Shown: positions 1-64,000 of the stretch, piece by piece
Position numbering within the stretch: position 1 is the stretch's first letter
How the letters are laid out: every line of letters begins with the position of its first letter
Assembly: GCA_026415395.1 (NCBI GenBank)
Contig: JAOAHD010000007.1
Span: forward strand, 620,001-684,000
Length of the DNA stretch: 64,000 nt
Origin: Candidatus Binatia bacterium
Lineage (GTDB): Bacteria; Desulfobacterota; Binatia; HRBIN30
Reading direction: 5' to 3'
Notes under the pieces: model-generated
What the model was told of the DNA's origin: nothing
Database searches by the model: none
Seen by the model: the letters and a program-made list of their open reading frames with translations, nothing else
Position numbers and translations under genes: made by a program

Positions 1-69
1 TTGGCATGCAGTTTCACGTGGCCGTCTTGCGGAGGAGGAACAGCCGTGATGTGAGGGGCTCGAGACGAC

Positions 70-999
70 ATGGCGGGGAGCTCCGGTTCGAAGAAAAAGC
101 GTTGCCTCAGCGTGTGTGTGGCGACGGCTTTGGCGGTAGCTGGCTGTGGGGACGATGGCGAGCGCGTTTGCACCCGCGCGGCGCCGCTAGCGGTGCTTAG
201 TGCTTTTCCTGCAGAGATGGCTGCAATGCTCGCCCATGCTCGCGGAGTCCGGGTCGTGGAGGCCGGGGGGCACAAATACCGCCTCGCTGACATCGGCGGC
301 CGGCATGTGGTGATTGCGATGACTGGGATCGGCCTCGCCAACGCGCGGCGGGTGACACGGCTCACGCTGGAACAGTTCGGCCCCGCTGGGGTGGTGGTCG
401 TCGGTGTTGCCGGAAGCAGTCGCGTGCCCATTGGCAGCGTTGCCGTGCCGCGGCGTTGGCGTTTGAGCGACGGGCGGGAGTTCGTGGTCGACCCGCAGTG
501 GTGGCAGTGGGTGGAAGCCAATGCCCTGCATGTCGATCCGCTGCTGGCGCGCTGCGGCATGGCGTACTTGGCCGGCGGCGCAATGCCGGTCTGCATGCCC
601 GAGCCGCCGCGCCTGCTCGCGCTCGAGGTTGCACTCAGCGACGATCCGTTCGCTGGCCAACCGTTTCCCTGCCAGGAAGGCGGGGACGACCTGTACGGCT
701 GCGATCTACCCCCAAGCCGCATTATGGGAGGCACAGGAACGCAGGCAGCGAACGAGCCGGCTCATGTGCCGCGCAACGACGAGGGGCCGTGGATCAATGA
801 CATGGAGTCCGCCGCCATTGCCGAGGTGGCTTCGGAGTACGGGATCCCGTTCATCGCCTTTCGAGCTGTGTCGGACGGGCCCGGCGATCCCCTCGGACTC
901 CGCAACTTCCTGTTGCAGTTCACCGCCTACTACCGCTACGCAGCCGCAAACGCCGCCGTCGCTGCCAACGCGTTTCTCGCGACCATGCCGTGCCCCTGA
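70..999 (+). CDS. Lipoprotein with nucleoside phosphorylase (MTA/SAH nucleosidase-like) fold
   Basis: 309 residues. A basic N-terminus (GSKKKR), a hydrophobic stretch and a lipobox LAVAGC with the acceptor at Cys26 indicate export and lipidation. From about residue 40 the protein reads as a nucleoside phosphorylase-I superfamily domain: an opening FPAEM strand, VIAMTGIGLANA, the central VVVGVAGS, and near the C-terminus NDMESAAIAEVA, the conserved Met-Glu ribose-binding region, followed by FRAVSDGPGD. Known relatives (MTA/SAH nucleosidase, nucleoside permease-type proteins) split or bind nucleosides; most are cytosolic, so the lipoprotein form is unusual. The ATG has only a distant GAGGGG upstream. 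It converges on the heme operon. The fold is clear; the substrate cannot be told from sequence. Confidence 0.8.
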   Translation: MAGSSGSKKKRCLSVCVATALAVAGCGDDGERVCTRAAPLAVLSAFPAEMAAMLAHARGVRVVEAGGHKYRLADIGGRHVVIAMTGIGLANARRVTRLTLEQFGPAGVVVVGVAGSSRVPIGSVAVPRRWRLSDGREFVVDPQWWQWVEANALHVDPLLARCGMAYLAGGAMPVCMPEPPRLLALEVALSDDPFAGQPFPCQEGGDDLYGCDLPPSRIMGGTGTQAANEPAHVPRNDEGPWINDMESAAIAEVASEYGIPFIAFRAVSDGPGDPLGLRNFLLQFTAYYRYAAANAAVAANAFLATMPCP

Positions 1000-1146
1000 A
1001 CAGGCCCCTTCGGATGGAGCTAAGGAAGTTCGAAGTCGGACGTGGTTTGCATCTTCTCCGGCCTCCAGGAAGTCGTATCGGAGGAAGAGACAAAGCGGGG
1101 TCGCGCTGAGTCAACTGGCACTGGGGCGCTTGCAGCCGATGTGCGG

Positions 1147-1185
1147 CCGGCGGGCAAAAGCTGCGTTGCCCTGGGTTTTGCCGGC
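1147..1185. terminator. Weak stem-loop between convergent genes
   Basis: An inverted repeat GGCAAAA (1153-1159) / TTTTGCC (1176-1182) lies between the stop codons of the nucleosidase-like gene and hmuS. Its place suggests a shared terminator. There is no clear T-run on either side, so the call is tentative. Confidence 0.25.
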
Positions 1186-1186
1186 G

Positions 1187-2248
1187 TTACCGATGAGCGG
1201 TCAAAGCACCCACGGTTTTACGCCAGGTCGACGACTCTGCCCTCCCAGGTTCACGGTAGCTGAACACCTGTACGGTCAGATTGCCCTCGTTATCGAAGGT
1301 CTCCAGGCTGGTCACGAAGCCTCCGGGGACCGGCTTGCGGACCACCCAACTTTGGCCAAGGCCGGTGTAGCGCACGTGCAGGTTGAACTTCTCGTCGAGG
1401 ACATTCCACCACTCGCCGGCAAGGCGCACATGTTCGATCGGACCCTTATAAATCTGCGTTACGCCACGGTTGCCGACGAATATCATGATCGGCTGGCCGG
1501 AGGCGGCCACATGTTGGAGGAGACACCACAAAGCATCGGGCCGGGCGCGCTCAGCCCACTCGGCACCCAGGGCATGCAGGGCGCGGAGCCGCGAGATGCG
1601 AAAACGATGAAGAACGGAAAAGGTGTCATGGGTATCACGCATGGCGGCCCAAGCTTCGCGGAGCGCCACAGAGTCCACGGCGGTCTCGAATAACGATGGC
1701 TGTTCGGGCTCCTCTGCAATTTGTAACGCCGCGGTTCGGACCGAGCTTGCCTCCGGGTCGGCAAAGTCGATGCGCAGTCGGTCCTGGAGCTGCACGTCCG
1801 TTCCCTCGATAAAGAAAACCTTGTGCAACGCATTGCCCCACGCATCGAAAAACAAAACGCCAGGGCGTAATTGCAATGGGTTCGGAGTTACGACGAGTCG
1901 GCCGAAGCCAAAGCGAGTCAAGTTCAAGCGCAGGTCGATTTCGGGACCGAGCACGAGCGCGTCGCGCTCGGAGTAAGCAAATGGGGCGTAACGGCCCTCC
2001 CGTTCGATCACCGCGAGGCGGTTGCGAGTCAGGCCGAGAAGCGGCCCCGCTTTCTCTAGGGTTAGAAAAATGTCTTTGAAATGGGGCCGCAATGGCAGCA
2101 CCTGTTCGGGGAAGGCATCGAGCAGGTCAAGCTCGGTGACACCGAGGGCGTTCGCTGCGTCAAGTGTGCGTACCCGGCCTCGAGTCGCGACCAATTGGAA
2201 ATAGCGAGTCTGAATCGAGGGAATCTTCTCCTTACCCAAGGTGGGCAT
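1187..2248 (-). CDS. hmuS: Heme-degrading/heme-trafficking protein, HemS/HmuS family
   Basis: 353 residues, the usual size of the duplicated HemS/ChuS/HmuS fold. Two similar halves can be seen: residues ~1-170 (RTLDAANALGVTELDLLDAF, then VFFDAWGNALHKVFF) and ~190-350 (FVGNRGVTQIYKGPIEHV, then DEKFNLHVR near the C-terminus). Known members bind heme in the cytoplasm after ABC import and hand it on or break its ring to release iron. The start is the ATG at 2248 because AAGGAGG (2256-2262) precedes it at good spacing. That site lies inside the end of hmuV, whose stop is one base away, so translation is probably coupled. This is the last gene of the Fur-type operon. Confident by sequence and context. 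Confidence 0.9.
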   Translation of the reverse strand: MPTLGKEKIPSIQTRYFQLVATRGRVRTLDAANALGVTELDLLDAFPEQVLPLRPHFKDIFLTLEKAGPLLGLTRNRLAVIEREGRYAPFAYSERDALVLGPEIDLRLNLTRFGFGRLVVTPNPLQLRPGVLFFDAWGNALHKVFFIEGTDVQLQDRLRIDFADPEASSVRTAALQIAEEPEQPSLFETAVDSVALREAWAAMRDTHDTFSVLHRFRISRLRALHALGAEWAERARPDALWCLLQHVAASGQPIMIFVGNRGVTQIYKGPIEHVRLAGEWWNVLDEKFNLHVRYTGLGQSWVVRKPVPGGFVTSLETFDNEGNLTVQVFSYREPGRAESSTWRKTVGALTAHR

Positions 2249-2249
2249 T

Positions 2250-3065
2250 TCAAACCTCCTTTCTCGTTTGTTGAAATTCGAAGCGCGGCACGAAAATGGG
2301 CCTCTGGTTTTTTGCAACGCCGCCGATGGAAACTGCTGTGAGGCGTACGCCGAGGATGCGTTCGGGAAGGGGGCTGAGCAGAATCTCTTTGGTCGGGCCG
2401 GTAGCCTGCACGGCCCCGCGGTTTAACAGCACCATGCGATCCGCTACGGCGCTGAGGAACGGAATGTTGTGACTCGCGATCAACACGCTGGCGCCGGCGG
2501 TGGCGAGTTCGCGGAGCAAGGTGCTAAGTCGCTGTTCGTGTTCCAGGTCAAGGTGGTTCGTGGGTTCGTCGAGCAGGAGCACGCCGAGTGCGTGGCCCCC
2601 TCCGCGCCAATGTTGCGCAAGGACGCGAGCGAGATGCACTCTCTGGCGTTCTCCACCCGAAAGCGAAGGGTAGGTCCGGTTTGCGAGATCGCGGAGGGCG
2701 AATGTGTCGAGGGCTCTACCGACCACACTTTGGACGCCGGCCGCATCGAGCTCTGGAAACGGCAGCAGACCGAGGGCAACCACCTGCCACACGCGCAGAG
2801 GAAAGTTCAGCGGCTGATCTTGCGAAAGGAAGGATACGTGGCGCGCGCGTTTTCGATCGGTCCAGGCTGCGAGGGATTTGCCTAGTAACGTGACACAGCC
2901 ATCCGTCGGTTTGAGTTCCCCGGAACACGCTCGGAGCAGGGTCGTTTTCCCCGCACCGTTGGGCCCGAGGATCCCGGTTACCGAACCGGTGGGCACGGAC
3001 AACGACACGCAACGAAGCAGATGCCGCGAGCCGACGCGAACGGAAACGCGACTGAGCGAAATCAT
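2250..3065 (-). CDS. hmuV: Heme ABC transporter ATPase HmuV
   Basis: 271 residues from the ATG at 3065. ABC ATPase motifs are all present: Walker A GPNGAGKTT, Q-loop SFLSQDQ, signature LSGGERQR, Walker B VLLLDEPTNHLD and switch His (ASHN). The length and order match the HmuV/FecE/BtuD group, which powers import through a FecCD-type permease. Its ATG shares four bases (ATGA) with the stop of hmuU, and its end carries the ribosome site of hmuS. Partners are the permease and binding protein just upstream. The reading frame is open further upstream, but that part lies inside hmuU and lacks a ribosome site. Confidence 0.92.
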   Translation of the reverse strand: MISLSRVSVRVGSRHLLRCVSLSVPTGSVTGILGPNGAGKTTLLRACSGELKPTDGCVTLLGKSLAAWTDRKRARHVSFLSQDQPLNFPLRVWQVVALGLLPFPELDAAGVQSVVGRALDTFALRDLANRTYPSLSGGERQRVHLARVLAQHWRGGGHALGVLLLDEPTNHLDLEHEQRLSTLLRELATAGASVLIASHNIPFLSAVADRMVLLNRGAVQATGPTKEILLSPLPERILGVRLTAVSIGGVAKNQRPIFVPRFEFQQTRKEV

Positions 3066-4135
3066 CGCCAATGCTCCGGGGAAGAGTTGAGCTTGAGAAA
3101 CAACAACAAAGCTGGGCCGCCGGCGGAGGCAGTGACCAAGCTCAACGGCAGCTCCGCCGGGCTGGCTAGCGTCCGCGCACACAAGTCGCTGGCAAGCACG
3201 AACAGGCCACCGGCGAGTGACGCGAGGGGCAAAAGCGTTCGGTGCTGAGCCCCTGTGAGAAGGCGCAACGTGTGCGGCACGATCAAACCGACGAAGGCTA
3301 CCGGCCCCGTGGCCGCGATTGCGAGAGCCAGAAGCAGGGCGACGGAAACGAGAGCTACCCGTTGCACCCGCGCGGGCTTGAACCCCAAGTAAAAGGCGTT
3401 GTGCTCACCGAGGAGCAAAACGTCGAGAGCCGTGCGCAGGCGGTATAAAATCGGCGCCAGGGTCAGAATGCCAGACCACAGCGACGCGGCCACCAGCCAG
3501 TTTGCTCCTGCTGCACTGCCCAGCGTCCAGAACGTCAAGGCGCGTAATTGGGCGTCCGAGGAGAGGAAGAGAAACAAGCCCAGCACTCCGGAGCCGATCG
3601 CATTGCAGGCGATTCCGAGGAGCAACAGCGCGCTCAGGTTCGTTCCGCCCCGCTGCCCAGCAAGCTTGTACAGGACCGTGAGGGTGGCCAGGGAGACGGC
3701 GAACGCACCAGCCGTCATGTGCAAGTGGCTGGGAATCCACGGGCCCACGACGGTGAATGTCCCGAAATAGGTGGCAGCTGCAGCACCGAGTGCGGCCGCG
3801 GTCGATACGCCGAGCACGCCTGCGTCTGCCAGGGGGTTGCGCCACAAAGCTTGCAACACGACTCCGGCTACGGCCAAGGCGATCCCGGTGCCTAGCGCCA
3901 CCAAGGATCGCGGTAGTCGCAATTGGAACACCACGTAGCGAACCGTGTCGCACTCGTGGGGGTCGCCACAGGTCGTGGGCAGAAAGAGTGCGCGGAAGAT
4001 CACACCCGCGGACAAGCTCTGGGCGCCGAGAAACAACGATAGGAACACCAAAGCCGCAACCGTCAGGGCTAGAAGAGCCAGCCCGGCGCGGTAGCCGTTG
4101 AGAGCGCGCGAGTGCGATGGCGCGACCGAGATCAT
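3062..4135 (-). CDS. hmuU: Heme ABC transporter permease HmuU (FecCD family)
   Basis: 357 residues with roughly nine to ten hydrophobic segments. FecCD signatures include LRLPRSLVAL near residue 75, GVVLQALWRNPLADAGVLGV and, towards the end, GPVAFVGLIVPH. As a homodimer such permeases carry heme, siderophore or cobalamin across the inner membrane, driven here by HmuV. Start and stop overlap hmuT and hmuV by four bases each (ATGA). The ligand call (heme) rests on HmuS in the same operon, not on the permease itself. Confidence 0.92.
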   Translation of the reverse strand: MISVAPSHSRALNGYRAGLALLALTVAALVFLSLFLGAQSLSAGVIFRALFLPTTCGDPHECDTVRYVVFQLRLPRSLVALGTGIALAVAGVVLQALWRNPLADAGVLGVSTAAALGAAAATYFGTFTVVGPWIPSHLHMTAGAFAVSLATLTVLYKLAGQRGGTNLSALLLLGIACNAIGSGVLGLFLFLSSDAQLRALTFWTLGSAAGANWLVAASLWSGILTLAPILYRLRTALDVLLLGEHNAFYLGFKPARVQRVALVSVALLLALAIAATGPVAFVGLIVPHTLRLLTGAQHRTLLPLASLAGGLFVLASDLCARTLASPAELPLSLVTASAGGPALLLFLKLNSSPEHWR

Positions 4136-5052
4136 TGCAGACCCTGACTTTGCAAGAGGTCGTGCCCCCGAAAGGCTCGCAGGAGGCGTTCTGCCGAATC
4201 CACAGACGAAGGACCGAGGCTGAGCACCGCAACGTCGGGGGCAGTAAAGACGTGTCGTTCACGAGCGGCGCGCGTACGCACGACCCCAGGAAGTTGCCAG
4301 AGGGCGTCGACTCCGCCCAAGGTCCTCACGGTTTGTTCGGTGACGATGAGCCAGTCTGGATCGCTTTCAAGGATGGCTTCTGGGCCTAGAGGCTTGAGAT
4401 GAAGAAAATTGGTTCCCGCATTGGTTGCGCCAATGACCCGCAGAAGTTCGTCGGCCGCAGTGAGACGTCCGGCGGCAAGAACCGTTCCGCTGCCGGGAGC
4501 GAACAGCACTAACGCGCGTGGTGGAGCGTGGCTGCGGAGGGCAAGAGCTCTGAGCCCCTCGATTTTCGTCTTCAGCGCGGCGACCAAGCTGGACGCTTCC
4601 TGTTGTCGACCGAGGTAGTTCCCTACTTGCGGGATCAACGTCCAGAGTTCGTCGAAGGTCTCGGCGGGACTCAATTGCACAAACCGACAGCCAGCGCCGC
4701 GCAGTTGGGCGACGGCGTGCGCCGGAGCCGCATCCTCGGCTGCGAGCACGAGGTCGGGTCTTTGGGCGAGCACACCTTCAGCGTTGAGATTGCGGTAATA
4801 CGGGAGGTAGGCCTTGGCAGCCGCGGCGGGAGGGTGAACGCTCGCTGCGTCGACCGCCACGACTTGTTCGTCCGCGCCGAGGGCGAAGACGATGTCTGTG
4901 AGCACGGGACCCAGCACGACGACGCGCTGCGGACGTGGCTGCCCACCATTGGTGTGCTCCTGCTTTTCGGCGAGCGGTGGTTGGGCGAGTCCGGCAGTAG
5001 CGGCAAGAACGACGAGCAGTGCACAGTAACGATGTGTCCAACTCAATTTCAC
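4132..5052 (-). CDS. hmuT: Periplasmic heme-binding protein HmuT
   Basis: 306 residues, GTG start overlapping the tonB stop (GTGA). Residues 1-23 form a signal peptide ending near AGLAQ. The mature part is a class III (BtuF/FhuD-like) binding protein: RVVVLGPVLTDIVFALGA at the start, QRPDLVLAAEDAAPA, then the long central helix and the C-lobe LGPEAILESDPDWLIV. It should collect the ligand after outer-membrane passage and deliver it to HmuUV. The family is certain; heme specificity is inferred from the operon. Confidence 0.88.
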   Translation of the reverse strand: MKLSWTHRYCALLVVLAATAGLAQPPLAEKQEHTNGGQPRPQRVVVLGPVLTDIVFALGADEQVVAVDAASVHPPAAAAKAYLPYYRNLNAEGVLAQRPDLVLAAEDAAPAHAVAQLRGAGCRFVQLSPAETFDELWTLIPQVGNYLGRQQEASSLVAALKTKIEGLRALALRSHAPPRALVLFAPGSGTVLAAGRLTAADELLRVIGATNAGTNFLHLKPLGPEAILESDPDWLIVTEQTVRTLGGVDALWQLPGVVRTRAARERHVFTAPDVAVLSLGPSSVDSAERLLRAFRGHDLLQSQGLQ

Positions 5053-5798
5053 GGCATGCTCCTTTCCGGTTGCAGCTCGAAGCGCAGCGCGACCTCCACG
5101 GGCACCGTTCGCTTAGTTGGAGGCGGACCGATGGCGCGGGCGGCTTGCTTGAGCGTGTGCAGGGCAGCGAGCCCCAGCAGGGAGTCGTCGGCGCTGACGA
5201 CGCGCATGTTCCGTACGGATCCTGAAGGCGAAATTTCGAAGGCAATGACTGCAATGCCTTGCAGCTTGAGCCGCCGCGCTTGTTCGGGATACCGCTTGTG
5301 GGCATCAAGCAGCGCGCGCACCTGTGCAAGGTAGGTTGCCACTGGGTCGGGTGCGGGCCTCCCTTCGGCCTGCCCCGGGGAAAGCCCGGCCGCAAATCCA
5401 GCCCCGGTGTTGGCGGAGCCTGCAATTTCAGACGAACCGGTTGGCTCAGAACCCGCAAGCTCGGCCGGGGAGCTGGCAGTCTTCGGCACCGTTCGGGCGG
5501 CGCGCGCTTCTGCCGGTTGCGTGCGCCGCTGGCCAGACCGGCGCACTTGCCGTCGGGTAGGCGCCGTTGGCGCGCTCGGCATCGTCGGTGGGCTTTGCCC
5601 GGCGACTGGTAACGAGGGAGAAGACCGCACAGGCCCAGCGGCCGCAGGCTCCGCCTGTTCGGGCAAGATCTGCACGCGCACAATCGCCGGTGGGCGGGGC
5701 GAGACAAAAATTGACTGCCGCAAAGCGAGCCCGACGGCAGCATGCACAGCCAACGAGAAGGTTAGAAAATGGCCAAAGCGACTTGCCAGAATGGTCAT
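5049..5798 (-). CDS. tonB: TonB energy-transducing protein, operon-specific
   Basis: 249 residues from the ATG at 5798, which overlaps the receptor stop (ATGA). An N-terminal membrane anchor (FGHFLTFSLAVHAAVGLAL) is followed by a Pro/Ala/Thr/Ser-rich periplasmic stretch (about 35-145) and a TonB C-terminal domain: RYPEQARRLKLQGIAVIAFEISPSG-type region, VVSADDSLLGLAAL and a closing PVEVALRFEL. It should couple the ExbBD proton-driven motor to the neighbouring receptor. No exbB or exbD gene is present in the window, so the motor must be encoded elsewhere. Confidence 0.88.
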   Translation of the reverse strand: MTILASRFGHFLTFSLAVHAAVGLALRQSIFVSPRPPAIVRVQILPEQAEPAAAGPVRSSPSLPVAGQSPPTMPSAPTAPTRRQVRRSGQRRTQPAEARAARTVPKTASSPAELAGSEPTGSSEIAGSANTGAGFAAGLSPGQAEGRPAPDPVATYLAQVRALLDAHKRYPEQARRLKLQGIAVIAFEISPSGSVRNMRVVSADDSLLGLAALHTLKQAARAIGPPPTKRTVPVEVALRFELQPERSMP

Positions 5799-7921
5799 GA
5801 GCGAGTGTGCACTCCGAACAAGACGCTGCGACGCCCAGCGAGGCGCGACAGTGGACCAGCCACGCCGTATTCTACATCCAATAGGTTCGTGGCTTCGATG
5901 AACAGAGCGGTGCCCGACAGCCATTGCGCACTGGTGGAGGGCAGGTAGCGCCGAACCCAAGGCTGCAGCCCGACTTGCAGCCGCGTGTTCACCGTCCAAT
6001 GCGAGCGGGCAATTTGATCCGGGGTATTGAGGAGGTCGGTGAAGGTGCGGTCTTCATACTCCGCCCATAGCTTGGCCTGCACGGCTTGTTCCGGAGCCAC
6101 CAGCAGCAGGCTTGGAATGAAACGGTGGGGTGGCCGGAACGGCAGCTCCTTGCCCATTTCACCGGGTCGCTCGGAAGCGTTGCGCGAGTGCAGAAAGCCA
6201 TAGGCGAGCCCGAGAGTGGGCTGGAGCCGGCGAGGCGCCCAGCCGGAAAGCTCGGCAAGCGAGCATTTGACCGACAGGTCCACGCCAGCGGTTTCGGCGC
6301 GGGCGACGTTAGCGTACTGGAATACTTGGCCGGCGAGGGAGGGGAATGGGTGTTGGAAGCCACCTACGCACTGAGTGCTGCTGGCGCAGAGGAGAACAAC
6401 ATCGATCAGATTGCGGAAATCGTGGCGGAAAGCATTCGCTTCCAGACGCATTCCGCGCAGCGGAATCCACTCTGCTTCGAGGTTGAACGCGTAGTCGAAT
6501 TCTGGCCGTAGGGAACGGTTGCCCAGAATGGCGTAGCCGGTGGGCCGATCGCCGATGGCAACGACGTTGTTCAGGTCGACGTCATAGAGCTGGAGTAGAT
6601 CGGGCGCCCGGTAACCCCGTCCTCCGGCAGCGCTGAGGCGAAAGCGGTCGCTGGGTCGCCAAGTAATGACGAGGCGGGGGGTGACCTGCACGGGGAATAA
6701 ACTGTGGAGGTCGAAATTCACACCATCGGCAAGGGAAAGCGCTCCGAGATTGTTCCATTCGTGTTCAATGTAGGGGCTTTGCACCGTTGCCGTTCCCCCG
6801 CCGTGGGGGATGCTCACAAGCTGACTGCTCGTGGCCACACCCGGCAGAGCGTGTTGTTCGAGGCGGGGACGCCGAGCCCGGTAACCGAAGGAAAAGGTGT
6901 TGGAAGAATCGAGGACCAAAATGGGGTTGGAGGAAAAGTCAGCCTCGAAGAACCATTGTTCGAAGTCGACGTCTTCTTGGAATCCGGGCAAGCTGTTCTC
7001 ACGATCGAACCCGTAGCGTCCGCCAAGAACCGCGAGCTCCCCAGCTTGTACGAAGCGGTAAGTCCAACCCAGGTCAGTGCTGAGGTTCGTGCGGCGGCTC
7101 TCGGGCCCCTCGCGTACAGGTAGAAAATGGAGCGTGCCGCTGAGCGTAGAGGCTGACGGGTGCTGCCAATTTGCTCGGAGAAAAACGTTGTCGCGCACTT
7201 GTTTGGCATCGGAATTGGAGCCTTCGAATTGGCGGCTGATCGCGCCGAATTGTTGTGCGAGAGCGAACTCGTCGTGCTCGTACGCCAATAGGTAGCTAAA
7301 ACTTCGATGGCGCCCGGCAAGGGAGAACGCGCCGAGGAGGCGGTCGAACGAGCCACCGGCCAGTTTGGCTGACCACGAGGGACGTTCCTCGGGCGTACGG
7401 GTCACGATATTCACACTGCCGGCCATGGCTTCGCTATCGACGAAGCTGCCGGCAATGCCGCGTTGCACTTCGACGCGCTCAATAAGCTCGACTGGAATGT
7501 CGCGCACGTCGACGACGCCGTCCACACCTCCCAGCAGCCGCTTGCCGTCGATAAGGATGGCAACCTTGTTGGGGTCGGCTCCTTGTAGCCGCACGGTGCT
7601 CGCGCCCAGTCGAAATGTTTCATTGCGCCGCACATAAAGGTCGGGGATCTCTTCGAGAACATGTTCCACGGAAAGCGCGGTCGTGGCTTCGATGGTGGGT
7701 CGATCGATGTCCTGCCTGGGGACCGTGCGCTCGGAAACCGTTTCGGCGGGGTGGGTGCTGGTGACGGTGATCTCCTCGAGGCGGAAGGCTTTTGGTGCAG
7801 CGTTCTGGGCTGCATCGTCTCGGTTCATTTCAGCGGCTGCAACTGTCGGCGTAAAGACCAAGGCAAGCAGGCTCATGGCCAAGCCTTTCTTCGGACAGCG
7901 AGGCATCGGTGGCTTGCTCAC
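5795..7921 (-). CDS. TonB-dependent outer-membrane receptor of the heme operon
   Basis: 708 residues from a GTG at 7921; ATG codons at residues 6 and 16 are alternatives, the latter directly beginning a signal peptide that ends near PTVAAAE. A TonB box-like EEITVTST (about 48-56) leads into a plug domain (VLEEIPDLYVRR, VAILIDGKRLLGGVDG, EAMAGSVNIVTRTP) and a 22-strand barrel ending in Phe-Gly-Val-His. The region corresponding to FRAP-NPNL of heme receptors reads GYRAPDLLQLYDVDLN then GNRSLRPE, and no histidine lies between them, unlike HemR/HmuR. Heme or a hemoprotein is still the likeliest cargo because of HmuS and HmuTUV downstream, but another ligand is possible. Confidence 0.88.
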   Translation of the reverse strand: MSKPPMPRCPKKGLAMSLLALVFTPTVAAAEMNRDDAAQNAAPKAFRLEEITVTSTHPAETVSERTVPRQDIDRPTIEATTALSVEHVLEEIPDLYVRRNETFRLGASTVRLQGADPNKVAILIDGKRLLGGVDGVVDVRDIPVELIERVEVQRGIAGSFVDSEAMAGSVNIVTRTPEERPSWSAKLAGGSFDRLLGAFSLAGRHRSFSYLLAYEHDEFALAQQFGAISRQFEGSNSDAKQVRDNVFLRANWQHPSASTLSGTLHFLPVREGPESRRTNLSTDLGWTYRFVQAGELAVLGGRYGFDRENSLPGFQEDVDFEQWFFEADFSSNPILVLDSSNTFSFGYRARRPRLEQHALPGVATSSQLVSIPHGGGTATVQSPYIEHEWNNLGALSLADGVNFDLHSLFPVQVTPRLVITWRPSDRFRLSAAGGRGYRAPDLLQLYDVDLNNVVAIGDRPTGYAILGNRSLRPEFDYAFNLEAEWIPLRGMRLEANAFRHDFRNLIDVVLLCASSTQCVGGFQHPFPSLAGQVFQYANVARAETAGVDLSVKCSLAELSGWAPRRLQPTLGLAYGFLHSRNASERPGEMGKELPFRPPHRFIPSLLLVAPEQAVQAKLWAEYEDRTFTDLLNTPDQIARSHWTVNTRLQVGLQPWVRRYLPSTSAQWLSGTALFIEATNLLDVEYGVAGPLSRLAGRRSVLFGVHTRS

Positions 7922-7924
7922 GAG

Positions 7925-8947
7925 CTAAGGGTTGAAGGTCAGAGGCTGGGGGCAACCCGCGAGGGCTCTCTCCACCGCAGCGACGATATCGGCGACGGTG
8001 ATGGTCTGATCGTGGTCCGCATCGCCGGCCGGGCAAGTCGCCAACAAATCGAGATCCAGGGCGATGCGGACCAACGTCAGAATCTCATAGATGCTGACGA
8101 GGCCATCACGGTCACAATCGCCCGCGCAATCGCTCGACGGGGGCGGGCTCGCCGTGGGCGGCATGCTCGGCGGAGGGAGTGCGACAGTGGGTGTGGAGGT
8201 GAACGTTGGAGCTGCTGCTGCGGTGACTGTCGCTGTTGGTGTTGGCGTCGGCATGGTGAGGGCCAGCGCGAGCTCGAGGTAGGGGAGGACAGCCCCGTTG
8301 GCACCTTTGGTACCCCCGTAGCTACCGCCGTCCCCCAGGTCGTCGAGGGAGGTTGCTGTGTTGTTGTCAAGCGTGCGGAACACAAACCCCGCCCAGGCGC
8401 AACCGGCGTTCGCGAGTTCCGTGATTGCCGCCGTGACGTCGAGCGAAAAACGGATCGGCCCGAGGCGCGCGAGCAAAGCGTCCGTAATCGTCCCGTAAGA
8501 AGTAGTATCGACGCTCCAAGGGTCGCGTGCGGTGCGCGCGAAATCTGCGAGTTCGATTTGCCCGTCGGCGCAGTAGGTGTGCACCAGAATGCGGCTTGCG
8601 GCGCGGCCGGAAAAGTCAGCTCCTGGGCCAAAGGTGGTAATCACGTCGTCGATGTTGAAAGCTAAAGTGGCCCGTTGCAGCGTGTATCCGTGCAACGCCG
8701 TGAGTGGGAATTCGACCACCGTGCGCATCTCCAGCACGCCGAATTTCAATGCGGCCGAGGGAGGATTCCCGGCCAAATCGGGCGTGCCATCGAACAAAGC
8801 GACCCCCGGGTACCCGTCGAGGATCCCATCATAGAGGGCCCCTTCCTCCTCGCCGACGCGAACCACGGATTGCGCCCACCCTGTCAAAGCAAGGGTCCAG
8901 GCAATTCCCACGATCGCGATGTGACAGACTGTGTGCGGCGCTCGCAT
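7925..8947 (-). CDS. Secreted beta-sandwich protein with dockerin-like C-terminus, heme operon
   Basis: 340 residues. AGGAGG sits seven bases before the ATG. A signal peptide (to about GWAQ, residue 26) precedes a ~200-residue domain rich in beta strands, with EMRTVVEFPLTALHGYT, RATLAFNIDDVI and the closing LPYLELAL. The pattern is reminiscent of DNRLRE/CBM96-like secreted sandwiches. A Pro/Thr linker (about 232-270) then leads to two Ca-binding EF-hand-like repeats, CAGDCDRDGLVSIYEILTL and AGDADHDQTITVADIVAAV. The N-terminal domain is a paralogue of the next gene upstream. It lies three bases before the receptor gene, so it is co-transcribed with heme uptake. Its function is unknown; surface capture of a ligand is a guess from position. 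Confidence 0.8.
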   Translation of the reverse strand: MRAPHTVCHIAIVGIAWTLALTGWAQSVVRVGEEEGALYDGILDGYPGVALFDGTPDLAGNPPSAALKFGVLEMRTVVEFPLTALHGYTLQRATLAFNIDDVITTFGPGADFSGRAASRILVHTYCADGQIELADFARTARDPWSVDTTSYGTITDALLARLGPIRFSLDVTAAITELANAGCAWAGFVFRTLDNNTATSLDDLGDGGSYGGTKGANGAVLPYLELALALTMPTPTPTATVTAAAAPTFTSTPTVALPPPSMPPTASPPPSSDCAGDCDRDGLVSIYEILTLVRIALDLDLLATCPAGDADHDQTITVADIVAAVERALAGCPQPLTFNP

Positions 8948-9016
8948 AGAACCTCCTGCCTGGGAAGCGCAGCGGCGCCGGAGCGGCCCCGCTGCGCTGG
9001 TGTCGAGTTGGCCTGG

Positions 9017-10159
9017 CTAACGCGTGGTGCAGCTTGTGTTGTACTGCAACTGAAGCCCGACAGCAGTGAGCACCCGGCACAACAGTGCGGTGGAATCGCG
9101 GGACGCCTCTTGGGCAGCCTCGAAGGCGCGATCGAGTACGCACGAGGCCAAGGCGTTGGCGTCGGTGATCGAAGTGTCGCAGGGCGGGCCGAGATCGCTC
9201 AACACTGCGGGCGGAGCACACGCCTTGACGATTGCTGCGCTCGCGGATTGCCGTGCTTTCTGGATCTTGGAAGGCGGCGTTACCGTGAGATCGAGGCGTT
9301 GCGTACAAAATGGCATTGCCGCGGTGAGACCCTTGCCCTTGGCGATGTCCGCAAGCACCCGGTCGACGCAGGCTGCGAGATGGCCCCGCACTGTGCTCTC
9401 GAAGGCGCGGGACCGAGCTGCGAGCACTTGTTGGCAGCGGCGCGTCTTCGCGTCGAGGTTGGGCGGGGGGAGTTCGGCAAGTTCGATGACGAGATAGGGC
9501 ATTCGGGCACCGCGCACGCCTGCAGGCCCAGTGCTGTTCAAGCCGAGATTATCCAGGGATGTCCCCGTGTTGTCCGTGTTTGTCGCCCACACCGCATTCA
9601 GGAACGGCGCATTGGCGCTTACGAGACTTTGCAGAGCCGTCGTGATATCGGCCTCGAAGAAAACAGGGCCGGTAGTGCCCAAGGTCGTGTCGGTAATCGA
9701 ACAAGGGGGGCCCGTATTGACGACCGCCGAGGGCGGACCCGCAACGATAAAGTCCGAAAGTGGAATGTTGCCATCACCTGTGCGCACCCAAATGGCCAGG
9801 TTCTCGGCCGCACAACCGCTCAGCGGAGCTCCCAGGTAACCGAGCACGTCGTCGATGTTGAAGCGAAGCTTGGCAGAGACGATGTCGCTTGCCGTGTATC
9901 CCGCAAGTCCGGTTAGCGGAAACTCGGCCACTGATCGTATCTCCACCGCGCCCGCCTTGAGCGCGACGGCTAGATTGTTGTTGCCGGCGTCAGGAACGCC
10001 GTCTTGGGTATAGAAGCCCGGGTAACCGTCTAGAATCGCATCGTACGCCGTGCCCGGGGTTTGGTCATCGATGATCAAGGTTGCACCGAACGCCGGTGCG
10101 AGCGGGGAAAAACCGAGAAGAACTGTTACCACGAGTGTTTGAAGCCTGCGAAATTCCAT
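9017..10159 (-). CDS. Secreted beta-sandwich protein with Cys-rich helical C-terminus, heme operon
   Basis: 380 residues from the ATG at 10159, preceded by GGAGG. A signal peptide ends near PAFGA. Residues ~26-230 match the next gene's domain: YDAILDGYPGFYTQDGVPD against YDGILDGYPGVALFDGTPD, then EIRSVAEFPLTGLAGYT and LRFNIDDVL. Instead of a dockerin the C-terminal ~145 residues are helical with regularly spaced cysteines (RRCQ, AACVD, PFCTQ, KACAP, GPPCD, ASCVLD, LLCR, TSC). This Cys-helix type is familiar to me from the same bacterial group but has no known role. Position between the Fur promoter and the receptor suggests an iron- or heme-linked extracellular role. That is inference. Confidence 0.78.
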   Translation of the reverse strand: MEFRRLQTLVVTVLLGFSPLAPAFGATLIIDDQTPGTAYDAILDGYPGFYTQDGVPDAGNNNLAVALKAGAVEIRSVAEFPLTGLAGYTASDIVSAKLRFNIDDVLGYLGAPLSGCAAENLAIWVRTGDGNIPLSDFIVAGPPSAVVNTGPPCSITDTTLGTTGPVFFEADITTALQSLVSANAPFLNAVWATNTDNTGTSLDNLGLNSTGPAGVRGARMPYLVIELAELPPPNLDAKTRRCQQVLAARSRAFESTVRGHLAACVDRVLADIAKGKGLTAAMPFCTQRLDLTVTPPSKIQKARQSASAAIVKACAPPAVLSDLGPPCDTSITDANALASCVLDRAFEAAQEASRDSTALLCRVLTAVGLQLQYNTSCTTR

Positions 10160-10241
10160 AGAACCCTCCGATAAAGTTGTTAGGAAACGCTTTTTCGTTT
10201 TGACTGGGCTCTGGGTTCTGGACCGCGGGCCTCTCGATGCC

Positions 10242-10451
10242 TCACCGCAGAGTAGGTTTTGGTGGCGCACGTCCGTGGGCGCGTTCGGTGTCAGCCAGGT
10301 CGAGCGCAATGACTCGCTTGCAGCGCCGGCACTTGAGCTCGATCCGACCATCCATCAGCCGCGCGAGCAACGAACCACAGCAGCAGCGGAGCTCGTCGCA
10401 CGTTTCCTTGGAGTGGCTCTTTGGGCTGGTGGGTGGCCGTTCCCGTTGCAC
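10242..10451 (-). CDS. Small zinc-ribbon protein resembling phage Mu Com
   Basis: 69 residues, GTG start with GGAGAGGAG nine bases upstream. The centre reads ELRCCCGSLLARLMDGRIEL then KCRRCKRVIAL, which has the C..C...LL.....IEIKC.RC layout of the Mu-like Com zinc-finger family. In phage Mu, Com is an mRNA-binding activator of mom translation. No phage gene is nearby. The gene is the first of the heme operon, 82 bases before a secreted-protein gene, so it may act on this mRNA or in iron sensing. The family resemblance is good but short; the role is unknown. Confidence 0.62.
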   Translation of the reverse strand: MQRERPPTSPKSHSKETCDELRCCCGSLLARLMDGRIELKCRRCKRVIALDLADTERAHGRAPPKPTLR

Positions 10452-10672
10452 GTTAACCCACTCCTCTCCGGGGGGCGCAACCTTGCGTTGTCGTCGAGCA
10501 GTAGGCGCCTGGAGCCCGCCGCGCCTCGCCCGGCCGCTGGCGGATCGGCACGGGCTTGCCGGACGGGCATACGGCTTCGTGCCCGGTGGTGCCGCGGGGC
10601 AGCCAGGGAGCCGCCGCTGCCCGAAGGAGCGGGCCTGCGCAATTGATTTTTCGAAAGCGCCGATACCACACG
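10452..10672 (-). other. Long 5' leader of the heme operon
   Basis: About 220 bases lie between the expected transcription start (near 10673) and the Com-like gene. An ATG-initiated frame of 72 codons (10453-10671) fills it and ends one base before the GTG of the Com-like gene, an arrangement that could couple translation. Its product has no recognisable features (many Arg, Pro and Ala), so I do not call it a gene. It may instead be a structured leader. Confidence 0.3.
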
Positions 10673-10679
10673 GCGCGGC

Positions 10680-10708
10680 GTTATACTGATTTTGAAAATC
10701 ATTGTCAA
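10680..10708 (-). promoter_or_regulatory. Sigma70 promoter with embedded Fur box for the heme operon
   Basis: Read on the minus strand, TTGACA (10703-10708) and TATAAC (10680-10685) are separated by exactly 17 bases. Within the spacer lies GATTTTGAAAATCATTGTC (10688-10706 on the plus strand), which matches 15 of 19 positions of the classical Fur box GATAATGATAATCATTATC and contains a perfect 13-base palindrome. Fur bound here would block RNA polymerase when iron is plentiful. The operon below it (zinc ribbon through hmuS) fits iron control. Confidence 0.87.
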
Positions 10709-10849
10709 CAAGCTTCGAGGGACAGGCTACCGGACGCAGACCTGTCTGCGTTAGTGCCTGCTTCCGGGCGAACAGTTCACGGGCGCAGGCGTGACCCGGT
10801 AGTTAATGCCATTGACGGTTGCGCGAGTGGCGCGTCGCCGTGGGCGGGC

Positions 10850-12078
10850 TCAGGGCGAGCCTTCGGCGAGGGTGCGGACGATGCCCTCGACAATTCCGCG
10901 GTCTAGCGCAGTGGGTGCGAGTTCGAGGTAGCGCTGCAAGTGCGTGCGGGCGCAGCTTGCGTTGTGTTCCTCCCAACAGAGCAAGCCGAGTTCTCGGTGT
11001 GCCGGGGCGAAGTGCGCATCGAGCTCGAGTGCGTGCCGGTAGGCCGCGGCAGCAGCTTCGAAGTCGCGCTGCTTCGGGTTGCGGCGATGCCAGTCGCCGA
11101 GTGCCACGTGCACCTCCGCGCGCTGCGGAGAGACAGCGATCTCCTGGTCGATGAGAAGCCGCGCGCGCTCGAAGCGGCGCACGGTCATGTTGGTTGCCAC
11201 CACCTCGAGTCGGACGGCGAATGTTTCCTCATGATACACGGTTCGTTGGCGGGAACGTTCGTCGTTCACGAGCGGAACCGGTTCGGCTTGCAGCCAGGTG
11301 CGCATGCCCTCGATCCGGTCGGCAGTGGCCGGATGGTCGCCGTAAAAATAGGGCTCCCGAACCTGCGCTTCTGCCAACAACTCTTGCTCGTCGCTCTGCA
11401 GGCGCTCGAGCGCGGGCACACATTCTCCTGCACCGTAACCCGCGTGGCGCACGGCTTCCCAGCCACGGCGATCAGCGCGGTACTCGAGCTCCCGGGCAAA
11501 GCCCTGTACCTGCCACACCAGCAGGAAGGCGCGCGGTCCGGCAAGCAAGTCCAGAATTAAGGATGGCCCGGGGAGAGCGACGAGGCCGCCTGTGCCGACG
11601 ACCAAGGCGGCAAAGACCCTTGCGCGGTCGCCAGTGCCTGCGCGTCGTGCACGCGCCGCGCGTAGGCATGGCGTTCGACGAAGTGGGTCAGTTCGTGCGC
11701 GAGCACGCAGGCAAGCTGGGCCTCGTTGTCCAGTTGCGCGAGGAGGCCATCGCTGATCACAAGGGTGCCGTTGGGTAAAGCAAAGGCGTTGAGAAACGGA
11801 TCCTCCACGACACGAAGCTGCACCGTGCTCGCGTCGAGCCCGAAGGAAGGCAGAAGCCGCGCCGCGATCCCGTCGAGGTAAGCTTCGAGCTGCGGGTCTG
11901 CCCGAAGATATTTCCGCTCTTCCATGATGCGGAGCAGATCCGCGGCGTCCGCCCACAGTTATCGCTCCTCGGCGTCCACGGGCTGCGGTCGGCTGGAGAA
12001 CGGCTCCACCCGCGGTCGGGGGCAGGCTGCGCACCAACAAAGGCAGAGCACGAGCAAGAGAAGATGGTGTCGGGCCAC
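10850..12078 (-). pseudogene. Broken M48 metalloprotease-TPR lipoprotein
   Basis: The pieces line up as one lipoprotein. A GTG at 12078 begins a hydrophobic segment and lipobox-like Cys (LCLCWCAAC). An in-frame TAA follows at 11959-11961, then the protease domain LAHELTHFVERH (zinc HExxH) to about 11620. There the frame shifts, probably in the C3 run at 11617-11619, and the rest continues in another frame: ELEYRADRRGWEA (third zinc ligand E..AD), GDHPATADRI, then TPR-like helices to the stop at 10850. M48 proteases of this type (BepA/YfgC-like) help outer-membrane protein quality control. With one stop and one frameshift it is not expected to be functional unless these are sequence errors. 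Confidence 0.75.
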
Positions 12079-13515
12079 TGCGGAGCTGGCCTTTGCCCCG
12101 GAGCTTACGTGTACCCGCGGGTGGTGAGGAGTCACCCCGCCGGGGAGACACGGTGGCCGCGAACCCCCGATTTTCGAGCTCGTTGCGATCTTCGCTCGAA
12201 ATTCCTTGCGATCACGCCTCGTCCAGAGCCCGTTCACATTGTCAATTTTCTACACGCGTCTGACTCCCCTGCCAATTCTGGATTCCCCTTTCCCTGTTCA
12301 CCCACCGCGCCCCGTGCGTGACTGGCCACTCGCCGCGGCTGAGAAGTGCCGTGTATGCCACGAGGTTCCGCCGAGGCATCGCAGGGGCGTCGGCCGATCG
12401 CTCCTCCGTGTGCCCCCGCTGCGTCGCACTCGAAGGATTCGAGCGGTCCGTGGCGCATTGTCCCCCGCCACCCTACGGCCGGGGAACCGGCCCCCTACGT
12501 TTCCCGCAATCCCCCGCCGCTCGGCAGTTGCTACTCCGCCGGTTGCTTCTGGCACCGAGACCGGCCGCGCGCCGGGCGTTGTGCAGCAGTTTTGGCATCC
12601 GTTGATGGTTCCGGTACCAGGCACCTTGGAGGTACCGTGAATTAGCGCGTCGCGGCGGATCGCTCGGAATCGCGGTATGCGGCACCATACCGGCAGGCGC
12701 GATGTGGAATAACAGTTCGCGTCTCGACGCGGAATCGATCACCATCGTGGCCCCGATTGTCTGCCAGATGCCTGGCCGTTGGGGATCCGAGGTGTCCACA
12801 TAGCTCCTCTTTCCGAGCAGCGGCGCAACCGGGTGCGGTCCGGGCGCGAACCTGTTGGGCACTGCGAAGATCGAGATTTGCACGCTGCGGACAATTGCCC
12901 GTGCGCTCGCGAGTGCCGGCCTCGTCGACCACGAGGTGCCTCGCAACCGCTGTTGTTCCGAGCGCGCTGCTCGCACCGAGAAAGAGTTCCTCGACCGTTG
13001 TAACGCCATCGCCCTTGCAATGTCTCCGGAACACAGTGCAGGAGCTGCATCGAACGAAACAAACCCAAAGATCGCACCCACGGTGCAAGTCACTACGAAA
13101 GGCATTGTCCGATGGTTCTGCCACTGAGACCGGCAGAACACGCGCTCTACCCTCTAGCGCAACGGTTCTGCCGCACGTCTCGCGGTCCACAGCACGCGAC
13201 AACGCGAGCGGTTCGGTACGCGGACCGTGGGCGCAGCCGAATACACTGCAACCGCGGCACGGGGCAAGGATAAAATGCGTTGATCCCTCCGGCGGAACGT
13301 TCCGCGCATTGGCGTCGCTCGCCTCGGAGAGCCGACGGGCAGTTCGAGGTATGGAACACGGGGGCGGTGCGACGCGCGGTAGGCCTACCAGCAACGCCCC
13401 CGCCCAGGCGATTCGGCACGCGGACACGAGCCCGCCGTTTCATCGGCACAGCGATTATCTCCGGCAAGGCGATACCGGTGGACTGACGGGCAAAGCCTCC
13501 TCCCGGTCAGCAGAA
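12079..13515. other. 1.4 kb without an intact gene
   Basis: No frame here shows convincing protein character apart from the dockerin scrap near 13.0 kb. Overlapping open frames on both strands are Arg/Pro/Ser-rich and look like GC-driven chance frames. No promoter, tRNA or repeat was recognised. Confidence 0.5.
12890..13105 (-). pseudogene. Scrap of a secreted dockerin-like protein
   Basis: From the ATG at 13105 a signal-peptide-like segment (MPFVVTCTVGAIFGFV) runs to APALCSGD at about 13025. In the next frame it continues as CKGDGVTTVEELFLGASSALG, which is the first Ca-binding repeat of the dockerin-like domain seen four other times in this window. The second repeat is unreadable. Two or more frameshifts are needed, so this is probably decayed. 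Tentative. Confidence 0.4.
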
Positions 13516-14316
13516 CTAACGGGCGCAACGAAAGCCGACATCACCGTACGAGCTCTGTGGCAGCAGATAGCCAAGGACCGCGAGCGGGCCGGCGCCCGAA
13601 AGAGGATCAAATGCTCCGCCACGCACCAGCGCACCAGGGCCGCTCGTGGTGTCCGCGCCCGCGAGACACATCGAATCATTGGTAAAGCTCCCCCAAGACG
13701 CGCAGCCCGTGGAGAGAGGCACCCAGTCCGCCACCCACTCCCACAGGTTGCCCACCATGTCGAAGGCACCATCGTTCGACACACAGTTGCTGCGCGAGCC
13801 GGTCGGTACCGGCGCCTCCGGGGGAGGCGAGCTGCTTATGCGGCAGTCCGTGGTCACATCTACTACAGAGTCGGGCGTGCCGGCGACGCCCGCCTGCCAC
13901 TCCGCGTTCGACGGCAGCCGCTTGCGCGAATTCTTGCACGCCTGCTGGGCCTGAAACCAGGTGATGAACCTGGACGGTATCACTCCCGGCAAACTCACAG
14001 CGAAAATGTCGCTGCAGCCGGTCTGCCCGTCGCTCGCACACGGCTCATAGGAGAACTCTAGCTGCGTGGCACCCGCGGCCGTCAGGTCAGCCAGCGTCGC
14101 CTTGCCCCGCCGGATCTTCTTGACCAGCTTCGCGTTGGTCGTTGTCGGGTTCGGCACCCGCCACACGCTGGCCTCGTACTTGTCCAGGCACACCGTCCCC
14201 GCCACCACGGCGTCCGGCGGACACTTCGTCAGTGGCGCCGTCGGAAACCCTGCCCACGCCATGCTTGCTACCATGAGCGTGTTGCCCAACACAATCATGA
14301 TCGTGCCTCGTTTCAT
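13516..14316 (-). CDS. Secreted FGE-sulfatase (SUMF1) domain protein
   Basis: 266 residues; GGAGGAGGT before the ATG at 14316 fixes the start. A signal peptide ends at SMAWAG. The body is a formylglycine-generating-enzyme/SUMF1-type C-lectin fold: CLDKYEASVWRVP, WFQAQQACKNSRKRLPSNAEW, DMVGNLWEWVADW, LVRGGAFDP and the closing YGDVGFRCAR. True enzymes convert a sulfatase Cys to formylglycine with copper held by two nearby cysteines; many secreted relatives only use the fold for binding. I see no paired catalytic Cys of the authentic type and no sulfatase next door, so a binding or structural role is as likely. It is an intact island in a decayed stretch. Confidence 0.82.
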   Translation of the reverse strand: MKRGTIMIVLGNTLMVASMAWAGFPTAPLTKCPPDAVVAGTVCLDKYEASVWRVPNPTTTNAKLVKKIRRGKATLADLTAAGATQLEFSYEPCASDGQTGCSDIFAVSLPGVIPSRFITWFQAQQACKNSRKRLPSNAEWQAGVAGTPDSVVDVTTDCRISSSPPPEAPVPTGSRSNCVSNDGAFDMVGNLWEWVADWVPLSTGCASWGSFTNDSMCLAGADTTSGPGALVRGGAFDPLSGAGPLAVLGYLLPQSSYGDVGFRCAR

Positions 14317-14751
14317 TGTACTTACCTCCTCCGTGGATGTTTGTTGCCTTCCCTTGCATGCGAACTCGCGCTTCTTTTCAGGCTTGGGGGATGCGCGTGG
14401 GAGATAGATGGCGTGCTGCGGCATGGCGGTGCCCGGGACGCGACCCGCGCGCATGCAATCGGTCCCGGCCTCCAGGTACGACCACCCTTGTCGCACCCAC
14501 CGCGGATGCCCGAAACCGTGTGGGTCACGCGCCCTCCTTGGGTCGCTCCCACCCTTGTCGGGTATGGGGGCCATGGAACTGAGCCACAATCTACGCCGCC
14601 GCCAAGGGACTAAGCAAGGGACTAAGTAAGAAACTCTTAGACACGCACCATTTCCGCCACGGGCTGCGAACGAAGGCGCCAGGGTTTCAGTTGCTCGGCG
14701 TCGCAAGTGCGTGTTGGCAGACCCTCGATGGATTGAGCGTTTGGCCTGAGT

Positions 14752-14990
14752 TTACGCCCGGACACGTGCGGGCATGCGGAAGAGAAGATTCCTGCTCTCT
14801 CCAGGATTCCTCGCCACCGCGCATTGCCATCGACAAAGCCCAGCGTGGTTGCTCACTGCCTGCGCCCACTCCTGCAAGTACTGGAGTTTGCCCCGATCGG
14901 TGCCTGCCGTCCTTACCGTTAGTTTCGAGCACGAGCCGCTCCCCGTTCGCGAGCCGCACCAAAAAATTCGGCCCGTGCCTGTGCAGGACG
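14752..14990 (-). pseudogene. C-terminal scrap of a type III restriction enzyme (Res subunit)
   Basis: Reading leftward from about 14985, one frame gives GPNFLVRLANGERLVLETNG KD, and after a frameshift near 14900-14925 the next frame gives GKLQYLQEWAQAVSNHAG then LCRWQCAVARNPGE. Joined, they match the conserved end of type III Res/DEAD helicase subunits (PDFL.RL..G..LVLE.KG.D, LDEWV.AVN.HGGFGRW...V). Nothing upstream of this ~75-residue tail is readable and no methyltransferase is nearby. It overlaps in antisense the open 5' part of the next plus-strand frame. Confidence 0.65.
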
Positions 14991-15085
14991 CCGGGACAGA
15001 CACACTCCAACGCGGACACCCGCCCGCACGCCGACCCCGATCGGAGGGATCTGTGCTTCGCCCCCGAGCGCACGCACCTGGGCGA

Positions 15086-15769
15086 GTGGGGCTCTACATC
15101 GAGCCGGTTGTATTGCCTCAGCCGGGAGCCGGGACGATTCGGGTGAAGCTCGCAACGGGCGGCCGCCTGATCGCGGGCACCCAAAATGACATCTCGTTCG
15201 ACGTATCCGTGAGGGTAAAAGCAGGTCCGGATGGACTGCCTGCCTGTAGACCCAACGCGGACATCGGTAAGGAGTTGACCTTATTCGCCTTCTTGCCGCC
15301 TGGGTGCTCTGGTACCGCGTGTACCGGCATGCGCGCGCTCGTGGCCTCCCAGAGCAACGTCGACCCGATTCCCGACGGCGCGGTACTGTACACTTGTGAT
15401 ATCACGGCAACAGGTAGCGGCACCCTGGCGTTGAGTCGCGCGCGCGCCTCCGATCCGTCCGGGCTTAGTATCGCCAGCTTCACTGCCTTCGAGGGCAGAG
15501 CGTGTTTACTTGAAGATGCGATCCTGCTGCGGACTCCTACCCCTACCCGAACTCCCTCAGCCACGAGGACTCCCACTCCGACTCCGAGCTGTGCAGGCGA
15601 TTGCGATCGGAACGCAGTTGTGACCATTGACGAAATCATCCTGATGGTGAACATCGCCCTTGATCTCCGCCCAACCAGCGCCTGCAGACCCGGCGATGCA
15701 AACGGAGACGGCCGAGTGACTGTGGAAGAGATCATACTCGCAGTCACCAAAGCACTCGGACGCTGTTGA
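15086..15769 (+). CDS. Cohesin-like plus dockerin-like protein, N-terminus uncertain
   Basis: The clear protein starts at about 15090 (GTG at 15086; the frame is open from 14774, but that part is antisense to a restriction-enzyme scrap and looks noncoding). Residues ~5-145 form a cohesin-like beta sandwich: RVKLATGGRLIAGTQNDISF, ADIGKELTLFAFLPPGC, MRALVASQSNVDPIPDGAVL and YTCDITAT. A short Thr/Pro linker (RTPTPTRTPS) precedes the repeats CAGDCDRNAVVTIDEIIL and PGDANGDGRVTVEEIIL, ending ALGRC. No signal peptide is visible in this frame. A Thr/Pro linker remnant (HTPTRTPARTPTP) in another frame at ~15000-15045 hints that a longer upstream part was lost by frameshift. Confidence 0.6.
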   Translation: MGLYIEPVVLPQPGAGTIRVKLATGGRLIAGTQNDISFDVSVRVKAGPDGLPACRPNADIGKELTLFAFLPPGCSGTACTGMRALVASQSNVDPIPDGAVLYTCDITATGSGTLALSRARASDPSGLSIASFTAFEGRACLLEDAILLRTPTPTRTPSATRTPTPTPSCAGDCDRNAVVTIDEIILMVNIALDLRPTSACRPGDANGDGRVTVEEIILAVTKALGRC

Positions 15770-16124
15770 CGGCGGTGCTTGCCCCGGTGGAACTCCGAAA
15801 AGGTGTCGACGTTCACTCGGTTTGCCTGCGCGGCTGAGAAATAGCGCGACGGTAGTAGGGTCGGGCCCTCGCCGCGATCGCAGTCCACCGTTCGCGTGTG
15901 AATGGAATTATCGAATTACGGCTGGTCGCCCGCTCGCTGTGGCGTGTTCGCCCGACCGCCGGCAAGACCGTCGCCGGCGGAACTTATGCCTGGGTGCTGG
16001 TAGACGCAGCGCCGCCGCTTGCACCAATCGGCGGCGCCTTCTCAGCATTGGGAGCTCCGGAAAGGCCGGAACGTCTGAGCGTGGGGTAAACGAACAATCC
16101 TGCCCCACGCTCAGCCGGCCAGCA
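15770..16124. other. Intergenic between convergent genes
   Basis: About 350 bases separate the cohesin/dockerin gene from the decayed metzincin gene. Apart from the 12-bp hairpin at 16075-16114 I see nothing coding or regulatory. Confidence 0.5.
16075..16114. terminator. 12-bp perfect hairpin, likely shared terminator
   Basis: CTGAGCGTGGGG (16075-16086) and CCCCACGCTCAG (16103-16114) are perfect complements with a 16-base loop. It stands just past the stop of the minus-strand gene (16125) and after the plus-strand gene (15769). There is no T-tract, so either an atypical terminator or an mRNA 3'-end stabiliser. Confidence 0.55.
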
Positions 16125-16790
16125 TCAGCACCCGTTGAGCGCTTTGTTCACGGCAAGAATGATCTCGTCGACCGTAATCGCCCCATCGCTATTGGCGTCT
16201 CCAGCAGCACAAGAACCGACTGGCTGGAGCTCGAGCGCCACATTAACCATTTTGATGATTTCCTCGATCGTCACCTGCCCGTCTCCGTCGCAATCACCGA
16301 CACAAGCTGGAACCGGTTCGCGTTCCCTCACCGTCACCGTGATTCTTGCTTGAGCGGTAAGCCCGTCGCTGTCCGTGACGGTGAGGACGATCTCGTGGTC
16401 ACCCGGCGACAAGTTGGATGCGTCCACGCGGGCGCCGATACCGAACTCGCCCTGCCGACTCGAAGTCCAAACGAAACTACTTTCAGGGATAGGATCGCCG
16501 TCGGGGTCGGTGCCCTGGCCCACGAAGATGAACTGGCTACCCAGAGTCAGTACGGCCCCTGACTCCGGCGCAACGATGCTGACTTGTGGGGGCTTGCGTC
16601 CAACCTCCAAAGCAGCATTGGATTCATCGGCCGCGGTGTTCACTCCGTCAGTAGCGATTACTCGGAAGCGACAATTGCGCCCACCGGGCAGGTGGATAAG
16701 GTTGACCACGTAAGCCTCTCCCTCCAGATCGGCCGCAAGCGTCTCCCACGTCGCTCCCCCGTCGGCGCTGTACTGGAGCGCGTAACGCAA
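16125..16790 (-). pseudogene. Fragment h: Ig/PKD-like and dockerin C-terminus of the broken metzincin protein
   Basis: The 3' end of the large decayed gene running from 20759 to here. It begins as EVTVRWAGSDPDGDTL/RYALQYSADGGATWE, continues with a second Ig/PKD-like unit (PPQVSIVAPESGAVLTL, DPDGDPIPESSF, HEIVLTVTDSDGL) and ends in the dockerin-like pair CVGDCDGDGQVTIEEIIKM and AGDANSDGAITVDEIILAV. It is joined to the fragment upstream by a frameshift in the C4 run at 16838-16841. Confidence 0.75.
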
Positions 16791-17290
16791 GGTGTCGCCA
16801 TCCGGGTCGGAGCCTGCCCAGCGTACGGTAACCTCTGCCCCAACTGCTCCCCGCCGTTGGGATACAACACTTCTACGGTGGGCACACCAAAAGTCACGGC
16901 GCGCTCGGCCACCACGGCTCCACGGTACAAGATCGCGACCCGGCGGGTTCTCTGTACCCAGGGTACCCGCTCTGCGATAAGGCCGATGCGCTCCTGATCG
17001 GCTTCGCTATCGGTCTGTTCTTGCGGTTGGAAGTAGGTAAGGGAGAGCACGTTCCCTGCCTGGTCGTAAAGGGCGATCGCCCAGTCGCTGACCACCGGCC
17101 CCGGCTGCGTGGACTCGCCTTCGACAACATAGAGATTTCCAAGTTCAGCGGTACCACGATCCAAGTTGACCTTGCCGACTACAACGATCTCTTGCGCTGC
17201 TGGGCGCGTGCCGCGCTTGACTCGCGCAGGAGGAACCTGTGGCTCGTTGTCTCCAAGGTACTTGAGAATTCGATTCCAGGTAAAGTCGGA
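16658..17290 (-). pseudogene. Fragment g: region after the metzincin domain
   Basis: The frame is the same as that of the protease domain but separated from it by an in-frame TGA (17291-17293). It reads SDFTWNRILKYLGDNEP, VVGKVNLDRGTAELGNLYV, then a beta-rich stretch and VEVLYPNGGEQL, at which point the frameshift near 16840 occurs. In intact relatives MSYC.PRW is followed without break by SD.T...L, so the stop interrupts a once continuous protein. Confidence 0.7.
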
Positions 17291-17887
17291 TCACAATCTT
17301 GGCCAACAGTAGCTCATGAAGTCGTAGTAGTCGTTCCCAGGATACGCCACTCGACGAACGATATCCCAGCCAAAATACCGCTCCGCTGGGGCGCCGGGGC
17401 GGTCGGGTGTCCCGCCGATTTTGCCCTCGGGGTAAGGATAGGGTTCCGCACCATCGGGAGCTACCGCACCGCAAAAAGTCGAGTGCCACCGTCCATAACA
17501 ATGCCCCAGTTCGTGGACAGCGGTCATCCCTGCCTCAAACCCGCCAGCCTGGTCCCACCCACAAGCCACGTAACTGGGCACCCACGCGGCCATCGCAGCA
17601 GTGACGAGCCCGTCCTCATTAGGTACCACTCCGTAATAGCGCATTTCCGGGTGGATGCTGCGGAGATCGAGCATTCGTTGTCGGGCGAGCCGGGGAATCA
17701 CCAGGTCTCTGCACTCGTTCGTGTCAGGGTTCGACCAAACCTCCGTCCACCGAAGGTCCCGCACCTGGTATTCTACGGTCGGGGCAGGGAGGGCACCTTC
17801 TAACCTGGCGACAATCCCGTCGACTATCTCTGGGCGTACTTGACGCGTTTCGCGGACCTGTCGCCCGTTACGTGTAACTTCGACATC
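17291..17887 (-). pseudogene. Fragment f: metzincin-type metalloprotease domain
   Basis: Zinc-binding motif HELGHCYGRWH (the metzincin HExxHxxGxxH) and the Met-turn DFMSYC are both intact, with the flanking GMTAVHELGH and AERYFGWD. Upstream, the frame stays open to an in-frame TAA (17888-17890) that follows RFYRVS. The residues across the stop (DVEVTRNGRQVRE) continue the same protein. A secreted endopeptidase is the likely ancestral role. Confidence 0.78.
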
Positions 17888-18475
17888 TTAGGAAACACGG
17901 TAAAACCGCACGCCGACGGGTGGACCGGTTTCGAGAGAAACGCGCTTACACACTCGGTCGTTCGTATAGTCGTACCCTTCGACAGTGCGATCGTCGTTAA
18001 TGGTCATGCACACGTCCATCTCTCCAGCTTTAAGGACGGCGGACGGCAGCTCGACGAGGAAACTGTGGTTCACTTGTGCTCGATCGGGATTGGTGTACAC
18101 CGTAATCGGGTTGTTGAGCGCATTGTAAGGGCCATACGTGTCGTCCCCGCGCCTCACGGTGAATTTGGTGGCAATGTTGCTTGCGGAGCCACCGACGGCC
18201 CGCACATGGCCTCGCACATAAGTCCGTCGATCAGCAATAAGTTCCACTGAGTTGGAAAGGTCTTGGATGCCTTGGGTGATCTCTAGGTGCTCGGCGAGCA
18301 GGTCGACATCGGTGGTCATGAACGAGCTCGTTGCCGAATACTCGCCGAGGCGGAGCGCGCTGCGGTCGCTGTTGTTGAGCCCTGTATGCGCCAATAGTAT
18401 AGAGTGCTGCGCTCGAGAGGGGCTGGTTGCGTAGGCGAACCCGGGCTTGTCCCGTTCGGGAACGGCCGGCCCCAC
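17888..18475 (-). pseudogene. Fragment e: beta-rich pro-domain before the protease
   Basis: Coding character runs from about 18390 (LNNSDRSALRLGEYS) through AEHLEITQGIQDLSNSV, ADRRTYVRGHVRA and DRVCKRVSLETG to an in-frame TAA. The segment 'DHLEVTQGIQDLNNSV..VA.KRTFVR' is a recurrent lead-in to secreted metalloproteases of this bacterial group in my experience. It joins the upstream fragment by a frameshift at about 18380-18390. Confidence 0.68.
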
Positions 18476-19215
18476 AAGTAGCTGGTCGTATCCGTGTAAC
18501 CGGCGGCGATGCAGCCGTTGCAGGTCCTGGCATTCAGGTCGCTGGGGAACGCGGCCGGATCCCGGGCGACGAGAATCCAGTAGCGGTTGGCACCAGGCAC
18601 CGCAGTCCAGCGTAAGGTGGGGGTAAGCGACACACGGATGGCTCCATTGGCGGGCGCTTGCAATGTGGGCCCCTGCAGGACGGTGCTCACCGTGCGCACC
18701 GGGGAGAACTGACCGTTGCGACGCGGACTAGGTACGTATCCTTGCACCTTCCAGTAATACGTCGTGTTGTGGGCCAGGGCGGTAGTGCGGCCGACTACGC
18801 ATTCTGCACTCCTGCCGGCGGTGTGGCTTGTCTGGTCCACAGAGCAAGAGATGACACACGCGTCGCAACTGGTGGCAGTCGGATCCGTAGGTAGCCTGGC
18901 CGGATCGGGGCTACCGTGAGCCAGTAGCGGGTGGCCCCAGCCACGGGGTTCCACCGGAAGGTGACGTTGGTGGGCACATTGATGGCCGAATCTACCGGCT
19001 CGCGCTGTGCTGGCGAGGGGAGCAGTTCGGGTGCAGCGGGGGTCGGGCTCCGTGTAGGTGAGTGCGTGGGTAGGGGCCGCTGTGGCCGAGCGGCTCGCGG
19101 TTACCGTCGGGGTCGCGGAGATAGTCGGCGTCGCGGTGGGGGTGCTGGATGCGGCACCCGAGGGCGTGGCGGTGAACGAGGCCGGAGGACTCGCCATAGG
19201 GGACGGGTTGCCGTG
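18316..19215 (-). pseudogene. Fragment d: fibronectin III-like repeats and Thr/Pro linker
   Basis: This frame carries a Thr/Pro/Ser linker (about 19215-19050) and two fibronectin-like units, each with a TPTLRWTAVPGANRYWILV-type core and a TTYYWKVQG / STLYYWRIQG end. Part of the first unit (NVTFRWNPVAGATRYWLTV, 18880-18977) is in another frame, so two frameshifts (near 19000 and 18900) have to be repaired. The last real residues are near 18390. Confidence 0.65.
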
Positions 19216-19538
19216 CGGGTAGGCGTCGGTGTCGGCGACGGCGTCCACGACGGTGTCGCGGAGGGTCCTACCGGGCTCGGCGAGCGAGTGGCTGTGGGCG
19301 TGGAGGTGGCCGTCGGAGGAGGCGCACCCCCGAGTTCGAAGGCCCCTAAGTCGCAAGCATTCCCACGGGGTCGAGGGGCCCGCCGCTGGTCGTAAATGAC
19401 CGGCAAGTTGTCGAGGTCGGTACAGTCGGTGGCCGCATTCACGGCCACACTGCCGGGAGTTAGCCCGTGTGTCCACGTCTCTCCTCCATTATCGGCAAGT
19501 GCCGCCACTGCCAGCAACTCTGCATCCACTTGCGTCAT
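19101..19538 (-). pseudogene. Fragment c: choice-of-anchor Q end and Thr/Pro linker
   Basis: ALADNGGETWTHGLTPGS, NAATDC, VIYDQRRAPRP and ACDLGAFELGG are the standard end of right-handed beta-helix 'choice-of-anchor Q' proteins. A Thr/Pro linker follows (PTATSTPTATRSPSP), and the frame is lost near 19215. It connects upstream through a frameshift in the A6 run at 19582-19587 (T6 on the coding strand). Confidence 0.68.
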
Positions 19539-20110
19539 TCCGCGGCAGGAGGTGTCGGTGCTGTAGTTGCGTCCACGCGCGGCAAAAAACCATCGCAGTT
19601 AGCCAGACTGCCGTCACCGAGAAGCAGCGAGTTCTTGATCCGTCCCAGGCCTAAGTCGTCATAAATTTGGCCGCCGCGAGCTCCGGCCGAGTTGTAGTAA
19701 AAGGTAACGAAGGACAACTCGGCAACCTTGTCCCGATTGTTGTAGAAGCCACCGCCATCGCTATCGGCCACGTTTTGCGAGAAGGTAACGTTCACGCACC
19801 AAGCGCTGCCGACGTTCAACACCCCGCCGCCGCGCTGTCCTTGATTGCCTGCCAAGGTGCTGTCCCAAACACGCAGGCCAGGCGAAGAATTGTACACTGC
19901 CCCGCCGTCGGCGCTGGCCTAATTGTCGAACACGTTACTGCTCACCACCCATGTCGGTGCGGTGCTGTAAATGGCGCCGCCGTTTCGGCCGCGGTTGCGC
20001 TCGATGGTGGAGGAGGCGATCCTACCCTGCGCTCCGCCGATGAAAAACCCCGCCGCCGCCATTGGCCACGTTTTCCGACAACAAGACACGCTTGGCGACC
20101 AGGCTCCCAC
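19535..20110 (-). pseudogene. Fragment b: middle of the beta-helix
   Basis: Beta-helix coils are readable as IASSTIERNRGRNGGAIYS, then an in-frame TAG (19919-19921), then GGAVYNSSPGLRV, DSTLAGNQGQRGGGVLNVGS, VTFSQNVADSDGGGFYNN and IKNSLLLG. Pmp/Chlamydia-type coils with GGAIYN repeats are typical. It joins fragment a through a frameshift in the G-rich stretch near 20050. Confidence 0.68.
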
Positions 20111-20759
20111 CGCTGTTGATGGCGCCGCCCTCGCTAGTGGCGGTGTTTTTGGAGAAGGTGCTGTTGGAGATGGTTAGTGTGGCTGTGTTGTAGATGGCGC
20201 CGCCGCGAGCACCAGGAAAGTTGTTGTTGTTGTTGTTGGAGAAGGTGCTGTTGGAGACGGTTAGCGTGCCGTCGTTGGAAATGGCTCCCCCGGGATGGGC
20301 TCTGCCGCGCTCGATGCGGATGTCGCTCAACGTGACCTCCGCTTCCCTCGAGACCACCAGCACCCGTACACTGTCGTTGCCGCTGACGGTGACGCGCTGC
20401 CCACCGTCGATGCGCAAGCTGCCTGCGGTGCGCGCCGAGGCAATTGCGGGGAGCTGCTCGCGCAACACGATGGTGCCGCTGACGGCAAAGGTAATCTCGT
20501 CGTCGCCCGGCCAGGCGTTCGCTTCGGTAATTGCTGCCCACAACGTGCACTCGCCGCTGGCGTCCGCACATACCCCGTCCCCGGGCACCTGATCGGCACG
20601 GTCTCCCAATGTGCTTACGACGAACGTTTGGCCCGGCGGCCGCGGCGTGGGCGACGGCGTCGGCGGGAGTTCTTGGCCCGTTAAGGGGCGAGCAACGAGC
20701 GCAAGCAACACGGGGCTAGCCAGACCTTTGCCCGCGACTGCGTCGGCACAGGCATCCAC
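20022..20759 (-). pseudogene. Fragment a: CSLREA-type beta-helix N-terminus of the broken giant protein
   Basis: From a GTG at 20759 a hydrophobic segment (SPVLLALVARPLTGQE) and a short Pro/Thr stretch lead into FVVSTLGDRADQVPGDGVC and GECTLWAAITEANAWPGDDEI, the CSLREA-type opening of secreted beta-helix proteins. Coils follow, including two near-identical units SNSTFSNN and SNSTFSKN; an Asn run is coded by a GTT microsatellite at 20222-20239. The true signal peptide may be frame-shifted as well. If repaired, the whole gene (20759 to 16125) would encode about 1500 residues. Confidence 0.68.
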
Positions 20760-21204
20760 GAGTGGGGCGGGCAGCGGTCGGGGCCCGGGCGAAGTTTACG
20801 CGGGTCCAAAGCCCTCGGTCGATCGCATGCACGCGCCGGGCTCGGCGCCCCAGCTTCGCGCGCAGGATGCACGGCCATCGGATCGTCCGCGCCCGTTTCC
20901 GGTGCTCGAGCGCTACGGCGGCGAGCACCCCGAGGGAACTTGGCCTTTCGCTCATGGCAGCGCTCCCGTTGGCCCGGTTTGGGTGGCTGGCTCGCTACCA
21001 CGGCAAAAGTCGGGCTGTCAAGCACACGCGCAGTCTGGCTATGGAAGCTGGTGCTTGCGTGGCTTCGGTTGGCAATGGCACAGCCGGCGGAGATGCTTTG
21101 TCACGAACCCGCGGCTGAACGCACGCGCAGCAGCGTCAGGCCGGCCTCGTAGGGGTTTGGAAGTGCGCTGGTTTCGGGGGAGTAGCGGCCACCCCCATCG
21201 CTCC
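20760..21204. other. Intergenic stretch with no recognised feature
   Basis: Small open frames exist on both strands but none has a recognisable motif or a ribosome site. It lies downstream of the MFS gene and upstream of the decayed beta-helix gene, so a former promoter or signal-peptide region may be here. Confidence 0.4.
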
Positions 21205-22596
21205 CTACGGCTTGGCGCGGTGGGTCAGCGATGGTGTGGAGGGCTTGCCTAGGGCGGCTTGGTCGAGTTCCTGGGCGATTTGTTCAAGGGTCTTGCCGCT
21301 GGTCTCGGGGGCGTAGCGCAAGACGAGCAGCGCGCCTATGACGGGGCCGATGGCCATGATACCGACCGACAGCGGGATGCCGATGCGGTCGGCCAAGAGC
21401 CCGATCAACAAAGGTGTGACCATTTCCGTGATGCGCCCGAACAAGTTCGTTGTCCAACTGTACCCCGTGGCGCGAATCTCGGTGGGAAAAAGCTCGGTGG
21501 CATAGGTGGCGGTAACGGAGTTTGCTCCGAGGAAGCACACAATGCACGCCGACATGAGCGCTGTCTGCAGCGCCACGCTCGGGGTGGGCACCATGAACAG
21601 CGCGAAGATGAAACCGGCGGCGCCAAAGTAATACAGCGCACACGATAGCCGCCGACCCAGCCGATTCATGAGAAAACCTGCGAGCGGCGCACCGAGCAGG
21701 AAACCAACAATGTAAGCCCCGGCAACGACGACGGTGTAGTCCTGCGGCGAGAAGCCTAAGTTGCGCGCCGCGTGGATGGTCCAGAACGTCACCGCGGGCG
21801 AAGTTACGAGGTGGTTGCAGTTCCAAATGAGGGTGACGAGCAACGACCGCGCGCGATAGCGGCGCTGGAACGGCACCTTGAGCGCGGCCAACTGCGCACG
21901 CCAAGACTGTTTCACGTGCCCGTCGTTCTTGAGCTGCTCGAAGCGGTGGGTCTCGCGCATCCCCAGGCGCACCAGCACCACCAGTGCCACCGGCACGAGC
22001 CCGAGCAAGTACATAGTGCGCCAATCGTAGTGCGTGAGCACCCAGCGGGCAGTGAGGAACGAGAGGATGGTTCCGAACGCCCCCATGCCGGCAAGCAGGG
22101 AGACGCCAAAGCTACGCAGCCGAGTAGGATATTCTTCGCCAATGATGATGAGCGCGAGCGCAAACTCAGCGGCTAGAAAGATGCGCGCACAAAACTGCCA
22201 CAGGGTGAAGCTGTACACGTCGGCAGCAAACGCGGTAAGGCCCGTAAAGGCTGCGTAGCCGAAGATGGTCAGCGTAATGATGGGCCGTCGTCCGAAACGA
22301 TCCGCCAGGGCGAGCACGAAGAAGGAGATGATTGCGCCAACGCGAATCACGAGATTCACTAAGCCCCACTCGGTGTGGTTGAGCTGGTAAAGCTGCTGAA
22401 TTTGCGGCGCCACGGTAGAAAGAATGGCCACGTTGAAAGCATCGAACACCGTGGCCGAAAGCAGCATCCCGAGCAGCGCCCAGAGATAGGGCGTCATGCG
22501 CTCGGCTTCGGTGGGTAACGGTGCTGTGCTCCCGCTTGCCACCCGCTCTGCTGTAGCAGTGCGAGGAGCGCGACTTGCTGGTTTCGAACTCGACAT
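21205..22596 (-). CDS. MFS transporter, sugar/aromatic-acid porter type
   Basis: 463 residues from the ATG at 22596, 20 bases after the stop of the upstream crotonase-like gene. Twelve hydrophobic segments can be counted. Loop motifs of the major facilitator superfamily are present: ADRFGRRPIITLT after TM2, RIFLAAEFALALIIIGEEYP in TM4, TARWVLTHYDWRTMYLLG, LMNRLGRRLS in the central loop, ELFPTEIRATGYSW and the ending YAPETSGKTLEQI. This pattern fits the sugar porter/metabolite:H+ symporter families, probably importing an organic acid or sugar. The substrate cannot be told. Co-transcription with the crotonase homologue hints at a carboxylic acid. Confidence 0.85.
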   Translation of the reverse strand: MSSSKPASRAPRTATAERVASGSTAPLPTEAERMTPYLWALLGMLLSATVFDAFNVAILSTVAPQIQQLYQLNHTEWGLVNLVIRVGAIISFFVLALADRFGRRPIITLTIFGYAAFTGLTAFAADVYSFTLWQFCARIFLAAEFALALIIIGEEYPTRLRSFGVSLLAGMGAFGTILSFLTARWVLTHYDWRTMYLLGLVPVALVVLVRLGMRETHRFEQLKNDGHVKQSWRAQLAALKVPFQRRYRARSLLVTLIWNCNHLVTSPAVTFWTIHAARNLGFSPQDYTVVVAGAYIVGFLLGAPLAGFLMNRLGRRLSCALYYFGAAGFIFALFMVPTPSVALQTALMSACIVCFLGANSVTATYATELFPTEIRATGYSWTTNLFGRITEMVTPLLIGLLADRIGIPLSVGIMAIGPVIGALLVLRYAPETSGKTLEQIAQELDQAALGKPSTPSLTHRAKP

Positions 22597-22616
22597 CGCC
22601 CGCTGCGCTGGTAGGA

Positions 22617-23390
22617 TTAGCGCCCGCTCCACCGCGCAGGGCGCTTTTCGAGAAACGCGGCCATGCCCTCTTGCGCATCGCTCGCCAGCGCGTTCAGGCT
22701 CATCACTTCCTTCGCGTAGGCATATGCCTGGTGCTGGTCGAGCTCGATTTGCCGGTAAAACGCCTGCTTGCCGAGACCGACGGTGCGCGGGCTCGCCTCG
22801 ACGATGCGCGCTGCCAGCTCCTCGACGGCGCTGTCGAGTTGCGCGAGCGGCACCACACGGTTCACCAAGCCCCACGCACAAGCAGTGTTTGCATCGATCG
22901 TCATTCCCGTGAGCAACATTTCCATTGCCCGTTTACGCCCGATGGCGCGAGTCAATGCAACCATGGGTGTGCTGCAAAAGAGCCCGATGCGCACGCCGGG
23001 AGTGGCAAAACTGGCCGTGTCGGCGGCCACCGCCAAGTCGCAACTCGCGACCAGTTGACACCCGGCCGCCGTGGCCATGCCGTGCACGCGCGCAATCACT
23101 GGTTGGGGAACGGTTTGAATGGTCTCCATCAGACGCGTGCACCGGTCGAACAGGGCGCGGTAGAAGCCAGCATCGCGCCCCTGCATTTCGCGAAGATCGT
23201 GGCCAGCGCAAAACGCGGGCCCCTCGCCGGCGAGCACGATCACACGAGTTTGCGGCGCTTCGGCCAGCGTTTCGAAGGCCGCAATCAACTCGTCCATCAT
23301 GGCCATCGACAGGGCGTTACGGCGCTCGGGCCGCCAAAGGGTGACACGAGAGATAGCACCGCCTTCGGTGCGCAGGTGTTGGAAATCCAT
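22617..23390 (-). CDS. Enoyl-CoA hydratase/isomerase (crotonase) family protein lacking both catalytic Glu
   Basis: 257 residues; AGGAGG upstream of the ATG at 23390. Crotonase fold motifs: RPERRNALSMAMMDEL, oxyanion-hole loop FCAGHDLREM, HGMATAAGCQLVASCDL and the C-terminal helices. In rat hydratase the catalytic Glu residues lie in GGGCE and PE; here these read AAGCQ and PGV, so both are absent. It most resembles the ECHDC3 branch. Water addition to enoyl-CoA is therefore unlikely; another crotonase reaction (thioesterase, isomerase) or a non-catalytic role is possible. It is likely in an operon with the MFS transporter. Confidence 0.82.
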   Translation of the reverse strand: MDFQHLRTEGGAISRVTLWRPERRNALSMAMMDELIAAFETLAEAPQTRVIVLAGEGPAFCAGHDLREMQGRDAGFYRALFDRCTRLMETIQTVPQPVIARVHGMATAAGCQLVASCDLAVAADTASFATPGVRIGLFCSTPMVALTRAIGRKRAMEMLLTGMTIDANTACAWGLVNRVVPLAQLDSAVEELAARIVEASPRTVGLGKQAFYRQIELDQHQAYAYAKEVMSLNALASDAQEGMAAFLEKRPARWSGR

Positions 23391-23739
23391 CGGTGGCGTC
23401 CTCCTGATTTGCTCGGCTCCAAACTACCAGAACGGCGGCGAAACGAAACGCCAAGCCTGTTTGCCCATGGCCGCGATCGCAAGACGGCTCGTTCTCAAGT
23501 TTGCGGCGGCGCGGAGGAGCCTCCGGGCACGACGCGAACGAGGATGGTGCGCCAAAACGCCGCACAGGTCGTGCCCGACCGGCACCGTGCAGCACCGCGC
23601 GCCGCGCGGAGTGGCGCGCGCGGCGGCGGCTCGGCCCCTAAGGCAATTTCTGCTGGAAGGCAAGAACAATTTCGAGTAACGTGCCGGCGCAAAGCCGCCC
23701 GCCGCGGGTGGCGTGCGAAGGTGAGAAGGAGGCTGCTTT
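23391..23739. other. Divergent promoter region
   Basis: Nearly 350 bases between the crotonase-like gene (minus) and the OmpA-like gene (plus). It should hold both promoters. I see GC-rich inverted repeats around 23600-23630 (GCGCGCCGCGCGG / GCGCGCGCGGC) but no clear operator. Confidence 0.4.
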
Positions 23740-24777
23740 ATGGGCCGAGTTTATGCCGGATTGTTGGGGATTGTGTGCGGGGGGTGGTTCGCTGCGGCGC
23801 AGGTTGTAGCCTTGGAGCCGTACACAGGTGTCGATGTTGGCCTCACCGAGCCGCTCAACGGCAACTTTCGCGGCCACGTGAATTTAGGGTTTCTCGTAAG
23901 CCCGTACGTCGGGTTGCAGCTCCATCCCTACGTGGGATTCCAAGCGAGCCCAACCTTTTACTTTTTCAGCCAAGGAGGCTCGTTCCCGGGCATGCCGGGA
24001 CAAGGGCGAGAGGAAACCACCATGTTCGCCATGAGCGGCGGACCGCGCCTGCAGTACCCCCTGGAGACACAAATTGGCACGCTCGTCCCCTACATTTACG
24101 GCGCCGGCGGCTACTACGTGGGCACGAGCGGGCGACTGAGCCAAAGTGCTCCAGGGGTGTTCGGCGGGGGTGGGCTCGAGTACCGGCTGAACGAACGGCT
24201 CTCGCTCGGTGCCTTCGCCCGCTACGAATATGCCTACATGGGGCCGCGGCCGGAAGATTTGGGTCCCCGGCAGGATCCCGAGGAGCGCTTCGCCGAGAAC
24301 ATCCGCTGGCTCTCGTATGGCTTTTCCGTGCGCTACGCCTTTGCTGAGGCTGAGCCACCACCACCCCTAGCACCGCCGCCTCCCGCGCCCACACCCGCTG
24401 CGGCTCAGCCGGCGCCACCGTTACCGCCGCCGAGCAAACGGAAAGTGGTGCTGCGCAGCGTGTATTTCGAGTTCGATCAAGCGCGCATCCAACCGGAATC
24501 GCGCGTCGTGCTCGACGAAGCTTACGGCATCTTGCGCGACGAGCCGGAAATCCGCGTGCGTGCCGAGGGACACACCGACTCCGTCGGCTCGGAGGATTAC
24601 AACTTGCGGCTCAGCCAGCGGCGCGCTGAGGCGGTGCGCACGTACCTGATCGGTAAGGGCATTGCTCCGCAACGCATCGAGGCGGTGAGTTTCGGGGAAT
24701 CGCGCCCGGTGGCGAGCAACGACACTCCCGAAGGCCGCGCGCAAAACCGCCGCGTCGAGCTCCACGTGATTGAGTAG
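23740..24777 (+). CDS. OmpA-family outer-membrane protein
   Basis: 345 residues; GAAGGAGG before the ATG. A signal peptide ends near VVALE. Residues ~27-205 look like an eight-stranded barrel with alternating aromatics (YVGLQLHPYVGFQASPTFYF, YGAGGYYVG). A Pro/Ala hinge (about 207-232) leads to a peptidoglycan-binding OmpA C-domain: SVYFEFDQARIQPES, RAEGHTDSVGSEDYNLRLSQ and RAQNRRVELHV. The Asp and Arg that hold diaminopimelate are in the expected places. It anchors the outer membrane to the cell wall. Confidence 0.9.
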   Translation: MGRVYAGLLGIVCGGWFAAAQVVALEPYTGVDVGLTEPLNGNFRGHVNLGFLVSPYVGLQLHPYVGFQASPTFYFFSQGGSFPGMPGQGREETTMFAMSGGPRLQYPLETQIGTLVPYIYGAGGYYVGTSGRLSQSAPGVFGGGGLEYRLNERLSLGAFARYEYAYMGPRPEDLGPRQDPEERFAENIRWLSYGFSVRYAFAEAEPPPPLAPPPPAPTPAAAQPAPPLPPPSKRKVVLRSVYFEFDQARIQPESRVVLDEAYGILRDEPEIRVRAEGHTDSVGSEDYNLRLSQRRAEAVRTYLIGKGIAPQRIEAVSFGESRPVASNDTPEGRAQNRRVELHVIE

Positions 24778-24917
24778 CGGCGCGAACACCGCGCGGGCGC
24801 GTACCGTCGTTCGCAGCCCCCCGGCGCGGGCCCATGGAAGGTGCGTGTGCTCCTGCGAGGGCTTAGATGGCTGGCCTGTGCGCAAATGCTCTCCGCCTCT
24901 GCTAGCAGGCTGAGTTC

Positions 24918-26096
24918 ATGGACTACCCAGTGGTACACCTGAAGCCCGGGCGAGAGAGCGCGCTCAAGGAAGGGCACCCGTGGGTGTTTGCCGGCGCCGT
25001 CGCCAATCCTGAAGCCATCGCAGAGCCCGGGCAAATTGTGGAGGTGAGAGCCGCCGACGATCGCCTCCTCGGTGTGGGCACCGCTCACCCGCGCTGCACG
25101 ATTGCGGTGCGCGTGTTCACGCGGGAGCGGGAGGCACTTGACGTTGCCTTCTTCACCCGCCGCTTGTCGGCAGCGTTGGAACTGCGCAACCCGCTGCTGC
25201 GGAGCGGCAAGACAAATGCGTATCGGCTCGTCAACGGCGAGGGCGACTGTTTGCCTGGATTCGTTGTCGATGTGTACGGAGCGACGGCTGTGGTGCAGTG
25301 CCTGACCGCGGGCGCAGAACGGCTCAAGCCCCTGCTGGTGCAGGCGCTCTCTGCCACTCTGCCTCTCCGCTGTATTTTCGAACGCAGTAGCGGTGCCGTG
25401 CGGCGCGAAGAAGGTTTGGAAGATGCCCGCGGTTGTTTGTGGGGCGAAATGCCAGAGTTGCCGCTCGAAGTCCGCGAGCACGACCACCGCTTTTGCGTGG
25501 ATATCGAAACTGGTCAAAAAACTGGCTTTTTCCTCGATCAACGAGACAACCGGGCGCTGGCCGGCGAGCTCGCGTTCGATCGCGAGGTGTTGAACGCCTT
25601 TGCCTACACCGGCGCCTTTTCTGTGTACGCCGCCGCGGGCGGCGCGCGGCGCGTGGTGTCGGTGGAAAGCTCGCGGCGCGCGGCAGCGCTGATCGAACGG
25701 CATTGGCAAGTCAATGGGTTGGCCACGCCGCACGAGGTAGTCGTCGACGACGTGTTCACCTACCTGCGCAACACCAGCGAGACCTTCGATCTCATCGTGC
25801 TCGATCCGCCGGCGCTGGTAAAACGGCGGCCTGAGCTATCGCGCGGCACGCGCGCCTATTACGACTTGCACACCTGGGCGCTGCGCCGGGGGAAAACACC
25901 AGCTTGGTTGCTCACGTTTAGTTGCTCGCAGCATGTTACGCTGCCATGGTTTGCCCACACGCTCGAACGCGCAGCGGCAGTCACGGGGAGAGTCGTGCAG
26001 GTCGTACGCACACTCGGGCCGGGGATCGACCACCCGACCTTGATTTCTCACCCGGAAGGCAATTACCTCAAGGGTCTACTCGTGCACGTGCAGTGA
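24918..26096 (+). CDS. Class I rRNA (m5C) methyltransferase, RlmI-like
   Basis: 392 residues: an N-terminal PUA domain (HLKPGRESALKEGHPWVFAGAV), an EEHEC-type middle domain (YRLVNGEGDCLPGFVVDVYG) and a Rossmann SAM domain (KTGFFLDQRDNR, VLNAFAYTGAFSVYAAAGGA, DLIVLDPPALVKR). A Cys follows in LLTFSCSQHV, matching the RlmI layout. E. coli RlmI makes m5C1962 of 23S rRNA. The start is supported by the PUA start at residue 3. Which base this one modifies is not certain. Confidence 0.88.
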   Translation: MDYPVVHLKPGRESALKEGHPWVFAGAVANPEAIAEPGQIVEVRAADDRLLGVGTAHPRCTIAVRVFTREREALDVAFFTRRLSAALELRNPLLRSGKTNAYRLVNGEGDCLPGFVVDVYGATAVVQCLTAGAERLKPLLVQALSATLPLRCIFERSSGAVRREEGLEDARGCLWGEMPELPLEVREHDHRFCVDIETGQKTGFFLDQRDNRALAGELAFDREVLNAFAYTGAFSVYAAAGGARRVVSVESSRRAAALIERHWQVNGLATPHEVVVDDVFTYLRNTSETFDLIVLDPPALVKRRPELSRGTRAYYDLHTWALRRGKTPAWLLTFSCSQHVTLPWFAHTLERAAAVTGRVVQVVRTLGPGIDHPTLISHPEGNYLKGLLVHVQ

Positions 26097-26131
26097 GACC
26101 TCCGCCTCAACACCGCTTTGGAGGGAGAACG

Positions 26132-26626
26132 ATGGACCCAGCCCGCACTTGGCAGGAACTGCTCGACTTGGAAGCGATCAAACAACTCAAATACCGCTAC
26201 TTGCGCCACTTGGATTTGAAAGAGTGGGAGCAGTTGCGGGAGTGCTTCTCGACGGACGCTCGTGCCGCTTATGCCGACGGGGAGTACTCGTTCGACGGCC
26301 GCGATGCCATCGTGAACTTCCTGCGCGAGGTGCTCGGATCGACGGATCGGCTTTCGTTGCACCGCTGCCATCATCCGGAAATTCAGTTCGACGGTGCTGA
26401 GCGGGCGCGCGGACGGTGGGCGTTAGACGATTTGGTTATCGACCGCCGCAGCGGCACCGTGCTGCAAGGTGCTGCGTATTACGAAGACGAGTACGTGCGC
26501 GTGGGCGGCGACTGGAGAATTGCGTTCACGAGTTACCGGCGCGTGTTCGAGCAGATCTGGCAGGAAAAGGACATGCCGAGCCTGATCCGCCGGGTGCCGT
26601 GGTGGGAAAAAGACCAGCCGAGTTGA
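26132..26626 (+). CDS. SnoaL/NTF2-like domain protein
   Basis: 164 residues; GGAGGGAG eight bases before the ATG at 26132 sets the start, though the frame is open further upstream inside the previous gene. The helical start LEAIKQLKYRYLRHLDLKEW, LRECFSTDARAAY and the final YEDEYVRVGGDWRIAFTSYRR are characteristic of SnoaL-like aldol-ketone isomerase/dehydratase folds. Many such proteins act on steroids, polyketides or aromatic compounds; many have no assigned role. It is 35 bases after the methyltransferase gene and may share its transcript. Confidence 0.82.
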   Translation: MDPARTWQELLDLEAIKQLKYRYLRHLDLKEWEQLRECFSTDARAAYADGEYSFDGRDAIVNFLREVLGSTDRLSLHRCHHPEIQFDGAERARGRWALDDLVIDRRSGTVLQGAAYYEDEYVRVGGDWRIAFTSYRRVFEQIWQEKDMPSLIRRVPWWEKDQPS

Positions 26627-26793
26627 TCACGAGCCCACGGGCACTCGCTCGTCCCTGCATCGACCTCCGGCGCTGCGTGGTGCGACCAGGCGGCGCAGGT
26701 GCGCTCACGAAGACACGCTCGCTGTGCAGTTTGCGCTTTATGCCCGCAACCAATGGTTGTATAGGGCGCGCAGACGTTGGCGAGTGAGAAATC

Positions 26794-28800
26794 ATGCCAG
26801 TCGTTCCCAAAGGTTCAGGGTCGATGCCGGAGAGCTCAGGGAAGCGACCAGGGGGGCCGAAGCGGGCGAGTCGAAAGCCCCCGGAAAACTTGCGCGCGTG
26901 GCTTTCCTTGGCGGATTTGGTTTGGCCCTGGCGCTGGCAGCCGCCGGGGGCTTGGCGCGCGGGCACGCCAAACTCCAGGGATTTTCTCGGGCGCCGCGTA
27001 GAACCGGGCTCGGAATACGAGACGGTGGCCGGCTGGATGATCCCGGAGGAACGAGACACTTTGCTGCAGGCGCTCGAGCGCGCACGCGAGGGAACGGCGG
27101 TGCGGGTGAACGTGCGCATGCGCCACCAAGGCGGCTCCGAACACGAAGTTTGTGTGCTGGCACTGCCTTCCCAGCCAGGAGCGCGCGACGAGGTGACCCT
27201 CGTGTTCCTCGTCGCCGGCCCGAGCCCGGCGCCGTCGACCCGCTCGCTTGTGCACGATGTCGCGCGCGGCTCGACCCACCAGGGATATGTGCAGCAGGTT
27301 ACCGGCTTATTGTCGTCGCTGCGGGATACGGTGGGCTGCGAAACCGTAGAGTTGGTGTTGCACGGCGCGCTCGGCGGCGAGTGTGCGGTGTACGCTTCAG
27401 CGGAGCAGGGAGCGGAGGGTAGCCCGCGGGTGGAAGAGCCGCGGGGAGCGTTCGAGCAACAGGAGCAGGAACTTTCCCTTGGGTTGGGGACACAGCCACC
27501 AGCCTCCGTTCGCCTGCGCGGGCTTCCGGCCAGCGCCCATGGTGCCAGGTGGCGGTCGCCCGCGGTGGAGGAGTTGTTGCGCCGACTCGAAGCAGTCGTC
27601 ACCGAATGGGCGCTCACTGCCCAGCAGGCGCTTTGGCAACGGCTCCTCGGTCTTTTGCACGCGGCACAGGCAGCGCGATCGGATCCCGAGCGACCCTCGC
27701 TGCAGGAGCTTTGCTCCGCGGTGGCGGCAGCGTGTGGGGCGGAGCGAGCGCACGTGTGGATTGTCGACGAGCGAATGAAAGTTTGCCGCTTGGCAGCGCA
27801 GTGGGGTTTTGCTGCTGAGGAAAGTGCCGCCCTGCAGGTCCTGGAGGTGCCAGCGCACCTGTTGCCCCTCGAAGATAACCTCCCCGTACAAGCGGTGCGC
27901 GAGCCGATTGCCCCGCCGCGCGATTTCGACGCGCCCGGAGTAGCAGCGCAGCTTTGTTTGCGGCTCGATGAGCGCGGGGTGTTGCTTTTGGACTGGTGTG
28001 CGGAGGCTCCGGCTCCGCACACCGCGTTGCTCGAAGTTGTGCGCTTGGTGGCCTCCCTGTGGTTTGCAGCCACGCAATTTGCCTTCGAAGCGCAGCAAGC
28101 GGCGCGCCTCAAGTCGGATTTCGTCGCCACGATGTCGCACGAATTGCGCACGCCGCTCAACACGCTCATGGGCTACACCGATCTGCTTGCCTGTGGAGAA
28201 TTCGGCCCACTCACACCGGAGCAGACGGAAGTGCTCGAGCGCATGGGCTACAGCGCGCGCGAGCTGCTCGATCTCATCAACGCCACGCTCGATTTTGGCC
28301 GCTTCGAGAGCCAGCAGGTGGCGTTGGAGATCGAATCCGTGTCGCTCGCTGCGTTGCTCGACGAGATCGATCGTGAGCTTGCCCACCACCGCCGCCGCCG
28401 CAGCCTGTCGTTTGCTGTCACGGTGGAAGCGGGCGCGGCGCAGGTGCAAACCGATCGCGAGAAGCTCAAGCTCGTGCTCAAAAATCTTGTGGCTAACGCC
28501 ATCAAATTCACCGAACGGGGCGGCGTCGAGGTACATGCGCGGCGGGAAGGTGCAGAGATCGAGATCACTGTGAAGGATACAGGCGTGGGGATCGACCCGA
28601 CGGTGCTGCCGGTGATTTTCGAGCCGTTTCGGCAAGGCGAGCCGGCAGCCACGCGTCGTTTCGGCGGTGTCGGACTCGGCTTGTACGTGGTGCGGCGCCT
28701 GCTCGACTTGTTAGGCGGATCGATCACCGTGGAGTCGCAACCAGGGCAGGGTTCCACGTTCCGGGTTCGCCTGGCGGCGGATCCGCGCTCGCCCGCCTGA
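26794..28800 (+). CDS. Soluble GAF-domain sensor histidine kinase
   Basis: 668 residues with no membrane span. The N-terminal ~140 residues look PAS-like and a GAF-like domain is recognisable around 300-415 (LCSAVAAACGAERAHVWIVD). The kinase core follows: H-box FVATMSHELRTPLN with the phospho-acceptor His449, N-box VLKNLVANAIKF, G1 VKDTGVGID and G2 RRFGGVGLGLYV. It should autophosphorylate in the cytosol on an unknown signal. No response regulator gene is adjacent, so the partner is elsewhere. The start codon is not firmly fixed; the ATG at 26824 is an alternative. Confidence 0.86.
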   Translation: MPVVPKGSGSMPESSGKRPGGPKRASRKPPENLRAWLSLADLVWPWRWQPPGAWRAGTPNSRDFLGRRVEPGSEYETVAGWMIPEERDTLLQALERAREGTAVRVNVRMRHQGGSEHEVCVLALPSQPGARDEVTLVFLVAGPSPAPSTRSLVHDVARGSTHQGYVQQVTGLLSSLRDTVGCETVELVLHGALGGECAVYASAEQGAEGSPRVEEPRGAFEQQEQELSLGLGTQPPASVRLRGLPASAHGARWRSPAVEELLRRLEAVVTEWALTAQQALWQRLLGLLHAAQAARSDPERPSLQELCSAVAAACGAERAHVWIVDERMKVCRLAAQWGFAAEESAALQVLEVPAHLLPLEDNLPVQAVREPIAPPRDFDAPGVAAQLCLRLDERGVLLLDWCAEAPAPHTALLEVVRLVASLWFAATQFAFEAQQAARLKSDFVATMSHELRTPLNTLMGYTDLLACGEFGPLTPEQTEVLERMGYSARELLDLINATLDFGRFESQQVALEIESVSLAALLDEIDRELAHHRRRRSLSFAVTVEAGAAQVQTDREKLKLVLKNLVANAIKFTERGGVEVHARREGAEIEITVKDTGVGIDPTVLPVIFEPFRQGEPAATRRFGGVGLGLYVVRRLLDLLGGSITVESQPGQGSTFRVRLAADPRSPA

Positions 28801-28895
28801 GGAACAAGGGCTGCGTACCGGCGCTGCATTTTGGTCGGCGCGAACTTGCGGGCGGCTGTGCGCCGCCATTCCCAGCGGGGGTGGCGTTACGAGCG

Positions 28896-29879
28896 CTACG
28901 GACGCACGCGCAATGCCACCTTACCGAAGTGCTGGCTCGACTGCACGCGGCGGTGGGCCTCGGCGACTCGTTCCAGCGGGAACACGGAATCGATCACCGG
29001 GCGGATTTGACCGGCCTCCAATTCTCTGCCGAATTGCTCGCGAAACGCAGAAACAATCCGCGCCTTGTCTGCGACGGAGCGGGTGCGCAGCGTCGATCCG
29101 AAAATACTGAGGCGGCGGGTGAGCAGGGGTGCGAGATTCAGTTCGGCCTTGGCGCCGCCCATAAGCCCGATGATGACGAGGCGACCATCGTTCGCCAGGG
29201 AATTTAAATTGCCCTCGAGATACTTGGCGCCAATGTGATCGAGCACTACGTGTACACCCTCACCGCGGGTCACTTCCCGGACGACGTCGGCAAACGCTTG
29301 GCTACGATAGTCGATGGCGACATCGGCACCGTGATCCCGGCAACGCCGGCATTTTTCTTCGCCGCCGGCGGTCACGAACACTTGCACGTTCCGAAGTTTG
29401 AGGAGTGTGGTCGCTGCCGTTCCCACGCCGCTGCCACCGCCGTGCACGAGCGCTCTGCCGCCAGGCGGCACATGTCCGAGCAGGAACAGGTTTAAAAACG
29501 CGGTGAGAAATACCTCCGGAAAGGCTCCGGCTTCTTCCCAACTGAGGCAGGAGGGAACTGGGAGCACGCTCCCATGATGCACGACGACCTCCTCGGCGTA
29601 GCCACCGCCTGCGAGAAGGGCCATGACACGCTCGCCCACCTTCCAGCCGCGAACTTCGCTGCCGACCTCGGCGACTTCTCCCGCACACTCCAACCCGAGA
29701 ATCGGTGATGCCCCCGGTGGTGGTGGGTAAAGCCCTTGTCGTTGCAAGATGTCCGCGCGGTTCACCGAGGTGGTGAACACGCGGATGCGGATGTCTTCCG
29801 GACCGAGATCCGGAGCCGGCACCTCTTCGATCCGGAGCACGTATTCGGCTCCCGGCCGATCGCACACGACAGCCTTCAT
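28896..29879 (-). CDS. NAD(P)H quinone oxidoreductase, PIG3/TP53I3 family
   Basis: 327 residues of the zinc-free medium-chain dehydrogenase family. Motifs: MKAVVCDRPG start, NRADILQRQGLYPPPPGAS (PIG3 signature), LGLECAGEVAEVG, nucleotide site VHGGGSGVGTAA and the C-terminal HFGKVALRV. These enzymes reduce quinones with NADPH one electron at a time. The start ATG overlaps the stop of the membrane-protein gene upstream by four bases (ATGA), so the two are translationally linked. Confidence 0.9.
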   Translation of the reverse strand: MKAVVCDRPGAEYVLRIEEVPAPDLGPEDIRIRVFTTSVNRADILQRQGLYPPPPGASPILGLECAGEVAEVGSEVRGWKVGERVMALLAGGGYAEEVVVHHGSVLPVPSCLSWEEAGAFPEVFLTAFLNLFLLGHVPPGGRALVHGGGSGVGTAATTLLKLRNVQVFVTAGGEEKCRRCRDHGADVAIDYRSQAFADVVREVTRGEGVHVVLDHIGAKYLEGNLNSLANDGRLVIIGLMGGAKAELNLAPLLTRRLSIFGSTLRTRSVADKARIVSAFREQFGRELEAGQIRPVIDSVFPLERVAEAHRRVQSSQHFGKVALRVRP

Positions 29880-30439
29880 TGTACATCCTCCCTAGCCGGC
29901 GTTTGTGGCAGCGGACCTAGCTTGCGTTCAAGTCGGCGGCGCCGGCGTTGTACATCCTGTAAACGGTGGTCGACGTCTTGCAAACGCTGCAACAACATCT
30001 CGCGGCGTTGCTGCAACGCGGCCTCGCGCTGCTGAAGCCGCACGAGGGGTGGCATTGGCCCGACCCATCGCCGCTGCAACTCTCGCTCGCCCTCGGCGAT
30101 TGCAAGGGGAGCGATCCCCCAGAGCAAAGCCAGCACGAGCAACATCCCGGCACGATGGCGGCTGTGGTCGTCGCGCCCATCCGGGAAGGTCCACCAGCGG
30201 CCGAACTGGAGATTCCAGAGTTCGACCGCGAGACCGACAAGCGCCGCGACTACGAAGGTTACCAGCCAACCGGCGCGCGGCACTTGGGCCGCGAGGCTGC
30301 CCATGACGATGCCGTACATGAGCACGATGGCCGCGAAGGCGAAGCGCGGTCGGCGAAATTCCCACAAACGGAACAGCCAAGCGACCGCTTCCACGACTGC
30401 CCCGAGGGCAAGACCAAGGGCGATGCACCGCCACCACAT
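29876..30439 (-). CDS. Small membrane protein with C-terminal coiled coil
   Basis: 187 residues from the ATG at 30439. Four hydrophobic segments occupy about residues 2-120 (ALGLALGAVVEAVAWLF, FAAIVLMYGIVMGSL, LVTFVVAALVGLAVELW and LLVLALLWGIAPLAI). The last ~50 residues (LQQREAALQQRREMLLQRL, VDHRLQDVQRRRRRLE) are a strongly charged coiled coil. I recognise no family. It overlaps the quinone oxidoreductase gene by four bases and diverges from the patatin gene 100 bases away. Confidence 0.7.
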   Translation of the reverse strand: MWWRCIALGLALGAVVEAVAWLFRLWEFRRPRFAFAAIVLMYGIVMGSLAAQVPRAGWLVTFVVAALVGLAVELWNLQFGRWWTFPDGRDDHSRHRAGMLLVLALLWGIAPLAIAEGERELQRRWVGPMPPLVRLQQREAALQQRREMLLQRLQDVDHRLQDVQRRRRRLERKLGPLPQTPAREDVQ

Positions 30440-30538
30440 GGGGCCATCTATCTGGCTGAAGTGCTGGCCGTGTACAAGGTCAGCCGTTGACAGAGATGAA
30501 AGTGCCGTCGACAAACTCGCGCGAGCCGAGGAACCCGT

Positions 30539-31795
30539 ATGCATGGGAACCAGACAACGCGAACGGCGATTGTACTGTCCGGCGGTGGTGCGCGCGGCGC
30601 ATACGAGGCGGGTGTGCTCGCCTACCTACTCGAGGAACTGCCCCTGAAGCTGGGACGCCGAGTACGATTCGAACTGATCACCGGGACCAGTGTTGGCGCG
30701 GTACACGCGGTTTACCTGGCCGCGCACCAAGACGACGCGGATGTGGCGCGGCGGCTCCGTCAGGTATGGCTGTCGTTGTCGCTCGACCGCGTGTTCACTC
30801 CGCGGCGGCTTGGCGATTTGGTGCGGGCACCGTTGCGGCTTCTCGGCTTGGGAGAGCAGCCTCCACCATTGCCGCCCACCCGCGGCGGAGTTCCGGAAAG
30901 ACTTCCGGGCTTGTTCGACACTGGCTGGCTCGAAGACATCATCTTGACCAATATCGACTGGGCACGGCTGCGCGAGCGCATCGACTCCGGAGCTTTGGAT
31001 GCTCTCGCTTTGGCGGCGACGGAGATTGCCACCGGCCGTTCGGTGGTGTTCATCGACCGTGGGGGTCGGCCTTTGGTTCCTTGGAGCTACGATCCCTTTG
31101 TTGTCGCCCGCGCGACACAAATTGGGCCTGCCCATGCACTGGCCTCGGCCGCAATCCCGCTGTTCTTCCCCGCGCTGCGGATCGATCGTACGTATTACTG
31201 CGATGGCGGCCTGCGTTTGAACACGCCACTTGCGCCTGCGGTTCGCTTGGGTGCGGATCGGATCTTGGTCGTCAGCTTGCGCCACAGTCGCCCGCCTGCC
31301 GAGGAGGATCGCTTGGCGAGAAAACGGGAGGCCGCTTACAATAGCCTATCGTATCTGGCCGGTAAGGCGCTCAACGCCTTGCTGATCGATCGGGTGGAGC
31401 AAGACCTGCAGCGCCTCCGCGCGCTCAATGCCATTTTCGAGAAAGGAACGGCGCTCTACGGAAGCGACTTCCTGCAACGCTTGAACGCAGCCTTGGGTGC
31501 GGACCGCAGTAGCCCATATCGCATCGTCCGCGACTTTCTGATCCACCCGTCGCGCGACCTCGGCGAAGTCGCCGCGGAGTGCATGCGCCATCGCTCGCGG
31601 GCTTCGTCGATGCGTGAGTGGCTGAGCCGCAATTTGGCCTGGGCGGTGAGTCGCGGCACGATCGGCGAGGCCGATTTGCTGTCATACGTGTACTTCGATT
31701 CGTGCTACGCTGCCCATCTCATCGAGCTGGGCTGGAAAGACGCTGCTGCTGCCGAACAGGAGCTCGTTCGCTTCTTTGGTGCAGAGACGAGCTGA
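30539..31795 (+). CDS. Patatin-like phospholipase
   Basis: 418 residues. All patatin features are present: oxyanion-hole loop SGGGARGAYEAGVL, nucleophile motif GTSVG and the Asp of the dyad in YCDGGLR. The family hydrolyses acyl chains from phospholipids or other esters. There is no signal peptide, so it is cytosolic or membrane-associated. The ~130 residues after the catalytic domain (helical) may be a membrane or partner-binding part. Confidence 0.88.
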   Translation: MHGNQTTRTAIVLSGGGARGAYEAGVLAYLLEELPLKLGRRVRFELITGTSVGAVHAVYLAAHQDDADVARRLRQVWLSLSLDRVFTPRRLGDLVRAPLRLLGLGEQPPPLPPTRGGVPERLPGLFDTGWLEDIILTNIDWARLRERIDSGALDALALAATEIATGRSVVFIDRGGRPLVPWSYDPFVVARATQIGPAHALASAAIPLFFPALRIDRTYYCDGGLRLNTPLAPAVRLGADRILVVSLRHSRPPAEEDRLARKREAAYNSLSYLAGKALNALLIDRVEQDLQRLRALNAIFEKGTALYGSDFLQRLNAALGADRSSPYRIVRDFLIHPSRDLGEVAAECMRHRSRASSMREWLSRNLAWAVSRGTIGEADLLSYVYFDSCYAAHLIELGWKDAAAAEQELVRFFGAETS

Positions 31796-32423
31796 GGTTG
31801 CCTGCGGGCCCGACTGCCAGCCCTGAACCGGCGGCGTTCGCTCCTCGTGCACGGAGAGGCGACCGGCCGCGCACCCCTCTGTGCCCTCCATCATTTGCTG
31901 TCGGCCAACGCCCGTTTCCCAATGCCGATTCCGACCACTCGCGAGTCGCTGATCCATTCGACCTTCGTTGAGTTGCGGCTCGCGAATATTCTTCGTCCAC
32001 CGTCCCCCGATTCGTGCTAGCGCCCCTCGCCAGGGTGCCACGCTGCGCGCGATAGGGCGGGCGGGGCTGCCCGCCCCTTTGCGCAGCGGACAACGACAGC
32101 GGTGCCAGCGGCCTCGGTGGCATCGTGCCGCAAGAGGTGCATCCGTGACCGCTGCCACCGCACTCCGCACGCGTTGCGATGGAAGGTTGCGCCGGGGCGG
32201 GGTAGGATGGTACCACGGCGCCGCCACGGGCGAGGCATGCGTGGCCCCTACAACCATCATTCGCCACTCCCCATTCGCCATTCGCTGGCGTCGCCTTGTA
32301 CTTGCGCAAGTTTACAAAGGGTCGGGCCGTCGCTGTTGCTGAATTGGGTACGTACGGCGCTTCGCCCGTGCGCAGCTTGGGCGTTGGGCCGTGGTACGGC
32401 AGATGCACAGCCGCTGACGGGCG
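31796..32423. other. Noncoding stretch rich in palindromes and simple repeats
   Basis: Beyond the patatin gene no frame looks coding. It contains a nested hairpin (32041-32088), a palindrome-like GGGCGAGGCATGCGTGGCCCC near 32225, and short near-repeats (ATTCGCCA CTCCCC / ATTCGCCATTCGC) around 32260-32290. These resemble scattered intergenic repeat units. It ends at the first broken acyl-CoA dehydrogenase. Confidence 0.5.
32041..32088. repeat. Nested inverted repeat (48 bases)
   Basis: Outer arms CGCTGCGC (32041-32048) and GCGCAGCG (32081-32088) are perfect complements. An inner stem GGGCGGGC (32055-32062) / GCCCGCCC (32069-32076) has a six-base loop. Such a large, GC-only hairpin is typical of REP/MITE-like units; it may be mobile debris. 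Confidence 0.6.
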
Positions 32424-33500
32424 ATGGGTCACTGGCTTGGAGTTGTCCCCGAAGGGTTGGCCGATGACGGGCGCAACCCGCAGCGCGCGAGCGAGGCGAG
32501 TGCCTTGCAGCACGATTTGGAAGGCGTAGCTCGTGTAGTTGGCAATCGCCCTGCACGGCAGTGGGCGGCGGTTCTCGACGCGCCGCTAGCGAGTGGGGAT
32601 CTCGTGGGTGGGCTCGACGAAGAGTTTCTACGGGCGGGGCTGTTGGACTGGTTTTCGGAGTCTGGTGCAGTAATTCGCGAGGCGCTCCCGTCCCTGGCCG
32701 CCGTTGTGATCGGGGCTCTGGCCGAAAGTGACGGCGGCTTGGCCGCGGCGTATTTGGCTCGGGTGGCCGGGGCACTGCCATGGATCGGCAGCCGCGAGAT
32801 CATGGGGCTGCTCGTGGATGGTTGGAGTTCCGGTCCGTTGCAGGGCGCGCCGGATGGTCAGCTTTGGGCGTGGGGTTGGCGTGCCGCGGCAGCGATGACG
32901 GTGTGTGTGTGCGAGACGGCGGTGCATGGCGTTTCGAGCTTGTTCCTGCCGAGGCCGTCGAACTTGTGGCACAACACAAACGCTTGGGTTTGCGCGACTG
33001 TGCATCGGCGTGGGTGCGCGTGCGCGCGGGGGAGAGGATCGCAGTAGAGGCTGCCTCGGTGGATGGGGTAGAGCAGTGGCGTGCCGCGGTTGCCGCGTGG
33101 TGGGCGACGATTGCGTTGGTCAGAGCTCGGGCGGCGGTTTGGAGCGCGCTGGACTATGCGGCACAGCGCCACCAAGGCGGAGCGATCCTTCTGCGGCACG
33201 AGATTGTTCAGGAAATGCTCGGGCGAGCGTTGCAGGAGTTGGCGGCTGCCGAGGCTTTGCTTGCGCAAGGGTTTGCCGGAGATTGGGTCGGTCTTGTCAG
33301 TGGTGCGAGTATGGCAAGTGCCATGAGCGAGCGAGCCGCCCACTCCGCCCAGCAAGTGTTCGGTGGTTATGGCTACATGCGCGCTTATCCGGTGGAGCGC
33401 TGCGTGCGCGATGTGAAAATGGCCGCATTGGCGGCAAGGTGTGAGCGCGCGCATGCGCGTGCAGGTGCTACGGATGTGGTGCGCGCGTGCAGGCATGGAA
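32424..33500 (+). pseudogene. Broken acyl-CoA dehydrogenase-like gene (first of two)
   Basis: From an ATG at 32424 one frame carries LVGGLDEEFLRAGLLDWF and the middle-domain-like ESDGGLAAAYLARVAG. Near 32890-32900 (around a GTGTGTGTG run) the sequence moves to another frame: DDGVCVRDGGAWRFELVP, then ALDYAAQRHQGGAILLRHEI and the C-terminal signature SAQQVFGGYGYMRAYPVERC. The latter is the acyl-CoA dehydrogenase helical bundle. The frame then stays open far beyond the domain, so the 3' end is approximate. One frameshift breaks the gene; the protein is also short for the family. Confidence 0.68.
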
Positions 33501-33563
33501 CCCACGAGCCGAGAGACGACGAGGGGCGCGGCCGAGAAAGCGACCTAAAGACGGAGTTTGCTC

Positions 33564-34853
33564 ATGGGTGCAGAAGGGTGGTCCGCGAAGTTTGGTCAGC
33601 GCCTGTTCGATCGCTTCGAGCAAACGCGAGAGGTGGCAGAACCCGCCCTTTATGTGCCGGCGCTGCGGCGCTTTGCGGTGCGAGTGGGGAGCTTCGCTCA
33701 GCAGCTCGAGCCCTTGGTCGTCGCCGCGGACGAAGGGAGCCAGGGCACGTAGGTGGAGCTCGCACGCAAGGCGTTGCAGCGTGCTGCCGAAGCTGGCTGG
33801 CTTACCCGCTTCCTGCCGGTGTGGGTTGGGGGGTAAGCAGGGGTGATGGGGTTCCAACGCCGTGGCACGCTACCGATGCTGATCTTCATAGAGGAACTGG
33901 CTGCCGTCTCTCCCGGGTTGGCCACACTGCTCGGTGCGCACTACCTCGGTGTGATGCCAATTTTGCTGTCGTTCGACTTGGCTGCACAGCGGCGCGTGTT
34001 GCGCCCTTTGTGCGAACGCCTACGGGCTGGAGAGCCGGCAATTTGTGCTTTCGCGATTACCGAGCCGGAGGCTGGCTCCGACGTGGAAGATCCCGTCGGA
34101 GGCGAGTACGCTCGCCTGGCAACAACGGCTCGCCGGGTAGCGGGAGGCTACGTATTGAACGGGCGCAAGTGCTTCATTTCGGGAGGCAACTTGGCAGCGC
34201 TGACAACAGTGTTTGCCGCTCTCGAACCTGACCACGGGATTCGCGGCTGGACCTGTTTCGCGGTTCCGATGAGCAGCCCCGGGGTGCAAGTTGTTCATGT
34301 GGAGGACAAGATGGGGCAGCGAATCAGCCCAGCGGCAGAGCTTTGCTTCGACGAGGTCTTCGTTCCTGATAGCCACCGCATCGGGCGCGAGCGATCCGGT
34401 TGGCAGCTCAATCCGGCGACGCTCGATTTATCGCGACCGCTCGTGGGCGGAATTGCCCTCGGTGGAGCGCGCACGGCCATTCACGAGTCCTTGGCTTGGG
34501 CGGAGCGCTCCGGCTTGGCGGGCGATCGATTCCTTCAGCACGAAATCGCTCGGTTGATCGGTGCGTATGCCGCGGCCCATGCGCTCGTCGTGCGTGCCGT
34601 GGGGATGATCCCGCCGCTTCCGGAGTGGTCTGCGATGGCCAAGTTTTTTGCGACCGACACGGCCATGAAGATCGTGTCGCAAGTGATGGACTGGATGGGC
34701 CTGGAGGCCAGTTTGAGCGGCTGTCGCGTGGAGCGGCTCTATCGGGACATTCGTTTGACGCAAATTTACGAGGGGACGAACGAGATTAACCGGCTGGCTG
34801 TGTTCGAACGAAAAAACCACGGCCAGCCTTGGTCGTGGCCGGACGGTGTGTGA
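33564..34853 (+). pseudogene. Acyl-CoA dehydrogenase with two in-frame stops in its N-terminal domain
   Basis: A 336-residue frame from 33843 to 34853 holds most of the enzyme: IEELAAVSPGLATLLGAHYLG, AFAITEPEAGSD (FAD contact), NGRKCFISGG and the C-terminal IYEGTNEINRLAVFER, with the catalytic Glu in YEGT. The N-terminal helical domain is in the same frame upstream from ATG 33564, but is cut by TAG (33750-33752) and TAA (33834-33836). The text across both stops (VELARKALQRAAEAGWLTRF, then FLPVWVGG) is clearly acyl-CoA dehydrogenase. A protein starting at 33843 would lack the first domain and is unlikely to work. It is followed at 28 bases by an ADC-like gene. Confidence 0.75.
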
Positions 34854-34881
34854 GGGAGGCCGCGAGAAAGGAAGGTGGATT

Positions 34882-35703
34882 ATGGGTTTGGGATTCCTCT
34901 CGGTTCCGCAAGCGGTGGTGCCCATCAGCACCGGGCCGATCGAGGTTCCGATTCTTTACCGGCAGGCGCGGTCGGTGCTGGCGGTATTCCCGGTAGACCC
35001 TGCGGTACTCGAACCTGTGTTGGAACCAGTTGGACTGCAGGCAGTACCGGTGTTCTCGGGCCGACCGGTGATCGTGGTCGCCTTCTTTGACTATCGTGAC
35101 ACGACCATCGGCCCGTATCACGAGGCCGCTGCCGCCGCGGTAGTGGTGCCCCGGGGCATGGCGAGCCCCCAGCACCCGCTGCTGGACCTTCTCCTTCCCG
35201 TCCGCTGGCGGCGGCTCGGGCTTTACATCTTCGACCTTCCAGTGACGACGCCAGTGGCGAATGCGGCGGGCCGGGAGCTTTGGGGGCTCCCGAAGTTCGT
35301 GACCGACATTCCCATTGCGTGGGAGGGTGAGCGGTCGGAGGCGTCTGTGTGCGACCCGGTGAGCGGGGAGCCGATGGTCACGCTGGTAGGCTATGCGGCC
35401 GGAGGTAGCCGCCTGCCGTTGCGTTCGCTGTTCCTGTATAGCTGGCTGGGCCCAGCGCTTGTGCGCACGGAGGTCGATTTGCGCGGTATGGCGAGCGTAC
35501 TGCGCAGCCCAACGTTCCACCTGCATCTGGGTGCGCGGCTGCAGCCGATGGCCCAATGCCTGGCAATCTTGGGGCTCGATAGCGCGATGCCAGCGTTGGT
35601 CCAGCTTGCGCCATCCTTCCAAGCGCGGCTCAACCTGGGCCGGCGAGTGCCTTTGCCGCAAGCTGTCGAGGCCCGTGCAGAAGCGCAGCCGCGCGCGGCT
35701 TGA
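34882..35703 (+). CDS. Acetoacetate decarboxylase-like protein
   Basis: 273 residues from the ATG at 34882, after AAGGAAGG. The acetoacetate decarboxylase fold is shown by VVAFFDYRDTTIGPYHE, VTTPVANAAGRELWGLPKF with the Schiff-base Lys in the LPK position, and the late PSFQARLNLG. Known ADC makes acetone from acetoacetate; many relatives act on larger oxo-acids or have other Schiff-base chemistry. Position after two acyl-CoA dehydrogenase relics suggests a former fatty- or branched-acid pathway, of which this gene is still intact. Confidence 0.84.
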   Translation: MGLGFLSVPQAVVPISTGPIEVPILYRQARSVLAVFPVDPAVLEPVLEPVGLQAVPVFSGRPVIVVAFFDYRDTTIGPYHEAAAAAVVVPRGMASPQHPLLDLLLPVRWRRLGLYIFDLPVTTPVANAAGRELWGLPKFVTDIPIAWEGERSEASVCDPVSGEPMVTLVGYAAGGSRLPLRSLFLYSWLGPALVRTEVDLRGMASVLRSPTFHLHLGARLQPMAQCLAILGLDSAMPALVQLAPSFQARLNLGRRVPLPQAVEARAEAQPRAA

Positions 35704-35866
35704 CTGGGAAGAACCAGCGCGCGTTCGGGGGCGCGCTCGTTGAGCCATGACTTCGCCCGCGCTGGCGTTAGCGGTGAAAAAGGGTTAGCACGGGCCCGTT
35801 GAAATTGGCGCCCAGGAGTCTTCCGGCAGAACGAAAATAGGACTCTGGGTGGGGAAGGAGCGAGGC

Positions 35867-36919
35867 GTGGCAACCAGGTTCGTGCGCAGCACGATGGCTG
35901 TGGCCCTCGTCTTCGTTTTGGCGGTTGCTTACCGAATTGTCACACGTTCTGGCATGCTCACCCGCATCGAACCGCATTTCGCCGGCAGTTGTCGGGTGGT
36001 TACCGGAGTAATAGGAGCTGAAGACGTGACCATCGATGGGCCCGCAATGGTGGCGTTTCTTTCCGCGCAAGACCGCCGAGCGTGGCGCGGAGGCCAAGGA
36101 CCCCGTGGGGAACTTTACGCTTTGGATTTGAACGCCGCGGATGCGAGGCCGCGTGCCTTGACTCGTGGAGAGCCGGCGGACTTTCATCCCCACGGGTTGT
36201 CGTTGTGGAGAAGCGACGACGGCCAGCGGTGGTTGTTTGTCATCAACCACAGGTCGGACGGTAGCCACACGGTGGAAGTCTTCGAGGTAGGCGCCGAGGA
36301 ACTCGAGCATGTGCGCACGGTGCGGTATCAGGAACTCATCTCGCCCAACGACCTCGTTGCCGTGGATCGCGAGCGCTTTTTCGCGACCAACGATCGCGGC
36401 GTGCCGGAGCCGGGATGGCGTCAGACGTTGGAGCTCTATTTGGCCTTGCCGTGGTCGACCGTGTCATACTTCGATGGGCGGCACAGTGGGATTGTCATGC
36501 GGGGGCTGGCGTTGGCGAACGGCATTGCCCGCAGCAGCGACGGCACGACGCTCTACATTGCCGAGTGCTTAGGCCGGGCGATTCACGTCATGCGGCGGCA
36601 GCCGGAGTCGGGGGCATTGTCTGAATTCAAGCGCATCGACCTCCCCGCTTGTCCAGACAACATCGAAGTTGACGACCAGGGGCAATTGTGGGTCGCTACT
36701 CACCCGCGGCTGTTCGACCTCGTTGCGCATAGTGAGGATGCGGCAAAGCGTGCGCCCTCACAGGTGTTTCGCATCGACCCGCACAGCGGCAACGTGTCGG
36801 AAGTCTATTTGTCCGATGGGAATCCGCTCTCAGCGGCAAGCACGGCTGCTGTGTGGGGGCGGACGATGGTGCTGGGTGCCATTTTCGACCCGCAGGTGCT
36901 CGTGTGCACGCTGCCTTAA
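35867..36919 (+). CDS. Membrane-anchored or exported paraoxonase/arylesterase-like beta-propeller
   Basis: 350 residues from a GTG at 35867 with AAGGAG six bases upstream (another GTG lies at 35849). Residues ~10-25 are a signal anchor (TMAVALVFVLAVAY). The body is a six-bladed propeller of the paraoxonase group: GAEDVTID (calcium Glu-Asp), DFHPHGLSLW (catalytic His pair), ISPNDLVAVD, ALANGIARSSDG and CPDNIEVDDQGQLWVATHP. These match the calcium- and active-site positions of PON1. Lactone or ester hydrolysis outside the cytosol is expected. It was probably transcribed separately from the decarboxylase gene. Confidence 0.84.
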   Translation: MATRFVRSTMAVALVFVLAVAYRIVTRSGMLTRIEPHFAGSCRVVTGVIGAEDVTIDGPAMVAFLSAQDRRAWRGGQGPRGELYALDLNAADARPRALTRGEPADFHPHGLSLWRSDDGQRWLFVINHRSDGSHTVEVFEVGAEELEHVRTVRYQELISPNDLVAVDRERFFATNDRGVPEPGWRQTLELYLALPWSTVSYFDGRHSGIVMRGLALANGIARSSDGTTLYIAECLGRAIHVMRRQPESGALSEFKRIDLPACPDNIEVDDQGQLWVATHPRLFDLVAHSEDAAKRAPSQVFRIDPHSGNVSEVYLSDGNPLSAASTAAVWGRTMVLGAIFDPQVLVCTLP

Positions 36920-36926
36920 GAGCAAG

Positions 36927-38267
36927 TTAAGGTTCGGCTTGAAGTCCGAGAGCGGCGGAGACAACGCCGAACAGCTCGCTTTGATCGTGCGGGCCTTGAA
37001 GGCGTTCGCTGAACGGCCCGAAGGCAAACAGCGGCACATCGGTGCCCGTATGGGTTTGCGAGCCGCCGGGAGCATTGGTGGCGTAGCCGAGTGTGAGCAA
37101 GGCGCCTTCGTTGGTGATGAGTGTGCTTAGGAGGCCGGGATAGTGCGCGCCAGCCAGCGGATGGGGAACGATTTGTGTGGCGTGTGAGTGGTCGGCAGTG
37201 ACGATCACCAGTGTGTTGCCGTGCTCCTGCGCATAGGCCAGCACGAGTTCCACGGTACGGTCGAGTTCGGCGGTCTCGCCAATTTGGCCACACGGATCGG
37301 CGGCATGCGCAGATTTATCGATGTTGGCGCCTTCGACTTGGATGAAAAATGGACGGCGCCGCTCGGCGGCCAGGCGCTCGACCACTTCTAGAGCTTTGCG
37401 GGTCATGGCTTCGAGTGTGGGTTGCCCCGGTTGCCGGCCTGCTGCAGTGCAGCGTTGTGGGCCACTGCCGGGGTGAAGCTTGGCCGGATCTCCCCTCCAC
37501 AACCGGTCTAGGTCTCCGTGCGCAAACAGGCCGAGAATCGGTGGCGTGAGCGGTTGCGCAAGCTCGTCGCTGTGAGTCAACAGGGTGAAGCCGCGTGTGC
37601 GCGCTTGTTCGAGGAGGGTCGACTCCTTCTCCCCGTTGCCGACTCGTTGTTCGAACCGCTGCCGCCCGCCACCGAGCACAACTTCGGCACGCTGGTCGAG
37701 GATTTGCTCGGCAATCGAGCCTGGCCCGCCGTTTTCGCGGCGAAACTCGGGGCACAGTTTCATGTCGGCGGGGCCTTGGCAGAGCCGCTGGTTGACGTGC
37801 GCGAGCAAGGCAGCGGGGGTGGCGTCGGTGACTTCGGAGGTGGTCACGATCGCCACGGGAACGTGCGCTGCGCGGCTGAGCTCCACGAGTGTGGGCAGCG
37901 GTTCTCCACTTTGGGGCGCGGTGGACAAGCGCCCGACGCTGGTTTTGTGCCCTGTCGACCACGCTGTTGCGCTCGCTGCTGAGTCGATTACATAGTCGGG
38001 CAGGCGGGGGTTGTTCTCGACGACTGCAAAGGTGGAGAGCCGGCCGTGCACCGGAAGTTGCTCCATTTTCAAGCGGCCAGAGCCGCCGACGAGATAGTTG
38101 CGGGCTGCGGTGAGTTCGGCATCGCCCATGCCATCGCCAATGAGCAAAATCACGTTGACGGGGCCGCGACCATGACGCTGCACCTCGCGACGTGCCGCGG
38201 TGCAGCTCGCCAGCATGCTAGCAACAAGTGCTGGGATCAAAAGCAACATCCTGAGAGGCAAACGCAT
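36927..38267 (-). CDS. Alkaline phosphatase lipoprotein (PhoA family)
   Basis: 446 residues from the ATG at 38267. A lipobox (MLASC, Cys22) marks a lipoprotein. PhoA motifs: ILLIGDGMGDAELTAARNY at the first metal site, the nucleophile Ser in VIDSAASATAWSTG, and metal ligands in VTADHSH. It should hydrolyse phosphomonoesters at the cell surface or in the periplasm, with Zn/Mg. No ribosome site is visible; the stop of the upstream lipoprotein gene is two bases away, so translation may be coupled. Confidence 0.88.
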   Translation of the reverse strand: MRLPLRMLLLIPALVASMLASCTAARREVQRHGRGPVNVILLIGDGMGDAELTAARNYLVGGSGRLKMEQLPVHGRLSTFAVVENNPRLPDYVIDSAASATAWSTGHKTSVGRLSTAPQSGEPLPTLVELSRAAHVPVAIVTTSEVTDATPAALLAHVNQRLCQGPADMKLCPEFRRENGGPGSIAEQILDQRAEVVLGGGRQRFEQRVGNGEKESTLLEQARTRGFTLLTHSDELAQPLTPPILGLFAHGDLDRLWRGDPAKLHPGSGPQRCTAAGRQPGQPTLEAMTRKALEVVERLAAERRRPFFIQVEGANIDKSAHAADPCGQIGETAELDRTVELVLAYAQEHGNTLVIVTADHSHATQIVPHPLAGAHYPGLLSTLITNEGALLTLGYATNAPGGSQTHTGTDVPLFAFGPFSERLQGPHDQSELFGVVSAALGLQAEP

Positions 38268-38269
38268 GA

Positions 38270-38662
38270 TTACAGAGGAGGCAGTTCTTGGGTGTGGCGA
38301 TCCCACGCGATGTCGCGGACCACGCCGTCGAAGTCGAAAATCACCAGAACACGGTCTCGGGTTTCGAACCGGCGCGTGTAGGTGAACCAGTTCGTGCCGG
38401 TAATTGGGTCGCGCAGGCGGAATGCGGAGTAGTTCAGTCGCGCATAGGTGTAAACAAAAGCATCACCGTTCGTTTGGTGGAAAATTTGCGTAGGGGGTCC
38501 GAATTCGCGTAACACGTCGCTGCGCGTGGATTTCCCGGGAACGATGTTTGCCGCATTCCCGCGCAGAGGTGAGTCCTGGTACGTCCGGGCAACCGTGCAA
38601 CCACTCGCCAGCAGTGCGCTGATGCACAGTGCAAGCAGAAGCGTCAGGCTGTGTGCTGCCAT
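38270..38662 (-). CDS. BamE/SmpA-like lipoprotein A
   Basis: 130 residues from the ATG at 38662 (a TTG at 38671 is possible). Lipobox LLASGC with Cys22. The mature part shows the SmpA/OmlA pattern: IVPGKSTRSDVLREFGPPTQ followed by beta strands (AFVYTYARLNYSAFRLR, DRVLVIFDFDGVVRDI). In BamE this fold sits in the outer-membrane barrel assembly machine; many stand-alone relatives have unknown roles. It lies between a second, similar lipoprotein and alkaline phosphatase, all closely spaced. Confidence 0.78.
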   Translation of the reverse strand: MAAHSLTLLLALCISALLASGCTVARTYQDSPLRGNAANIVPGKSTRSDVLREFGPPTQIFHQTNGDAFVYTYARLNYSAFRLRDPITGTNWFTYTRRFETRDRVLVIFDFDGVVRDIAWDRHTQELPPL

Positions 38663-38667
38663 CGACC

Positions 38668-39147
38668 TCAACGCGCCGAGCGAGACAAGAAGCCGAAACG
38701 CGGTAACTCCGCGGTTCCTTTGCGGAAGGCGAAGTCTTCGACGCGGTTATCTCCGTCGAAGAAGATCACCAAGGTATCGTTCTTTTGGTCGAACTCCGCG
38801 TAATTGAACAGCAGGAGCACGAGGGCCATGGCATTCGCGCGCGAGTAGGTGTAGCGGAACCAGCGCGCGGTAACGATCCGCTCCACGGGCGGTTTTTCCC
38901 CTCGGCGGGTAAGGAACGGCTCGAAAGGCACGCCAATAGCCGTGAGCTCGCGGGCATCGATTTCTTGCGGGGGCCCGAACATTTGCAGCACTTCGGTTTT
39001 CGTGCTGACACCGCGCTGTAAGCGGGCGATTTTGGCTTCGTCCAAGGGGTGGTCTCGATAGACTCGCCCCATGACACAGCCACCGGCGACCGCACTTGCG
39101 CAAATCGCCAGCGCAGCCGTCAACCACACCCGACCCTGTTGAATCAT
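38668..39147 (-). CDS. BamE/SmpA-like lipoprotein B
   Basis: 159 residues; lipobox AVAGGC (Cys24). It shares the layout of its neighbour: IARLQRGVSTKTEVLQMFGPPQE, then WFRYTYSRANAMALVLLLF and DTLVIFFDGDNRVEDFAF. The tandem pair looks like a duplication. It is first in a three-gene unit with lipoprotein A and the phosphatase. Outer-membrane location is likely; the role is unknown. Confidence 0.78.
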   Translation of the reverse strand: MIQQGRVWLTAALAICASAVAGGCVMGRVYRDHPLDEAKIARLQRGVSTKTEVLQMFGPPQEIDARELTAIGVPFEPFLTRRGEKPPVERIVTARWFRYTYSRANAMALVLLLFNYAEFDQKNDTLVIFFDGDNRVEDFAFRKGTAELPRFGFLSRSAR

Positions 39148-39190
39148 TGGACCCTCGCCTACCGATCTTCAATATCTGACGTTGCGCGTG

Positions 39191-39934
39191 TTACAAGACG
39201 TAGCCGCGCGGCCCGGCGGCGACCAGGATGGGATCGCTGTAATGCAGGGCTTGTTGCGCGTCGATTTCGATACGTTGCAGAGTGATCTCGAAGCGTTGCA
39301 GGGGGCAGTGGATCAGCACAGCAAGCGTGGCCCCCGATTCGTGCCGCACCACTGCGGGTTCGTAGCGGTCGACCGCCCGCAGCACTTGCCACTCTGGGGC
39401 GGCTGTGAGTTGGGCCAGTTCCTCGAGACTAGCGACGACGTGCGAGTACGCCCAGCGCGCGCTGGCCCACAGCTCCTGCATGACGAACCAGTAATCGAAG
39501 TATCCTTCAGCGGTGCGGGGGAACGAGAAGTGCCGGTACAACAGTTGCACATCTTGGGTAGGCGTGCCGCGTTCCACCGCTCCCATCGTATCGGGAGGTG
39601 GGTGCCACTCGAGGAGGCGTTGTAGCGCATCCACTGGCGTGCCCTTACGCGCCACAAACGGACGCACTCGCAGGTCAGCCCCGAACTGCCCGTAGCAGCG
39701 ATAGCGAACGTGGTAATCGGGAGAGAGTTGCACAGACGGAAACGCTCGCAGCAGCTCTTCGGCATTCGTTTCGAACCAAGTTTCCCAGTAGCGGGCATCG
39801 AAACGAGAGGGTGCAACGCCGACCCGGCTGCCGGTTTGCTCGCGGACTTCTTGAATCCGCTGCCGACACGCACGCACATGCGCCTCGGAGACGAACTCGA
39901 CTGTGACATCCGGAGGTGGGCCTTCAACGGGCAT
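39191..39934 (-). CDS. Uncharacterised cytosolic protein
   Basis: 247 residues with no signal peptide or membrane span. It has balanced composition and strong coding character (RFDARYWETWFETNAEELL, YHVRYRCYGQFGADLRVRPF, GYFDYWFVMQELWASARWAY). I recognise no family. The gene is 43 bases ahead of the lipoprotein-phosphatase unit on the same strand and may be its first member. Confidence 0.65.
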   Translation of the reverse strand: MPVEGPPPDVTVEFVSEAHVRACRQRIQEVREQTGSRVGVAPSRFDARYWETWFETNAEELLRAFPSVQLSPDYHVRYRCYGQFGADLRVRPFVARKGTPVDALQRLLEWHPPPDTMGAVERGTPTQDVQLLYRHFSFPRTAEGYFDYWFVMQELWASARWAYSHVVASLEELAQLTAAPEWQVLRAVDRYEPAVVRHESGATLAVLIHCPLQRFEITLQRIEIDAQQALHYSDPILVAAGPRGYVL

Positions 39935-40222
39935 AAGCAGGCTCCTAGCGGCCGTGGGTAGGTATCGGAAGCGACCTCCGCGTCGGACTTTCGCGAGCTT
40001 GCCGCGGAGATAGCTGGCAGCACCCGCTCAAGCGGGCTCGTTGGAACCATCCGGAAACCGCGCCGGCTGTCCGCAACGGTTCCTTTTCGCCTGTTTCCTG
40101 CGCCTGCTCGCCTCCGTTCAGACTGACGGTGGGATTCAAGCGCGGGGCGTTGCACACTCGTTGCTATCGATGCCCCCGAGCTTAACGAGAGCGTGCGTTC
40201 AACTCTGCGGATGGGGGAACGG

Positions 40223-40585
40223 CTACGTGGACGAAATCCGGTTCGAGCTGCCAAAGCCAGGGGCGAGCACCCCGAGCCATGGAACGAGCACGACGAAGCC
40301 CCCGACCAGGTCCAGCATGCCGTAAGTCGACGCAAGTTGCTTGATCGTGGCCGATCCTGTCCGGTCTCCGGCTTGGGCGATGACGTTATGAGACTTTTTC
40401 GTGGAAAGATTAACGCTCACTGTGCCCCGGCCCACGGGACAGCCGTCGATCGAGATTTGCGCACTTGGATCCGACGCCTGGATGGTGATGGTCTGGGTTC
40501 CCGGACCCATGAAGGAACATCCACTTTGTGCGAGAAACACGAAGGTCATTAAGATGGTGCTGAATTGCGTGACCCGCTTTTTCAT
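40223..40585 (-). CDS. Small lipoprotein with PEGA-like segment
   Basis: 120 residues from the ATG at 40585 (GATGAGG upstream). A lipobox at Cys23 (LAQSGC) is followed by TITIQASDPSAQISIDGCPVGRG, a PEGA-like strand pattern, then VSVNLSTKKSHNVIAQAGDRTG and a hydrophobic C-terminal stretch (MLDLVGGFVVLVPWLGVLAPG) that may insert in a membrane. This layout occurs in small 'translocated lipoprotein' families; its role is unknown. It diverges from the riboswitch-controlled M23 gene. Confidence 0.7.
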   Translation of the reverse strand: MKKRVTQFSTILMTFVFLAQSGCSFMGPGTQTITIQASDPSAQISIDGCPVGRGTVSVNLSTKKSHNVIAQAGDRTGSATIKQLASTYGMLDLVGGFVVLVPWLGVLAPGFGSSNRISST

Positions 40586-40750
40586 GGCCTCATCCCCTTT
40601 TCTAGCTGGTGCGGTTCGACACCACCCCAAGAATTTTGCGGCGCGCTGCTACGACGGGGCAAGAAAGTCAACACCAAGAGGCGGTCTCGATCCTCGCTCG
40701 CATGGGCTTGCATTGTGCGGCCAAGATAGGTACACGGCGACCTGCGACAT

Positions 40751-40880
40751 AGGCCGAGTCCCTGGAGACAGGGAGCGGGGGACCCAAGATTTTGGGGTGA
40801 ATCCCGAGGCCGAGTAGAAAACTCGACCGAAGGTAGGGTAACTCTTTGAGCCCGAACCCGGCAGCTAACCTCGTAGGCCT
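40751..40880 (+). promoter_or_regulatory. Cyclic-di-AMP riboswitch (ydaO/yuaA type)
   Basis: P1 is formed by AGGCC (40751-40755) and GGCCT (40876-40880). Between them, all the conserved blocks known from the B. subtilis ydaO leader appear in order: GCGGGGGACCCAA, TTGGGGTGAATCC, GGTAGGGTAACTC, CGAACCCGGCAGC and TAACCTCGTAGGC. The class binds c-di-AMP and usually switches off genes for cell-wall hydrolases and osmolyte or potassium transport when the ligand is high. Here it lies 117 bases before the M23 peptidase start. Confidence 0.95.
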
Positions 40881-40884
40881 TCAA

Positions 40885-40991
40885 GGAGAGGCGCCGACAA
40901 CTGGCACGGGTCACACGCCTTTGTCAGAGCCGGCAGCAAGCAGTTGTGCGGTGGGACGTGGCCTCTCCCGGTATGTCGCGGAAAGGAGAGG
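40885..40991 (+). promoter_or_regulatory. Putative expression platform of the c-di-AMP riboswitch
   Basis: The ribosome site GGAGAGG (40985-40991) can pair with CCTCTCC (40962-40968). The same CCTCTCC can instead pair with GGAGAGGC (40885-40892) just after the aptamer. GGCCT at 40960-40964 could also compete for the P1 strand. These mutually exclusive pairings suggest translational control by ribosome-site sequestration. Which state goes with bound ligand cannot be told by eye. Confidence 0.6.
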
Positions 40992-40997
40992 ACGACG

Positions 40998-42266
40998 GTG
41001 AACCACGCACGACGGAAAGGATGGCTTGCTGTACCGGTGGTGATCTCCTGTCTTCTGCTGGGAACTCCAGCAATCGCCGCGAAGCCACGCGCCGCAACCC
41101 ATCCAGCGGCAAACAAGGCGGTGAAGTTCGAACGACACGTCGTGGCGAGCGGGGAAACTCTCACCGGCATTTTGGCCGAGCGGGGTTTACAGCCAAGCGA
41201 AATTCTCCGCTGGGACGAGGCCATGCATGCCGCTGCCGGGGAGTTTCTGTTGAGCCCAGGGCACGTCTTGCGGTTGGAGTTTCGCGGCCCGACCTTGATG
41301 GGGTTGAGCTACGAAGTTGACGATTGTGTGCGGGTGACCGTGACGCGGCGCGGGAAACATCTCTTGGGAAAAACCGAGCCTTTGCAAGCGCGCGTACGTA
41401 TGGTGGCGCGTGAAGGAGTGGTGACGAAATCCTTCTCCGCGGCGGCCCGGCAGGCTGGGATTCCGGAGGCGATCCTTTCAAAAATGGCCGACGTGTTGGG
41501 TTGGGAGTTCGATTTTCGTCGCGTGCGGCCAGGCGACCGATTCCGCGTACTTTACGAGGAGCGAACCAGCGTGGATGGGCGCCCGCTATCGCCGGGCAAG
41601 CTGCTGGCCGCCGAGATTCGTAGCGGGAAGCACGTAGTGCAGGCCTTCTTTTACAACGATGGCGGGGAAGGCGTGTACGTTGACGGGAAGGGCCGTACTA
41701 TTGCGAACGGCTTCTTACGATTTCCCGTAGAATTTACCCGGATTTCCTCTCATTTCTCCCGCCAGCGATTTCACCCGGTCTTGCATGTGGCGCGCGCTCA
41801 TCACGGTGTCGACTTTGCGGCCCCGATTGGCACCCCGGTGCGTGCGGCCGGCGACGGCGTGGTTGTGTCTGCGGGGTGGCAGGGGGATTACGGCAACCAA
41901 GTGGAGATCCGGCACGAAAATGGTTGGTCGACCACGTACGCTCATCTGAAAGGGTTTGCGCCTGGCATTAAGGCCGGTCGAGCTGTGCGCCAAGGCGAAG
42001 TGATCGGGTGGGTGGGGCAAACCGGGCTGAGCACCGGCCCACACCTTCACTTTGCTCTGTTTCGTAACGGCCAGTACCAGAACCCGTTGACGGCGAAAGT
42101 GGAACTCCGCCGCGAGGTCAAAGATCGAGCGCGGTTTGCCGAAGCCAAGCGCACGCTCTTGCGGCAAATTTCTGCCCTCGTGCGCCCGGCTCCCCCGGTA
42201 GCGTCAACCATGGTGGCGGCGTTGCCCACATCGCTGCGCCCAGCGATGGTGTCGCTGCAACCTTGA
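40998..42266 (+). CDS. M23 peptidoglycan endopeptidase (MepM-like), riboswitch-controlled
   Basis: 422 residues from the GTG at 40998, after GAAAGGAGAGG. A signal peptide ends near PAIAA. Residues ~45-95 are a LysM/OapA-like domain (HVVASGETLTGILAERGL), ~125-200 an M23-associated domain (ARQAGIPEAILSKMADVLGW, RVRPGDRFRVLYEE), and ~255-365 the LytM/M23 zinc peptidase: HHGVDFAAPIGTPV (H...D ligands) and TGPHLHF (HxH). It should cut peptide cross-links to allow wall growth. Control by c-di-AMP agrees with the wall-homeostasis role of that messenger. Confidence 0.92.
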   Translation: MNHARRKGWLAVPVVISCLLLGTPAIAAKPRAATHPAANKAVKFERHVVASGETLTGILAERGLQPSEILRWDEAMHAAAGEFLLSPGHVLRLEFRGPTLMGLSYEVDDCVRVTVTRRGKHLLGKTEPLQARVRMVAREGVVTKSFSAAARQAGIPEAILSKMADVLGWEFDFRRVRPGDRFRVLYEERTSVDGRPLSPGKLLAAEIRSGKHVVQAFFYNDGGEGVYVDGKGRTIANGFLRFPVEFTRISSHFSRQRFHPVLHVARAHHGVDFAAPIGTPVRAAGDGVVVSAGWQGDYGNQVEIRHENGWSTTYAHLKGFAPGIKAGRAVRQGEVIGWVGQTGLSTGPHLHFALFRNGQYQNPLTAKVELRREVKDRARFAEAKRTLLRQISALVRPAPPVASTMVAALPTSLRPAMVSLQP

Positions 42267-42299
42267 GTAGCGCTTGCCCGCTGTGCAGCGCTGGCGTTG

Positions 42300-43739
42300 T
42301 TACAGCACGTCTCGCGGTTCGTGTCGTTTGGCCGCCGGGTACTTCTCCAACAGTTGCCTTGCTGCCTTGAGGAAAGCGTCTGTTTGATGTCGCGCGGCAC
42401 CAGTGAGTTGCTCGACCTCGCTCAGAATCCGCTCGATGGTGGCGCGGTCGAGACGTAATTCGGATTGAGCGGCGAGATAACCCGCGAAGTCCCACCGGCT
42501 ATGCCCTTCGCGCAGGGCAGTAGCCGCTGCCTGTGCCGCTTGTTGAATGAGGGCATGGGCGCGCTCGCGGCCGGCGCCGCGACGCACTGCTTCCATGAGC
42601 AGCGTCGTCGTCGCCAAAAACGGTGCGTACCGTTTCCATTCCGTGGCAACGACTGCAGGGAACAAGTGGAAATTCTTCAACACAGCGAGAAAGGTCTCCA
42701 ACAAACCATCGATCGCAAAAAACACCCCTGGCAATGCCACTCGCCGCACGACCGAACACGAAACGTCGCCTTCGTTCCACTGATCGCCGGCCAGGCCCTC
42801 GAGCATCATTGTGTAGCCGCGCAGCACGAGGTGGAGGCCATTGAGGCGCTCGCAACTGCGCGCGTTCATCTTGTGTGGCATGGCCGAGGAGCCAACTTGG
42901 CCAGGGGCAAAACCTTCCGAGGCGAGTTCGGCCCCGGCCATCAGGCGTAAAGTTTTCGCAAAGCTGCTCGGTGCCGAGCCGAGCTGCACCAAGATGCCGG
43001 CCAAAGCGGCATCCAGGCTGCGCGGGTAGACTTGCCCGACTGCCCCTAGCAACCGCTGGAATCCGAGAAAGCGGAGCACTGCGTGTTCGAGGCATTCGAC
43101 TTTCGCTGTGTCCCCGTGGAAGAGAGTCAGCAAATCGAGTTGCGTGCCCACAGCCCCTTTAAGCCCCCGCAGCGGGTAGTGCTCGATCCACCACTCCAAG
43201 TGGCCGATGGCGAGGAGCAACTCCTCGCCGTACATGGCGAGCCGACGGCCAAAGGTTGTGGGCTGCGCAGGCACGTTATGGGTGCGGGCGGGGAGCACGG
43301 TGTCTCGGTACTCTTCGGCTCGTTTGGCGAGCCATCCCCCCGCCGCCACCGCCTTTTCGAGCACCAGGGTTGCCGCGCGGAAAATCTGTAACTGCTCGAC
43401 ATTTTCCGTGAGGTCGCGACTGGTCATTCCCTTATGGATGTGCTCGTAGCCCGCAAGAGCGCAAAACTCCTCGATGCGCGCTTTGACGTCGTGCTTGGTC
43501 ACCCGCTCGCGGCGGCGAATGCTGTCGAGGTCGACTTGTTCCTTCACACGCTCGTAAGCGGCAATGGCTTCGTCAGGAATGTCCAGGCCAAGTTCTTTTT
43601 GCGCCTTCAAAATGGCGATCCAGAGCTCTCGCTCCAGAATGACTTTGCCCCGTGGCGACCAAATGGCCGTCATCTCCGGGCTCGCGTAACGTTCGGCCAA
43701 GACGTCTGCTGGCGGCAGGCCAGGTTCACCGTTGGACAT
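42300..43739 (-). CDS. purB: Adenylosuccinate lyase
   Basis: 479 residues, the usual size. Fumarase/aspartase superfamily landmarks: KGMTSRDLTENVEQ, the catalytic-loop signature SSAMPHKMNA and RTHNVPAQPTTFGRR. It acts twice in purine synthesis, releasing fumarate from SAICAR and from adenylosuccinate. It converges with the M23 gene, 33 bases apart, and is not near other pur genes. Confidence 0.94.
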   Translation of the reverse strand: MSNGEPGLPPADVLAERYASPEMTAIWSPRGKVILERELWIAILKAQKELGLDIPDEAIAAYERVKEQVDLDSIRRRERVTKHDVKARIEEFCALAGYEHIHKGMTSRDLTENVEQLQIFRAATLVLEKAVAAGGWLAKRAEEYRDTVLPARTHNVPAQPTTFGRRLAMYGEELLLAIGHLEWWIEHYPLRGLKGAVGTQLDLLTLFHGDTAKVECLEHAVLRFLGFQRLLGAVGQVYPRSLDAALAGILVQLGSAPSSFAKTLRLMAGAELASEGFAPGQVGSSAMPHKMNARSCERLNGLHLVLRGYTMMLEGLAGDQWNEGDVSCSVVRRVALPGVFFAIDGLLETFLAVLKNFHLFPAVVATEWKRYAPFLATTTLLMEAVRRGAGRERAHALIQQAAQAAATALREGHSRWDFAGYLAAQSELRLDRATIERILSEVEQLTGAARHQTDAFLKAARQLLEKYPAAKRHEPRDVL

Positions 43740-43824
43740 TGCGAAGCTTGTTTACGCAACTCCGCAGGCTTCTGCCAGACAAGGGGTGGGTGCGACCGTG
43801 GCCGGCCGTTCTTCCGCAGAGACT

Positions 43825-45003
43825 TCAGTCGCCCGTTGGTGTCCTGACCGGTGAGGGATCGGGCTCCTCGTTTAGCCGTGGAGATGGCGGTGCCGGAGAG
43901 GCCGTACCTCTGGCTGTAGGTTTGGCTGTGGGTGTCGAGCGGCGTGCGGCGGGTGAAGCCGTGCGCGTTGTGTAAGCGGTGGCGTGCGGCGTAGGCTGTG
44001 GAGTTGAAGGTGTCAGCGCTGACTCGGTTTCGGGCGTGCTTTCGGGGGTCTCTCTCGCGGCAGCACTCGGCGGTGGTGTCGGAGCCACAGTGGCGAGCGC
44101 TGCAGGTGTTTGCTCGAGGGAGGCTCTCGCAGAACTTGCCGAAGCCGCACGAGGTTGCGGTTGTTCCGGAGCTACGAGCCAGCCGAAAGCTCCGCTCGGT
44201 GCGGTAGGCCTGACTCCCGCAAGCGGCTGATCCCTCCTGCCGGTGGTGCTGGTGGCTGGCGATTGGACCGGCAGCACATCGAGCTGAAATACCAACACGC
44301 CGTCCGGCAGGCCGTCGGGATCGAGACGGTCGAGTCCCACACGGTCCACATTCACAAGATCCGCGGGACGCCACTGGAGGGACTCGGGCTCCGCGGGCGA
44401 GCTGGAGAAAAAGAAGGCTGCCGTAATCCGTGCGATGGTGCTGCCATCGGTGAACTCAGCGCTGGTCGGATTCGGAACCGTGTTGAGGTCGAAAGATAGT
44501 GTGTAAGGAGCAGGATTGGGTACGAAGTTCGTCAGGCCGTATCGACCGTACACCAACACACTGATCCCTGGCGACAGCAAGTCGCCATCGAAGAAAAGGT
44601 TCAAAACCAGCGCAGCGGGAAACTCGCCAGGGCGGAACTGCCAGAAGAGATGCGTGACGTGCGCACCAGACCAAAGAGGTAGCCCCAGCCTGCCGCTTCG
44701 GTCGCGCAAGCTTCCGTCCGGCGCGAGTGGGAAGGGCATACCTCGGGTTCCGGGAAGGGGCCAGCGAGTAAAACCTAAAGGCCGAGTTCCGTCCGCGTTG
44801 CCCGTTTGCCAGATAGGGCCGATAATTTCCGCCCGCTCATCGGCTCCGTAGAGAAGCACGCCGCTGAGATTGAGCCCTTTTGCGGAAACAGCTGCAAGGA
44901 GGCAAATTTCGAGCACGAGGGTGAATGCGAGGCCGCGTCCTCGCAGAAGTTTAGGATCCGTTGAATTTTTACAGGCAAAGCTGAGGCGCAGCAGTCGCTT
45001 CAT
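43825..45003 (-). CDS. Secreted protein with Thr/Pro-rich tail, coupled to mrp
   Basis: 392 residues; its ATG overlaps the mrp stop by four bases (ATGA). A signal-like segment (GLAFTLVLEICLLAAVSA) is followed by a beta-rich domain to about residue 270 (GVLLYGADERAEIIGPIWQT, FWQFRPGEFPAALVLNLFFDG, DGVLVFQLDVLPVQS). The last ~120 residues are a Pro/Thr/Ala linker (PSTPQPTPHATAYTT) with nothing after it; the chain just ends, unlike other linker proteins here that end in a dockerin-like pair. No family recognised. A link to Fe-S assembly by Mrp is only positional. Confidence 0.75.
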   Translation of the reverse strand: MKRLLRLSFACKNSTDPKLLRGRGLAFTLVLEICLLAAVSAKGLNLSGVLLYGADERAEIIGPIWQTGNADGTRPLGFTRWPLPGTRGMPFPLAPDGSLRDRSGRLGLPLWSGAHVTHLFWQFRPGEFPAALVLNLFFDGDLLSPGISVLVYGRYGLTNFVPNPAPYTLSFDLNTVPNPTSAEFTDGSTIARITAAFFFSSSPAEPESLQWRPADLVNVDRVGLDRLDPDGLPDGVLVFQLDVLPVQSPATSTTGRRDQPLAGVRPTAPSGAFGWLVAPEQPQPRAASASSARASLEQTPAALATVAPTPPPSAAARETPESTPETESALTPSTPQPTPHATAYTTRTASPAARRSTPTAKPTARGTASPAPPSPRLNEEPDPSPVRTPTGD

Positions 45004-46067
45004 GAAACCTGTGGAAGCGCGACTTGTCCGCGTGCCTCGAGCGCGTCCCAAACCGTGTCCGCAAGGGCAAGGAAACTTTGGCTGGCGGGATGCTCTGCCG
45101 CAGACAGCACGAGCGGGACGCCGCGCTCTCCGGCCTGCATCAGTTCGGCGACGAGCGGCAGCGCTCCGAGAAACGGGATGCCCAGCTCCTCTGCCATGCG
45201 TTGGCCTCCGCCATGACCGAACGGTTCGCTTCTCCCGCCGCAGCTCCGGCACACATGGAAGCTCATGTTCTCGATCACCCCCAGCACCGGCGCCCGTAGT
45301 TCGCGAAACATCGCGACGCCGCGACGAACGTCCTCCAGGGCCATGCTTTGCGGGGTGGTGACGATCACTCCACCCGTGAGGGCAAGTTGTTGCGCGATGG
45401 TGAGCTGCGCATCACCAGTCCCGGGCGGGAGGTCGAGCACGAGCACATCGAGCTCCCCCCACACCACATCTTGGAAGAATTGCGTCAGGACCTTGGTGAT
45501 CATCGGGCCCCGCCAAATGACAGGAGTGCCCGGATCGATAAGGAAACCCAAGGAGATAGTTTTCACTCCGTGGGCATCCACGGGCACGATACGCCGGTCA
45601 GGTGTCACCGCAGGGCCGCCATGCGCCCCCACCATTTGCGGGACACTCGGGCCGTATATGTCGGCATCGAGCAGGCCTACACGGTGTCCTTTGGCGGCGA
45701 GGGCGTATGCCAGGTGGACGGCAACGGTCGACTTGCCCACTCCACCCTTTCCACTGGCCACCGCGAGAGTACGTTCGACGCCCGGGATGGTGCCGCTGGG
45801 TCTGGAAGAGGGCCGTGATGCGGGAGCTGGTTGGGTGACCACCACCTCTACCTGCCCCACTCCGGGCATCGCGGCTACGGTGGTCGCTACCGCTTGGCGC
45901 AGTTGTTCAATGATGTTGGCGTCGCGGGTGGTGGGAGCTAAGGTCACGGTCACGCCAAACGAGCCCACTTCGATGTCGCGTACGAAACCAAAGCTAACGA
46001 TATCGCGACCGAGGCCGGGGTACTTCACCCGCTTCAACTGATCGAGGATTTCTTGCGGCGTGGGCAT
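45000..46067 (-). CDS. mrp: Mrp/NBP35-type Fe-S cluster carrier ATPase
   Basis: 355 residues from the ATG at 46067. An N-terminal DUF59/MIP18 domain (EILDQLKRVKYPGLGRDIVS) precedes the P-loop GKGGVGKST, DADIYGPSVPQM, LVLDLPPGTGDAQLT and the CxxC that holds a bridging cluster in FHVCRSCGG. The family loads 4Fe-4S clusters onto apo-proteins. The start fits DUF59; the longer frame upstream has no coding character. Confidence 0.93.
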   Translation of the reverse strand: MPTPQEILDQLKRVKYPGLGRDIVSFGFVRDIEVGSFGVTVTLAPTTRDANIIEQLRQAVATTVAAMPGVGQVEVVVTQPAPASRPSSRPSGTIPGVERTLAVASGKGGVGKSTVAVHLAYALAAKGHRVGLLDADIYGPSVPQMVGAHGGPAVTPDRRIVPVDAHGVKTISLGFLIDPGTPVIWRGPMITKVLTQFFQDVVWGELDVLVLDLPPGTGDAQLTIAQQLALTGGVIVTTPQSMALEDVRRGVAMFRELRAPVLGVIENMSFHVCRSCGGRSEPFGHGGGQRMAEELGIPFLGALPLVAELMQAGERGVPLVLSAAEHPASQSFLALADTVWDALEARGQVALPQVS

Positions 46068-46199
46068 GGTGTTCCGACCATAGCGTGGGTCGGCCCCGGC
46101 AGCGAGGTGCAGGCATCGGGGGGATGAGCCGCCAGCGGGGCTCACTCCCTTGCGTGGCGGCGGCAGATTTGGTCCTTGGTCCGAGTAGCGGAGGAAAGG

Positions 46200-47714
46200 T
46201 TGCAGCCGGACGAGGCGAGCGGGATCGAGCAATCGCGGTTCGACGTGTGGCGGGCGCGTCTGGGTTTCGTTTTTGCCCCGCTCGTTTTCCTCGCTGTATG
46301 GTGGGCCCCGCTCGGCTTACCGTTACCTGCGCACCGCTTAGCTGCCATCTTGGCTGCCGTGGGGGTGTTGTGGGTGAGCGAAGCAATCCCGATGGCGATG
46401 ACAGCGTTCGTCGGTGTTTCGGTGGCGGTCGTCGTCGGCGTTGCTCCCGCTAGCGAGGCTTTTGCACCCTTTGCCGATCCCCTGGTGTTCTTATTTGTCG
46501 GCTCTTTCATCTTGGCTCGCAGCATTTTCGTGCACGGGCTCGACCGGCGTCTGGCGCTGGGAATCTTGTCGTGGCGAATTGCCAGCAAGAGCCCGTGGTC
46601 ATTGTTGATGGCCTACTCGGGAACCGCCGCGTTGCTTTCGATGTGGATCAGCAACACGGCCACGGTAGCAATGATGTACCCGATCGGTCTCTCCATCCTC
46701 GCTGCATTGGAGCAACAAGAAGGTGGCCGACCGCGAGCCGTACGTCGGTTTGGTGCGGGCTTGTTGTTGTCCTGTGCATTCGGCGCATCGATTGGCGGCC
46801 TCGCCACGCCGGTGGGAACGCCTCCCAATCTCATTGGCTTGGGCTTCCTGCGACGGAGCGGCGCAGCGGAAATCCCGTTCTTTAGTTGGATGTTGGTGGC
46901 GATGCCGGTGGTTTTCGTACTTTGGTTCTGGATGGTGTTTCGCTTTCGCCATCTGGGGCGCGGCTTGGAACCGGCGCTCATGGCGCTCAGGAGCGAACTT
47001 GTGGAGCGGCGGCAGGCCTTGGGCTCGTGGAGTGCTGGCGAGCGCAACACCGTGCTGGCGTTTCTGGTTACGGTGAGCTTGTGGATTGCTCCCGGCGTCG
47101 TGGCGCTGTTCTGCGGCCGAGAGCATCCAGCCTATATCTGGCTCATCTCGACGTTCCCAGAAGGAGTGGCCGCGCTCCTAGGTGCGAGCTTGTTGTTTGT
47201 CTTGCCCATCGATGCACGACGCAACCGCTTCACATTGACTTGGGAGGAAGCGGCACGCATCGACTGGTGGATTGTGTTCCTTTATGGCGGCGGCTTAGCC
47301 CTCGGCAACTTGGCTTTTCATACGGGGCTCGCGGAAGCGGCCGGGCGGGCGCTCACGCAAGCGCTCGGGATCGAGCGACCCTTAGGCTTGTTGTTCACCG
47401 CGACGGTAGCCGCGACCGCGCTTTCGGAGACGACGAGCAACACGAGTGCTGCGAATATGGTCGTGCCGGTGGCGATTGCATTTGCTCGAGCGGCCGGAAC
47501 CGATCCGGTGTTGCCGGCACTCGGGGCCACGATGGCCGCTTCGCTGGGATTTTTGTTGCCCGTGTCCACGCCGACGAACGCCATCGTGTACAGCTCGGGT
47601 CGAGTGCCGTTGACGTTCATGATCCGCTACGGTGCTCTTCTCGACCTGGCAGGAATCTTAGTGGTGACCTGCGGCGTAGCCGTGCTTGGGTTGTGGGTGT
47701 TGGCACACCGCTAG
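46200..47714 (+). CDS. DASS (SLC13) family sodium/anion symporter
   Basis: 504 residues if the TTG at 46200 is used; GGAGG lies five bases before it (a TTG at 46176 lacks such a site). About eleven hydrophobic segments. The two DASS 'SNT' clamshell motifs are present, MWISNTATVAMM and ALSETTSNTSAANMVVPV, as is PVSTPTNAIVYSSG near the end. VcINDY-like transporters bring in di- or tricarboxylates (or sulfate) with sodium. It diverges from mrp and converges with the MepK-like gene; the two stop codons share CTAG. Confidence 0.88.
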   Translation: MQPDEASGIEQSRFDVWRARLGFVFAPLVFLAVWWAPLGLPLPAHRLAAILAAVGVLWVSEAIPMAMTAFVGVSVAVVVGVAPASEAFAPFADPLVFLFVGSFILARSIFVHGLDRRLALGILSWRIASKSPWSLLMAYSGTAALLSMWISNTATVAMMYPIGLSILAALEQQEGGRPRAVRRFGAGLLLSCAFGASIGGLATPVGTPPNLIGLGFLRRSGAAEIPFFSWMLVAMPVVFVLWFWMVFRFRHLGRGLEPALMALRSELVERRQALGSWSAGERNTVLAFLVTVSLWIAPGVVALFCGREHPAYIWLISTFPEGVAALLGASLLFVLPIDARRNRFTLTWEEAARIDWWIVFLYGGGLALGNLAFHTGLAEAAGRALTQALGIERPLGLLFTATVAATALSETTSNTSAANMVVPVAIAFARAAGTDPVLPALGATMAASLGFLLPVSTPTNAIVYSSGRVPLTFMIRYGALLDLAGILVVTCGVAVLGLWVLAHR

Positions 47715-48682
47715 CGCAGCTCAATGGGATTTGTGAGCACTGCATCGGGGGTGCGCTCGATGCGCGGCTCGCACGTGACCAACCGCAGGCGAATACGCTG
47801 GCGTTTAGGCAGGGAACAATGGGGATCGACGGTGCGGAGCTCGAAGTTGTAGCGCTCGGCTGGTTCGCGGATAAGCCAGCAGTGGTCCTCGAGTGCAATT
47901 CGCGAATCGAGCGCCACGAGCTCGCCAACAACACAGTCGCTTTGCGAGTCGGCGACGGTGACCGTAGCCGCAATCCGCACGGGCAGCGCGGTGATGCTGT
48001 GCAGGCGAATCTGGGCGTTGCCGAGTGACGCGTAGCGGTCGAAGTCGGTTCGGGCGAACATCCGGGCATTGCCCGCAGAAAGATTTTCGCCCACGCGTGA
48101 GGTACTTTCTTCCCAAAACCGGGGCGGGCCGACATCGACGTGCAAGAAGCGCTGGCGCTCATAAAAGCCAACGCCGCCAACCTGCTCGGTGCGCAGGCGC
48201 AGCCAGAGCTTGCGCAAGTCGATGCCGGGCATGGTGATGTCGGCGGCTAAGGCCTGCGTGTGCAGCGAGGCAAGGGCAACCGCTCGGCCTTGCTCCCCGA
48301 GAGCTTCGTTAAACTCTGGACTCCGGTAGCCGGAAAGGAGCACCATCGGACGCGCCCGATAGCGGCTCTGAATGTAGGCGAGGAGCTCGACCAGCCTCAG
48401 GGGAATAGGTTGCATACGACCATCGCCGCGCGAACGGAAAAAGCGGTTCAGTTGCGCGAGCGCCTGCGGGTTGTACGAGCCGTCAGCGTGTCGATACTGG
48501 ATGCGGAGCTGCTCGGAAAAGTGCGCGTGTTCGAGTTCGAGCTGCCCCGTGCCGGCAAAGAAAAAGCGAAGCGGCTGGCGATCATCTCCGGCACGACGCT
48601 CACGCCCGCTTTCGGCAAACACGGCAAGTGGCAGCAGAAGCCACAGGAGCACCCAACTCGTTTTGGGGGGCAAACGCACCAT
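47711..48682 (-). CDS. DUF882/MepK-like peptidoglycan hydrolase
   Basis: 323 residues from the ATG at 48682. A signal peptide ends at AVFAES. Residues ~85-185 match the YcbK/MepK (M15-like) domain: LVELLAYIQSRYRARPMVLLSGYRSPEFN, SLHTQALAADITM (His and Asp zinc ligands) and FLHVDVG (third ligand). The C-terminal ~130 residues are a beta-rich extension with no recognised family, longer than usual. MepK cuts 3-3 cross-links in peptidoglycan. Confidence 0.82.
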   Translation of the reverse strand: MVRLPPKTSWVLLWLLLPLAVFAESGRERRAGDDRQPLRFFFAGTGQLELEHAHFSEQLRIQYRHADGSYNPQALAQLNRFFRSRGDGRMQPIPLRLVELLAYIQSRYRARPMVLLSGYRSPEFNEALGEQGRAVALASLHTQALAADITMPGIDLRKLWLRLRTEQVGGVGFYERQRFLHVDVGPPRFWEESTSRVGENLSAGNARMFARTDFDRYASLGNAQIRLHSITALPVRIAATVTVADSQSDCVVGELVALDSRIALEDHCWLIREPAERYNFELRTVDPHCSLPKRQRIRLRLVTCEPRIERTPDAVLTNPIELR

Positions 48683-48703
48683 GGCAACTTGCAAAGCTTG
48701 CGG

Positions 48704-49921
48704 TCAGCGACGGATCCACTCGGGAGCGCGGCAAAGGTCTTTGGTGATATTTTTCTCGTGCGCTTCGATCGTCCCGCCGCCGATTTCGATGAGCTTGGCG
48801 TCGCGCCAGAGTCGCTCGACGACGTATTCGCCCATGTACCCGTAGCCACCCAGCACTTGAATGGCGCGGTCGGCAATGTCCTTCCCCACCCGAGCCGCGA
48901 AGAGTTTCGCGCCATCAGCATCCGCGCGGTTGCCCAGGGAACGCAAATCGAGGCGGCGCGCCACGTCGTAGACGTAGCTGCGGGCGGCTCGAAATTCGGC
49001 ATAGGAGTCACCGATGTAGCGCTGAATTTGCCCGTGCTCGCGTAGTGGCACGCCGAACGCGCGCCGCTCGTTTGCATAACGGACCATGGTTTCGAGGCAG
49101 CGCATGGCAATGCCGAGCGACATCGCCGCCAGCGCTAGCCGCTCGATTTCTAGGTTCCGCATCATATGCTGCAGGCTCGCGCCTTCTTCCCCAATCAGAT
49201 TTACTGCCGGGATGAGGCACTGGTCGAACACCAGCTCGGCAGTCATCGAGGCTCGCATGCCGAGTTTGTCGTGCAGCCGTTGTCCTAAGCTGAAGCCAGG
49301 AAAGCCCTTCTCCACGAGAAAGGTACTAATTTTCCCGCCAGTCTTGGCGTAAACGAGGAAGACGTCGCCCAACGTGTGATCGTCCAGTGCGCCATTGGTG
49401 ATGAACATTTTACGCCCGTTCAGCACGTAATGGTCCCCGCGCCGCTCGGCAGTGCTGCGCATGCCGAGCACATCGGTACCGGCCTCCGGTTCGGTCATGC
49501 ACATCCCGCCAATCCATTCGCCGGAGATGACCTTAGGGAGGACACGTCGTTTTTGTTCGGCGTTCGCATTGGTGGCAAAGTTGTGCACGAACAGCACCGC
49601 ATGGGCTAGGTATGCCAGGCAAAAGCCGGGGTCCGACCACGACAAGGCCTCGTGCACGATGACTGCCGCGGTAGCATCTAATCCGGCTCCGCCGTCCTCC
49701 GCTGGAACAGTCAAGCCAAGGAGCCCGAGTTCCCCCGCGCGGCGGAAGAGTGCGCGGTTAAAATGCTCTTCTCGATTGTACTCCTGCGCCTGGGGCTCCA
49801 CTTCCTCGCGCACGAAGGTTTCGACGGTGCGCAATAGTAAGCGGTGTTCCTCGGTGGGCGCATAGAGGGGAAACTCTTTCCACGAAGGCAGGGCAGTGTG
49901 TGGCTCGCTCATGTGAGCCAT
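48704..49921 (-). CDS. Acyl-CoA dehydrogenase, isovaleryl-CoA-dehydrogenase-like base position
   Basis: 405 residues (ATG at 49921; ATG at 49912 is an alternative). FAD and substrate signatures: MCMTEPEAGTDVLGM, YVLNGRKMFITNG and VLGGYGYMGEYVVERLWRDAK. The common catalytic Glu (YEGT) is replaced by IGGGT, but a Glu stands in LEIERLALAAMSLG, where isovaleryl- and long-chain acyl-CoA dehydrogenases have theirs. A branched-chain substrate is plausible, and ilvD lies next upstream. It passes electrons to ETF. Confidence 0.87.
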   Translation of the reverse strand: MAHMSEPHTALPSWKEFPLYAPTEEHRLLLRTVETFVREEVEPQAQEYNREEHFNRALFRRAGELGLLGLTVPAEDGGAGLDATAAVIVHEALSWSDPGFCLAYLAHAVLFVHNFATNANAEQKRRVLPKVISGEWIGGMCMTEPEAGTDVLGMRSTAERRGDHYVLNGRKMFITNGALDDHTLGDVFLVYAKTGGKISTFLVEKGFPGFSLGQRLHDKLGMRASMTAELVFDQCLIPAVNLIGEEGASLQHMMRNLEIERLALAAMSLGIAMRCLETMVRYANERRAFGVPLREHGQIQRYIGDSYAEFRAARSYVYDVARRLDLRSLGNRADADGAKLFAARVGKDIADRAIQVLGGYGYMGEYVVERLWRDAKLIEIGGGTIEAHEKNITKDLCRAPEWIRR

Positions 49922-49960
49922 TGTCGGCAAGATGCGGCGGAGGAACAAGCCCGTCGGACT

Positions 49961-51874
49961 TTACCGGGCCGACTTCCGACCGTTACTGTTCGAGCGCCGG
50001 CCGTTGCGGCGGACTTGGCTTAAGTCGCGCACCGCACCGCGCGCTGCGCTGGTCGTGAGCAGCGCGTACGCTTGTAGCGCTGGCGAGACCGCGCGCTGGC
50101 GGTTGCGCGGCGTCCACGCGGCGGCTCCTCGCTCGATTTCGGCAATGCGCCGCTGTTTGAGTTCGGCCTTGTCCACAAGCAGTTCGATCTTGCGTTGGGG
50201 AATGTCGATGCGGATGCGGTCCCCGTCGCGGACGAGCGCGATCGCGCCGCCTTCGGCCGCTTCCGGTGAGATATGCCCGATGCTCAGTCCCGAAGTGCCG
50301 CCGCTGAAACGACCATCGGTAACCAATGCGCACACTTTACCGAGTTGTTTGGCCTTGATGTAGGAGGTCGGGTACAGCATTTCTTGCATGCCCGGCCCAC
50401 CCTTGGGCCCTTCGTAGCGAATGACGACGACGTCGCCCGGGCGAATCTTGTCGTTCAAGATCGCGTGGCAGGCTTCCTCTTGCGACTCGAACACGCGAGC
50501 CGGTCCCTCGAACGTCCAGATCGATTCGTCGACACCCGCGGTCTTCACGATGCAACCATCGGGAGCCAGGTTGCCGTAAAGAACGGCAAGCCCACCATCC
50601 TGGCTGTACGCGTGCTCCAGGCTGCGAATACAACCGCTCACCCGGTCGCTGTCGAGTTCGGCATAATAGGTTGCCTGCGAGAAAGCCACTGTCGTGCGCA
50701 CACCGCCGGGAGCAGCAAGCGAGCGCTGGCGTGCCTCGGGTGAAGCCGTGGGGCGGCGAACGTCATTCCGGTCGATGGCTTCTCCCATCGTTCGGCTATG
50801 GACCGTGGGCACGTCACGATGGATGAGCCCGCCACGATCGAGTTCCCCGAGGATGGTGAAAATGCCGCCAGCGCGATTCACGTCCTCGATGTGGTAATGC
50901 GAGGAAGGGGCGACCTTGCAAATATTGGGCACCCGGCGCGACAAGCGGTCGATATCCCGCATCGTGAACGGCACGCCCGCTTCATGCGCAATCGCCAAGA
51001 TATGCAGCACGGTGTTCGTCGAGCCGCCCATGGCGATATCTAGGGTCATGGCGTTTTCGAACGCCTCGAAGGTCGCGATGCTGCGGGGGAGCACACTAGT
51101 GTCACCCTGCTCGTAATAGCGCCGCGCCATCTCGACGATGAGCCGGCCAGCGGTTTCGAAGAGTTGCCAGCGAGCTGCATGGGTGGCCACGATGGTGCCG
51201 TTTCCCGGCAAGGCCAGACCCAAGGCTTCGTTCAGGCAGTTCATGCTGTTGGCCGTGAACATCCCGGAGCAGGATCCGCAGGTGGGGCATGCGGATCGCT
51301 CCATTTCGAGAAGTTCCGCGTCGCTCACACGATCGTCCCCCGCCGCGATCATCGGATCGATCAGATCCAGTTTGCGCGGAGGCAGAGGGTTTCCATGTTC
51401 GTCGTGGGTGCCGGCTGAGGTGCCCGCCTCCATCGGACCACCGGAGACGAAGATGGTCGGAATGTTCAGCCGCATGGCTGCCATGAGCATCCCTGGGGTA
51501 ATCTTGTCGCAGTTCGAGATGCATACGAGGGCATCAGCCACGTGGGCTTGGACCATGTATTCAACGCTGTCGGCAATCAAATCGCGGCTCGGCAGCGAGT
51601 AAAGCATGCCGCCGTGGCCCATGGCGATGCCGTCGTCAACGGCGATGGTGTTGAACTCCACGCCCCAGCCGCCAGCAGCATCGATCACCTTTTTCAGCCG
51701 CTGGCCCACATCGTGCAGGTGGACATGGCCGGGTACGAACTGAGTGAAGCTATTGGCGATCGCGATAATCGGCTTTTGGAAGTCAGCATCCTGCATGCCG
51801 GTGGCACGCCACAACGCACGCGCCCCCGCCATGTGTCGCCCTTGGGTGGTCACCCGGCTGCGGTAGGGATTCAT
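49961..51874 (-). CDS. ilvD: Dihydroxy-acid dehydratase
   Basis: 637 residues from the ATG at 51874 ([11 protein letters not shown]). IlvD/Edd family marks: [16 protein letters not shown] (Fe-S Cys), [18 protein letters not shown] (Fe-S Cys), [16 protein letters not shown] and [15 protein letters not shown]. It dehydrates dihydroxy-isovalerate and -methylvalerate in valine, leucine and isoleucine synthesis, using an oxygen-labile Fe-S cluster. The length with a ~60-residue Arg/Ala-rich tail is on the long side. No other ilv gene is near. Confidence 0.94.
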
Positions 51875-51939
51875 GGCTACCAGTGTAGTGCGACGGGCGG
51901 CGGCAAGCAACGAAGGACGGAACTGCGCAGGGCCTCGGC

Positions 51940-52719
51940 TCAGTCCTCGTCGGGCAAGGGTTCGGCCGGTGGGGCGTACTCCTTACCTTCTTCGATGGCC
52001 TCCACCACGTCCTCGGTTTGCGGCGGCTCCGGCCGCACCTCGACCGCCGGTGGGACGACCGGCTTGTCCCGATCCTCTCGCTCCCACAGGAGCTCGCTGA
52101 TTTGCAACCGGTCGACAATTTCCTGCACGCCGGCGACATCGGTTAACAGCTTCAGCAGGATTTGGTGCTCAAGCTCGCTCGGTAGGGCGCCTTCGAGATA
52201 CACCACCCCGTGGCGAGCCACGATGCGAAGCTCTTCCATGTCGACGCGCCCGTCTTCGCGCACAGTGTCGCGCAAAGCCTCTTCGAGCTCGCGGTCGGAG
52301 AGCAATTCGAGATCACCGGGCAGCCCCCCGCGCTTAGGCGTGGCCTCCTCTTCTTCTTCCGTCGCTTCGGGAACTTCTTTTTCCCGACGTTCGGCGCATT
52401 TAACACAGTAAGGTGTTTGCGGGATGGCACGCAGCCGAGCGATGGGAATTTTTCCGCCGCAGTCGACGCAAACCCCGTAGCTCCCTTCGGCAATGCGGCG
52501 GAGGGCATCCTCAATCAGGGCAAGCTCACGGCGTTCGTGTTCGCCGAGCCGATCGTAAAGCCGCGCTGCGCGTTCCTCCTGAGCGAGTTCTTCGAGCTCG
52601 GCCTCCCGCTCGGCAGCAATGGCTGCCAGGTCGGCCTCGGTTTCGGCCACGGCGTGCAGCAAGGCCGCACGTTGTTTGCGCAGCTCTCGGGCCAGTTTCA
52701 ATAGCTCGCTTTCTTTCAT
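51940..52719 (-). CDS. DksA/TraR zinc finger fused to a BON domain
   Basis: 259 residues from the ATG at 52719 (AAGGA upstream). Residues ~1-75 form a coiled coil ([20 protein letters not shown]). A DksA-type C4 zinc finger follows: [20 protein letters not shown] and [10 protein letters not shown]. After an acidic linker (about 125-140), residues ~145-215 read as a BON domain ([45 protein letters not shown]). The tail is Pro/Glu-rich. DksA finger proteins bind RNA polymerase in stress; BON domains bind membranes or cell-wall components and usually occur in the envelope. I do not know of this fusion as a described family. Confidence 0.82.
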
Positions 52720-52891
52720 AACAGGGTTCCTTCTGAGTCTTTCGCTGCGAACGCTGGTTTGACTTACCTCAGTGCAACCTGCCTCAGGCCAACTTGGTTT
52801 CTCGGCGGCAGCATCATCGCACATCCAGAGGCGGTGCGGAACTGCCTTCGAGCGCGTTCCGCACCGCTGTTAACCGATTCGCAAAAACCGT

Positions 52892-53428
52892 TTATGCGGC
52901 CTGCACTTCGATCTTCTTCGGCCGCTTCCCAGGCTCTTCGGTTTTCGGCAGACGAATTTCGAGGACGCCATCTTTGAGGGTTGCGCTGGCGGCGTCAGCC
53001 TTCACTTCAACTGGCAAAGTAATCGTGCGCGTAAACGAGCCAAAGGTTCGTTCGCTACGGTAGTAGTCCTTTTCCTTCACCTCCTCGCTCCGTTGCTTTT
53101 CGCCCTTAATCGTGAGCGTCTTATCCGTCAGGCTGACCTCGATCTGGTCCTTGGTTAGGCCCGGAAGTTCCGCCTTGACGACGACGTCATCTCCTTCCTC
53201 GTAAACGTCAACCGCTGGGACCTTGAGTTCGAACTCACGAAGCGGCCGCCAGACCTCTGGCCACTCGATCCGTGGCCACGGGAACCTCGGTAAGTCGGAA
53301 AAGAAGCGCTCCACAAAGCGCTCGAACGGGTCGACGACTACCCGCTCGACGGGCGCCGCGCGTACCGGGACAACTTCGCCCCCGCGGTTGCTTTGTTTCT
53401 TGGTTCCCTTCGCTTTGGCCTTTGCCAT
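52892..53428 (-). CDS. Hsp20 small heat-shock protein
   Basis: 178 residues. AAAGGAGG lies nine bases before the ATG at 53428; an ATG at 53437 overlaps that site and is less likely. A Lys/Ala-rich start (MAKAKAKGTKKQ) precedes an alpha-crystallin domain: VPAVDVYEEGDDVVVKAELPG, KTLTIKGEKQRSEE, ERTFGSFTRTITLPVEV and the closing LKDGVLEIRLPKTE. It holds unfolding proteins in an ATP-independent way. No CIRCE element is visible. It lies 172 bases before the DksA-BON gene on the same strand. Confidence 0.92.
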   Translation of the reverse strand: MAKAKAKGTKKQSNRGGEVVPVRAAPVERVVVDPFERFVERFFSDLPRFPWPRIEWPEVWRPLREFELKVPAVDVYEEGDDVVVKAELPGLTKDQIEVSLTDKTLTIKGEKQRSEEVKEKDYYRSERTFGSFTRTITLPVEVKADAASATLKDGVLEIRLPKTEEPGKRPKKIEVQAA

Positions 53429-53990
53429 GTACGTCATCCTCCTTTCTTTTTTTCGCGCTGCCAAGATTTGTTCGATTCGTGTCCGCCGCAAGTGCTTCGC
53501 AATTCCGAAGCCAAAAATTTTCCTTGCGTCCCAGGCACACGTTTGCTGCACGCTGTTCTTTTTTCCGAGAATCCACCGAGTGGCGCATGCGTCTAGCCGG
53601 TGCGGTGGTTTGAACAGCGAAGAGGTGGTTTGGACAGTGAAGAAAACTCCGTTGTTTAAGGGTCACCGGGTTGTTAGTTTGAGCCCGCATTGACGAACTC
53701 GCGGGGTTCGCCCCGCGGGGCTTGGCGCCCGCTCTCCCTCTCTTAGCCCCCCTTCGGGAGGGAGGGCGGCGCTGAGCTCACTGCAGCGAGGGCGCGCGCC
53801 TCGGCGGTTGCCGTACCCAGTGACGCTGACTGTTATTCGAGTGAATAGTTGGAGTGCCGGCGGAGTGGGCAGCCCTTCGAGGAAAACCTGAGACCAGTAT
53901 GTCTGCCGGCGGCCACCGGCCACGCCCTCGGATTCCGAGCGCCATCCTGTTTCTCTTTGGTGGATTTGTGGCTAGAAAGCCGGTCCTATC
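53429..53990. other. Divergent intergenic region with UUCG hairpins
   Basis: 562 bases between hsp20 (minus) and the nucleotidyltransferase gene (plus). A perfect stem CGCGGGG (53700-53706) / CCCCGCG (53711-53717) is closed by a TTCG tetraloop. A second, imperfect one lies around 53740-53770 (GCCCCCCTTCGGGAGGG). Both read equally on either strand. They could mark a small RNA or an upstream leader; no protein frame is convincing. Confidence 0.5.
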
Positions 53991-55058
53991 ATGAAAGCTG
54001 TAGTTCTTTGCGCGGGCCTAGGAACGCGGTTGCGTCCTTTGACCTTCAGCACAGCCAAGCACCTGATTCCTGTGGCGAATAAGCCGGTGTTGTTTTACGG
54101 GCTTGAAAGTCTCGTGGAAGTTGGGGTGCGCGAGATTGGCATTGTCGTGAGCCGGGAAAGTCGGCCCGTGATTCAGAACGCTGTCGACGACGGGAGTCGA
54201 TGGGGGGCAATAGTCACGTACATCGAGCAGGAGAAGCCGCAGGGGCTGGCTCATGCCTGCGCATGTGCGGAGACGTTTGTCGGGGACGAACCTTTCATCA
54301 TGTACTTAGGGGACAACCTGCTGCCCAATGGCTTGCGAGCGCCAGTGGAGCTCTTCCGGACCAGTAAGGCGAACGCTGTGGTCCTCCTCAAGGAGGTGGA
54401 TGATCCGTCTCGCTTTGGCATCGCCGAAGTCCAAGGGCAGCGCATCGTGCGCTTGGTAGAGAAGCCGGAGAATCCACCGTCGAACCTCGCCATTGTCGGC
54501 GGATACATTTTCGATCGCAATATTTTTGACTCCATCCGCCGCATCAAGCCGTCGTGGCGCGGCGAGTACGAGATTACCGACGCAATCCAAGACTTGGTCG
54601 ATCGCGGCTTCACCGTAGTGCCCTACATTGTGCCGGGTTGGTGGAAGGACACAGGAAAACCCGAGGACATCTTGGATGCGAACCGGGTGATCTTGGATGG
54701 CATGCGCAGCGCCATCGAGGGAGAAGTGGACGCAACCTCGGAACTCAACGGAACGGTGATTGTTGCGCCCGGGGCGGAAATTGTGAACTCGCGAATCCAC
54801 GGCCCCGTGATTATTGGCAAGGACGCCCGCGTGTTTGATGCTCAAGTGGGCCCGTATGTGTCTCTGGGCGACCGAGTACATGTTCTTCACAGCGTGGTGC
54901 GCAACTCGGTGATCATGGAAGACTCGCTCATCGAAAAGGTTGCGGAGCCGGTGTGCGATAGCTTGATCGGTCGCCGCGTACTTCTGCGCGGCACTACCAA
55001 GACTTCGGGCCTGCGGGTGCTACTCGGCGATTATTGCGAAGTGGAGCTTGGCAAGTAA
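53991..55058 (+). CDS. Glucose-1-phosphate thymidylyltransferase, long form
   Basis: 355 residues, longer than RmlA (about 290), because a left-handed beta-helix is added at the C-terminus (GTVIVAPGAEIVNSRIHGPV, GKDARVFDAQVGPYVSLG). The nucleotidyltransferase part has GLGTRLRPLTFSTAKHLIPV, the metal Asp in YLGDN, VEKPENPPS and WWKDTGKPEDIL. The long type makes dTDP-glucose or related sugar nucleotides for surface glycans or natural products. No rmlBCD genes follow. It is 15 bases ahead of the giant secreted protein and may share its transcript. Confidence 0.9.
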   Translation: MKAVVLCAGLGTRLRPLTFSTAKHLIPVANKPVLFYGLESLVEVGVREIGIVVSRESRPVIQNAVDDGSRWGAIVTYIEQEKPQGLAHACACAETFVGDEPFIMYLGDNLLPNGLRAPVELFRTSKANAVVLLKEVDDPSRFGIAEVQGQRIVRLVEKPENPPSNLAIVGGYIFDRNIFDSIRRIKPSWRGEYEITDAIQDLVDRGFTVVPYIVPGWWKDTGKPEDILDANRVILDGMRSAIEGEVDATSELNGTVIVAPGAEIVNSRIHGPVIIGKDARVFDAQVGPYVSLGDRVHVLHSVVRNSVIMEDSLIEKVAEPVCDSLIGRRVLLRGTTKTSGLRVLLGDYCEVELGK

Positions 55059-55073
55059 ACGGGAGCTGGGGGC

Positions 55074-58000
55074 ATGGCCGAGGGTGGCTGGCGACGGGCG
55101 GCACGGTCCTTGGCGACCCTGGCCGCTGTGTGCGGCTTGCTCGGCGGTGTTGCGGACCTCGGTTGGGCGCAGGGCTGCACGGACCTCGCGGGCCACTTCA
55201 GCGCGCAGGTGAACGGGTCGACCTCGGGCTCGAGCACCCGTGTGGGCTCTTGCGGGGGCGGAGAAGCGCCGGAAGCCGTGCTCGCGTTCACTGCCCCGCG
55301 GGCGGGTGCGTACACCTTCGACACGTTGGGCTCGTCGTTCGATACAGTGCTGTACGTGCTGAGCCACAGCAATACGGAGCTTGCGTGCAACGACGATGTC
55401 CAAGTCGGCGTCGATGCCTGGTCGCGCGTGGCGGTCACGCTTGCTGCCGGTCAGACCGTGCAGGTCGTTGTCGATGGCTTCAGCACGCAGAGTGGTGAGT
55501 TCGTTTTGCGGGTCAACGCCGACTGCCCATTGCCGTTTCGTGCCGATGCCCGCGACGTTGGCAATGCAGCAACTTGGGTTGTGAGCGGCTCTACGAATTG
55601 CGCGCCTGCGGTGCTGCCAGCGCAAGGGTGCAGCAGTGTGACCTGGGGACGCGGGTCGACCTTCGTCTATACCGCGCCGTTCTCCGGCACGTTCGAGTTC
55701 AGTACCGAGGGCTCCGAGTTCGACACTTTGCTCGCTGTCCGACTCGGGACGTGTTCTGGCGTCGAACTCCGGTGTAACGATGACGTCGTTGGGGGGAGCA
55801 GCGTCGCCTCTCGGCTTCGAGTGGACTTGGCCATAGGGCAGACCGTGGTGCTGGTCGTGGCGGGGAAGGATTCCGCAAGCGGCCGTTTCGTGCTCAGCGG
55901 AACGGGGGTGCCCTTCACCCCGACTGTGACATTTACGCGCACGCGGACCCGCACGCCCACCGCCACGCGCTCGTTCACCCCTCGGCCCTCCGCAACGAAC
56001 TCGCCGACGCCGTCGTTCACACGCTCCCCAAGTCCAACTCCGACGGCGAGCGCCACTGCCACCTCTTCGCGCTCGGCTACAGCTACACGCTCATTCACGG
56101 CGACTGCGACTCCGCGAGCGACCTTGGCGAACACGCCTGCGGCAACGGCGGTGGCGACCGCGACCGCCACGGCCTCGGGCACGCCCACACCGAGCCGCAC
56201 GCCGGTAGCGAGTCCGAGTGCCACGGCATCGCCCACTGCGACCCTAACCGCGCTGGTTTGCTGTGAATTTCCCTTGGGCAGTCTCTTGCGCTGCGAGCTG
56301 CTCGGTGCCGCTGAATGCCACGGCCGCGGTGGTATGACTCTTCCTGTGGATGCCTGCACATCCGCGCGTTGCAGCCCTCCGATGAGCCCGACTGGCACGA
56401 TCACCGCGATGCCGACGCGGACCCTGACGTCTCGCCCCACTTTAACCCCGTTGCCCTCGTCGACTCCCGCAGCGACGGTGAGCAGCGCGCTGACGGTGAG
56501 CCCAACCCAGGCGCAGCCGGGTGCGCGGATTGTTGTACATGGTAGAGTGGCAAGCGGACATAGCGGTGTGCGGCTATGGTTCGATGACACTGGAGGGTGG
56601 GTTCCACTTGGCGACCTCCGTGTAGACGCATTGGGCGCCTTCGCGGCGACGGTGCGCATTCCCGAAAGCGCCGAGCCGGGAATGTACCGCATCTGCGCGG
56701 CGGCGGTCGACCCGGGCGTCGAAGGTCGCGACCTTGTGTGTGCTCCCTTGGCCCTAGAATCGGCGACGGCGTCACTCACGGTTCTCACGCTGGATGGCGG
56801 TGTGCCTCAACCAGGTGTGCGTGTGCACTTGCACGCCGCCAGCGGTGCAGTGGCGGCGAGTGCGGAGTCCGATGAGGTCGGCATCGCTGAGTTCTTGGCG
56901 GTAGCGGCGGGCGTGTACGATGTCCGCGCCGTGTGCGAGGACAACAGCTCTTGCTCCGCACGGCTTTACTTTCCCCCGTCCAAGATTGTCCTCGCTCCGG
57001 GGAGCAGGCGCGCGGTGGCTTTGCGGACAGTCACGCCGCCTCCGAGGAGCGAGATGGAGTGGGTTGGTGCTCTTGTTTTGCCTGCAGGACTGGTGGCGAG
57101 CACTCGGCCCCTGGCTCTGCCCTTCCTCGTCAGAGACCCGTGGGCGTTCCCGAGCCTCGAAGGGCTTGGACTCCCTCCGCTGATCGTTCGCTTTTGGGGA
57201 ATCCCTAGTGCTCCGCCCGCGAGTAACCACCGGGCCGTGGATTTTCGGGTCGTAGGCACTCGCGGCTTACTGCTGGGGAGCACTGCACGACGGCCGCAGC
57301 CGGTGTACGCGCTCGACCCGGAATGGAATTTTCCCGCGTTCGTGGCTGATGTGAATCTTGGGTCTCTGCCCGGCGGCGAGGTGACCTTGGAGGTGCAACC
57401 GACGGGAGGCACGACGCGCTCGTTTCCGCTTGCGGGCGAGCCCCTCGCGCTTCGTTGGGGACCACCCGTGCGCAGTGGGGAGGGTGCGGTGGAGGCGACT
57501 GTGGACGACCATGTGTTGCAAGTGCAATTCGCGACCATAGCTCCGCGCCCGCAATGGACGTGGGACTTGGTCCTTCAACAGGGCGGAGGTCAAATGGTGC
57601 CATGGTCGGGCACAGTTTCCGTTGAGCTTGTGGAGTCGTGGGGTACGAAGCTGGATTGGCAAGGAACAGCGCGTGCACGCATGACTTCGACCCTGGCGGA
57701 GCGGCGGGCGGAGTCGAATCTGTCGCTTTCCTTGCTTCGCGGGGCACGATTGACGGGCGCGGCTTATCGGGTTGCGGGAAATCTGCAATGGGAACGGTGT
57801 TTCGATGTTCGGCAGCGGCCGGCGACAGCGACGTTGCCGCTCGAACTCTGCGAAAACTGCCCGCGCGAAGTGTTTGCCCGCGACTTTTCTTCGAGCACGT
57901 GCGTGGAAGCTCATGGCAGCCTGCAACTTGAGGTTGCCCCTAACCTTCACGCTAGCGGGCGATTCGCGTTGGAGTTCGCGCCGCTCGGTGTGCGGTCGTT

Positions 58001-60167
58001 GGAAGAACCAGCAGGACTGTGTCAGGTGCGATGGTGGGCGAAGCAAAGCTTGGGAGCGCGAGCTAGCGTATCCTACAATTCCAGCCGGTCCCCGGCGGTG
58101 TTCGTTCCAGAGGCGCCGTGTCTGGCGCTGAGCGAGCGCTGGATTGCCGGCGTGCAATGTGTTGGGAGGATGTTCGTTGGCCCGCAGCTGGATTTTATGG
58201 CCACCGCGCCGTGTGCACTGCCAGTGGCAACGGATCGCGCAAGTGCGTTCACGCAGAACCCAAACCCAGTTCTGGCTGTCGACGAATCCGGGTGGGCGTT
58301 GCTCCTCTCGGTCGCACCGGCGTCGACTCCCGCGGGAGCTCCTTCCACCGTGGCTTGGGAGATGCTTGGCGGCGCGCAAGCCGGGGAAACAGGGAGCCTC
58401 GGCGTGGGGAGCGGGTTTGTCGACCGGTCTGCATTGGCCTCGGTAGGTCCCGACCGAATGGTCGCCGTCTGGGTGGAGAGTGGCCTCCACCCGCAGGCTG
58501 CACTCGAGGCCGAACTTGGAGCCCTCAATGCGAGCGCGGAGTTGGCGACGGCGGAGTGGATAGATGGGGGCTGGAGCGCATCCAGATTGCTCACGCAGGA
58601 CGACGTTGCCGACGGCCGGCCTGTGCTCGTGCGTGCACCGGAGGGCGCACTCTTGTTTTGGTTGCGCGCGGAACGGCCTCCGCTCGGCAGCGCTGCGGCC
58701 AGCGTGTTCTGGGGCCGCTACGGGCGGGGCACGGGTTGGCAGTTGGAAGGCCCGCTGTCGTCCGCCAGCGCGGGCACCATTCGAGATCTGGCTGCTGGTG
58801 AGTTGCAGGACGGCACGGTTGTGGTCGCCTGGTTGGAAGATCGCTCGAGCGGCGGAAGCGCCGTGCGGATTCGACATCGCAGTGGAGACACCTGGATGGC
58901 TCCCGAAGAGGTCGTTCTGCCGCGGGGGGTAAGGGCAACTCTGTTGCGATTTGTGGCGGGCGGCGCAAGGCCGGCGGTTTTGGTGCGCGCCCACCAGGAA
59001 GGAACGCGCGGGCCCGGCGGCGATCTCTATTGGGTGGAGCGAGGAACGCAGGGGTGGTCGACGCGCAAGCTGACGGAGGACCACAGCGTAGATGAGTTTT
59101 GGCCACTCGTGAGCGGCCTGAGAGTGTACGTGTTTTTCCGCAACACCGGTGGTGGCTCCCTGTCAGAGGGCAACGGCGACCTGTGGGCGATGACCATAAA
59201 GGACGCGGCACCCGAGGCGTTGGTACGATTAACTTCGGACGGCGCCGGCCACGTAAGCCCGGTAGCGGTACAACGCGGATCCGATGAGGTAGTGATTGCC
59301 GATGTGCACCAACGCGCCCCCACTGAACTCCCGCGGGTGGTCGTGCACCGTTGGCTTTTGCTTCCTGACTTGGCTCTGGAAGACGCTCGGTGGGAGCCGC
59401 CAACTGGCGCGGGAATTGGTGAGCGTCCACTGAGGGAAGGCAGGGCGCTGGTCGTGCGGATTGTGAATCAGGGGCTGATCGATAGCGGTTCCCCGTTTTC
59501 CGTGCGTTTACGCAGTGGCGAGGGAGTGGTGGGCGAGGCGCACGTGAGCACACCCCTCGCGCCAGGGGCTGCCACGGAGATCACGCTGAATCCTGGGCCC
59601 AGCAGCGCGGCTCAACAGTTCGTGGTCGTGGTCGACGAAGAGAATCGGGTGGCGGAGTCGGAAAAGGGGAACAATGTGTTGCGTGTCGACACCCGTCCTG
59701 AAGCGCCCCAGTGGGTGGGGTACAGCGCGGATGAATCGTCCGGCGATGTGGTGCTCCAATGGCTCGAGGTGGGCGATGCCGCGCAGTACCGGGTGTATCG
59801 TGCCAACGACCGCGGGCAGCCGTTTGAGCTGTGGACGGCGACGCTTGCCCCCGAACTACGAGATCCAGGTGCACTGCTCTTGGGCCGCCAGCTGTCGTAC
59901 CGCATTACTGCCGTCGACGAATTTGGCCGGGAATCGGAGCCGAGCAGCGCAATCGTTGTGGATGGACTGGTGGCACCGCGTCCTTGCACGGGTGATTGCA
60001 ATGGTGACGGCGTTGTGACCATCGATGAGCTCTTGCTAGGGGTGAACATTGCCCTGGAGGTCAGGGCGTTGGATGCCTGTCCGTACTTCGACGTGACTGC
60101 GGACGGCGCCGTCACGGTCGACGAACTCCTCCTCGCCGTAGGCAACGCTTTGAGTGGATGTCCCTGA
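55074..60167 (+). CDS. 1697-residue secreted multidomain protein with dockerin-like end
   Basis: Signal peptide 1-33 (ends GWAQ). Two related PPC/CUB-like sandwiches at ~34-150 and ~155-275, each with FDT(V/L)L and CNDDV motifs. Thr/Pro/Ser linker ~280-392, a Cys cluster ~392-436 (LVCCEFPLGSLLRCELLG), a second linker to ~470. Then an Ig/IPT-like unit (LTVSPTQAQPGARIVVHGRV), a Cna-B-like unit (GVPQPGVRVHLHAASG), a long beta-rich region, what looks like a propeller at ~1050-1440, a CARDB-like unit (VVRIVNQGLIDSGSPFSVRL, VDEENRVAESEKGNNVL), a fibronectin-like unit and finally CTGDCNGDGVVTIDELLL/DVTADGAVTVDELLLAV, ending LSGCP. The gene is fully open, unlike the comparable one at 16-21 kb. Cell-surface binding or adhesion is likely; the target is unknown. 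Confidence 0.85.
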   Translation: MAEGGWRRAARSLATLAAVCGLLGGVADLGWAQGCTDLAGHFSAQVNGSTSGSSTRVGSCGGGEAPEAVLAFTAPRAGAYTFDTLGSSFDTVLYVLSHSNTELACNDDVQVGVDAWSRVAVTLAAGQTVQVVVDGFSTQSGEFVLRVNADCPLPFRADARDVGNAATWVVSGSTNCAPAVLPAQGCSSVTWGRGSTFVYTAPFSGTFEFSTEGSEFDTLLAVRLGTCSGVELRCNDDVVGGSSVASRLRVDLAIGQTVVLVVAGKDSASGRFVLSGTGVPFTPTVTFTRTRTRTPTATRSFTPRPSATNSPTPSFTRSPSPTPTASATATSSRSATATRSFTATATPRATLANTPAATAVATATATASGTPTPSRTPVASPSATASPTATLTALVCCEFPLGSLLRCELLGAAECHGRGGMTLPVDACTSARCSPPMSPTGTITAMPTRTLTSRPTLTPLPSSTPAATVSSALTVSPTQAQPGARIVVHGRVASGHSGVRLWFDDTGGWVPLGDLRVDALGAFAATVRIPESAEPGMYRICAAAVDPGVEGRDLVCAPLALESATASLTVLTLDGGVPQPGVRVHLHAASGAVAASAESDEVGIAEFLAVAAGVYDVRAVCEDNSSCSARLYFPPSKIVLAPGSRRAVALRTVTPPPRSEMEWVGALVLPAGLVASTRPLALPFLVRDPWAFPSLEGLGLPPLIVRFWGIPSAPPASNHRAVDFRVVGTRGLLLGSTARRPQPVYALDPEWNFPAFVADVNLGSLPGGEVTLEVQPTGGTTRSFPLAGEPLALRWGPPVRSGEGAVEATVDDHVLQVQFATIAPRPQWTWDLVLQQGGGQMVPWSGTVSVELVESWGTKLDWQGTARARMTSTLAERRAESNLSLSLLRGARLTGAAYRVAGNLQWERCFDVRQRPATATLPLELCENCPREVFARDFSSSTCVEAHGSLQLEVAPNLHASGRFALEFAPLGVRSLEEPAGLCQVRWWAKQSLGARASVSYNSSRSPAVFVPEAPCLALSERWIAGVQCVGRMFVGPQLDFMATAPCALPVATDRASAFTQNPNPVLAVDESGWALLLSVAPASTPAGAPSTVAWEMLGGAQAGETGSLGVGSGFVDRSALASVGPDRMVAVWVESGLHPQAALEAELGALNASAELATAEWIDGGWSASRLLTQDDVADGRPVLVRAPEGALLFWLRAERPPLGSAAASVFWGRYGRGTGWQLEGPLSSASAGTIRDLAAGELQDGTVVVAWLEDRSSGGSAVRIRHRSGDTWMAPEEVVLPRGVRATLLRFVAGGARPAVLVRAHQEGTRGPGGDLYWVERGTQGWSTRKLTEDHSVDEFWPLVSGLRVYVFFRNTGGGSLSEGNGDLWAMTIKDAAPEALVRLTSDGAGHVSPVAVQRGSDEVVIADVHQRAPTELPRVVVHRWLLLPDLALEDARWEPPTGAGIGERPLREGRALVVRIVNQGLIDSGSPFSVRLRSGEGVVGEAHVSTPLAPGAATEITLNPGPSSAAQQFVVVVDEENRVAESEKGNNVLRVDTRPEAPQWVGYSADESSGDVVLQWLEVGDAAQYRVYRANDRGQPFELWTATLAPELRDPGALLLGRQLSYRITAVDEFGRESEPSSAIVVDGLVAPRPCTGDCNGDGVVTIDELLLGVNIALEVRALDACPYFDVTADGAVTVDELLLAVGNALSGCP
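55911..56250 (+). repeat. Degenerate ACN-CCN repeats coding a Thr/Pro linker
   Basis: Short repeats of ACG/CCG/TCG-type codons encode about 110 residues of Thr, Pro, Ser and Ala (units such as TPTATRS and SATATRSFT). The same kind of tract appears again at about 56390-56480. These low-complexity linkers are typical glycosylated spacers and are prone to slippage. Confidence 0.8.
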
Positions 60168-60405
60168 ACCGTCCTGAACCGTCTGAACCCTCGTCGCTGA
60201 ACCCTCCCGTGTGGCGGACCTGGACCCATCGAGCGGGTCACTGCTCTTCGACACCGGGCAGTGGGGCACACAAGGTGCGCACGAGCAAAGAAGGAAAGAA
60301 AAGAGGCCGCCCAGCATCCGCGTTAGGTCGATGGGGTTTTAGCCTCGCGATCATCGCGCGTTCCGCTTGAGGTTCGCGGGTTTTCGCTGTTAAACGGCGG
60401 CTGCA

Positions 60406-60720
60406 ATGGTGAGAACACTGGGGCGCCGGGTGGCAGCGCTAGATCCCCGCCGGCTTTGGCAACTGTGGAACAACGTGCGTTTGGGCTGGCGGTTGCTGCG
60501 CGATGGGCGCGTGGGCTGGTTGCCTAAGGCCGTGTTCGTCGGCGCGATTGTATACGTGTTTCTGCCGCTCGATTTGTTGCCGGACACGTTGCCGCTTGTG
60601 GGGCAAGTTGACGACCTGCTCTTGCTTCTGTTTGCCTGGAAGTTGTTTTTGGCACTCTGCCCACCCCAAGTTGTCGAAGAGCATGCCCGGCAAATCGCCC
60701 GCGAGCTACTCGCGCAGTGA
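60406..60720 (+). CDS. DUF1232 (YkvA-type) small membrane protein
   Basis: 104 residues. The DUF1232 core is clear: VGWLPKAVFVGAIVYVFLPLDLLPDTLPLVGQVDDLLLLLFAWK. Two hydrophobic segments with a Pro-Leu-Asp...Pro-Asp loop are typical. The role is unknown; the family is widespread and sometimes linked to membrane or division stress. Confidence 0.82.
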   Translation: MVRTLGRRVAALDPRRLWQLWNNVRLGWRLLRDGRVGWLPKAVFVGAIVYVFLPLDLLPDTLPLVGQVDDLLLLLFAWKLFLALCPPQVVEEHARQIARELLAQ

Positions 60721-61066
60721 AGGGGCGCCGAAAGCGTGGCGTGCTCATGCAACCCTTCGCACGGGAGTGGTTGTGCGGTCCGTAGGTGGAAAAGCCTTCC
60801 GTATAGAGCGAGTGTGCCCCGCATGTCAGGGCACACTCGCCGCGTTCCCGTGTGCCCCGCGCGGACTCGTGCTCGTTCGCAACCCGCGTCGATGATTGTC
60901 CGAGCGTCCGTGACTTCTCGCTCTGCGGGCTCGTGCGAGTACCTTTCGGAGCCGACTCGGCGTCCCCCAAGGTCGGACCGATCGGCTCGGGCGAGGGCAA
61001 GCCGTACCTCTTACCAGGGCAGGCAGAGTGTGCTTCAAATGGCCGTGCCTGACGATGCGCTCGGGC
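60721..61066. other. Intergenic region between convergent genes
   Basis: 346 bases between DUF1232 (plus) and lepB (minus). It contains the 12-bp hairpin at 60808-60840; nothing else was recognised. Confidence 0.5.
60808..60840. terminator. 12-bp perfect hairpin, likely terminator
   Basis: GCGAGTGTGCCC (60808-60819) pairs perfectly with GGGCACACTCGC (60829-60840) around a nine-base loop. No T-run follows on either strand. With the similar hairpin at 16075-16114 it may be this organism's form of intergenic terminator. Confidence 0.55.
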
Positions 61067-61705
61067 TTAGTGGAGAAACTTGCCCAGCCGGTCGAACTTC
61101 GAGCCTGACCAGTAGATGAAGGTTGCTTTGCCTTTGATCGCCTTCTCGTCGGCAAAGCCCCAATAACGGCTGTCCAAGCTCTCGTCGCGGTTGTCACCCA
61201 TCACGAAGAATTTGCCTGGCGGCACCACGACTGGTCCGAAGTTATCTCGCGGTACTGCGTGAACCTCGTTGGGGTACTTATAGTGTGCCCAAGGCTCTTC
61301 AACGGGTTCGTCGTTAATGAACAGCCGCTTCTGCCGCATCTCCACCTTGTCCCCTGCCACGGCAACCACTCTCTTAATCAAGTCCGTTTTCCCGTCGTTC
61401 GGCGAAACGAAGACGACAATGTCGCCCCGCCTCGGGTGTGACCACTGCGTGATCGGGATCACGATGCCAGTGAACGGCACGTCCACATGGAAACCGTAGG
61501 CGAGCTTGTTCACGAATAAGTGATCGCCGATTTGAATCGTGGGGAGCATCGAGCCAGACGGCACCCAAAATGCCTCCACCACCGTGGCCCGAATTGCCAG
61601 CGCCACGAGCAGTGCCAGCGCCAGAGATTCGATATTCTGCCGCAGGCGGGATTTTCTCGGTTGGATTGCTTCGGAGGCTGTAGTCGGCCGACGTGCTTGT
61701 CCCAT
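61067..61705 (-). CDS. lepB: Signal peptidase I
   Basis: 212 residues. One N-terminal membrane anchor (SLALALLVALAIRATVVEAF). The catalytic Ser is in VPSGSMLPT (Ser52) and the catalytic Lys in LIKRVVAVAGD; GDNRDESLDSRYWGF is box E. It removes signal peptides from exported proteins at the outer face of the membrane; the window encodes many such substrates. The next gene upstream on the same strand is mpg, 36 bases away. Confidence 0.94.
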   Translation of the reverse strand: MGQARRPTTASEAIQPRKSRLRQNIESLALALLVALAIRATVVEAFWVPSGSMLPTIQIGDHLFVNKLAYGFHVDVPFTGIVIPITQWSHPRRGDIVVFVSPNDGKTDLIKRVVAVAGDKVEMRQKRLFINDEPVEEPWAHYKYPNEVHAVPRDNFGPVVVPPGKFFVMGDNRDESLDSRYWGFADEKAIKGKATFIYWSGSKFDRLGKFLH

Positions 61706-61741
61706 AAAACGCCCCTACCATGGAGTTCGAAGTTCGTAGCG

Positions 61742-62308
61742 TCAAGGTCTGGCGAGGTCCTGTTCGGCACGGCGGTCGCGCTTAGACACTCCCGGGCTGC
61801 CCACAAGGTAAAAGCGCAGCGGCAGATCCGCAGCCAAACGCACCCCAATCCGGGTACTGGTGACGATCTTCTCTTCCGGCCGCACGAATCCGGGTTCGAC
61901 CCAAATGTGCGGATCCCGCACTAGGTCGCGCCCGTTGTCGGCCCGAGTGAGGTGGAGCGCACGTGCGAGCAGTGCCGGACCGTTCGCGCGCTCGATCTCA
62001 TCTAGGCCGCGGAGTAGCACTGCCCCAGCCGTGCCTTCGGGTTCGGTGACGATGTTGACGCAATGGTGCATGCCGTAGGTTAAGTACACGTAGAGAAGGC
62101 CCGGGCGCCCGAACATCACCGCATTGCGTTTGGTGCGCTTGCCGTTGGCCGCGTGGGAGGCAGCGTCTTGCGTGTAGGCCTCGGTTTCTACGATGCGACC
62201 GCGGTAAATCCGGCCATGAATCCGGTGGCAGAGAAAGCACCCGAGGAGCCTTTTGGCGACTTCCTCGGTGGATCCTTCAAAATCGTGCCGGCCGAGTCGC
62301 TTCTTCAC
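61742..62308 (-). CDS. mpg: 3-methyladenine DNA glycosylase (AAG/MPG family)
   Basis: 188 residues. The GTG at 62308 overlaps the amrS stop (GTGA), in keeping with other junctions here, and gives a normal N-terminus (KKRLGRHDFEGSTEEVAKRLLG). Motifs: GRIVETEAYTQDAASHA (catalytic Glu), KRNAVMFGRPGLLYVYLTYGMHHCVNIV and AVLLRGLDEI. It excises alkylated purines and hypoxanthine from DNA. Confidence 0.92.
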   Translation of the reverse strand: MKKRLGRHDFEGSTEEVAKRLLGCFLCHRIHGRIYRGRIVETEAYTQDAASHAANGKRTKRNAVMFGRPGLLYVYLTYGMHHCVNIVTEPEGTAGAVLLRGLDEIERANGPALLARALHLTRADNGRDLVRDPHIWVEPGFVRPEEKIVTSTRIGVRLAADLPLRFYLVGSPGVSKRDRRAEQDLARP

Positions 62309-63432
62309 AGCGCAACTGGACGTGGCCACCACGCGCCTTCAGGTTGGTGGATGTGCGCCGTGTCTCCCCAACGGCCGGCGATTTGTGTGCCGCACTTTGG
62401 GCAGTAGCCGTCGCGGAGATCCACTCGCAAAATGCGGTAGCCATGGCGCGCGACCACCGTATGCCGGCATTGCGGGCAGCGGGTATTTTCGTATTCTCCC
62501 ACCGCCCCGGGTACGTTGCCGACGTACACGTAGCGAAGGCCGGCTTCCTCACCGAGGCGCGCGGCGAACAACAGCTTTTCCACCGTGGTCGCATCCCGAT
62601 CGGTCATTTTGTAGTCTGGGTGAAACGCTGTGACATGCCATGGGATGTCGGGCGACACGCTGGCAAGGAACTCGGTGAGGGCCCGTAATTCCTGTGGCGA
62701 GTCATTGAAGCCTGGCACCAACAGGGTCACGACTTCGACCCAGAACCCGAGCTCCACCAAGTCACGAATGGTGCGCTTCACGGTTTCCAGCAAACCGCCG
62801 AGCTTCCGGTAGTGGCGGTCATCGAAGCCTTTGAGGTCCACCTTGTAAAGGTCCACCCACGGTCGCAGAAAGGCGAGCACCTCGGGGGTGGCGTTCCCGT
62901 TGGACACGTACGAGGTGACGAGCCCTGCGGCGCGGGCGTGGCGGAAAATTTCCACGGCCCATTCCGAGGTAATTAAGGGTTCGTTGTAGGTGCTGGTCAC
63001 AATTTTTGCCCCGTACTTCCGAGCGAGGCGCACAATATCTTCTGGCCCCACTCGTTGGGGAATTACGCCTGCCACTGGGTCGCGCAGCGCTTGCGAGGTG
63101 ATCCAGTTCTGGCAGTAGGAGCAGTGGTAGTCGCAGCCCAGCATGCCAAAGCTGAGCGCAAGCGAGCCAGGGTAGGCGTGGAAGAAGGGCTTTTTTTCCA
63201 CGGGATCGCACTGGAGTCCGGCCACGTAGCCCCACGGCACATATAGCTCGCCTCCCTGATTGCGGCGCACTTTGCAAATGCCGATCTTCCCCTCGGGTAA
63301 GTAGCAACGGTGCCCGCAGGCAAGGCAACGGAGCGCCTTGTCCGGCAGCCGCTCCACTAGCTCTGCACGGGGTCTGCTCAGCTCTTCGAGCAATGCTTGT
63401 AAACTTGACGGCGTAGGCGCTTGGCGAGCCAC
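62305..63432 (-). CDS. amrS: AmmeMemoRadiSam system radical SAM enzyme
   Basis: 375 residues. An N-terminal Cys set (LRCLACGHRCYLPEGKIGIC) precedes the radical SAM motif CDYHCSYC (Cys100, 104, 107), then STYNEPLI, YVSNGNATPEVL and DLYKVDLKGFDD. A zinc-ribbon tail (CPQCRHTVV, CPKCGTQIAG) is longer than in the simplest members. The system normally includes a Memo-like and an AMMECR1-like protein; neither is in the window. Substrate unknown. Confidence 0.92.
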   Translation of the reverse strand: MARQAPTPSSLQALLEELSRPRAELVERLPDKALRCLACGHRCYLPEGKIGICKVRRNQGGELYVPWGYVAGLQCDPVEKKPFFHAYPGSLALSFGMLGCDYHCSYCQNWITSQALRDPVAGVIPQRVGPEDIVRLARKYGAKIVTSTYNEPLITSEWAVEIFRHARAAGLVTSYVSNGNATPEVLAFLRPWVDLYKVDLKGFDDRHYRKLGGLLETVKRTIRDLVELGFWVEVVTLLVPGFNDSPQELRALTEFLASVSPDIPWHVTAFHPDYKMTDRDATTVEKLLFAARLGEEAGLRYVYVGNVPGAVGEYENTRCPQCRHTVVARHGYRILRVDLRDGYCPKCGTQIAGRWGDTAHIHQPEGAWWPRPVAL

Positions 63433-63553
63433 GACGCAGAACTATAGTGCGCTGCCTGCCCGACAACAATTGGGCCAGTGGAGCCCTGAGTGCGTGTGGA
63501 GGCCACCGAAGGGGCGGTGACATCGGACCAGACCCTATGCTTTAAGCGAATGC

Positions 63554-64000
63554 ATGTGGCGTTTAGTGCGGGTGGCAGTTGTCTTCGTGGTTGCCGGAGC
63601 TGTGGGTGTGTGGTGGCTTTGGCAAGAGCGGGAGCAAGAGCGCGAGACGGCCATCCGTGGCTCGGGGATCGTCGAGGCAACGGAAGTCGATGTTGCCTTT
63701 GAAGTGCCGGGGACGATCATCGCCCGATTTGTCGATGAGGGGGCCATGGTCGACAAAGGGGAACCGATCGCGCAGTTGGACGAGAGAGAATTCCGCTTGC
63801 AGGTCGAGCGGGCGCAGGCTGCGAAAGCGGCAGCGGAAGCACGCTACGCCCTATTGACCCGAGGCGCGCGAGGGCAGGAAGTGGACCAGGCGTTAGCCGC
63901 ATTAGAGTCTGCAGAGGCCGAGCTCCGCATGCGCGAGCGCGACTTCACTCGGGTGGACGAGCTGTTTCGCCAAGGAATAGCCGCACAGGCGGAATGGGAT
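63554..64000 (+). CDS. HlyD-type membrane fusion protein, cut by the window end
   Basis: The first 149 codons of an adaptor protein, running off the edge. After MWRLVRVAVVFVVAGAVGVWW (one membrane anchor, residues ~4-22) comes a biotinyl-lipoyl half-domain (GIVEATEVDVAFEVPG, VDEGAMVDKGEPIAQLDERE) and the start of a long alpha-helical hairpin (AAEARYALLTRGARGQEVDQ, AELRMRERDFTRVDELF). These bridge inner-membrane ABC or MFS exporters to the outer membrane. It diverges from amrS by about 120 bases. Confidence 0.85.
   Translation, partial: MWRLVRVAVVFVVAGAVGVWWLWQEREQERETAIRGSGIVEATEVDVAFEVPGTIIARFVDEGAMVDKGEPIAQLDEREFRLQVERAQAAKAAAEARYALLTRGARGQEVDQALAALESAEAELRMRERDFTRVDELFRQGIAAQAEWD

Follow-up and report, generated by a model that had tools for sequence, protein, structure and literature searches.

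The window, i.e., the whole 64-kb stretch of DNA analyzed in this work, contains a single Rfam match at gathering score in cmscan, a c-di-AMP (ydaO/yuaA) riboswitch aptamer at positions 40742 to 40895 of the plus strand (RF00379; 94.4 bits; E value, 5.4e-21). The match covers the full model (positions 1 to 134 of 134) above the gathering score of 38, with zero non-standard pairs marked. A ydaO aptamer with its P1 helix had been proposed at this locus in an initial annotation of the sequence, along with a covariance-model search as the check. That search matched the element end to end, and the cmscan structure line and the sequence place P1 in two GGCC strands at 40752 to 40755 and 40876 to 40879 (+). 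By its sequence, the element is thus a genuine c-di-AMP riboswitch, ordinary as a sensor, and would be expected to bind c-di-AMP. As the same annotation had it, the element precedes an M23 hydrolase gene; it lies directly 5′ of this metallopeptidase gene, which has a GTG start codon (40998 to 42266, +). The gene product is Csd3-like (Peptidase_M23, E value of 6.8e-34; Csd3_N2, E value of 3.1e-16) and has a hydrophobic stretch at its N terminus, and its nearest named record comes from Bacterium HR30 (82% identity over the best segment). All 15 of the 200-base blocks of L006 that were tested (a locus of genome G071, from the genus of the window) recur in the HR30 locus; NCBI files HR30 under unclassified Bacteria, and it is a member of Binatia (Candidatus Binatota). 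An adenylosuccinate lyase-like gene (Lyase_1, ADSL_C) at 42303 to 43739 on the minus strand is convergent with the M23 gene. No sigma-70-type promoter was found between 40580 and 41060.

A diadenylate cyclase, whose absence had been named beforehand as refuting, is encoded in the genome. The one DAC match (E value, 4.8e-43) is of the CdaA type (CdaA_N plus DAC) and has a YbbR gene as its neighbor; by eye, an FtsH-like sequence precedes it and the start of a GlmM-like sequence follows. The search for other riboswitch copies yielded a second RF00379 match (91.5 bits), located before a DPBB_1/RlpA-like gene. LptD was also found, indicating the outer membrane that had been assumed for this organism. 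A search of the genome limited to PgpH-type c-di-AMP phosphodiesterases (PF07698) found none.

Within the class to which the window belongs, the aptamer occurs in 15 of 148 genomes and a DAC gene in 119, including 14 of the 15 that bear the riboswitch; the one riboswitch-bearing genome without a DAC match (G095, locus L017) is an assembly that is 81% complete. M23 relatives were present in 148 of 148 genomes, showing that the gene family is universal in the class and the riboswitch is not. In the phylum sample, 52 of 395 genomes carry the riboswitch (51 of them over the cut-off). Many, though not all, of the downstream frames at the 28 listed loci outside the class look transporter-like by eye, and two of these frames, when tested, proved to be a K_trans protein and an amino-acid permease. 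The riboswitch is therefore ordinary outside Firmicutes, and c-di-AMP synthesis is already placed in Deltaproteobacteria, Cyanobacteria and others in the available portions of published reviews (PMC7288161, PMC5575661). The suggestion of c-di-AMP signaling outside the best-studied Firmicutes is supported by the presence of both cyclase and riboswitch, but it is not new.

In RNAs of the RF00379 class, a loop pairs with the strand that follows P1. The solved ydaO RNA contains a pseudoknot, and in its printed sequence CUCCUUCG, part of a loop, is the complement of CGAAGGAG, which lies close to the 3′ end (PMC5393176, accessible text). In the window, a loop strand, CUCUUU (40842 to 40847, +), can pair with an SD-like 3′ strand, AAGGAG (40883 to 40888, +), through five Watson-Crick pairs and one G-U pair. 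We compared the pairing of each locus's own loop and own strand with that of partners swapped between loci by permutation. The class and the phylum sample together provided 82 distinct RF00379 matches, of which 80 were read, one partial and one sub-threshold match being left out; 76 of the 80 entered the swap test, as three had no anchor motif and one was cut by a contig end. Loops fit the pseudoknot strand of their own locus better than swapped ones: none of 5000 permutations was as good for the 76 loci, and none of 20000 for 48 distinct loci or, likewise, for 25 loci representing one per family.

The translational switch sketched in the initial annotation involves three strands, all of which lie where it had placed them. 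The Shine-Dalgarno (SD) sequence GGAGAGG (40985 to 40991, +) stands 6 nt 5′ of the GTG codon. The anti-SD strand, GCCUCUCC (40961 to 40968, +), contains CCTCTCC at 40962 to 40968, and a decoy (anti-anti-SD) strand, GGAGAGGC, occupies 40885 to 40892 (+), about 100 nt 5′ of the true SD. Two alternative partners for the anti-SD strand were indeed found, as all eight bases of GCCTCTCC (40961 to 40968) can pair with the decoy (8/8) and the last seven with the SD (7/7). The decoy and the pseudoknot 3′ strand have positions 40885 to 40888 in common, i.e., only 4 of the 8 decoy bases. Binding of the ligand would therefore compete with capture of the anti-SD strand for the same bases, and these shared bases provide a physical link between ligand and expression platform that was missing from the earlier proposal. 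Judged from the sequence, the upstream strand is thus part of the sensor and not a free linker. A further helix, or clamp, is predicted between 40943 to 40950 (+) and 41006 to 41013 (+; codons 3 to 6), with 8/8 pairs, including one G-U. The predicted clamp keeps 8/8 pairs, with different wobble pairs, in L020 and in L006 (genome G071), a locus from the genus of the window, and might extend the closed SD hairpin into the coding region.

All 12 leaders found in the order of the window, nine of family f1 and three of family f4, were inspected for the same arrangement. In 11 of them, representing five genera, one strand pairs with both decoy and SD. The failing leader is L014, whose strand pairs with the decoy and does not pass the triple test in its pairing with the SD. 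Anti-SD and SD are separated by a loop of 16 to 25 bases in the eight leaders measured. Most informative are five RlpA-type leaders, which come from three genera (typed by Pfam for L002 and by eye for L005, L019, L010, and L011) and have GGAGGGG as their SD. If the anti-SD strand served the SD alone, CCCCUCC would be expected in these leaders; the strand found instead is CCUCUCC, which is perfectly complementary to the decoy and forms one G-U pair with the SD. These leaders look as if the decoy pairing were under selection.

Compensatory change of the three strands in relatives had been suggested as a check. Across the phylum, pairing of decoy and downstream strands in contiguous helices was not better within loci, with 12163 of 20000 permutations being as good for the 48 distinct loci and 5174 of 20000 for the 25. 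Duplex energies that allow for loops gave a weak signal (107 of 5000 permutations as good for 76 loci and 297 of 5000 for 25 families). Phylum-wide covariation of the decoy was rejected as a general rule; of the two pairings, only that of loop and pseudoknot strand passes the permutation tests. The lack of a within-locus preference of the decoy across the phylum implies that the platform of the window is not phylum-wide; the recurrence of the three strands stands at the level of the order.

The leaders were folded using ViennaRNA with the pseudoknot outside the model, and the pseudoknot energy is absent from all the following values. In transcripts that end before the SD, pairing of decoy and anti-SD dominates in 12 of 12 leaders when the region after P1 is folded alone, with a decoy index of at least 0.84 at four lengths. 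When the aptamer sequence is included, the index of such transcripts is at least 0.86 in eight of the 12, the lower values being those of L014, L021, L010, and L008. Once both the aptamer and the start codon are part of the fold, decoy pairing dominates in only 3/12 leaders (L001, L006, and L009), with an index of 0.42 in L014 and small values in the remaining ones. In L009, the decoy pairing persists after coding bases have been added. When the window leader is folded with the aptamer and ends at the start codon, it is open (decoy index of 1.08; SD 95% unpaired). With 27 coding bases added, it is closed (SD 5% unpaired; anti-SD:SD pairing of 0.95), and the closed state thus wins in this leader only after early coding bases join the fold. 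In leaders folded without their aptamer, the open form can be imposed at a cost of 0 to 8 kcal/mol; for the window, this cost is 3.1 kcal/mol.

At equilibrium, blocking the pseudoknot strand in folds of the post-P1 region and early codons shifts access to the SD by at most 0.02 in each of the 12 leaders, since the closed hairpin is favored in any case. A simple two-state equilibrium switch was rejected on this basis. As equilibrium, once early codons are present, favors the closed SD regardless of the decoy, switching would have to be co-transcriptional, and the folds are compatible with a possible decision of this kind.

We consider that the element most likely acts as a translational OFF switch, with c-di-AMP as its ligand and an exported peptidoglycan hydrolase as its target, an interpretation to which we give somewhat better than even probability. 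Both the order of events and the OFF direction are what we infer from the arrangement of the strands. Without ligand, the SD-like strand at 40885 to 40892 would capture the anti-SD strand at 40961 to 40968 before the true SD has been transcribed, so that the SD at 40985 to 40991 would emerge free and ribosomes would load. With c-di-AMP bound, the loop at 40842 to 40847 would hold 40883 to 40888 in the pseudoknot, leaving the decoy largely occupied, and the anti-SD strand would then close on the SD. The clamp into codons 3 to 6 may stabilize this closed form.

For all three f4 leaders (L008, L009, and L021), the predicted folds place a hairpin and a U-rich tract immediately 3′ of the aptamer; in L021, the terminator-like hairpin is seen in a longer fold, and the 60-base fold differs. 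In two of the three, the pseudoknot strand has a complement of 14 to 15 nt (G-U pairs included) that lies in the terminator arm and the U tract. These features favor a c-di-AMP riboswitch that controls transcription, through Rho-dependent termination or an unrecognized pause or terminator, with an SD hairpin that is constant and only lowers translation, as would also fit the closure of the SD at equilibrium whatever the decoy does. We regard this explanation of the window as unlikely, though it carries appreciable weight, because a consensus scan returned 0 intrinsic-terminator-like sites in the window leader (40580 to 41060) and the anti-SD strand of the RlpA-type leaders matches the decoy better than it matches the SD. 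The initial annotation had called for translational rather than terminator control. The lack of a terminator-like site and the recurrence in 11 of 12 leaders agree with it, the folding analyses do not provide the equilibrium switch, and the proposed translational platform is well supported.

Farther downstream of their terminator-like hairpin, the f4 leaders carry an anti-SD/SD pair as well, and these elements possibly represent two control layers. In family f7, six of eight leaders (L007, L012, L013, L015, L016, and L022) have an RlpA-like frame starting from an ATG that follows the GGAG within the pseudoknot strand by 7 to 8 nt; this strand reads AAGGAG, or GAGGAG in L013. Given this spacing, the f7 pseudoknot strand is probably the true SD of rlpA. 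DPBB_1 was confirmed in both frames checked (L007 and L013) among the six. Between the aptamer end and approximately position +60, a stable, terminator-like hairpin and, after it, a mostly U-rich stretch lie inside the frame, in signal-peptide codons encoding AGGAIPR, and 21 positions of the 22-base hairpin are invariant across the six RlpA-like leaders. The frames of the remaining f7 leaders, L018 and L023, are not RlpA-like. Pseudoknot strand and arm read AGGATC and GATCCT in L018 versus GGGATC and GATCCC in L023, which is from the same genus, a difference that reads as one compensatory event costing the hairpin one pair.

At L043, L046, L056, L057, L065 (f23), and L071 (f26), a GGAGG-containing, purine-rich pseudoknot strand has an ATG within a few bases. 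The frames that start there, of 34 to 196 codons, are distinct from the long downstream frame and may encode leader peptides whose SD is part of the pseudoknot. At L078, L079, and L080 (f66), a long block, near-identical among the three genomes, lies about 10 to 80 bases past a weaker aptamer match (61 to 64 bits). A second structured RNA behind these three aptamers was considered and rejected, RF00379 alone giving cmscan matches at gathering score. A tentative scheme, to which we give slightly less than even credence, is that the pseudoknot strand is an SD look-alike that has been put to different uses within a single bacterial class, as the ribosome binding site (RBS) of rlpA in f7, as an antiterminator ahead of a second, translational lock in f4, and as a decoy SD that holds the anti-SD strand during transcription in f1, the family of the window, with conversion from terminator to translational control proceeding in steps and the decision being taken once, co-transcriptionally.

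How often the downstream strands could arise by chance was estimated by shuffling the sequence that separates the outer strands 1000 times, with dinucleotide composition preserved. For the window locus, 26 of the 1000 shuffles gave the triple pattern; across the 12 leaders of the order, the number ranged from 2 to 156 per 1000, making single leaders weak evidence. As a background, 40 SD-preceded ORF starts of at least 120 codons were listed mechanically in the window. A complement to the SD of at least 7 bp was present just upstream of two of the 40, one of which is that of the M23 gene, and upstream of one of two ORF starts in a further 15-kb stretch of the genome; the anti-SD strand by itself is thus only moderately unusual. 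Such frequencies speak for the strands being a chance or generic RBS hairpin, with the aptamer acting via mRNA stability or direct occlusion. This is improbable in our estimation, as the strands are kept in 11 of the 12 leaders and in five genera despite a loop that varies by several bases, and recurrence in relatives is stronger evidence than the anti-SD strand of the window alone. An ON switch, with c-di-AMP raising translation of the hydrolase, is very improbable, since pseudoknot and decoy helix both use 40885 to 40888, so that the ligand should free the anti-SD strand for the SD, since the class members described in the available text of PMC9960051 and PMC6488665 are OFF switches, and since no point in its support was found.

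The class of riboswitch, its presence outside Firmicutes, and translational control all have precedents. Novelty lies in the lineage, in strands that are longer and recur among leaders, and in the proposed role of the pseudoknot strand as switching element. A literature search combining Binatota and riboswitch found no paper, and the accessible portions of the literature surveyed held no description of this platform, which is not proof of absence. The locus provides a model, testable at the level of single bases, of how a c-di-AMP riboswitch could control translation, a mode of regulation for which we found one experimental case in the literature. It also links c-di-AMP to peptidoglycan hydrolases (M23 and RlpA) in a poorly known outer-membrane lineage. 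As terminator-containing, mixed, and translational platforms are found behind the same aptamer, change of the output layer with a constant sensor is open to study.

Like other members of the RF00379 class (ydaO/yuaA; kimA of Bacillus subtilis), the window element has a full-model aptamer with the pseudoknot loop and strand and a downstream gene that serves cell-wall or ion homeostasis, and is expected to be an OFF switch. The Bacillus type, as described in the accessible sections of PMC9960051 and PMC6488665, ends in a ligand-promoted terminator, whereas the consensus scan found no terminator-like site in the window leader. The location of a ydaO-type element before a cell-wall hydrolase gene is shared with rpfA of Streptomyces and other hydrolase riboswitches (PMC10117811, available text). 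For rpfA, which belongs to another phylum, the same text reports premature transcription termination, and the available part of PMC9960051 states that a canonical terminator was not seen.

In the accessible part of PMC10907184, ydaO is grouped with preQ1-III among docking riboswitches, in which the ligand promotes RBS occlusion. The f7 leaders resemble these RBS-occluding elements in that the pseudoknot strand lies at SD distance from the ATG of rlpA. In contrast, the pseudoknot strand of the window would act as a decoy about 100 nt upstream of the true SD.

A close counterpart, judged from its description, is nlpC of Corynebacterium glutamicum, reported in 2023 to be preceded by a c-di-AMP riboswitch with no canonical terminator and likely translational control, with reporter tests (PMC9960051, sections available). 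In that proposal, CTCC has two GGAG partners, an upstream one when ligand is absent and the one in the RBS when ligand is present. Both systems have a cell-wall peptidase gene downstream and follow the same switching logic. The nlpC pairing is hypothetical and involves 4 nt, whereas the pairing in the window comprises 7 to 8 bp, occurs in 11 of the 12 leaders of the order, and has an upstream strand that overlaps the aptamer pseudoknot.
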